34,591 bases of DNA from Alphaproteobacteria bacterium. Its GTDB lineage: Bacteria > Pseudomonadota > Alphaproteobacteria > SMXS01. The position numbers were made by a program, and so were the translations under genes. This document shows, in pieces, positions 1-34,591 of this stretch (position 1 is its first letter; every line of letters begins with the position of its first letter). The notes under the pieces were generated by a model. The model saw only the letters and a list, made by a program, of their open reading frames with translations, ran no database searches and was not told the origin of the DNA. Location of the stretch: NCBI GenBank assembly GCA_030836535.1, contig JAURPT010000081.1, positions 1-34,591 of the forward strand. The letters are read 5' to 3'.

Positions 1-256
1 GGGCGGTGGCTTCGGGGATATCGACATTGTCGACACCGATACCGGCGCGGCCAACAACTTTCAAATTGTCAGCGGCGGCCAGGATATCAGCCGTTACCTT
101 GGTGGCAGAGCGAATAGCCAAACCGTCATAGTCGCCGATGCAGGCAGACAGTTCTTCCGGGCTCATACCCGTAATCTGGTCAACCTCGACACCCCGTTCG
201 CGGAAAATTTCAGCCGCGCGTGGGCTTAGCTTGTCGGAAATGAGAACTTTGGTCAT
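1..256 (-). CDS. serA: D-3-phosphoglycerate dehydrogenase, N-terminal part (runs off window)
   Basis: The minus strand from 256 reads [18 protein letters not shown] and continues with the N-terminal catalytic subdomain of 2-hydroxyacid dehydrogenases ([14 protein letters not shown], then [14 protein letters not shown]). The family oxidises 3-phosphoglycerate to 3-phosphohydroxypyruvate, the first step of serine synthesis. Only about 85 residues lie inside the window, so the NAD-binding domain and any regulatory ACT/ASB domains cannot be judged. The ATG overlaps the serC stop as ATGA (253-256), so the two genes are co-transcribed and probably translationally coupled. Identity rests on the partial sequence plus the serC neighbour. 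Confidence 0.93.
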
Positions 257-1416
257 GCGTTCTTTACCTCGTTAAAGGCCCAATCGAGCCAGGGGGTGAG
301 ACCTTCCAGGTCTGATGTTTCTACCGTAGCACCGGCCCAAATGCGCAGACCCGGGGGTGCATCACGATAGGCACCGATGTCATAGGCCACGCCTTCCCCA
401 TCCAGCAGGGAGGCGATCTTTTTGGCAGCCGCTGCCTGTGCATCCGCATCAAGCGCGGTGAACCAGGGGTCTACAATCTTCAAACAAACAGATGTGTTGG
501 AACGAATGGCTTTGTCTCCTGCAAGGAAGTCGACCCAATCGGCACCGGCAACCCAGTTTTCCAACGCCGCCAAATTGGCCTGCGAGCGGCCAATGAGTCC
601 CTCAAGACCGCCAAGCCCGTCGGCCCAGACAAGGGCGTCGATATAGTCTTCCACGCATAGCATAGATGGCGTGTTGATGGTCTCGCCCCGGAAGACACCA
701 TCTATGAGCTTACCACCCTTGGTGAGGCGGAAGATCTTTGGCATGGGCCAGACCGGGCTGTAATTTTCCAGCCGCTCTACAGCACGCGGGCTCAGAATCA
801 GCATGCCATGGGCTGCTTCACCACCCATCACCTTCTGCCAAGAGTAAGTGACGACGTCGAGCTTCTGCCACGGCAGGTCCATGGCAAACACGGCAGAGGT
901 TGCATCACAGATCGTCAGACCATTACGGTCGTCTGCAATCCAGTCGCCATCGGGGACGCAGACACCAGATGTCGTACCGTTCCAGGTAAATACAATGTCA
1001 CGGTCCGGGTCTGTCAGGGACAGGTCGGGCAATTCGCCATAATCGGCATCCATGCGACGTACATCATCGAGCTTCAACTGGTTCAGCACATCACCAACCC
1101 AGCCAGAACCAAAGCTTTCCCATGCCAGTACATCAACACCGCGAGCACCCAGCAGTGACCACAGCGCCATTTCAACGGCGCCGGTGTCAGACGCCGGCAC
1201 AATACCGATGCGGTAGTCTTCTGGCACGCCAAGAATCGCACGGGTACGGTCAATAGCTTCTGCCAGCTTGGCCTTGCCCGGACCAGACCGATGGGACCGG
1301 CCAAGGCAGGCATCTTCCAACGCAGAAAGTGACCAACCCGGGCGCTTTGCACAGGGGCCTGAGGAAAAATTGGGGTTCGCGGGCCGTGTGTTCGGCTTTT
1401 CAGCGACTGCTGTCAT
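253..1416 (-). CDS. serC: Phosphoserine aminotransferase, Methanosarcina type
   Basis: The 387-residue protein converts 3-phosphohydroxypyruvate and glutamate to phosphoserine and 2-oxoglutarate, the second step of serine synthesis; it can also serve pyridoxal phosphate synthesis. It begins with [14 protein letters not shown] and carries the PLP-lysine region [14 protein letters not shown] with Lys near 195. It belongs to the shorter archaeal/alphaproteobacterial branch (TIGR01365-like) rather than the E. coli type. It precedes serA with an ATGA overlap. A sigma70-like promoter and a hairpin leader lie just upstream, separating it from thiD. The ATG at 1416 is followed by a low-complexity 10-residue N-terminus, which is normal in this branch. 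Confidence 0.96.
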
Positions 1417-1449
1417 GGTGCGTGCTCTGTCATAATTTCGCGCAACCGA

Positions 1450-1465
1450 TGGCCGTTTCCGGCCA
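1450..1465 (-). promoter_or_regulatory. Leader hairpin upstream of serC
   Basis: In the serC leader the transcript reads TGGCCG-GAAA-CGGCCA, a perfect 6-bp stem capped by a GAAA tetraloop. A further CCGA/TCGG pairing could extend it (1446-1472), but its outer edge may lie before the transcript start. It sits about 35 nt before the serC ATG. A serC-associated RNA motif has been described in alphaproteobacterial serC-serA operons; I cannot confirm membership from this sequence, so I claim only the hairpin. Confidence 0.45.
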
Positions 1466-1476
1466 GTTTCGGGCGG

Positions 1477-1504
1477 ATAATAGGGTCAGGCGGTATGATG
1501 TCAA
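1477..1504 (-). promoter_or_regulatory. Sigma70-type promoter for serC-serA
   Basis: On the minus strand TTGACA (1504-1499) is followed by 16 nt and TATTAT (1482-1477). The -35 is a perfect consensus and the -10 differs by one or two bases. A start near 1470 gives a leader of about 54 nt before serC. It lies in the 130-nt gap after thiD, so serC-serA need not depend on read-through from the long upstream cluster. Confidence 0.65.
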
Positions 1505-1546
1505 CGAAGCATTTATCACATCTGGAATGCAGGAAACGCAGGCGTT

Positions 1547-2341
1547 CTAGCCTCCCTGCAGCGGGTGACCGTGGTTCAACGGCCCCTGACCCGCACCGAA
1601 TCCGGGTGCGGTGCGAATCGCCTCACGCACATAGGCCCGGGCGCGGGCAATCGCCGTGGGCAAGTCCTGCCCCAGCGCAAGTCCTGCCGCACAGGCACTC
1701 GCCAGGGTACAGCCAGTCCCGTGTGTATGCTGGCTTTCTATCCGCCGGGCCTGAAAGGCCGTGGGTCCTTCTGGTGTCAACAGTAGGTCCGTCAGCATTT
1801 CGCCTTCCAGATGCCCACCCTTGAGCAGGATGTTCTCGGCACCCATATCGCGCAGCGCGCGGGCAGCCGGCGCCATTGTTGGCGCGCCACCAATCGATAA
1901 ACCTGTCAACACTTCTGATTCCGGGATATTCGGGGTCAGCAAATAGGTCATCGGTATCAGGCGCTCTATCATGCTCGACGTCGCATCATCTTCCAGCAGG
2001 CTGGCCCCGCCTTTGGCCACCATCACCGGGTCGAGAATAATCGGGCCATCGAACCCGGCCAGCGCGTCTGCGACACTGCGCACAATGTCTGCCGAGCCGA
2101 GCATGCCAATCTTGATCGCATCGGCACCCAAATCATCCAGGACAACCTCTATCTGCCTGGAGACAAAATCTGTCGAAACAGGCTCAATCGCTTGCACCCC
2201 CAACGTATTCTGCACCGTCAGCGCGGTAACCGCCGTGGCCGCATAGCCGCCCAGAGCTGTAATTGTCTTGATATCAGCCTGAATGCCCGCGCCGCCGCCC
2301 GAATCAGAGCCGGCGATCACCAGCACGCGACCCTGGGTCAT
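1547..2341 (-). CDS. thiD: Hydroxymethylpyrimidine/phosphomethylpyrimidine kinase
   Basis: This 264-residue ribokinase-fold enzyme phosphorylates HMP and HMP-phosphate to HMP-diphosphate for thiamin synthesis. The N-terminus has the family motif [17 protein letters not shown] (about residues 10-26), and the C-terminal half carries the anion-hole motif [12 protein letters not shown], whose GTGC is the catalytic segment. The ATG overlaps the glmM stop as ATGA (2338-2341), so it depends on glmM transcription. No TPP riboswitch can be present because there is no leader. The other thiamin gene of the window, thiE, lies about 22 kb away at the end of the glycolytic operon. Confidence 0.95.
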
Positions 2342-3684
2342 TGGGCTGCCTTTACCGCGTTTACGATGTCCGAGATAATATTCCGCAGCAATGCTTCATC
2401 ATTGCATTCGCCCATCACGCGAATAAGAGGCTCGGTGCCTGAAGGGCGAATGACCAGGCGGCCTTTGTCGCCCATCTGCGCGTCCCCTTCGGCTATCGCT
2501 GCTTTAAGGGTGGCATCATTCAAAGGGGAAGCACCAGTGAAGCGCACATTTTCCAAAATCTGCGGCGTACGGTCGAATACGGCACAAACCTCGCTGGCAG
2601 GCTTGCCCGAATCCACCAGGGCATCTAGCACCTGCAGGGCCGAGACAAGCCCGTCGCCAGTGGTGCCGTAATCCGTCATCACCATATGACCGGACTGTTC
2701 CCCGCCCAGGTTAAAGCCATGCGCCCGCATGTGTTCGACAACATAGCGGTCGCCAACCTTGGTGCGGGCGAGCGACAGGCCAAGGCCTTCCAGATGGCGT
2801 TCCAACCCCAGATTGGACATCACAGTTGCAACGATGCCACCGCCCTTGATTCGACCCGACTGCTGCCAGGATCGGGCGATCAAGGCCATCAGCTGATCGC
2901 CATCGACCAAACGCCCTTTTTCATCAGAAACCAGCAACCGGTCGGCATCCCCATCCAGGGCAATACCGATATCGGCACGTTCATCGACAACCGTCTGGCA
3001 AAGCAAATCAGTGTCCGTTGACCCACAGCCTTCATTGATATTGAAGCCATCGGGCGAAACACCGATGGTCACCAGGTCTGCCCCCAGTTCCCACAGCACG
3101 GCGGGGGCAACCTTGTATGCCGCGCCGTTGGCGCAATCGAGCACGATCTTAAGGTCCTCCAACCGTTTGCTGGCTGGGAAGGTTGCCTTGGCAAATTCCA
3201 CATATCGGCCCTGAACATCATCGAGCCGCCGGGCCCGGCCAATATCGGCGGAACCTGCCAACAGGTCATCCATGGGACCCTGCATGGCGGTCTCGATCGC
3301 CAATTCAATCTCGTCTGACAGTTTGAAGCCATCTGGCCCGAAGAGCTTGATGCCGTTGTCGGCATAGGCGTTGTGGGACGCGGAGATCATGACACCCAAA
3401 TCTGCCCGCAGAGACCGCGTCAGCATCGCAATGGCCGGGGTTGGCATGGGTCCAACCAGCACCACATCCATGCCCACGGAAGCGAAGCCCGATGTCATGG
3501 CTGCCTCGAGCATGTAGCCCGACAGGCGCGTATCCTTGCCAATGATCACACGGTGGCGATGGTCGCCATTGGTGAAATATTGCCCGGCGGCCATACCCAC
3601 ATGCATGGCCACCTCCGCCGTCATGGGGCTGGTATTGGCCGTGCCACGAATGCCATCTGTTCCGAAATATTGTCGTTCAGCCAT
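2338..3684 (-). CDS. glmM: Phosphoglucosamine mutase
   Basis: This 448-residue protein interconverts glucosamine-6-phosphate and glucosamine-1-phosphate, feeding UDP-GlcNAc for peptidoglycan and lipid A. The active-site loop [15 protein letters not shown] (about 98-111) contains the phosphorylated serine, Ser103, just before His. The metal-binding DGDADR loop is in the middle of the protein, and the C-terminal phosphate-binding motif is [14 protein letters not shown]. The N-terminal YFGTDGIRG is typical of GlmM rather than of phosphomannomutases. The order ftsH-folP-glmM is conserved widely in proteobacteria, which supports the call. It lies 12 nt after folP and overlaps thiD. Confidence 0.97.
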
Positions 3685-3696
3685 TCTGCGTCCCGA

Positions 3697-4551
3697 TCAG
3701 CTGGTCTTTTCCCGTGTGTTTTCAATCGCCTGCCAGACAGCGATCGCCTGGCATGTTTCTGCAACATCATGCACCCGTACTATATGAACGCCTTGAGCAA
3801 TTCCCGCAAGGGCAGCGGCAACAGAGCCGCTTACACGATCTTCTGCAACGTCAACACCGGTCAAGGCTCCAATAAAACGCTTGCGGGATGCACCCAACAG
3901 GACCGGGTGCCCCAGCGAGACCAGTTCGCCAAGCCCGGCCATCAGCGCGATATTGTGGTCGAACGTTTTACCAAAGCCAATGCCCGGGTCCAAAATCAGG
4001 CGAGAGGCGTCAATTCCGGCCTCCATGCACGCATCCACGCGGCCTTGAAGATAGGCTGTCACCTCGGCCACGACGTCTTCGTAATGGGGGTCATCCTGCA
4101 TGGTCTGGGGCGTGCCCTGCGCATGCATGAGAATGACCGGCACGTCAGAACCAGCGGCAACCGCCATGCTGTTCGGGTCATGCGTAAGGGCTGAAACATC
4201 ATTGAGAAGGCTAGCCCCCGCCTGCAAGGCGGCCTGCATGACATCAGCATGGCGCGTGTCGATAGAGAGCGGCACGCTCAGACCTTTGAGACCCTCGATA
4301 ACAGGGACAACCCGCCGGACTTCTTCCTGGGGCGAAACAGGGTCAGCCCCGGGCCGGGTCGACTCGCCACCAATGTCGAGAATGTCAGCCCCCGCCTCAT
4401 ATAGCGCCTTGCCATGAGTAATGGCATTGGCAGGGTCGAGAAATTGTCCGCCGTCGGAAAAACTGTCCGGCGTCACATTGACGACGCCCATAACCAAAGG
4501 CCGCTCGAAAGAGAGCGGCCCAGTGGCGTTAGGTATGCTTGCACCTGTCAT
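3697..4551 (-). CDS. folP: Dihydropteroate synthase
   Basis: This 284-residue TIM-barrel enzyme condenses pABA with 6-hydroxymethyl-dihydropterin diphosphate to dihydropteroate; the family is the sulfonamide target. Both pterin-binding signatures are visible: MGVVNVTPDSFSDGG (about residues 21-35) and GGESTRPGA slightly later. DPGIGFGKT lies mid-protein, and the C-terminal region holds GASRKRFIGALTG. It sits 34 nt downstream of ftsH and 12 nt upstream of glmM. No clear Shine-Dalgarno precedes the ATG. The early coding region contains a perfect 8-bp inverted repeat (4499-4520). Confidence 0.96.
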   Translation of the reverse strand: MTGASIPNATGPLSFERPLVMGVVNVTPDSFSDGGQFLDPANAITHGKALYEAGADILDIGGESTRPGADPVSPQEEVRRVVPVIEGLKGLSVPLSIDTRHADVMQAALQAGASLLNDVSALTHDPNSMAVAAGSDVPVILMHAQGTPQTMQDDPHYEDVVAEVTAYLQGRVDACMEAGIDASRLILDPGIGFGKTFDHNIALMAGLGELVSLGHPVLLGASRKRFIGALTGVDVAEDRVSGSVAAALAGIAQGVHIVRVHDVAETCQAIAVWQAIENTREKTS

Positions 4552-4585
4552 GGATCAAGTCTTGGACAGCACCATAAACAGGCTA

Positions 4586-6517
4586 CTAGGTGCCCTGCGG
4601 TTCCGGCGAGCCGCCCAAATTGGGCTTGGGTCGACCCGCGCTCGGGACCGTCTGCGGCTTACCCGGGGTCGTCGGTTCATCGAGTACATCTTCTTCACGG
4701 TCGATGTCACCCCCGTCCAACAAGGTGCGAAGCTCATCGCCGGTCAGCGTTTCATATTCAATGAGCGCCTGCGCAATCTTATGCAGGTCATCGGCCTTGT
4801 CGTGCAGCACGTTCTTGGTCAGCTCATAGGCTTCATCAACAATGCGGCGGATTTCTGCATCGATGAGTTCTGCGGTTTCCTCAGAAATATTCTGGGTCTG
4901 CGCGACCGAGTGCCCCAGGAAGACTTCCTGCTGGTTATCGCCATATGCCAATGGGCCAAGCTTGTCGCTCATACCCCATTCGGTAACCATGGCCCGGGCC
5001 AGCTTGGTAGCCTGCGAAATGTCTGACGACGCCCCAGAGGTAACCTTGTCGTAACCGAAGATCTGCTCTTCAGCGACACGGCCACCCATCATCACCGCTA
5101 GGCGGGAATGCATTTGTTCGCGGCTTTGCGACAATTTGTCAGACTCCGGCAGCTGCATCACCATGCCCAGTGCACGGCCACGGGGAATAATTGTCGCCTT
5201 ATGGATCGGGTCGGTATCCGGGACATTGAACGTCATCAGGGCATGGCCTGCCTCATGATAGGCCGTCAGCTCTTTTTCCTTCTCGGACATCACCATGGAA
5301 CGCCGCTCAGGGCCCATCATGACCTTGTCCTTGGCGTCTTCAAATTCCTGCATGGCAACGATCTTCTTGCCACGACGGGCCGCCAGCAGGGCTGCTTCGT
5401 TGACCAGATTAGCCAGATCTGCCCCAGAGAAACCAGGCGTACCACGGGCAATGGTCATGGCCTTGACGTCCGGCGCCAGCGGCACATTGCGCATGTGCAC
5501 TTTCAGGATTTTTTCACGACCGGTGACGTCGGGATTCGGCACAACGATCTGGCGGTCGAACCGGCCCGGACGCAGAAGCGCGGGGTCCAACACATCCGGT
5601 CGGTTGGTTGCCGAGACGATAATAACGCCTTCATTGTCTTCAAAGCCGTCCATCTCAACCAGCAACTGGTTCAGGGTCTGTTCGCGTTCATCATTACCAC
5701 CGCCAAGGCCTGCGCCGCGATGGCGGCCAACGGCGTCGATTTCATCGATAAACACAATGCAAGGTGCGTTTTTCTTCGCCTGCTCGAACATGTCGCGTAC
5801 GCGGCTCGCGCCAACACCGACAAACATTTCAACAAAGTCGGAGCCAGAAATGGTGAAAAAGGGCACATTGGCTTCGCCTGCAATCGCGCGCGCCAACAGT
5901 GTTTTACCGGTGCCCGGGGGGCCGACCAGCAACGCACCGCGCGGAATTTTACCGCCCAGACGCTGAAAGCGTTGCGGATCCTTCAGGAAGTCGACAATTT
6001 CTTCGACTTCTTCCTTGGCTTCTTCAACGCCGGCGACATCCTCAAATGTCACGCGCTTGGAGGACTCTGTCAGCATACGCGCCTTCGACTTGCCAAAGCC
6101 CATGGCTTTGCCCGTGCCAGACTGCATCTGCCGCATGATGAACAACCACACCGCGATCAACAGCGCCATAGGGATCAGCCAACCCAGGATCATGCTCCAG
6201 AATGCACTGCCTTCTTCTGGGTCAAATTCATAAGCAACACCCTGGGCATCCATGATCGCCGTCAGGTCTGGGTCCAGTTCATCACCTTTGGCAACAGTAA
6301 AGCCGCCTTCGCTGTTGCGGTACTTGCCCACAATTGACGCGCGGCGAATGACGACCTCGTCTACATTGCCCTTCTGCACTTCCGCCTTGAAGTCGGAATA
6401 TTTGAGAGCATCCATGCCCGTGCGGGTACCACCGCCCTGGAACTGGTTGAACAGCGCCAACAGCACAACGGCTGCCAGGGCATAGACAAAGAGGTTGCGT
6501 CCGAAATTCTTGTTCAC
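4586..6517 (-). CDS. ftsH: ATP-dependent zinc metalloprotease FtsH
   Basis: FtsH is a hexameric inner-membrane AAA+ protease that degrades misfolded membrane proteins and regulators such as RpoH and LpxC. From the GTG at 6517 the protein is 643 residues. It has an N-terminal membrane segment (about 9-25), a periplasmic domain, and a second membrane segment (about 107-130). Walker A GPPGTGKT is near 199-206, Walker B FIDEID near 256-261, and the zinc-protease motif HEAGH near 421-425. I chose GTG 6517 because AGGA lies 8 nt upstream and the protein then starts with the family-like (V/M)NKNFGRN; a longer GTG start at 6547 lacks such a site. The tail is rich in Pro, Gly and acidic residues. A likely heat-shock promoter lies upstream at 6592-6619. 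Confidence 0.96.
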
Positions 6518-6591
6518 AGCTACTATCCTGTTAAGGGCCAGCGCCACACCGGCTTTGCGGCCAGACGGCTCATGCGTCTCACTTCAAGGAA

Positions 6592-6619
6592 ACATAGGGT
6601 TTTTACCTTGCCAAACAAG
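6592..6619 (-). promoter_or_regulatory. Probable RpoH (sigma32) promoter of ftsH
   Basis: On the minus strand CTTGTTT (6619-6613) is followed by exactly 13 nt and CCCTATGT (6599-6592). The heat-shock consensus is CTTGAAA-N11-15-CCCCATNT, so CTTG and most of the -10 are matched. The same 13-nt spacing occurs in the near-perfect hsp20 promoter of this window. It starts just after the tilS stop, and a start near 6585 gives a leader of about 70 nt. ftsH is a known heat-shock gene in E. coli. Confidence 0.5.
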
Positions 6620-6626
6620 GGTATTT

Positions 6627-8042
6627 CTACCGTCTAGGGTGCTGATTCACCTGCAGCCTGTACCGCCTGACAGCCAGATTTTCCCAACAGACCATAGTGT
6701 TGGCCTGATCTGACACCAAAACAGCAACAACCTCACCCTTTCGCCATAGTGCAGGCAAATTACTCTGTACAAGCCGGGGAAGGCTTTGCAACAGGTCGGC
6801 CTCTGCCGTTTCACGAATCGTCCGCAGGCCGTCCGTACCCAGCCGGCCAACGAGCAAACCATCTTCAACCATGCCCGTGTTCACGCCCAGTCGATAGCGC
6901 CCATCCCAATACACTGGCGTATCAGGGAGCAATGGTTTTTGCCCTTCTATCCCGCGTGTTTCCCGACACAACAGATACTGCTCACCCGCGCTATCAGGAA
7001 CCAACCGGCAACCGGACAGGGTGCGGCCACCCCCGATGTCTGCCTTTAACATGTCGTCCAATAGCGCCTTTAGCCGCCCTTCCCGTGGCGCGTATGCCTT
7101 GCCGCCAACCGCCCGAAGAAGACGCGACAACAAGCGCAATTGAACTTCTTCAACCCCCATCGAAAACGACGCCAGCTTCAACGTGGCATAGCCATCCTTC
7201 GACAGATCGACACTGGCGCCAGCCAACCCGGATACGTCTGCATCCAGCGCCGCCTTTGCCCGCCGCATTTTAAGAGCAGTCTGGGCCAGCCTGTCATTCG
7301 TAAGCCCCAAACTTTCCAGTGTCCCCCGCGCCTGACGCACACGGCTACGCGCATATTTCTGGTCCTGATTGGACGGGTCTTCGATCCAGGCCTGTTGCCG
7401 CCCTGAAAGTGTGGCAAGCAAACGTTCTCGGGGAACATCCAGCAGAGGGCGCAACAGATACGGCGCCCCTTCAAAAGCAGGCGCCATGACAGGTGCCATG
7501 GCAGACAAGCCATCAACCCCACTACCCCGTGCCAGCCGCAGCAGCAATGTCTCCGCCTGGTCGTCAAGGTGATGCGCCAGGAAGAGCGCGGTGATATCGT
7601 GCGCAGCACAATACTCGCTCATCAGCATGTAACGCTGCTCGCGTGCCCAGGCCTGCACATTGGACGTAGGTTTGCCTCCCTCGACGCCCAGCACGACATG
7701 GCGAACCCCCAATTGCTTGAGCCAGCGCTCGACCTGTTCTGCTTCGGCACCCGATTCCGGGCGCAATCCATGGTCCACTGTCATGGCGACAAGATGGCGC
7801 CCTGCCTGCTGCGCCCATTGATGCGCCAACAGAACAAGCGCCATGCTGTCGGCGCCACCAGAGACGGCAATGGCTACAGACGTCGTACTATCTGGCAGGA
7901 GGGGGGCCAACAATTGTGCGAACTCGTCTGCTGATACGGGGTTCGCCAGCGGCTTTGATGGTGAAGAGACAATATGCGGGAGTGAACCCGAATGTTCGGG
8001 CACAACAGATTGGCTAGAGGCATCCCGCCTTTTGTTGGCCAT
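6627..8042 (-). CDS. tilS: tRNA(Ile)-lysidine synthase
   Basis: TilS modifies cytidine 34 of tRNA-Ile(CAU) to lysidine so that it reads AUA and is charged with isoleucine. The PP-loop ATP-binding motif SGGADS is at about 61-66. It is followed by the HHLDDQAETLLLRLARGSG region and RPLLDVPRERL, both characteristic of TilS. At 471 residues it has a long, weakly conserved C-terminal half and about 45 extra N-terminal residues. The ATG at 8042 has AAGGA 7 nt upstream and lies inside the end of cpoB (29-nt overlap), so translation is probably coupled. The order tol-pal-cpoB-tilS-ftsH is common in alphaproteobacteria. Confidence 0.95.
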   Translation of the reverse strand: MANKRRDASSQSVVPEHSGSLPHIVSSPSKPLANPVSADEFAQLLAPLLPDSTTSVAIAVSGGADSMALVLLAHQWAQQAGRHLVAMTVDHGLRPESGAEAEQVERWLKQLGVRHVVLGVEGGKPTSNVQAWAREQRYMLMSEYCAAHDITALFLAHHLDDQAETLLLRLARGSGVDGLSAMAPVMAPAFEGAPYLLRPLLDVPRERLLATLSGRQQAWIEDPSNQDQKYARSRVRQARGTLESLGLTNDRLAQTALKMRRAKAALDADVSGLAGASVDLSKDGYATLKLASFSMGVEEVQLRLLSRLLRAVGGKAYAPREGRLKALLDDMLKADIGGGRTLSGCRLVPDSAGEQYLLCRETRGIEGQKPLLPDTPVYWDGRYRLGVNTGMVEDGLLVGRLGTDGLRTIRETAEADLLQSLPRLVQSNLPALWRKGEVVAVLVSDQANTMVCWENLAVRRYRLQVNQHPRR

Positions 8043-8880
8043 CTGTCAATCCTTCCCTGATCGTCTGGTTCATATCGGCAAACCGGCGCTCCAATTCGCC
8101 AAAGGCGCTACACGCCCCTTCATTCTGGCCGAGATTGTGCAAGCTCAGCCCCAGGTGAAGCAATATTTCCGCCCCTTTTTCGCTGTCTGCATGACGGTCA
8201 TAGGCAGCCAATAGAATACGCGCGGCTTCATCATGATCATCCTTCGCGCCATGACTGCGCCCCAACCAATATTCTGCATTGGCCCGGTAGGGATGATCAG
8301 GATGCAGGGCAACAAATGCCCGCAGTGCATCAATAGCCCTGTCCAAATCATCGCTTCGAACCAGGAAGAAGGCAGCGCGGAAATGTTCTTCGGGCGTTTC
8401 ACCCTCGAGATAACGTTCCGGATGCGTTTCAGGTGTAATGGTCTCGGCGGCAGCGGGCGCAGGCGCTGTCAGGGCAGCGACGTCCGATGTAGAAATTTCA
8501 CCGCCCGCGTCGACAGACGGCGCGTCTGCAACAGCTGGCGTATCTTCGCTTTCAACAGCCGGTGCACCGTCACCTATCGCCGGCGCAGGTGTAACGGCCC
8601 CTTGCTCCAATTGCTGCAGACGGAACTCCACATCTGCCAGCGTATTCTCCAGGGTACGGTTCATCTGCGTCAGCCGATACATGGCTTCTTCATACTGCCC
8701 TGTAACGGTACGGAAACGGTTTTCCATTTCCATTAACCGGATTTCCATTTCTGAACGGAACCGCGCCTCTTCGCTCTCCTGTGCTGTTACCGCAGGAACA
8801 ACACCCAATGAGCCCAAGCTCAAAGACGCAATGGCAAAGGTGCGCACCACACTGGCACGCACCGAACGCATATTTTTCAT
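8014..8880 (-). CDS. cpoB: Cell division coordinator CpoB (YbgF, Tol-Pal associated TPR protein)
   Basis: CpoB is a periplasmic protein that binds TolA and links outer-membrane constriction to septal peptidoglycan synthesis. From the ATG at 8880 it has 288 residues: a signal peptide with likely cleavage after AVTA, a coiled coil (about 40-90, with LTQMNRTLENTLADVEFRLQQL), an Ala/Pro-rich linker, and C-terminal TPR repeats containing HPDHPYRANAEYWLGRSH. A longer TTG start at 8898 is possible; no good ribosome site favours either. It is 23 nt after pal and overlaps tilS by 29 nt. Confidence 0.92.
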   Translation of the reverse strand: MKNMRSVRASVVRTFAIASLSLGSLGVVPAVTAQESEEARFRSEMEIRLMEMENRFRTVTGQYEEAMYRLTQMNRTLENTLADVEFRLQQLEQGAVTPAPAIGDGAPAVESEDTPAVADAPSVDAGGEISTSDVAALTAPAPAAAETITPETHPERYLEGETPEEHFRAAFFLVRSDDLDRAIDALRAFVALHPDHPYRANAEYWLGRSHGAKDDHDEAARILLAAYDRHADSEKGAEILLHLGLSLHNLGQNEGACSAFGELERRFADMNQTIREGLTDGQQKAGCL

Positions 8881-8903
8881 GTTGGACGCGCCGAACAAGT
8901 GGC

Positions 8904-9434
8904 TTATTCGGCCAGGGTGATCGCGCGACGATTACGCGCCCAGGCCGTTTCATTGGAAGCCGCCACTTCAGGACGTTCCTTGCCGTAGGAAATGGTCCGG
9001 ATACGGTCACCATCAATACCAAGCACCATCAGGTAGCGACGCACCGCATTGGCACGGCGGGCACCCAGCGCCAGGTTGTATTCACGGGTGCCGCGCTCGT
9101 CGCAGTGCCCTTCGACAATAATGTTTTTCTGCGGGTATTGCTTGAGCCAGGCCGCCTGGTTGCGCAGCACCTGCTGGGCCTGACCGTTCAAGTCGTAACG
9201 GTCATACCCGAAATAGACACGGCGGCCGGCCATGGCTTCCAATTCACGCTGGCTGCCCGGCGCAACTTCATTGTTTGTGCTTCGGCGAACAACGGGCTTG
9301 GGCTCTTCGGGCATTTGCTCTTTAATGATGATCGGCTCTGCCTCTGTCTGCGCTGTTTCCTGCGACGCACAAGCCGCTACAAACAGCACGAGCGAAAGCA
9401 TTCCGAATGTTTTGATATGCTGAAAACCGTTCAT
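8904..9434 (-). CDS. pal: Peptidoglycan-associated lipoprotein Pal
   Basis: Pal is an outer-membrane lipoprotein that binds peptidoglycan and TolB. The 176-residue protein has a lipoprotein signal ending in LVLFVAAC, with Cys the lipidated residue. A short linker follows, then an OmpA-type domain with VEGHCDERGTREYNLALGARRANAV and the terminal segment ARNRRAITL. GHCDERG is the usual Pal form of the GHTD motif. I chose ATG 9434 because GAGGGG is well placed upstream; two in-frame GTGs precede it. It is separated from tolB by a 142-nt gap, the longest in the tol cluster, which may contain its own promoter or leader. Confidence 0.96.
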   Translation of the reverse strand: MNGFQHIKTFGMLSLVLFVAACASQETAQTEAEPIIIKEQMPEEPKPVVRRSTNNEVAPGSQRELEAMAGRRVYFGYDRYDLNGQAQQVLRNQAAWLKQYPQKNIIVEGHCDERGTREYNLALGARRANAVRRYLMVLGIDGDRIRTISYGKERPEVAASNETAWARNRRAITLAE

Positions 9435-9440
9435 CACCAC

Positions 9441-9582
9441 AATCCCCTCAATCCATTGACAGGTCGCGCCTGCCCGATTCGTATCTGATCAGGTCGGCAT
9501 AGTACCGACTTATCCCTGAATGTGCAGGCATTTCCTGCCAATATCTTCTTATTTTCTGCACGCTTATACGTCATTTCACGTA
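9441..9582 (-). other. tolB-pal intergenic region with two stem-loops
   Basis: Two short inverted repeats are seen on the transcript side. GCAGG-5nt-CCTGC is at 9524-9538 and GTCGG-7nt-CCGAC at 9493-9509, followed by a CTGATCAG palindrome at 9485-9492. Neither hairpin is followed by a T-run, so they do not look like terminators. They could be a pal leader, an mRNA processing or stability element, or chance. A weak -10-like TACTAT lies within the second hairpin. Confidence 0.35.
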
Positions 9583-10953
9583 TCAACGAATTAGTGGCGA
9601 CCACGCCGGATCAGATGCATCACTCTCGGTCTCAATCCGACGTTCATTGCGACCGGTCAGGTCAATAGTCCAAATAGAATAAGAACCGCCTTCGCCTCTC
9701 TCATTAAACGGCACCTGGCGGAAGAACATCAAAACACGACCATTGGGTGACCATGTTGGCCCTTCATCCAGGAAACTTTCCGTCAGGAAACGTTCACGGC
9801 TGCCGTCTGGGCGCATCACGCCGATGGAATAGCGCCGCCCCCGGCTATGGGTAAAGGCGATCAGGTCTCCACGCGGGGACCAAACAGGTGTTTTGTAGCG
9901 ACCGCGGCCAAAACTGATACGTTTGACGTCCATGCCATCGTCCCGCATCACATAGAGCTGCTGGGTGCCGCTACGGTCGGACTCGAACACAATGTGGCGG
10001 CCATCCGGCGCAAAGCTGGGCGCGGTATCAATATCGGGGTGGCTTGTCAGCTGGCGCACTTCGCGGGTCCGCAGGTCCATAATGTAGATGTCAGAATTGC
10101 CGTTCTGCACCATACTCATGACAACTTTATGGCCGTCAGGCGAAAATCGGGGGGCGAACGTCATGCCTTCAAAGTCACCCAGCACTTCCTGGCGGCCCGT
10201 ATCGACATTGTAAATATAGACCCGCGGCCGGTTGTTATAATAGGACAGGTAGGTGATTTCCTGCGCCGTTGGCGAGAAGCGAGGCGTCAGCGCCAGATAG
10301 AGGCCATCCGTCAGAAACTGGTGATTTGCCCCATCCTGGTCCATGATCGCCAAGCGTTTTGTCCGATCTATGATGGGCCCTGTCTCGGCCACATAGACAA
10401 TGCGGGTATCAAAATAACCCTCTTCGCCGGTGATGCGCTCATACACCGCATCGGCAATGCGATGGGCAATCTGCCGCCAATTATCTTCCGTCGTCTGATA
10501 CCGCACGCCAGCAATCTGCTGGCGGGCAAACACATCCCAAAGGCGGAAGGTTACATCGATGCGTCCATCGGCCATCATCCGCACACTGCCAACAACCAAC
10601 CCTTGGGCATTGATGCGCTGCCATTCCACAAAACGCGGCCTTGCTTTATCGCTGGCATCCCGCTGGATGAAAGATTGCTCCGGTAACGGCCGAAAAAGCC
10701 CGGAGCGACGCAAATCATCGGAAATAACCTGGGCAAGGTCACGCCCCAGGGTCCGCATGTCCTGTTCCTTGACCTCTATTTCGCTGGACCCTTCAAAGGC
10801 CGCAATTGCCAGCGGCAAAGGCTCGACATTGAACTTCGTGACATCAACTTCAATCAATGCCTGTGCAGGCCGATCAACCAGCGCGACAGAGACGAAGCAA
10901 AGAACGAAGGCAACAGGGAACAGGAAACGCGGTAGCGACTTTCCATACGACAT
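9583..10953 (-). CDS. tolB: Tol-Pal system beta-propeller protein TolB
   Basis: TolB is a periplasmic protein shuttling between Pal and TolA. From the ATG at 10953 it has 456 residues: a signal peptide ([20 protein letters not shown], cleavage near PAQA), an N-terminal alpha/beta domain, and a six-bladed beta-propeller. The propeller shows WD40-like (PD40) repeats such as [40 protein letters not shown] and [13 protein letters not shown]. The frame is open further upstream into tolA, but ATG 10953 gives a proper signal peptide and has AAGG upstream. The gap from tolA is 40 nt. Length and architecture are normal for the family. Confidence 0.97.
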
Positions 10954-10993
10954 TGCTGGGCAACCTTTCGGTGAGCGGAGCGCGAGTGCTGGG

Positions 10994-11770
10994 CTACATT
11001 TTACTCGGGTCAAAATTCAAAACAACTTCCTTCCAGATATCGTAGTCCTGCACCGGTAATTCCAGTTTACCGCAACGCTGGATCGCCCGTCGGGCTGCTT
11101 CCGCAGCGGCCCGGAAGAACCCATCCGACCGCATTCTGGAGGTATCAAGGATTTTGGGTGTGCCGATCAGCTGGCCGTCTGGCGCAAGATTAATACGAAT
11201 GCGCACCACCAGTTCTTCAGCATATTTGGCACCGGCCGGGGCAGACCAGCAGCGAGAAACCTGGGCGGCAATGGCACTTTCAATGCTGGCCAGTCGGCGT
11301 TTGCGTTCCCCATCAGAGATCTGTGGCTTGGGCTTATCCAGCTTGATATCGAGTTTCCGCGGGGGCGGCTTTTTGTCGGAAACCTCTCGTTTGTCGAGTA
11401 GCGCACCAATTTTCTTCAGGTTGAACCGACTGGGCGGACGTGGTTTGTCGCGCGGGGTGATAACCGGCACGCGCTGGGTCGCCCGAGCAGGCGCAACGTC
11501 CTTGGCGACAGTCGTTGGCGGCGCAACTTCTTCAACAACCGGGGCTTCTTCTATACGTTCGGGTGCCGGTTCTTCCTCTACTTCAGGCTCGGGCTCGGGC
11601 TCGGGCTCCGGTGGCGGTGCCTCGTCATTGCGGGCAATTTCCTCATATTCAATAATTTCCACGTCAAACGTGTCTTCATAGGGGTCACGCGCCCAGTCAA
11701 ACGGGTTGAAGATAATGACCGCAACAATGGCGACATGAAACAGGAAGGAAAAGAGAATCCCGTAGCCCAC
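10994..11770 (-). CDS. tolA: Cell envelope integrity protein TolA
   Basis: TolA couples the TolQR motor to TolB-Pal. The 258-residue protein starts at GTG 11770, 10 nt after the tolR stop. It has one N-terminal membrane helix (about residues 5-22, [15 protein letters not shown]), an acidic Pro-Glu dipeptide run (about 52-62) and Pro/Lys-rich linker, and a C-terminal TonB/TolA-like domain (about 165-258) with the Cys-containing [15 protein letters not shown] and [11 protein letters not shown] segments. The long Ala/Lys-rich helix of E. coli TolA is missing and is replaced by the PE-rich linker, so the reach across the periplasm must be built differently. Position between tolR and tolB secures the call. 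Confidence 0.93.
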
Positions 11771-11780
11771 AGCCCTGCTC

Positions 11781-12221
11781 TTACTGCCCCTTGAGGCGCT
11801 TGATCGGCTCCGTCACCAGGGCCACGCGGTTGTAACCAGCGGCGTTGATGGTGCCCATCACTTCCATGACCGTGCCATAGTCGATGGCTTTGTCGCCACG
11901 CACAAAAATACGCGTATCCTGGTTGATATCGGCAACGGCTCGTAGTCGTTCGACCAACACGCCTCGGGTAATTTCCTGCTCTTCCAGGAAAAGCTTACCC
12001 TCTGCACTAATGGTCACCGTCAGCGGCTGGCGTTCTTCTGCCAGGGGCTTGGCCTTGCTTTGTGGCAGGTCAACATCCACCCCCACATTCAACAACGGGG
12101 CCGTCACCATAAAAACAATCAGCAGCACCAACATCACATCCACAAAAGGTGTGACGTTAATCTCGCTCATCGGACGGTACTTGCCGCCACCGCGGCCTCC
12201 ATTATTGAGGGAGCCCGCCAT
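11781..12221 (-). CDS. tolR: Tol-Pal system protein TolR
   Basis: TolR is the ExbD/MotB-like stator partner of TolQ. At 146 residues it has the single membrane helix INVTPFVDVMLVLLIVFMVT, with the conserved proton-translocating Asp near residue 28, and a periplasmic domain ending in LVTEPIKRLKG. The ATG and the tolQ stop share a base (TGATG at 12219-12223), indicating translational coupling, as expected for subunits of one complex. Confidence 0.96.
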   Translation of the reverse strand: MAGSLNNGGRGGGKYRPMSEINVTPFVDVMLVLLIVFMVTAPLLNVGVDVDLPQSKAKPLAEERQPLTVTISAEGKLFLEEQEITRGVLVERLRAVADINQDTRIFVRGDKAIDYGTVMEVMGTINAAGYNRVALVTEPIKRLKGQ

Positions 12222-12958
12222 CAGGCCTGCGCTCCTTCAAGCTGGCGAGACAGAATGGCATTGAATTCATCAACAAAGCCCTCCAGCCGCGTGGCGAACT
12301 GTGCCATGTCGCCAGCAAACTTATTGTAAGCCACCACAGCCGGAATAGCGGCCAACAGGCCCATGGCTGTGGCAAACAGGGCTTCGGCAATGCCAGGGGC
12401 CACAACGGCCAAGCTTGTATCGCTGCTTTGGGCGATGGATTGGAAGCTGCCCATAATGCCCCAGACGGTTCCAAACAACCCGATAAAAGGGGCGGTTGAG
12501 CCTACGGTTGCCAAAAAACTGAGATATTTTTCCAGGCCCTGCATTTCCCGGTTCAACGTTACCCGCATGACACGATCAATACGTTCGTTCAGCTGCGCAC
12601 CGAACCCGCCCTTGGGGCGATTGCTCGCCGAGCGTTTCCATTCACCCATTGCCGTTACAAACAGAGACGCCATGGGGTGGTCTGCGCTTTCCTTGATCTT
12701 GGCGTAAAATTCATCCAACGACTGGCCGGACCAGAATTCGTCTTCAAACTGGTCCGTCAGATTTGCCACTCGACGGTAGAGCCCGATCTTTCCGAAAATA
12801 ATGGCCCAGCTCCACAGCGAGGCGATCAACAGCATGCCCATGACTATCTGGACCACGATGTCGGCCTCGATCAGCAGGTTCCAGATCGACAGGTCACTGA
12901 CCGTGCCATCCAACTGGCTGGTTTCAACCACCGGGGCCATCATTTCATCTTCGTTCAT
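12221..12958 (-). CDS. tolQ: Tol-Pal system protein TolQ
   Basis: TolQ is the inner-membrane stator channel subunit that, with TolR, uses the proton gradient to energise TolA. This 245-residue protein has three predicted membrane segments: around 27-50 (LLIEADIVVQIVMGMLLIASLW), about 140-165 (FLATVGSTAPFIGLFGTVWGIM) and about 185-210 (GIAEALFATAMGLLAAIPAVVAY). The last two form the MotA/TolQ/ExbB core. It lies 16 nt after ybgC and overlaps tolR by one base. Length is close to the family norm of about 230. Confidence 0.96.
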   Translation of the reverse strand: MNEDEMMAPVVETSQLDGTVSDLSIWNLLIEADIVVQIVMGMLLIASLWSWAIIFGKIGLYRRVANLTDQFEDEFWSGQSLDEFYAKIKESADHPMASLFVTAMGEWKRSASNRPKGGFGAQLNERIDRVMRVTLNREMQGLEKYLSFLATVGSTAPFIGLFGTVWGIMGSFQSIAQSSDTSLAVVAPGIAEALFATAMGLLAAIPAVVAYNKFAGDMAQFATRLEGFVDEFNAILSRQLEGAQA

Positions 12959-12974
12959 CAGTGTACCGTTTTGC

Positions 12975-13430
12975 TTATAGGTCTAGAGGTATGAGCTCGC
13001 GCGCATTTTGCACGAATTGTTTGGGCAGGCGCGTCGGCATACCCTTTGCGTTGAGGCAGGCTGCCTCCACATGGGACTTTATCAGCACTTCGTCGTCACG
13101 CCAGATATCTTGTGCCATATGAATGGATGCGCCGCGCAATTTTGTCGTCGTGGTCTTGACCGTGATGATGTCATCCAGGTGCGCCGGGCGCACATAGTTG
13201 ATTTCACAACGGGTTACCGCAAAGCTGATGCGCTCCTCTTCCGGCGCATTCATCAGCACATATTGGTCGACCCCGAACAGGCGCAGAATTTCTGTCCGCG
13301 CACGCTCAATAAACCGCAGATAATTGGCGTAGTAAACAATGCCCGCCGTGTCTGTGTCTTCGTAATAGACGCGCATGGTCATATGGTGCACGCCGTCAAT
13401 GAAGCCCCCCTGGGTGGGCTGCGTGGTCAT
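12975..13430 (-). CDS. ybgC: Tol-Pal associated acyl-CoA thioesterase YbgC
   Basis: YbgC is a hotdog-fold thioesterase of about 150 residues encoded with the tol genes in most proteobacteria; it has been linked to acyl-CoA/acyl-ACP and phospholipid metabolism. The catalytic segment [25 protein letters not shown] is visible, with the key Asp of the DTD motif at about 25-27. The ATG overlaps the ruvB stop as ATGA (13427-13430), which fuses the ruv and tol genes into one transcription unit. Its cellular substrate remains uncertain. Confidence 0.94.
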
Positions 13431-14482
13431 GCCCCGTCCCCCTCCGACAGGTCGAGCTGTCGTTGCCCTGCATCTTTCGGCACGGCCAGTCCCAGATGCT
13501 GGAAGGCAGCATCGGTCAACACCCGGCCACGCGGCGTGCGCTGAATAAAGGCCAACTGCAACAAATAGGGTTCGATAATTTCTTCAATCGCATCGCGCGG
13601 CTCAGAAAGCGACGCGGCAATCGTTTCAATACCTACCGGACCCCCGCCAAAGCCTTCCCCAATACAGCGCAGGTAACGACGGTCCAGTGCATCGAGCCCC
13701 AGACTGTCGACATCCATGCGCGCAAGCGCCGCATCCGCAATATCCGCATCAACAGTTTTGGCACCTGCGACATCCGCAAAGTCACGCACCCGGCGCAGCA
13801 GCCGTCCAGCAATACGCGGTGTACCGCGAGATCGACGAGCAATTTCAACCGCGCCGCTTTCGTCCATGCCAATGCCCAACACCCGCGCACCGCGCTCAAC
13901 AATGGTAGTGAGATCAGCCACATCATAGAAATTCAACCGTACGGGAATGCCAAAGCGGTCGCGCAGCGGCGTGGTTAACAGGCCAGCGCGGGTCGTGGCC
14001 CCCACCAGCGTAAACTTCGGCAGGTCAATTCGCACTGAGCGCGCCGCCGGGCCTTCTCCAATAATCAGGTCGAGCTGGAAGTCTTCCATCGCAGGGTAGA
14101 GAATTTCCTCTACTGCTGGGTTCAGTCGGTGAATTTCATCGAGAAACAGCAGGTCGTTTTCCTGCAAATTGGTCAGGATGGCCGCCAGATCACCGGCTTT
14201 GGCAATGACCGGCCCGGAGGTAGACAGGATATTAACGCCCAATTCACGCGCAACGATCTGGGCCAGCGTTGTCTTGCCCAGACCAGGCGGGCCAGCGAGC
14301 AACACATGGTCCAGCGCCTCACCGCGCGAGCGCGCGGCCTGAATGAAGACTTCCAGATTATCGATGGCGGCCTTCTGGCCTATAAATTCTGCAAAGCGTG
14401 ACGGGCGCATATGCGCATCCACGCCGTCTTCCCCCATGGCGCCCGCACCGACGAGCCGATCTGTATTTGGGTCCTGGCTCAT
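13427..14482 (-). CDS. ruvB: Holliday junction branch migration helicase RuvB
   Basis: RuvB is the AAA+ motor that drives branch migration of Holliday junctions with RuvA. The 351-residue protein has Walker A GPPGLGKT (about 64-71), Walker B LLFLDEIH (about 111-118), sensor motif [19 protein letters not shown], and a C-terminal winged-helix DNA-binding domain with [17 protein letters not shown]. It overlaps ruvA at its start and ybgC at its end by ATGA junctions. Length is slightly above the usual 335-345 because of an N-terminal tail. Confidence 0.98.
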
Positions 14483-15087
14483 GCACTCAGCTCCTTGAGC
14501 CCACCAGTAATAAGCTGCTGCAATTCAGCATTGCCGCCGGCGTCCTGGTTTACCTTGGCAACCGCAGACATTGCTTCGGCCCGGCGATAGCCTAAATTCT
14601 CCAACGCCGAGACGGCATCAGCCATCACGCCTTGGTCCGCCCCCGCACCACCACCGCCGGTGGCCAGTTCAACTTCTGTGCCAAAGACAGGCACTTTGTC
14701 TTTCAATTCTGTGAGAATGCGGGTTGCCAGCTTGGGGCCGACCCCAGAAGCCCGCCCGATCATGGCTTTGTCCTGCGCCAAAATAGACTGCGACAGCATG
14801 GCCGGGTCCAACACCGACAGGATGGCCAGCCCTACCTTGGCGCCGACCCCCTGCACGGATAACAGGCGCTCAAACCATTCTTTCTCTGCAGCTGTGGCAA
14901 AACCATACAAATGGATATGGTCTTCACGGACATGGGTGATCACCGACAATTTCGTGGCCTCACCCGTTTGCGGCAGTGCCTGCAAGGTCTTGGCGGAACA
15001 AAAGACGTGGTAACCGACGCCACCCACATCGAGGATAGCCCAGTCTTCGCCAATAGCGTCCAATATGCCCTTGAGTTGGGCGATCAT
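14479..15087 (-). CDS. ruvA: Holliday junction branch migration protein RuvA
   Basis: RuvA forms the tetramer that recognises four-way junctions and loads RuvB. The 202-residue protein begins [28 protein letters not shown] (OB-fold domain). Helix-hairpin-helix segments follow, with [16 protein letters not shown] and [17 protein letters not shown], and the C-terminal domain III that contacts RuvB is present ([16 protein letters not shown]). It overlaps ruvC upstream and ruvB downstream by ATGA junctions. Confidence 0.98.
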
Positions 15088-15593
15088 GCGCGCCCTCCTG
15101 CAGCCGCGTTGATGATGGAGTTGGAATGATGCGCGTGGCAGATGGCAACTGCAAGGGCATCTGCAGCATCTTCGCTATCTATTTCCACCCCGGGCAACAG
15201 CATGGACACCATGGCATGGATTTGCCCCTTGCCAGCATGGCCAACACCAACGACAGATTTCTTGACCGCATTGGGGGCATATTCCGCAACCTCCAACCCT
15301 TTGAGGGCCGGCGCGAGCAGCACAACACCGCGTGCCTGCCCCAGCTTGAGGGTGGACGACGGGTTCTTGTTCACAAAGGTTTCTTCAACAGCCGCGGCGG
15401 CTGGCAGCCAGGCATCGAGCACGGCATCAAGTTCTTCATGCAGGGTAACAAGCCGCGCTGCAGTAGACGCCTTGGCATTGGTGACAATGGTGCCATTGGC
15501 AACATGCCGCAGATTGATGCCAGCGGTTTCGATGATACCCCAGCCAGTCCGCCGCAGGCCGGGATCAAGCCCCAATAGTCTTGCAGCAGACAA
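15084..15593 (-). CDS. ruvC: Crossover junction endodeoxyribonuclease RuvC
   Basis: RuvC is the dimeric resolvase that nicks Holliday junctions symmetrically. The 169-residue protein has the four acidic catalytic positions: Asp in [14 protein letters not shown] (near residue 10), Glu in [21 protein letters not shown], and the Asp pair in [18 protein letters not shown] near the C-terminus. It is the first gene of the ruvCAB set, 36 nt after the yebC stop, and overlaps ruvA by an ATGA junction. Confidence 0.98.
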
Positions 15594-15629
15594 TGCCGGT
15601 TCCCCTCCCCGCTTACCGGCCTGATATGA

Positions 15630-16376
15630 TCAGGCGCTCAGCTTCTCCATCACGTCGTCACTGATCTCGAAATTGGAAAAGACATTCTGGACGTCATCAT
15701 CGTCTTCCAGCACATCAATCAACTTGAACAAGGTACGCGCTTGCTCTTCCTCGACATCGATCGTGTTCTGCGGTTTCCAGATCAATTTGGCACTTTGTGG
15801 TTCGCCCAGCGCTTCTTCCAGCGCATTACGAATGGCCGCAAAGTCTTCCATCGGGCAATAAATCTCGTGCGTTTCATCGGTAGACTCGATGTCTTCGGCC
15901 CCCGCTTCCAGGGCTGCCTCGAACACATCGTCTGCACTACCGACAGAAGCGGCGAACTGGATCATCCCCACATGGTCGAACTGGTAAGACACGCTACCCG
16001 TTTCACCCATATTACCGCCGTTCTTGGAGAACGCGGCCCGCACTTCAGAAGCTGTACGATTGCGATTGTCTGTCAGGCCCTCAACGATGATGGACACACC
16101 ACCTGGACCAAAGCCTTCATATTGAACGTTCTCGTAATTGTCGCCATCGCCGGCGGACGCGCGGCTGATCGCGCGTTCGATATTATCCTTCGGCATGGAC
16201 TGGCTGCGCGCTTCCTTGACCGCCAGGCGCAAGCGCGGATTGGAATCCATATCCTCACCGCCCAGTTTGGCGGCCACCGTAATTTCACGGGACAGCTTGG
16301 AAAACAGTTTGGACCGCTTGGCGTCCTGTGCGCCCTTGCGATACATGATGTTTTTGAATTTGGAATGACCTGCCAT
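15630..16376 (-). CDS. yebC: YebC/PmpR family protein (transcription/translation-associated)
   Basis: This is a 248-residue member of the YebC/PmpR family, members of which act as DNA-binding regulators or, as reported for some, ribosome-associated factors easing proline-rich stretches. The family start [21 protein letters not shown] is exact at ATG 16376; the open frame extends 18 codons further upstream without family similarity. Further conserved blocks are [11 protein letters not shown] and the centre [22 protein letters not shown]. It precedes ruvC, a classic yebC-ruvCAB neighbourhood. It has its own likely promoter at 16445-16472. Confidence 0.95.
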
Positions 16377-16444
16377 GGCTCGTTCTTCCCACTTTCGAAC
16401 GTCTTGAACTAGTGCGATGCCTTGCGACACCCTGTTGACTGGTG

Positions 16445-16472
16445 CTTATAGCAAATAGGCCGGGGCGAACAA
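16445..16472 (-). promoter_or_regulatory. Sigma70-type promoter for yebC-ruvCAB-tol cluster
   Basis: On the minus strand TTGTTC (16472-16467), 16 nt, then TATAAG (16450-16445). It lies in the gap between the ymdB-like gene and yebC, with a transcript start near 16438, about 60 nt before the yebC ATG. As the next genes are joined by overlaps and small gaps, it could serve much of the ruv-tol run. Confidence 0.5.
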
Positions 16473-16543
16473 TGGCGTATCGCCCTGCCGAAGCCCTATT
16501 CTAGTGATGAAATACCCTAAATCAAAGGGTGGCCGTGTCAGAT

Positions 16544-17353
16544 CTACTGGCCCGCCGTCTGTTTCAGGCGCCCGCCCAGCCGGATCGGCTCAACCGAGGT
16601 GGCATGCCCTGTTGCCGGGTCCGTCGTAATGAACACGCCGCACATGGTGCCTTCACCTTTGGCAGCACTGAATCGACCACCAATCTTGGTGGTAAAACGC
16701 CGAATTGGCTCTTCAATATCCATGCCGATGACAGAATTATAGTCACCGCACATACCCGCATCGGTCTGGTAGGCCGTGCCGCCGGGTAAAATTTGAGCAT
16801 CAGCTGTTGGCACATGACTGTGTGTGCCCACCACCAGCGAGGCACGGCCATCGCAATAATGGCCCATGGCCATTTTCTCCGAGGTGGCTTCCGCATGCAT
16901 ATCGACAATGATGGCCTGGCATTCCTGACCCAGCTTCAATTTGTCGAGCGCACGGTTGATCGCCAAAAACGGGTCGTCCAGCGGGTCCATGAAGACCCGG
17001 CCCAACGCGTTGACGACGCCGACTTTTTCACCGGATTTTGTCTCGAACACCCGCACTCCATCGCCCGGTGTGCCTTCCGGGAAATTGACAGGGCGCATTA
17101 CCCGCTCGTCTTCACGAATAAAATCCAGAATCTCGCGCTGATCCCACGTGTGGTTGCCGCCTGTCAGCACGTCAACACCAGCCGCAAATAGCTGGTCCGC
17201 TGTCTTTCGCGTTAGCCCGAAGCCACCGGCGGCGTTTTCACCATTGGCGACCACAAAATCCAACTCCAACGCCTCGCGGAGGCCGGGTAATTGTTCAGCG
17301 ATAACCTTGCGACCAGAGGAGCCCAGCACGTCACCGAGAAAAAGAAGTTTCAA
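16544..17353 (-). CDS. YmdB-like metallophosphoesterase (TIGR00282 family)
   Basis: This 269-residue protein belongs to the calcineurin-like family typified by Bacillus YmdB, a dimetal phosphodiesterase reported to hydrolyse 2',3'-cyclic nucleotides. The metal ligands line up: Asp8 in FLGDVLGSSGR, Glu39-Asn40 in VVANGENAAGGFG, Asn67-His68 in TGGNHTWDQ, His153 in IVDMHAEATSEK, and His178 and His180 in VGTHSHVPTAD. It sits 20 nt downstream of the 5-formyl-THF cyclo-ligase gene. The physiological substrate in proteobacteria is not known. Confidence 0.9.
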   Translation of the reverse strand: MKLLFLGDVLGSSGRKVIAEQLPGLREALELDFVVANGENAAGGFGLTRKTADQLFAAGVDVLTGGNHTWDQREILDFIREDERVMRPVNFPEGTPGDGVRVFETKSGEKVGVVNALGRVFMDPLDDPFLAINRALDKLKLGQECQAIIVDMHAEATSEKMAMGHYCDGRASLVVGTHSHVPTADAQILPGGTAYQTDAGMCGDYNSVIGMDIEEPIRRFTTKIGGRFSAAKGEGTMCGVFITTDPATGHATSVEPIRLGGRLKQTAGQ

Positions 17354-17373
17354 CGATCAACCTTTCAACGTCA

Positions 17374-17955
17374 TCATTTGGCAAAACGCCACAGGCGTTT
17401 GTCTGTCACTACATAGTCCAGCCGCTGGTCATGGGCTTCAACCGGTATAGCAGGCAATTGCTGCTCTTCATAGGCGAGGCCAATAACAGACACAGGTTTT
17501 GCAGACATCCATTTCTCCAAGGCCCGGTCGAAATACCCGCCCCCCTGCCCCAGGCGCGCACCGGTTTCATCAAACGCCAAAAGCGGGATGACGACCAGAT
17601 CAACGCTTTCGAGATCAATTGCGGGCACGCCAGCCGGGATGGAGATGCCGAGCCGCCCTGGCTGCATCTCCTGGCCCGATGCCCAGGCGGCAAAGTCCAT
17701 GTTGCCGTCATCTTCCAACCGATGGGGCAAATAGACTGACCATCCCTGTTCATAAAGAACACCCAATGCATCAACCCCGGAGGCTTCCGACCCTGCTGGC
17801 CAATAGCCAACAGCGACGCCCCGCTCGGGCATACCTTCATAGGGAAAATGCTGCTGCAGCTGTGTGCTGATATCACCCTTGGCAGCATACGCGGCACGTC
17901 GGTTTTGCCGGGCAATATGGCGAAGCGCTGCTTTTTCCTGTTGGGCAGATATCAT
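17374..17955 (-). CDS. 5-formyltetrahydrofolate cyclo-ligase
   Basis: The enzyme converts 5-formyl-THF to 5,10-methenyl-THF with ATP, returning the storage folate to the one-carbon pool. At 193 residues it has the expected size. The N-terminal basic helix (ALRHIARQNRRAAYAAKGD) and the C-terminal family signature GARLGQGGGYFDRAL are clear, as is DLVVIPLLAFDETG before it. The gene is placed directly after 6S RNA, as E. coli ygfA follows ssrS, which supports both calls and suggests co-transcription. Confidence 0.94.
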   Translation of the reverse strand: MISAQQEKAALRHIARQNRRAAYAAKGDISTQLQQHFPYEGMPERGVAVGYWPAGSEASGVDALGVLYEQGWSVYLPHRLEDDGNMDFAAWASGQEMQPGRLGISIPAGVPAIDLESVDLVVIPLLAFDETGARLGQGGGYFDRALEKWMSAKPVSVIGLAYEEQQLPAIPVEAHDQRLDYVVTDKRLWRFAK

Positions 17956-17979
17956 GCATAACCGCTGGGCTGTATGGAA

Positions 17980-18146
17980 AGCTGGTGGGACCGCCTTCGC
18001 CGTACGCAGTCGTTATTCCTCTGTGGCCTGCTCTCAGCAGGTGGGCGCCGTGTAACAAAGCCAGGACTCCATCAGGGACAGCTCCCTATGAGGATGGTAT
18101 TGGCCCCAGGGAATAGATGTGCGTCGCACGTAGCAGAACCCACCAA
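17980..18146 (-). ncRNA. ssrS: 6S RNA (regulator of RNA polymerase holoenzyme)
   Basis: 6S RNA mimics an open promoter and traps sigma70-RNA polymerase in stationary phase. The 199-nt gap between zapA and the cyclo-ligase gene contains no plausible gene but a long self-complementary RNA. The 5' end TTGGTGGG (18146-18139) pairs with CCCACCAG near 17989-17982 as the closing stem. Internal blocks TTCCCTGGGGC, GGAGTCCTGGCTTTG and GGCGCCCACCTG resemble alphaproteobacterial 6S. Flanking genes are those of 6S in many proteobacteria. Ends are estimates from the closing stem and the upstream promoter. A covariance model search would confirm it. Confidence 0.82.
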
Positions 18147-18152
18147 GGGCCC

Positions 18153-18180
18153 TTTTAGGCAGATTCGATGTTTTCAGCAA
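18153..18180 (-). promoter_or_regulatory. Promoter of 6S RNA inside the zapA 3' end
   Basis: On the minus strand TTGCTG (18180-18175), 16 nt, then CTAAAA (18158-18153). The -10 overlaps the zapA stop codon. The predicted start, about 18146, coincides with the 5' strand of the 6S closing stem, which supports both assignments. Confidence 0.5.
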
Positions 18181-18460
18181 TATCTTCCAGCTTGGCGACG
18201 GCAGCGGCAATATTGGCAATCTCTGTTGCGTCGGCCTCTGCTTCATTCGCCAACTTATCCATCTCGACCTTGGCTTCATCCAACAGCGTGAGCGCCGCCA
18301 GCAGAATCAGTTTGGCGTCGCCCACCTGTCCCAATGAACCTGAAAGTTCGGCCACCCGTTCGCTCACAACCGTGCCGAGCAACTCCAGGCGTTCCACCTC
18401 ATCATCAGCGCAGGCGATGGCATAGGGCTGTTGATTAATGTTCAGGGTTACCTGGGCCAT
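18155..18460 (-). CDS. zapA: Cell division protein ZapA
   Basis: ZapA promotes bundling of FtsZ filaments at the division ring. From the ATG at 18460 the protein has 101 residues: MAQVTLNINQQPYAIACADDEVERL is the N-terminal beta-hairpin/helix domain, followed by a coiled-coil helix (AALTLLDEAKVEMDKLANEAEADA). The frame is open further upstream but that part overlaps the preceding gene and has no family features. It starts one base after the DUF4164 gene ends and is immediately followed by 6S RNA. Confidence 0.9.
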   Translation of the reverse strand: MAQVTLNINQQPYAIACADDEVERLELLGTVVSERVAELSGSLGQVGDAKLILLAALTLLDEAKVEMDKLANEAEADATEIANIAAAVAKLEDIAENIESA

Positions 18461-18461
18461 G

Positions 18462-18752
18462 TCACTGCTCCACCTGCAAGACGTCTTCCAGCTGGTCAAT
18501 GGCGTTGTCCAACTGGTTGCCAAGAGACCGATGGCGGGTTTCCATGTCTTGGCGAGCGGTATTGGCTTCTTCAACCGCGGCATTCAATGCCGAGTTTTCC
18601 TTGATCAGCATGGCGCATTGCGCCCTGAGTTCTGCAATTTCCTGCTCCAACAGTTTCAGGCGTTCACTGCGGTCATCAGCAGAGACTGTTGCCTCCAGCT
18701 TGCCCAAAGCCGCAGACAGTCTTTTCGACACCTGTTGCAGATCCTGACTCAT
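18462..18752 (-). CDS. DUF4164-like small coiled-coil protein
   Basis: This 96-residue protein, beginning MSQDLQQVSKRLSAALGKLEA, is almost entirely predicted coiled coil (heptads through LKLLEQEIAELRAQCAMLIKENSAL and onward). It has no signal peptide or membrane segment. Small coiled-coil proteins of this type (DUF4164) lie upstream of zapA in many alphaproteobacteria, which suggests a division-related role, possibly like ZapB, but that is inference. Its stop is one base from the zapA ATG. Confidence 0.75.
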   Translation of the reverse strand: MSQDLQQVSKRLSAALGKLEATVSADDRSERLKLLEQEIAELRAQCAMLIKENSALNAAVEEANTARQDMETRHRSLGNQLDNAIDQLEDVLQVEQ

Positions 18753-18940
18753 ACCGATTACACCCCTTCAACGAAAAGCAGCATTACTTCCGCCTTTATA
18801 GGCCCGCTTGACGGATGGCACCAGCATCAAGATCCCCAAAGACATCGCCTTTTGGCGCATATTCTGCGGCAGATTTGCAACCCCGGCGGCGAAAACGACG
18901 CAGAATCCTTGCCGAAGCTTTAATTAGGCCGTTCTTCCTG

Positions 18941-18968
18941 TTGACCTAGCGGGTTCGTTGGCTATTGT
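18941..18968 (+). promoter_or_regulatory. Sigma70-type promoter for tkt operon
   Basis: TTGACC (18941-18946), 16 nt, then TATTGT (18963-18968). Start predicted near 18975, about 32 nt before the tkt ATG at 19007. It lies in the divergent 254-nt region between the DUF4164 gene and tkt. No other clear signal was found in that region; the minus-strand promoter for the DUF4164-zapA unit could not be placed. Confidence 0.6.
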
Positions 18969-19006
18969 GGCGCCACTTTGCAGCCGCAGCGACTCTATAA
19001 ATACAG

Positions 19007-21016
19007 ATGGCGCCCATGAACGAGCAAACCCGCGAGACCGCCACCACAGCCCCCCTTAAAGATATGGCCAATGCCATCCGTGCCCTGACAATGGACTCGG
19101 TACAGGCCGCCAATTCAGGCCACCCTGGCATGCCCATGGGCATGGCAGACGTCGCCACGGTGCTGTTTAACGACTTCATGAAGTTCAATCCGCAGGACCC
19201 CAACTGGCCGGACCGAGACCGCTTTGTGCTGTCAGCAGGCCATGGCTCCATGCTGATCTATTCGCTGTTGCACCTGACCGGCTATGACAGCATCTCCATG
19301 GATGACATTCGCAATTTCCGTCAGCTCGGCAGCCCGTGCGCCGGCCACCCGGAATTTGGCGAAGCAGCCGGTATTGAAACAACGACCGGCCCGCTGGGTC
19401 AGGGTATTGCCAACGCTGTTGGCATGGCGATGGCCGAAAAGCTGCAGGCCGCCCGCTATGGCGCCGACATTGCCGACCACTACACCTATGTGATCGCAGG
19501 CGATGGCTGCCTGATGGAAGGCATCAGCCACGAAGCTATTTCACTCGCGGGTCACCTGAACCTCTCCAAGATGATTGTGCTGTTCGACGACAACGGCATC
19601 ACCATTGATGGATCCACCGACATCACTGTCAGCGACGACCAGGGTGCACGCTTTGCCGCCAGCGGTTGGCACGTCCAAAGCATCGACGGCCACGACACCG
19701 CCGCCATTGCCGACGCCATTCGCGCCGCCAAGGCAGACGACCGCCCGTCAATGATCGCCTGCAAGACGACCATTGGCTTTGGCTCGCCCAACAAACAGGG
19801 CACAGCCGGCACCCATGGCGCCCCGTTGGGTGACGATGAAATTGCCCTGACACGTGAAGCCATTGGCTGGCCGCATGCGCCCTACGTGATCCCCAATGAC
19901 GTGATGTCTGCATGGCGCGCAGCGGGTACCCGCAGTGCCGACGCCTATGCCGCCTGGCAAGACCGCCTGGCCGCCCTGCCCGCCGACAAGCGTGATGCGT
20001 TCAACGCGGCCAACGCTGGTGAATTGCCTGCATCCCTTAACGGTGCCATCCAGGCCTATAAAAAAGACCTGGCGGCAGACCCACAGAAGGTCGCAACCCG
20101 CAAAGCCTCGCAGATGGCGCTGGAAGTCATCAATGGTGAAGTCGCGCAGACTATTGGCGGGTCTGCTGACCTGACCGGGTCGAACAACACCAATTCCTCC
20201 CAAATGCAGCCGGTAACGCCAGATGACTTCTCTGGCTCCTTCGTGCACTACGGCGTGCGCGAGCACGGCATGGCCGCAGCCATGAACGGCATTGCGCTGC
20301 ACGGCGGGTTCATTCCCTATTCCGGCACCTTCCTGGTCTTTACAGACTATTGCCGCCCATCCATTCGCCTGTCGGCCCTGATGAAGCAGCGTGTCATCTA
20401 TGTCATGACCCATGATTCCATCGGTCTGGGTGAAGACGGCCCGACACATCAGCCTGTGGAGCATGTCTCCAGCCTGCGTGCGATGCCGAACCTGAATGTC
20501 TACCGCCCGGCAGACGTGGTTGAGACCATCGAATGCTGGCAGTTGGCACTGGAATCAGCAGAAACGCCATCTGTTATTGCCCTGACCCGTCAGGGCCTGG
20601 CGCAGGTGCGCACCGACTACAAAGCAGACAACCTGTGTAGCCGCGGTGCTTATGAAGTCAGCGCCGCCAGCAGCGATGCAGCGGTGACCCTTCTGGCCAC
20701 TGGCTCAGAAGTTGCCATTGCGCTCGACGCTCAGAAGACGCTGGAAGCAGACGGTATTGCCACCAAGGTGGTTTCTGTCCCGTCCTTCGAACTCTTCGCC
20801 CAGCAGGACGATGACTATCGCGCCGGCATTCTGGGCAATGGCGTCCGCATTGGCATCGAAGCCGGTGTTCGCCAGGGATGGGAAAGCCTGATTGGCGACA
20901 AGGGTGGCTTTGTTGGCATGGACAGCTTTGGCGCATCCGCCCCCATTAATGACCTCTATAACCATTTCGGCATCACCGCAGAGCGGGTTATCGAGGAAGC
21001 AAAAGCCCGCCTGTAG
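19007..21016 (+). CDS. tkt: Transketolase
   Basis: Transketolase moves two-carbon units between sugar phosphates with thiamin diphosphate, joining glycolysis and the pentose phosphate pathway. The protein has 669 residues. The N-terminal conserved block is [30 protein letters not shown], the TPP-binding GDG motif is in [16 protein letters not shown] (about 165-180), and the pyrimidine domain includes [19 protein letters not shown]. The C-terminal domain ends with [14 protein letters not shown]. An alternative ATG at 19016 is equally plausible because neither has a good ribosome site. It opens the operon; gap follows after 29 nt. Confidence 0.97.
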
Positions 21017-21045
21017 AGCGGCAAACCAATAGAACGGAGCATCAC

Positions 21046-22059
21046 ATGACCATTCGGGTAGGAATTAACGGATTTGGCCGCATTGGCCGCCTTGTCATGC
21101 GCGCGATCATTGAATCTGACCGCGACGATATTGAAGTTGTCGGCATTAACGACCTTGGCCCGGTTGAAACCAACGCCTATTTGCTGCGCAAGGACTCTGT
21201 CCATGGCCGCCTGGCACAGGACGTCACCGTTGACGGCGACACCATGAATGTTGGCAAAGGCGCCATCAAGGTAACTGCCGAACGCGACCCGTCGAACCTG
21301 CCTTGGGGCGAACTGGGCGTCGACATTGCCTTTGAATGCACGGGCATCTTCACCGCCCGCGACAAGGCTGCGGCCCATCTTGATGCCGGCGCTGGCAAGG
21401 TGCTGATCTCGGCCCCGTCTGGCGACGCTGACAACATGGTTGTTTACGGTGTGAACCACGAAACCATTACCGCTGACCAGAAGATCGTTTCCAACGCATC
21501 TTGCACCACCAACTGCCTGGCCCCGATGGCCAAGGTGCTGAATGACGGCATCGGCATTGAAGCTGGCTTCATGACCACAATCCACGCTTATACCGGCGAC
21601 CAGAACATCGTCGACAGCCTGCATGGTGACCCGCTGCGCGCTCGTGCTGCTGGCCTGTCAATGATCCCCACCTCCACCGGTGCTGCTCGCGCTGTTGGCA
21701 AGGTGCTGCCGGAATTGAACGGCAAGCTGGACGGTACATCCATCCGCGTACCGACGCCGAACGTCTCTGTTGTTGACCTGAAGTTCCAGGCATCCCGCGA
21801 CACGACGGTTGAAGAAGTCAACGAACTGGTTCGCGCTGCTGCCACCGGCGACACCGCCCTGGCCTCTGTGCTCGACATTGTTGAAGAACCTAGCGTTTCC
21901 ATCGACTTCAACCACTGCCCGGCCAGCTCCAGCGTTGACCTGGCACAGACGCAGATTACCGGCAGCCGCCTGGTGCGCGTCCTGAGCTGGTACGACAATG
22001 AGTGGGGCTTCTCTAACCGGATGTCCGATACCGCTCGTGTCATGGCTGCGGCCAAATAA
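21046..22059 (+). CDS. gap: Glyceraldehyde-3-phosphate dehydrogenase
   Basis: The enzyme oxidises glyceraldehyde-3-phosphate to 1,3-bisphosphoglycerate with NAD(P)+. The 337-residue protein has the Rossmann start [16 protein letters not shown] and the catalytic cysteine Cys153 in [12 protein letters not shown], with His in [10 protein letters not shown]. The C-terminal motif is [13 protein letters not shown]. Asp36 in the GINDLG segment suits NAD preference, as in classic GAPDHs, but cofactor use is not proven. ACGGAG precedes the ATG. It sits between tkt and pgk. Confidence 0.98.
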
Positions 22060-22083
22060 CCAGCGATACGGAGGGAACAGCCC

Positions 22084-23274
22084 ATGAGCAAACGTCGTTT
22101 CAGAGGGCTTCCCGACCTGGAGATTGCGGGCAAGACCATTCTTGTCCGCGCCGATCTCAACGTCCCGATGCAGGATGGCGCGGTCTCTGACGACACGCGC
22201 ATCCGCTCGGTGATCCCAACTATCCAGGCTATTCTGGATGGTGGCGGCAAGGTTGTTGTGCTGTCGCATTTCGGCCGTCCCAAGGGCAAGATTGTGCCCG
22301 CTGGTTCATTGCGCCCTGTCGTTGCCCCGCTGGCTGAAGCGCTAGGCCGTGATGTTGCCTTTGCAGAAGACTGCATCGGCGAGGCCGCTAGCAGCGTGAT
22401 CGCAAACAACGACATTACCCTGCTGGAGAACCTGCGCTTCCATGCCGGCGAAGAAGCCAATGGCGACGGCTTTGCAGCCAGCCTGGCTGAGCTGGGCGAC
22501 GCCTATGTGAACGACGCCTTTTCTGTCGCCCACCGGGCCCATGCCAGCACTGAAGCCATTACGCACCACTTGCCCTCAGCCGCTGGCCTGGCCATGGCCG
22601 CCGAGCTGGAAGCGCTGGAGGCCGCGCTCGCAACGCCAGAGCGCCCTGTGGCAGCCCTGGTCGGTGGTGCCAAGATCTCTACTAAACTGGATGTGCTCAA
22701 CACGCTGGTCGACAAGGTCGATTACCTGATCATCGGCGGCGGCATGGCCAACACCTTCCTTTATGCCAAGGGCGTCGATATTGGCGCCTCCCTGTGTGAA
22801 AAGGACCTTAAAGACACAGCAGCTGATATCTTCGCCAAGGCCGAAGAAGTTGGTTGCCAGATCGTACTGCCCATTGATGCAGCCGTGGCGCAGGAATTTG
22901 CTGCCAATGTCCCCGTCCGGGAGATCACTATCGGCAGCGTTGAAGAAGACGATCTGATTTTGGATATCGGCAGCAATTCTGCTGATGAGCTCAAGCACAC
23001 ACTCGGCCAGTGCCGCACACTTCTGTGGAACGGCCCAATGGGTGCGTTTGAAGTGAAGCCATTCGACAACGGCACCAATGCCGTTGCCCAGGAAGCCGCT
23101 CGCCTGACGCGGGAAGGCACCCTGTTAAGTGTCGCTGGTGGCGGTGATACGGTTGCAGCCCTGAACAATGCAGGGGTTGCAGCAGATTTCAGCCATATTT
23201 CCACTGCTGGCGGGGCATTCCTTGAGTGGCTTGAAGGCAAGGATTTGCCAGGCGTTAAAGTTTTGGCATCATAA
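22084..23274 (+). CDS. pgk: Phosphoglycerate kinase
   Basis: Pgk transfers the acyl phosphate of 1,3-bisphosphoglycerate to ADP. The 396-residue protein shows the N-terminal substrate-binding motif KTILVRADLNVPMQDG, followed by LSHFGRPKG. The nucleotide-binding half contains ALVGGAKISTKLDVL and LLWNGPMGAFEV, and the C-terminal GGGDTVAALNNAG loop is intact. GGAGG lies 9 nt before the ATG. It follows gap by 24 nt and precedes fba by 65 nt, a gap that contains a small GC hairpin. Confidence 0.98.
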   Translation: MSKRRFRGLPDLEIAGKTILVRADLNVPMQDGAVSDDTRIRSVIPTIQAILDGGGKVVVLSHFGRPKGKIVPAGSLRPVVAPLAEALGRDVAFAEDCIGEAASSVIANNDITLLENLRFHAGEEANGDGFAASLAELGDAYVNDAFSVAHRAHASTEAITHHLPSAAGLAMAAELEALEAALATPERPVAALVGGAKISTKLDVLNTLVDKVDYLIIGGGMANTFLYAKGVDIGASLCEKDLKDTAADIFAKAEEVGCQIVLPIDAAVAQEFAANVPVREITIGSVEEDDLILDIGSNSADELKHTLGQCRTLLWNGPMGAFEVKPFDNGTNAVAQEAARLTREGTLLSVAGGGDTVAALNNAGVAADFSHISTAGGAFLEWLEGKDLPGVKVLAS

Positions 23275-23297
23275 TTGGTCAGGAATAGAGACGAACG

Positions 23298-23312
23298 GGC
23301 GGTCGCACCGCC
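23298..23312 (+). other. GC hairpin between pgk and fba
   Basis: GGCGGT-CGC-ACCGCC forms a perfect 6-bp stem with a 3-nt loop in the 65-nt pgk-fba gap, 27 nt before the fba ATG. There is no T-run, so it is not a typical terminator. It may shape mRNA stability or relative expression of pgk and fba. Confidence 0.4.
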
Positions 23313-23339
23313 GCAACTATATGGATGGAAGGATCGGAC

Positions 23340-24356
23340 ATGTCCAAGGAAGAACTGATCTCGGTCGCAAATGCGATGGTAGCACCCGGCAAAGGTATTT
23401 TGGCGGCGGATGAAAGCACCGGCACTATTGCCAAGCGTCTTGGGAGTATCGACGTCCCCAATACGGAAGACAATCGTCGCGACTATCGCGAATTGTTGTT
23501 CCGCACGGCGGGCATTGGCGACCACATTTCAGGCGTGATCCTGTTTGACGAAACCATTCGCCAGACCGCAGCCGACGGCATGCCACTGGTTAAGCTACTG
23601 CAGGATGCCGGTGTGATCCCCGGCATCAAGGTCGACAAGGGTGCAAAGGCCCTGCCCGGCGCTGAAGGCGAAACCGTGACCGAAGGCCTCGATGGTCTGC
23701 GTGAACGCCTGGCTGAATATTATGAAATCGGTGCCCGCTTCGCCAAATGGCGCGCCACGATCTCGATCACCGATGACATTCCCAGCACCTATGCGCTGAA
23801 CGCCAATGCCCATGCTTTGGCCCGCTATGCTGCCCTGTGTCAGGAAGCCAGCATTGTGCCCATCGTGGAACCTGAAGTGCTGATGGACGGCAGTCACACC
23901 GCCCAGCGTTGCCAGGACGTGACCGAAGCCACCCTGAACGCCCTGTATGACGCCCTGGCAGAACAGCGCGTGATGCTCGAAGGCACCATCCTGAAGCCGA
24001 ACATGGTTGTCTCCGGTGCTGACTGTGTAGACCAGGCTGGTGTGCAGGAAGTTGCTGAACGCACGATTGAATGCTTCAAGCGCACCGTACCGGCCGCCGT
24101 ACCGGGCATCTGCTTCCTGTCTGGTGGCCAGACCGAAGTTGAAGCCACTGAACACCTGAATGCCATGAACAAGATTGGCGGCTTCCCGTGGGAGCTGTCC
24201 TTCTCTTATGGCCGTGCCCTGCAGGCTTCTACCCTGAAGGCATGGGCTGGCGATGCTGGCAATGTTGACGCTGCCCAGAAGGTCTTCGCCCATCGTTCCC
24301 GCATGAACGGCCTGGCCCGCAGCGGTGACTACGACGCTTCCCAGGAAGCTGCATAA
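23340..24356 (+). CDS. fba: Fructose-bisphosphate aldolase, class I
   Basis: It cleaves fructose-1,6-bisphosphate by a Schiff-base mechanism. The 338-residue protein matches the eukaryote-like class I family: KGILAADESTGTIAKRL near the N-terminus, KWRATISI, VEPEVLMDGSH, and the Schiff-base Lys219 in GTILKPNMV. FLSGGQTEVEATEHLNAMN follows. Class II zinc-ligand motifs are absent. ATG 23340 is chosen because AAGGA lies just upstream; an ATG five codons earlier has no such site. It precedes thiE by 3 nt. Confidence 0.96.
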   Translation: MSKEELISVANAMVAPGKGILAADESTGTIAKRLGSIDVPNTEDNRRDYRELLFRTAGIGDHISGVILFDETIRQTAADGMPLVKLLQDAGVIPGIKVDKGAKALPGAEGETVTEGLDGLRERLAEYYEIGARFAKWRATISITDDIPSTYALNANAHALARYAALCQEASIVPIVEPEVLMDGSHTAQRCQDVTEATLNALYDALAEQRVMLEGTILKPNMVVSGADCVDQAGVQEVAERTIECFKRTVPAAVPGICFLSGGQTEVEATEHLNAMNKIGGFPWELSFSYGRALQASTLKAWAGDAGNVDAAQKVFAHRSRMNGLARSGDYDASQEAA

Positions 24357-24359
24357 GGT

Positions 24360-25043
24360 TTGGTGAGCGCTGTGGCCGACGAGCAAGAATTTGAGCGCGT
24401 ACGGCCGCAGCTCTACCTGATCACCCCACCCAAGATCGACCCGGCTTCCTTTGCTGTGTCGCTCAAAGAAGCGCTGACAGGCGGCCAGGTCGCCTGTCTG
24501 CAATTGCGCCTAAAGGATGTCAGCGATGATGACATCTTGGCCGCAGCCCAGGCACTCATGCCCATTTGCCACGCTTACGATGTGGCCTTCCTGATCAACG
24601 ACCGCCCCGACCTCGCACTGGCTTGCGGGGCCGATGGCACCCATGTAGGGCAAGAAGACGCGCCCTATGAAGAAGCCCGGCAATTTTTGGGGCCTGGCTA
24701 TATTGTCGGCGTGACGTGCCATGATTCGCGCCATCTGGCGATGGAAGCGGCAGAAGCCGGGGCCGACTATGTCGCCTTTGGGGCTTTCTTCCCTACGAAA
24801 ACCAAAGAACCAAAGACATCGGCAACGCCGGACCTCCTGCAATGGTGGGCCGAAATTATGGAAGTGCCCTGTGTGGCCATTGGTGGTGTTACGGTTGAGA
24901 ATTGTACGACCCTGCTGGAAGCTGGCGCAGACTTTCTGGCTGTTGCAGGTGGGGTTTGGGACCACCCCGAAGGCCCAAAGGCCGCTGTTGCCGCCTTTAA
25001 CGACGCCATCGACGCGCACGAAGCCCGTTTCAGCCAGAATTGA
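24360..25043 (+). CDS. thiE: Thiamine-phosphate synthase
   Basis: ThiE joins HMP-diphosphate and thiazole phosphate to thiamin phosphate. The 227-residue TIM barrel shows [21 protein letters not shown], the pyrophosphate/Mg site [11 protein letters not shown] with [13 protein letters not shown], and the phosphate loop [11 protein letters not shown]. The start is uncertain: TTG 24360, GTG 24363 and GTG 24372 are in frame right after the fba stop, and the AAGG overlapping that stop best suits one of the first two. Placement after fba is common in alphaproteobacteria. Its product is the precursor of the transketolase cofactor, made by the first gene of this operon. Confidence 0.92.
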
Positions 25044-25068
25044 TCGCCACTTACAGGCCAAGCATTGA

Positions 25069-25097
25069 TTGCGCAGCACGCCCGTGCCTGCTAGGTT
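25069..25097 (+). promoter_or_regulatory. Candidate promoter for efp
   Basis: TTGCGC (25069-25074), 17 nt, then TAGGTT (25092-25097). The -35 is the same hexamer as in the rpmE promoter of this window. It lies in the 91-nt gap after thiE, and a start near 25104 leaves about 31 nt before the efp ATG. The -10 is a modest match. Confidence 0.4.
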
Positions 25098-25134
25098 CCG
25101 CGCCGCCGACAGTCTGAGAACAAGAGGTCACGAG

Positions 25135-25698
25135 ATGAGAATCAACGGCAACGCCATCAAGATTGGAAACGTCATTGAGCACAAAGGCTCCCTTTGGCGC
25201 GCAGTGAAGACAGAACACACCCAGCCCGGCAAGGGTGGTGCCTATCTGCAGGTTGAACTGAAGAACCTGCGCGACGGCAGCAAGCTGAACGAGCGTTTCC
25301 GCGCCTCAGAAAATGTTGAAAAAGTGCGCCTTGAACAGCGGCCCTATCAGTATCTGTATGGCGATGCCGACCTGCTGACATTCATGAATATGGAAGACTA
25401 TGAGCAGATCCAGGTAAACGCTGACCTGATCGGCGAACAGTCCGTCTATTTGCAGGACGGCATGGAAGTTGAAATCGAATTCCACGAGGCTGACCCGCTC
25501 GGCGTCAAGGTACCCGAAAAGGTCGTCTTGGAAGTGGCCGATACAGAACCGGTCGTTAAGGGCCAGACGGCCGCCAATTCCTACAAACCAGCTGTGATGG
25601 AAAATGGCGTGCGCGTTACGGTGCCGCCGTTTGTTGGCGTCGGTGACAAGATCATCGTCAACACCGAATCCAACGAATACGTCGAACGCGCCAACTAG
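25135..25698 (+). CDS. efp: Elongation factor P
   Basis: EF-P rescues ribosomes stalled at polyproline. The 187-residue protein starts [21 protein letters not shown]. It has the tip of domain I with [14 protein letters not shown], where Lys33 is the residue modified in lysine-type EF-Ps. Domains II and III follow, with the C-terminal [21 protein letters not shown]. The open frame extends 22 codons upstream, but ATG 25135 matches the family start and has AGAGGT upstream. No EpmA/EpmB gene is in the window, so modification cannot be judged. Confidence 0.97.
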
Positions 25699-25712
25699 GA
25701 TACCCCCGCCGC

Positions 25713-26549
25713 ATGGCCACCCAATCCCCCATTATCAACGTCATGACCAATGCGGCCATCAAGGCTTCACGGCGGCTGGTGCGCGACTTTGGTGAAGTTG
25801 AGCAATTGCAGGTTTCCCAGAAAGGGCCTGCTGATTTTGTCTCTGCCGCCGACCTGCGCGCCGAAAAAACGTTGGTTCGGGAACTGGAGAATGCCCGCCC
25901 GGATTTCGGCTTCCTGCTGGAAGAACAGGGGGAAATTCATGGCGCTGGCCGCAGCGACCGCTGGATTATCGACCCGCTCGATGGCACGACAAACTTCCTG
26001 CACGGCATTCCACATTTTGCAATTTCCATCGCCCATCAGAAGGATGGCTCCATCGTCTCTGCCGTGGTCTACGACCCGGTAAAGGACGAAATGTTCTGGG
26101 CAGAACGCAATCGCGGTGCCTGGATGAACAACAAACGCTTGCGCGTATCATCACGCGGTGACTTTTCCAAAAGCGTCATTGCCACGGGCATTCCGCACCA
26201 TGGCCGCGGCAACAAATCTGAATTTCTCCACACCTCAGCCCGTCTGATGCCACAAGTTGCCGGCATTCGTCGTATGGGTGCTGCATCGCTCGACCTGGCT
26301 TATGTCGCTGCCGGCCGTTACGACGCCTATTGGGAATTGGACCTGAAAGCCTGGGACATTGCCGCAGGCATGCTGCTGGTGACCGAGGCTGGCGGGTTTG
26401 TCACAGACTATGTCGGCCGTGCCAAAGTGCTGGATTCCGGCGAGGTTTTGGCCACCAATGACAAGCTGCAATTACCCATGCAGAAATTGCTGCAAACCAG
26501 CCGCAGGTCGGTGGCTGAACGCGCCGCCCAGAAAAAGAGTGCTGGGTAA
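25713..26549 (+). CDS. suhB: Inositol monophosphatase family protein
   Basis: This 278-residue Mg-dependent phosphatase belongs to the SuhB branch, whose members hydrolyse inositol-1-phosphate and, in E. coli, also take part in rRNA antitermination. The metal-binding signature WIIDPLDGTTNFLHGIPHFAIS is near 88-108, preceded by the Glu of FLLEEQGE. The second motif WDIAAGMLLVTEAGG is near 214. It lies 14 nt after efp, so they are probably one unit; the efp-suhB pair is frequent in alphaproteobacteria. Its substrate here is unproven. Confidence 0.9.
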   Translation: MATQSPIINVMTNAAIKASRRLVRDFGEVEQLQVSQKGPADFVSAADLRAEKTLVRELENARPDFGFLLEEQGEIHGAGRSDRWIIDPLDGTTNFLHGIPHFAISIAHQKDGSIVSAVVYDPVKDEMFWAERNRGAWMNNKRLRVSSRGDFSKSVIATGIPHHGRGNKSEFLHTSARLMPQVAGIRRMGAASLDLAYVAAGRYDAYWELDLKAWDIAAGMLLVTEAGGFVTDYVGRAKVLDSGEVLATNDKLQLPMQKLLQTSRRSVAERAAQKKSAG

Positions 26550-26572
26550 TCGGCCCAATCGTGCATAAGTCT

Positions 26573-27205
26573 ATGACCATGAAGAGACTTGTTGCCCATA
26601 TCGTTCTCGTTCTCGCCCTCATGTTCGGTGCCAATGTTGCACATGCGCAGGACAGCTCCGACGAGCCTGCACTGCAGATCGACCTGGAAGCCCTTGAAGG
26701 CCTGAACCCGGCGCGCGCCGCCCCGGCCGAAGATGAAACACAGGAAGCACCCCTCTTGCCCGGCGAAGAGGCCCCCGTCAGCGCCCCGTTAGAGACGAAC
26801 ACCTTCAAGCTGGAGCAGGCCCCGCAGGACCCCAATGCACCACGCCCGGATGTGGTCTCCACCGCACCGGCTGGCAAGCGAACAGCGGCCTCCTTGAAAG
26901 ATCTGATCATCCCGGTTCTGTTTGAGCCGGGCGTAGACCAGCTCAATCTGGCCGGTGCCGAAATTCTCGATGACGTCATAAAGCGCATCGAATTCAAAGG
27001 GGTAAGGCTGCAGCTGTCCGCCTATGCAGGAGATGTGGATGATTCGGAGAGCGCCATGCGCCGCCTGTCACTGAAACGCGCCATCAGCATTCGTGCCTAT
27101 TTGATGAGCCGGGGCATTGAAGGTACACGCATTGACGTGCGCCCCAAGGGCATGGCGCCGGACAGCCCACGCGAACGCGTCGATATCATCTTTTTGCCAC
27201 AATAG
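26573..27205 (+). CDS. Periplasmic OmpA-like protein of putative motor cluster
   Basis: This is an approximately 210-residue secreted protein: signal peptide KRLVAHIVLVLALMFGANVAHA, then an acidic Pro/Ala-rich low-complexity linker (about 30-105), and a C-terminal OmpA-like fold (about 115-210). It keeps RRLSLKRAISIRAYLMSRGI and a final RERVDIIFLPQ, in place of NRRVEI, but the usual GHTD motif is replaced by AYAGD. Peptidoglycan binding may therefore be altered or lost. Starts at GTG 26561, ATG 26573 and ATG 26579 are possible; none has a clear ribosome site. It lies just after suhB and before the MotA/MotB-like pair. Not a recognised named gene. Confidence 0.75.
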   Translation: MTMKRLVAHIVLVLALMFGANVAHAQDSSDEPALQIDLEALEGLNPARAAPAEDETQEAPLLPGEEAPVSAPLETNTFKLEQAPQDPNAPRPDVVSTAPAGKRTAASLKDLIIPVLFEPGVDQLNLAGAEILDDVIKRIEFKGVRLQLSAYAGDVDDSESAMRRLSLKRAISIRAYLMSRGIEGTRIDVRPKGMAPDSPRERVDIIFLPQ

Positions 27206-27228
27206 GCTGGCACACCAGTCCCTCACCT

Positions 27229-27256
27229 TTGACGGCGCGGTATTTTCGCCTAATCT
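27229..27256 (+). promoter_or_regulatory. Sigma70-type promoter for the MotA/MotB-like pair
   Basis: TTGACG (27229-27234), 16 nt, TAATCT (27251-27256). A start near 27263 gives a leader of about 40 nt before the ATG at 27304, which has GAGAGG upstream. It separates the motor pair from efp-suhB read-through. Confidence 0.55.
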
Positions 27257-27303
27257 TGTGGCGGGGTGCCACATCGCGCCAATGGAGACAGGGAGAGGCC
27301 GCC

Positions 27304-28362
27304 ATGACGCGACCACAGCGTTATTTAAACCGAATGATCTACATGCTTGTGGGTGTCGTGATCATCACGATCGTGTTGGCCCCCGCCCTGGCCAGCGCCT
27401 TTACAGCCAACGTCTTCCTGAACTCGGCCATTATGGCTGTGCTGGTACTGGGCATTGCCTATGTCTTCCGGCAAGTGCTGATGCTGCGGCCCGCCGTTCA
27501 ATGGCTTGTCGACCATAAGCGCGAAGACCGAGACACATCAGACGCTGAGACGCCCGCGCTTCTGGGCCCCATGGCCACGCTGATGGCAGAACGACAGGGG
27601 CGCCTGTCGCTGTCGACGACGTCCATGCGATCACTGCTTGATTCCATTGGTGCCCGACTTGACGAAGAACGCGAAATTTCCCGCTACGTGATCAGCCTGC
27701 TGATCTTCCTGGGCCTGCTGGGGACCTTTTGGGGCCTGCTACAAACCATCGGCTCCATCAGCACCACCATTGATACGCTGAATGTTTCCAGCGGCGACTT
27801 TGCCCTGATGTTCGATGAATTGAAGACTGGCCTGAAAGAACCTCTCGGGGGTATGGGCACCGCATTTTCCTCCTCCCTGTTTGGTCTGGCAGGGTCTGTC
27901 GTGCTGGGCCTGTTGGACCTGCAGGCTGGCCAGGCCCAGAACCGGTTTTATAACGATCTGGAAGAATGGCTTTCCGGCATCACTCGCCTTTCAGGGGCGG
28001 GTGCCAGCCTGGGCGACGGCGAACAGTCTGTTCCTGCTTATGTCACCGCCCTGTTGGAACAGACGGCAGAAACCGTCGACAATTTACAACGCACTTTCGC
28101 CCGGTCTGAAGAAGGCCGGAACGATACCAACCGTGCCGTGCTGGCCCTGACCGAAAAGCTGGGCAGCCTGGCTGATATTATGGCCAAGGCCGACAACGGA
28201 CTGGATGAGGCCAGCCGCGAGCATTTGCGCAATCTCGACGTCCATATGGGCCAGATGCAGCAACACCTGACAGATAATCGCAATGCGCTGTTGGATGAAT
28301 TGCGCAGCGAAATCAAGCTGCTGGCGCGCACCGTTGCCGGTGCCATTGAAAATCGCCAATAG
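27304..28362 (+). CDS. MotA/TolQ/ExbB-like proton channel protein
   Basis: This 352-residue membrane protein has four predicted membrane segments: near 11-32 and 38-58, and the MotA/TolQ/ExbB pair near 129-150 (YVISLLIFLGLLGTFWGLL) and about 180-200 (LGGMGTAFSSSLFGLAGSVVLGL). These last two are the ion-channel core. An extra C-terminal cytoplasmic helical region follows (LLEQTAETVDNLQRTFARSEE through the end), absent from TolQ. It lies 12 nt before the MotB-like gene, so the two likely form a stator complex. Flagellar genes are absent nearby and the window's own tolQ is separate, so its role is not flagellar by evidence here and not Tol. Confidence 0.85.
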   Translation: MTRPQRYLNRMIYMLVGVVIITIVLAPALASAFTANVFLNSAIMAVLVLGIAYVFRQVLMLRPAVQWLVDHKREDRDTSDAETPALLGPMATLMAERQGRLSLSTTSMRSLLDSIGARLDEEREISRYVISLLIFLGLLGTFWGLLQTIGSISTTIDTLNVSSGDFALMFDELKTGLKEPLGGMGTAFSSSLFGLAGSVVLGLLDLQAGQAQNRFYNDLEEWLSGITRLSGAGASLGDGEQSVPAYVTALLEQTAETVDNLQRTFARSEEGRNDTNRAVLALTEKLGSLADIMAKADNGLDEASREHLRNLDVHMGQMQQHLTDNRNALLDELRSEIKLLARTVAGAIENRQ

Positions 28363-28374
28363 GCCATACACCGC

Positions 28375-29436
28375 ATGCCCGCATTTTCCCGACAGAAGAA
28401 CCGCAGAAGTGGTGGCGATCACTGGCCAGGCTTTGTCGATGCTCTGTCATCGCTGCTCTTGGTGATCATTTTCCTGCTGTCGATGTTCGTACTGGCACAG
28501 GTGTTCCTCAGCCAGACGGTGTCGGGGCAGGATGAAGAACTGTCGCGCCTCAATGAAACGATTGATCAGTTGCAACGTTCCCTCGCCATGGAACGAGAAG
28601 AAGCCGCGAATATGCGACTGAACCTGGCGCAGCTTTCAGCCTCTTTGCAGACCGCCAATCTGGAACGCGAAGAGTTGGAAACCAAAGTTATGTCGCTGGA
28701 AAGTGCCCTACGTGAAGCCCAGGGTAATATTGCCAATAGCCAGCAACAGCAGGGACAGATCGCCGCGCTGGAAGGCCAATTGCGAGACCGGCAGTCCAAA
28801 CTGAAGGCTGCCCGCGACGAGGTGCAGCTGTTGAGCCAGCAGATCGCCGCCCTGCGTCAACAGCTCGCCCGGTTGGAAGCCGCGCTGATCGCTTCGGAAA
28901 AACGCGACAAGGAACAGCAGGCCATTATCTCTGACCTCGGCAAGCGACTGAATGTGGCACTTGCCCAGCGGGTGCATGAGCTGGCCGGCTATCGGTCAGA
29001 ATTTTTCGGTCGGCTGCGGGAAGCTATTGGCAAACAGCCCGGCATCCAAATTGTCGGGGACCGCTTTGTCATGCAATCCGAGGTCTTGTTCGGCTCTGGC
29101 TCGGCATCTTTGAACCCCGCGGGCAAGGCTGAGCTGAATACGCTGGCAACAACCCTGCGGGGCGTCATTGGCCGCATTCCGCCAGAGATCAACTGGGTGC
29201 TGCGTGTCGATGGCCATACAGACCCTGTACCCATCAACACGGCCCTGTTCCCATCAAACTGGGAACTGTCGACGGCACGTGCTACGGCAGTGGTACGCTA
29301 TCTGGTCAGCCAGGGCATCCCGCCAAACCGACTTGCGGCTACTGGCTTTGGTGAATTCCAGCCGATTACCAATGACACGGGGGCAGAGGCGAACCGCCGC
29401 AACCGTCGTATAGAATTTATGCTAACCCAGCGCTAG
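28375..29436 (+). CDS. MotB-like OmpA-domain protein with long coiled coil
   Basis: The 353-residue protein has one N-terminal membrane helix, FVDALSSLLLVIIFLLSMFVLAQVF (about 20-44), with Asp22 at the position of the proton-binding Asp of MotB/TolR. A coiled coil of some 150 residues follows (about 50-205, Gln/Glu/Leu heptads). The C-terminal OmpA-like peptidoglycan-binding domain (about 225-353) has VLRVDGHTDPVPI, NWELSTARATAVVRYL and NRRIEFML intact. The very long coiled coil, compared with flagellar MotB, would span the periplasm. It overlaps the convergent ABC exporter gene by 20 nt. Confidence 0.85.
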   Translation: MPAFSRQKNRRSGGDHWPGFVDALSSLLLVIIFLLSMFVLAQVFLSQTVSGQDEELSRLNETIDQLQRSLAMEREEAANMRLNLAQLSASLQTANLEREELETKVMSLESALREAQGNIANSQQQQGQIAALEGQLRDRQSKLKAARDEVQLLSQQIAALRQQLARLEAALIASEKRDKEQQAIISDLGKRLNVALAQRVHELAGYRSEFFGRLREAIGKQPGIQIVGDRFVMQSEVLFGSGSASLNPAGKAELNTLATTLRGVIGRIPPEINWVLRVDGHTDPVPINTALFPSNWELSTARATAVVRYLVSQGIPPNRLAATGFGEFQPITNDTGAEANRRNRRIEFMLTQR

Positions 29437-31267
29437 CAGCCGCTTCTGCTGCCTTGCGCTCTGTACCGAACTGCAAGTCTGCCAAACGGGCATAAAGCCC
29501 ACCCTGTTCCATCAGTTCCGCGTGGTTGCCCTGGGCAACCAGATGCCCTTGGTCGATCACCAGAATACGGTCTGCCTGCAATACGGTTGCCAGCCGGTGG
29601 GCGATCACCAGCGTTGTGCGGTTTTCCATCAGGCGTTCGAGTGCCTGCTGAACCAGTTGTTCACTTTGGGCGTCTAGCGCGCTGGTTGCTTCATCCAGCA
29701 GCAGAATGGGCGGGTTTCGCAGGATGGCACGCGCAATGGCAATGCGCTGCCGCTGGCCGCCAGACAGGCGCACGCCCCGCTCACCCAGTTCCGTCTGCAG
29801 GCCATCGGGCAGATCATTGATGAACTCATCAACCGCAGCCGCTTTGATCGCCGCCTGGATATCTTCATCGCTGGCGTCGGGCCGACCATAGCGCACGTTC
29901 TCCAGCACACTGGCGGCAAAGATCATCGTATCCTGCGGCACAATACCCATGCGCTGACGCACATCTGCAGGGTCGGCCAGGGCCGCGTCAACGCCGTCGA
30001 CCATGATACGGCCGCCCTGGATGTTGTAGAAACGCTGCAGCAGCTGGAACACCGTACTCTTACCCGCGCCAGACGGCCCAACCAGCGCCACGGTCTCACC
30101 GGGTTGAATATCAATCGAAAGGCCGTGCAAGGCCGCCGAATCCGGTCGCGAAGGATAATGGAACGTCACATCCTCAAATAATACGGAGCCAAGTGGCTCC
30201 GCAGGTAGCGGGATCGGATTTTCTGGTGCCGCGATCTCCGGCACAACAGAGACAAGCTCCAGCATCCGCCCCGCCGCACCGGCAGCGCGCAATAGCTCAC
30301 CATAACTTTCGCTGACACCGATAACAGCGCCAGCGACCACAATGGCATAGAACACGAATTGTGCCAGTTCACCGGCCATAAGTTCCCCGGTGATCACGTC
30401 ACCTGCGCCAACCCACAGCACCAGAACAATGGCCCCAACCGCCAGCATGATGACGACAAAGGTCATGGCCGCGCGCATACGAATACGACGAAAGGCCGTA
30501 TCAAAAGTCCGTTCAACAATGCGGCTGAAAAAGTGTCGATCTTCCTGCTCGTGATTGAAAGACTGGATCGTCTGGGTTGCCCCGAAACTTTCTGTCACCA
30601 CCGCGCCAAGGTCTGCAATGCGGTCCTGCGAGGACCGGGACAGGTTCCGCACCCGGCGACCCAGCACCAGAATCGGTACGATAACCAACGGCACCGCCAG
30701 CAAGACCAGGCCGGTCAGTTTCAGGCTTGTCAGCGCCAGTCCGATCGTGCCGCCAACCGCCGTAAAAGTACTACGCAGGGCAATAGAGGCGCTGGAACCC
30801 ACGACAGACTGGATCAGCGTTGTATCTGCGGTCAGGCGCGAGGCGATTTCACCCGAGCGATTCTCTTCAAAAAAGGCGGGACTCAATGAAATGACATGGT
30901 TGTAGACACGGGCCCGCATATCGGCGACCACCCGCTCGCCAAGCCACGAAACAAAAGCAAACCGAACAGCTGTTGCCAGCGCCAGCACCATGACAACAAT
31001 GAACAGGCTGAAAAACTGACTATTGATCGATTCGAGGCCTTCAGCGCTGAAGCCATAATCGACCATATTGCGCAAGGCAGGCCCAAAGGTCAGCACCGCA
31101 GCCACCGCAACCACAAGCGCAACAAGCGCCCCAAACACCACCAACTTGTATGGTTTGAGGAACTGGCCAATGAATCGCAGCTGGCCGATATCGCGACGCG
31201 GGGCATCCCCGAACACAGGGGTGGCCTGCGGGTTTACGTCTTCTGAAGTTTCAACAATTGTACTCAT
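29417..31267 (-). CDS. MsbA-type ABC exporter (fused permease and ATPase)
   Basis: From the ATG at 31267 (AAGG 6 nt upstream) this is a 616-residue half-transporter that should act as a homodimer. Six membrane helices make up the N-terminal part (about 30-330). The ATPase has Walker A GPSGAGKST, signature LSGGQRQRIAIARA, Walker B ILLLDEATSALD and switch IAHRL. It looks like the MsbA-related group (TIGR02204-like) found in alphaproteobacteria, but the substrate (lipid, LPS core or drug) cannot be told. It is divergent from rpmE, and its 3' end overlaps the MotB-like gene tail to tail by 20 nt. Confidence 0.92.
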   Translation of the reverse strand: MSTIVETSEDVNPQATPVFGDAPRRDIGQLRFIGQFLKPYKLVVFGALVALVVAVAAVLTFGPALRNMVDYGFSAEGLESINSQFFSLFIVVMVLALATAVRFAFVSWLGERVVADMRARVYNHVISLSPAFFEENRSGEIASRLTADTTLIQSVVGSSASIALRSTFTAVGGTIGLALTSLKLTGLVLLAVPLVIVPILVLGRRVRNLSRSSQDRIADLGAVVTESFGATQTIQSFNHEQEDRHFFSRIVERTFDTAFRRIRMRAAMTFVVIMLAVGAIVLVLWVGAGDVITGELMAGELAQFVFYAIVVAGAVIGVSESYGELLRAAGAAGRMLELVSVVPEIAAPENPIPLPAEPLGSVLFEDVTFHYPSRPDSAALHGLSIDIQPGETVALVGPSGAGKSTVFQLLQRFYNIQGGRIMVDGVDAALADPADVRQRMGIVPQDTMIFAASVLENVRYGRPDASDEDIQAAIKAAAVDEFINDLPDGLQTELGERGVRLSGGQRQRIAIARAILRNPPILLLDEATSALDAQSEQLVQQALERLMENRTTLVIAHRLATVLQADRILVIDQGHLVAQGNHAELMEQGGLYARLADLQFGTERKAAEAAASAGLA

Positions 31268-31390
31268 TGCATGCCTTGCAGTTGCCGCTCTGTGGCAAAA
31301 TTTGCACCCTCTTAACAATAGGGTGGCGTCAGAGCAACCAACAGGCGTAATCCTGCACAGAAAGATTGCACAATCATGCCCATAATCGCC

Positions 31391-31419
31391 TTGCGCAGCC
31401 GCGACGGGGGATGTATACA
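31391..31419 (+). promoter_or_regulatory. Sigma70-type promoter for rpmE
   Basis: TTGCGC (31391-31396), 17 nt, TATACA (31414-31419). A start near 31426 leaves a short leader with GGAG before the ATG at 31447. Spacing is optimal and the -10 is close to consensus. Confidence 0.6.
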
Positions 31420-31446
31420 GTCGCCCGCACAGAGTGGAGCAAACCC

Positions 31447-31665
31447 ATGAAGAACGATATTCATCCCGACTATCACACCATCACGGTGAAGATGACTGAC
31501 GGCACAAGCTTTGAAACGCGCACAACCTGGGGCGCCGAGGGTGACGTTATGACCCTTGATATCGACCCGGCTTCCCACCCGGCCTGGACCGGTGGCTTAA
31601 AGCGTGTTCTGGACACCGGCCAGGTGGCCAAGTTCAACAAGCGTTTTGCTCAGTTCGACATCTAG
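31447..31665 (+). CDS. rpmE: 50S ribosomal protein L31 (cysteine-free type)
   Basis: This 72-residue protein ([20 protein letters not shown] onward, with SHPAWTG in the second half) matches alphaproteobacterial L31. It contains no cysteine, so it is the zinc-independent (C-minus) form, which does not need the zinc-ribbon. It is transcribed on its own, with a strong promoter upstream and a strong terminator at 31703-31728. Divergent from the ABC exporter gene. Confidence 0.97.
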
Positions 31666-31702
31666 TCGGCAATACGCATATCGGCTGGAAACAGCCTGGA
31701 AG

Positions 31703-31728
31703 TGGCGCCTGCGGGCGCCATTTTTTTT
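31703..31728 (+). terminator. Rho-independent terminator of rpmE
   Basis: TGGCGCC-TGCG-GGCGCCA (7-bp perfect stem, 4-nt loop, 31703-31720) followed directly by eight Ts (31721-31728). It lies 37 nt after the rpmE stop. Very strong signal. Confidence 0.93.
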
Positions 31729-31753
31729 GGCTGGTCACCGCCATAAGCCCCCT

Positions 31754-31781
31754 CTTGAAACAGCGCGGAAACTCCCCATCT
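31754..31781 (+). promoter_or_regulatory. RpoH (sigma32) heat-shock promoter of hsp20
   Basis: CTTGAAA (31754-31760), 13 nt, CCCCATCT (31774-31781). This is an essentially perfect match to the heat-shock consensus CTTGAAA-N11-15-CCCCATNT. Transcription would begin near 31788-31790, at the first hairpin of the downstream thermometer. It lies just after the rpmE terminator. Confidence 0.9.
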
Positions 31782-31788
31782 AATGTCT

Positions 31789-31870
31789 GCAGGTGCCATA
31801 ATGGGCCTGCATGACCATAGGCCCGACCGATTGGTGGGCCCCTACTTATTGCTCAAGAGGAGAATAAGCC
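31789..31870 (+). promoter_or_regulatory. ROSE-like RNA thermometer in the hsp20 leader
   Basis: The 82-nt leader folds into three consecutive hairpins. Hairpin 1 is GCAGG...CCTGC with inner CCA/TGG (31789-31810), and hairpin 2 is GGCCC...GGGCC with inner ACC/GGT (31820-31840). Hairpin 3 is CTTATT-G-CTC paired to GAG-AATAAG with a 5-nt loop (31845-31868). The third stem has a single bulged G and buries the AGGAG ribosome site two bases before the ATG. A UUGCU-type strand with an unpaired G opposite the Shine-Dalgarno is the hallmark of ROSE elements, which melt on heating. Known ROSE elements sit before small heat-shock genes of alphaproteobacteria. Confidence 0.85.
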
Positions 31871-32341
31871 ATGCGTATGTTCGATACGTCCCCCCTGTTG
31901 CGGTCCAGTGTTGGATTCGACAATTTAAACCGCCTGTTCGACACGGCCACGCGCCAGGACACAGGCAACGGTTACCCGCCCTATAACATCGAAAAACTCA
32001 GTGACGACGCCTATCGCATTTCCATGGCCGTCGCTGGCTTCCGCGAAAGCGAATTGGATGTCGTCGTTCATGATGGTGTGCTGGAGGTCTCCGGCAAGGC
32101 CAACGCAGACAATGACGACACTGAAGACAAGGAAACCTCTGTCTACCTGCATCGCGGCATTGCCAAGCGCGCCTTTACCCGTCGCTTTACATTGGCCGAC
32201 ACGATCAAGGTGACCGGCGCAGGCCTGGAAGATGGCCTGCTGCATGTCGACCTGGTGCGCGAAATCCCGGAAGAACGCAAACCGCGCCAGATCAACATTT
32301 CTTCTGGCACCCAGAGGGTCATTGACCACGAAGCAGCCTAA
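31871..32341 (+). CDS. Small heat-shock protein Hsp20 (IbpA type)
   Basis: This 156-residue ATP-independent holdase forms oligomers that keep denatured proteins in a refoldable state. The N-terminus MRMFDTSPLLRSSVGFDNLNRLFD matches bacterial IbpA/HspH-type proteins. The alpha-crystallin domain (about 36-135) includes YPPYNIEKLSDDAYRISMAVAGF, LEVSGKANADN and the HRGIAKRAFTRRFTLAD segment. The leader carries a heat-shock promoter and a ROSE-like element, so expression should be heat-induced at both transcription and translation. It ends in its own terminator. Confidence 0.96.
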   Translation: MRMFDTSPLLRSSVGFDNLNRLFDTATRQDTGNGYPPYNIEKLSDDAYRISMAVAGFRESELDVVVHDGVLEVSGKANADNDDTEDKETSVYLHRGIAKRAFTRRFTLADTIKVTGAGLEDGLLHVDLVREIPEERKPRQINISSGTQRVIDHEAA

Positions 32342-32364
32342 ACGTTCGCTGCCAAACATGTTCA

Positions 32365-32394
32365 AGCCCCCTGCTCTAGGGCGGGGGGCTTTTT
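32365..32394 (+). terminator. Rho-independent terminator of hsp20
   Basis: AGCCCCC pairs with GGGGGCT (7 bp, 32365-32371 with 32384-32390), followed by TTTTATTT. It lies 24 nt after the hsp20 stop. Confidence 0.88.
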
Positions 32395-32415
32395 ATTTGG
32401 GCGTCGCAGATGCTG

Positions 32416-32456
32416 AAAAAAGGTTGGGCCACCCGTCTTTCGACAGAGTGGCCCAA
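32416..32456 (-). terminator. Rho-independent terminator of the DUF1192 transcript
   Basis: On the minus strand a perfect 9-bp stem TTGGGCCAC/GTGGCCCAA (32456-32448 with 32432-32424) encloses a small GTC-GAAA-GAC hairpin. It is followed by CC and then six Ts (32421-32416). It lies 80 nt beyond the DUF1192 stop, leaving a structured 3' region in between. Confidence 0.8.
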
Positions 32457-32535
32457 GTTTGGGGAGTTCAGATCGATCGTGGGAGGGTTGCGATCAAACT
32501 GTGCAAACCATAGCGCTCTCAATCTGAACAGAAGA

Positions 32536-32727
32536 TTAACGGAAAAACTTTTCCGCCTCCGACTGGCCCGATTGTTTACGTTCAATCGCCAATTCTGTTC
32601 GGACAATCTCTGCTTTGAGCAGTGAAACGCGTTCTTCAAGCTCAAATACGGAGAGGTCATCGAGCGATTCGGTGGCCAGGCTGGCTGCCCCGCTATCGCC
32701 TGTATTCTGTGGTTCATCAAAGTCCAT
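32536..32727 (-). CDS. DUF1192-like small protein
   Basis: From ATG 32727 this is a 63-residue protein: an acidic, flexible N-terminus (MDFDEPQNTGDSG), then SLDDLSVFELEERVSLLKAEIVRTE, a short amphipathic or coiled-coil helix, and the end AEKFFR. These features match the DUF1192 family of small alphaproteobacterial proteins, of unknown function. GGGAG precedes the ATG. It is divergent from the quinone oxidoreductase gene (68-nt gap), a common arrangement in alphaproteobacteria. Confidence 0.8.
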   Translation of the reverse strand: MDFDEPQNTGDSGAASLATESLDDLSVFELEERVSLLKAEIVRTELAIERKQSGQSEAEKFFR

Positions 32728-32795
32728 TTTCTGCTCCCTCATCAAAGTGGGTCTGCTATATAGATTTCATCCAAATTCCAACGAAAGAGCAAGAT

Positions 32796-33797
32796 ATGTC
32801 TTCGCTGCCCAGCGTTGCCCCCGCTATTCAGGTAACGAGCCCAGGTGGGGTTGAAAACATGCAATTGGTTGACCTGCCGGTGCCCGAATATGGCCCCGAT
32901 GATGTGCTGATCCGCATTCATGCCGCCGGTGTGAACCGTGCAGATGCCGTCCAGCGCATGGGTCAATACCCGCCACCCCCGGGCGAATCAGATATCCTGG
33001 GGCTTGAAGTCGCCGGAACAATTGCCGCCGTGGGCAGTAATGTCAGCGGCTATAGTGTGGGTGACGAGGTTTGCGCTCTGCTCGCAGGGGGCGGCTATGC
33101 CACCTATTGCCGGGTTGATGCGCGCCAATTACTGCCCATTCCCAAAGGCTATTCCATGATCCAGGCAGCCGCCCTGCCGGCGTTCTTTATGACGGTGTGG
33201 ACCAATTGGTTTGACCTGGGCAGATTGCAGGAAGGAGAAACCTTTCTGATCCATGGCGGCTCCTCGGGCATTGGCACATCTGCGATCATGCTGGCCGCCC
33301 ATCGCGGGGCCAAAGTATTCGCCACCGCCGGCACTACAGACAAGTGCAAGGCCTGCGAAGATTTGGGCGCAACCCGTGCCATCAACTACCGCGAAGAAGA
33401 TTTCGTGGAGGTCATCAAGACCGAAACCGGGGGAGAAGGCGTTGACGTCGTACTCGACATGGTCGGCGGTGACTATATCCAGCGCGACCTGGGCATGATG
33501 AAGCCCGGCGGACGGCATGTTTCCATTGCCTTCCTCGCAGGCCCCATGGCCAACATTTCCGTTGTCGATATTATGCTGAAGCGGTTGACGGTTACCGGCT
33601 CCACCCTTCGTGCCCGCCCGGTTGAATTCAAGCAGTCCGTCGCTCAATCCGTATTGGAGAATGTGTGGCCTGCGCTGGAAGCAGGTGCGTTTGAACCCAT
33701 TATCGATTCGACGTTCCCCCTGGCCGAAGCCGCCAAAGCCCACGAGCGGATCGAATCCAGCGTGCATATCGGGAAAATTATCCTGACCGTAGATTAG
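32796..33797 (+). CDS. NAD(P)H quinone oxidoreductase, zinc-free MDR family (PIG3-like)
   Basis: This 333-residue medium-chain dehydrogenase/reductase has the GroES-like N-terminus (VLIRIHAAGVNRADAVQRMG) and the nucleotide-binding loop HGGSSGIGTSAIMLAAHRGAKV near residue 150. The C-terminus contains FPLAEAAKAHERIESSVHIGKI, typical of the quinone reductase subfamily TIGR02824. The zinc ligands of alcohol dehydrogenases are absent. The family uses NADPH to reduce quinones or enones. ATG 32796 fits the family start; the frame opens further upstream across the divergent promoter region without meaning. Confidence 0.93.
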   Translation: MSSLPSVAPAIQVTSPGGVENMQLVDLPVPEYGPDDVLIRIHAAGVNRADAVQRMGQYPPPPGESDILGLEVAGTIAAVGSNVSGYSVGDEVCALLAGGGYATYCRVDARQLLPIPKGYSMIQAAALPAFFMTVWTNWFDLGRLQEGETFLIHGGSSGIGTSAIMLAAHRGAKVFATAGTTDKCKACEDLGATRAINYREEDFVEVIKTETGGEGVDVVLDMVGGDYIQRDLGMMKPGGRHVSIAFLAGPMANISVVDIMLKRLTVTGSTLRARPVEFKQSVAQSVLENVWPALEAGAFEPIIDSTFPLAEAAKAHERIESSVHIGKIILTVD

Positions 33798-33821
33798 TCG
33801 CTAATTGGCGCAGGGAATGCT

Positions 33822-33849
33822 TTGCTTTAAGGGCTGGTCCGCCTATATA
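33822..33849 (+). promoter_or_regulatory. Sigma70-type promoter for trcR
   Basis: TTGCTT (33822-33827), 16 nt, TATATA (33844-33849). A start near 33856 gives a leader of about 55 nt ending in AGGAGG four bases before the ATG. Confidence 0.55.
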
Positions 33850-33911
33850 TGGGGCTCGCAACGAAATTTGGGCAAAGCAAACCCGCGTCGGTGTGACGCG
33901 TAGGAGGACTC

Positions 33912-34550
33912 ATGGCTTTACCATTGATGCCAAAAGCAACCGCCGTATGGCTGGTCGACAACACCATGTTGTCGTTTGAACAGATCGGTACATTTTGTGG
34001 CCTGCACACGCTGGAAGTACAGGGCATTGCAGATGGCGAGATCGCACAGAATATTACCGGGCTGGACCCCATTGTCGGCAAACAGCTGACAGCAGAAGAA
34101 ATCAAGCGCTGCGAAGATGACCCGTCTGCACAGCTAGAGCTTCTCGAAAGCAACCTGCCTGCCCCGAAGAAACGCCGTGGCCCACGCTATACGCCAGTCT
34201 CCAAGCGCCAGGACCGCCCGGACGCCATTGCCTGGCTGGTGCGCAATCATGAAGAACTGACGGACGCGCAGATCTCTAAGCTGGTCAGCACAACCAAGCC
34301 GACCATTGTCGCCATTCGTGAACGTACCCACTGGAACTATAGCAATCTCAAGCCGACCGACCCGGTTACCCTGGGCCTGTGCACACAGATTGAACTGGAT
34401 GAAGCTATCCAGAAAGCAGCTGATCGCGTTGCCAAAGAGCGCGAAAAGGCTGGCCTGCCACCCTTGGGTGAAGAAGAAGAGACAAATGAGTCTGATCTGG
34501 GCACCGTAACACAGCCCGATATCTGGTCGACACCTGCCTCAGAAGACTAG
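33912..34550 (+). CDS. trcR: Cell cycle transcriptional regulator TrcR (former DUF1013)
   Basis: This 212-residue cytoplasmic protein begins MALPLMPKATAVWLVDNTMLSFEQIG and contains two helix-turn-helix-like segments: LSFEQIGTFCGLHTLEVQGIADGE (about 20-43) and LTDAQISKLVSTTKPTIVAIRE (about 115-136). The latter is followed by RTHWNYSNLKPTDPVTLGLCTQ. The family is conserved and nearly universal in alphaproteobacteria and is annotated as TrcR, a cell-cycle regulator. The tail is acidic (LGEEEETNESD). AGGAGG gives a strong ribosome site and fixes the start. The call rests on recognition of the family and is not otherwise testable here. Confidence 0.88.
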   Translation: MALPLMPKATAVWLVDNTMLSFEQIGTFCGLHTLEVQGIADGEIAQNITGLDPIVGKQLTAEEIKRCEDDPSAQLELLESNLPAPKKRRGPRYTPVSKRQDRPDAIAWLVRNHEELTDAQISKLVSTTKPTIVAIRERTHWNYSNLKPTDPVTLGLCTQIELDEAIQKAADRVAKEREKAGLPPLGEEEETNESDLGTVTQPDIWSTPASED

Positions 34551-34591
34551 CTCAGTATAAATTGCATAAGAAAAGGCCCGCTGATTATTCA

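Follow-up and report, generated by a model that had tools for sequence, protein, structure and literature searches.

The question raised by this locus is whether heat acts on the small heat-shock gene hsp20 at one level or at two, i.e., on transcription through a σ32 (RpoH) promoter and on translation through an RNA thermometer in the leader. The earlier note proposed both, and each of its coordinates proves correct. The sequence evidence supports the ROSE plus RpoH interpretation of the leader, and we consider that hsp20 is very probably under serial dual heat control, in which an RpoH promoter is followed by a ROSE-type thermometer. The features concerned are collected in Table 1. Coordinates refer to the window, i.e., the whole stretch of 34,591 nucleotides that was analyzed.

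Table 1. Features of the hsp20 locus, in window coordinates.
Feature	Position	Strand	Evidence
Intrinsic-terminator-like hairpin and T-run, GGCGCCTGCGGGCGCC-ATTTTTTTT	31700–31728	+	Lies 3′ of bL31 and separates bL31 from hsp20
−35 element CTTGAAA, σ32 (RpoH)-type promoter	31754–31760	+	Sequence; conserved in orthologues
−10 element CCCCATCT, σ32-type promoter	31774–31781	+	Sequence; conserved in orthologues
Predicted transcription start	31787–31789	+	Inferred from promoter spacing, 6–8 nt past the −10 element; base of hairpin I
Hairpin I (core 31789–31811)	31785–31815	+	Fold; both-sided changes in 7 of 8 pairs, 24 leaders
Hairpin II, GGCCC[G]ACC-GAUU-GGUGGGCC, with its own bulged G31825	31820–31840	+	Fold; both-sided changes in 6 of 8 pairs
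Hairpin III, putative ROSE-type thermosensing hairpin	31845–31868	+	Fold; covariation; ROSE motif in 86 of 88 orthologues
ROSE motif UUGCU (anti-Shine-Dalgarno), bulged G at 31851	31849–31853	+	Sequence; orthologues; hairpin search
Shine-Dalgarno AGGAG	31858–31862	+	G31860, A31861 and G31862 paired; A31858 and G31859 in the loop
hsp20, small heat-shock protein gene, 156 aa	31871–32341	+	HSP20 PF00011, 67 bits, E 1.8e-18; ORF
Intrinsic terminator after hsp20	32364–32391	+	12-pair stem plus T-run

The hsp20 gene, which starts with an ATG, is a stand-alone unit between a terminator-like hairpin and a terminator. Its upstream neighbor encodes bL31 (PF01197). The terminator-like hairpin that follows bL31 is absent from the output of the consensus terminator scan. 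Sub-threshold Rfam matches to PhrS, suhB and similar families at 31700–31736 were attributed to this terminator hairpin of the upstream gene and rejected as sRNA candidates. Further along the window, a gene for a TrcR cell-cycle regulator family protein (PF06242) lies at 33912–34550 on the plus strand.

The leader is about 83 nt long. When the RNA from 31780 to 31890 is folded, the structure has a free energy of −41.9 kcal/mol (z = −3.5; none of 200 shuffles as stable) and contains the three hairpins that the earlier note had placed downstream of the promoter. The last stem is as the note described it, CUUAUU[G31851]CUC-AAGAG-GAGAAUAAG, with nine base pairs and a single bulged G facing the Shine-Dalgarno sequence. 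The UUGCU motif faces 31860–31864, and G31851 has an unpaired probability of 0.99 at 37 °C. The pairs around the bulge are Watson-Crick throughout, without the U·G or U·U pairs of some ROSE stems. The claim that the stem covers AGGAG stands in part: three of the five bases are paired, and the first two lie in the loop. A hairpin of this strict type, defined as UYGCU, a bulged G, a 3′ strand resembling a Shine-Dalgarno sequence and at least 8 pairs in total, occurs once in the window and 2 times per 565 kb of non-leader DNA. Hairpin II has a bulge as well, and nearly all of the aligned relatives retain it in the G31825 column.

Orthologous leaders (n = 88) were selected solely by Hsp20 protein similarity. 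U(U/C)GCU is found 10–40 nt 5′ of the start codon in 86 of the 88, versus 6% of 35-nt stretches from the same loci. The strict bulged-G hairpin is present in 74 of the 86 leaders that bear the motif, versus an expected 0.0002 per search window. These orthologues settle the assignment of the hsp20 leader to ROSE. Two near-complete genomes of the same family (G003 and G008) lack this hsp20 orthologue and have the second hsp20 only.

Covariation is strong in all three hairpins. In an alignment of 24 leaders, both-sided changes are seen in 17 of 25 pairs, a number that none of 500 shuffles equals, and 93.8% of cells are paired, versus 36–52% when the partners are slid by 1–3 columns. The closest eight relatives taken alone give weaker covariation in pair count, which 122 of 500 shuffles reach; thus, the covariation support rests on the wider set.

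At the Rfam gathering score no ROSE element is found in the window, where the only match is 6S RNA (RF00013, 53 bits, above gathering; 17984–18142, minus strand). The earlier note had proposed a search with the Rfam ROSE models. Once the thresholds are relaxed, RF00435 can be aligned over its full length to 31789–31877, with UUGCUC and the Shine-Dalgarno sequence set in the ROSE register; the score is 23 bits, where gathering requires 45. Related loci behave similarly: in 20 of them, the RF00435 matches listed score 27–40 bits, all below gathering. Among the control leaders, three of four from rhizobia score 52–70 bits with RF00435, the S. meliloti pSymB leader being absent from the matches listed; ROSE_2 gives 100 bits for E. 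coli ibpA. By the strict Rfam criterion the leader is below threshold; by functional class, it displays each sequence and structure feature of ROSE that was tested. These include two to four hairpins (here three), the 3′-most of them holding the Shine-Dalgarno sequence, in front of a small heat-shock gene (PF00011).

An RNA model, R1, was built from the orthologous leaders. It recovers most of the held-out orthologous leaders, and in the genome of the window the hsp20 leader is the sole match, at 69 bits. Searched across the class, R1 has matches at E ≤ 0.05 in 98 of 289 genomes. For all 29 of the best non-self matches examined, the 3′ end is an hsp20 start codon; R1 includes the ATG itself, and three of the 29 come from genomes used in building the model. 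No evidence for a real, gene-specific leader is stronger than this class-wide recovery, made without protein information. Four rhizobial hsp20 leaders score 35–39 bits, and for three of them the Rfam ROSE score also exceeds gathering. R1 finds the E. coli ibpA ROSE weakly, at 25 bits.

Does hairpin III respond to temperature? Nearest-neighbor folding gives it a free energy of about −5.1 kcal/mol at 37 °C, rising to −4.0 at 42 °C. Computed without the bulged G, the values are −8.9 and −7.7, a stabilization of about 3.8 kcal/mol at 37 °C. The earlier note had expected a fold that opens between about 30 and 42 °C, and the calculation did not return one: in ViennaRNA, the mean unpaired probability of 31860–31863 is about 0.05 at 42 °C, so that hairpin III stays closed. 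E. coli ibpA is a ROSE thermometer established by prior experimental work, and the same calculation keeps it closed at 42 °C too. Because this control also stays closed, the folding result is non-discriminating and neither supports nor refutes a thermometer.

A rival reading is that a σ32 promoter precedes conserved hairpins serving mRNA stability or the binding of a protein or sRNA, with little or no temperature-dependent translation. In its favor, the computed leader fold barely shifts from 20 to 45 °C, and the very stable hairpins I and II match hairpin III in conservation. A stability element has no need of pairing with the Shine-Dalgarno sequence, however, and here the UYGCU of known ROSE thermometers lies opposite that sequence in 86 of 88 genes. 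R1, moreover, recovers leaders that Rfam itself calls ROSE. We regard this reading as quite improbable.

As to transcription, the near-perfect σ32 promoter that the note had read as CTTGAAA-N13-CCCCATCT is confirmed at its coordinates, 31754–31781, with a spacer of 13 nt. Scored against the CTTGAA / CCCATNT consensus, it matches 12 of 12 bases with 15 nt between the elements, which is σ32 spacing. At this stringency, the 2.68-Mb genome contains the pattern 7 times, versus 3 for the reversed pattern, and among these 7 the hsp20 promoter alone has CCCCATNT. The genome has two rpoH genes, both above the curated cut-off. Among orthologous upstream regions, 77% have a σ32-type promoter that agrees with the consensus at 10 or more of 12 bases, versus 0.9% of background stretches, and in most orthologues 15–16 nt separate CTTGAA from CCCATNT. 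That conservation tells against a ROSE-type thermometer transcribed chiefly from a housekeeping promoter, in which case control would not be dual; no σ70-type site was found in 31640–32460 either, and this arrangement is very improbable. That base composition produced the hairpin by chance, given that any Shine-Dalgarno sequence can find a partial complement nearby, is a negligible prospect, already refuted by covariation, with z = −3.5, compensatory changes in all three helices and an R1 genome search that lands on hsp20 start codons.

The note had also predicted that the transcript starts at the base of hairpin I, so that promoter and RNA fit each other exactly. The first half is borne out insofar as the predicted start falls there, and both the RF00435 alignment, from 31789, and the R1 match, from 31787, begin near it. 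The fit is less than exact: a start at 31787–31789 would put the lowest three computed pairs of hairpin I (31785–31787) outside the transcript or at its extreme end.

The proposed RpoH–ROSE mechanism would run as follows. Heat would raise RpoH activity and hence transcription from the promoter, and a transcript starting at about 31788 would fold into the three hairpins. At growth temperature, UUGCUC (31849–31854) is predicted to pair with the Shine-Dalgarno region and so limit ribosome entry. The bulged G31851 would weaken hairpin III, which may then open on heat shock and allow translation. Hairpins I and II would be stable scaffolds that aid the folding of hairpin III.

Dual control by RpoH and ROSE, and its mechanism, are already known, and the hsp20 leader very probably adds one more case. 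Described ROSE elements have two to four hairpins with small heat-shock genes downstream, and U(U/C)GCU paired to the Shine-Dalgarno sequence in the 3′ hairpin with a predicted bulged G (PMC3669281, PMC4166951, PMC11342760). More than 40 candidates had been predicted in alpha- and gammaproteobacteria (PMC3669281, PMC4166951). In S. meliloti, rpoH-dependent, ROSE-led sHsp genes have been reported (PMC3989490), and for P. putida ibpA dual control by σ32 and ROSE was shown experimentally (PMC3669281). The latter shares with hsp20 a σ32 promoter of the CTTGAA / CNCCATAT type and a U(U/C)GCU hairpin over the Shine-Dalgarno sequence (PMC3669281), whereas its leader has two hairpins in 61–62 nt, versus three in about 83 nt here.

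The alphaproteobacterial RF00435 ROSE elements (rhizobial hspA and hspAT) likewise combine several hairpins with a bulged G, an adjoining small heat-shock gene and U(U/C)GCU facing the Shine-Dalgarno sequence. Unlike them, the hsp20 leader falls short of the RF00435 gathering score and has a fully Watson-Crick bulge stem; descriptions of ROSE1, the founding element, give it four hairpins. The E. coli ibpA ROSE shares UYGCU and is matched by R1, as noted, but belongs to another Rfam family, the gammaproteobacterial RF01832 (ROSE_2).

The comparison confirms that the arrangement predicted to place small chaperones under RpoH at transcription and ROSE at translation is widely conserved in Alphaproteobacteria, well beyond the rhizobia. 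When its gathering score is applied, the Rfam ROSE model fails to detect the hsp20 leader and its scored relatives outside the rhizobia, and an improved covariance model would annotate such leaders. A further proposal, which we think unlikely, makes the three-hairpin leader found in this clade a class-wide, divergent ROSE subfamily below the current Rfam thresholds, with hairpin II contributing to sensing. Instead of being a passive scaffold, the conserved bulged-base hairpin II would then, e.g., melt as a second step or make contact with hairpin III.

Two other genes have leaders with some of these elements. The clpB leader of the same genome (C14, L003:1500–1600), and that of a second genome of the genus (L142), has a σ32-like promoter, CTCTTGTGTTGC...ACACCATAT. 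Next comes a hairpin that bears UYGCU, a bulged G and AAGG (GCCUGGUUGCUUAAUGAAGGAUCAGGC), with compensatory changes in the second genome. An Rfam ROSE match upstream of clpB (27.9 bits), which partly overlaps the clpB promoter, was rejected as a second ROSE, as the hairpin, about 35–50 nt before the start codon, leaves the clpB Shine-Dalgarno sequence uncovered. The clpB leaders of the family's other genera are without the UYGCU hairpin.

The second hsp20 (L012, L013, L015, L017–L019 and L021) has a conserved leader of its own, with σ32-like promoters in most family members. The copy in the present genome (L002) looks different from this family leader. The last hairpin of the family leader, GCC-CG-CUUC / GAAG-GA-GGC, lies over AAGGAGG and is ROSE-like, with CCGCU replacing UYGCU.
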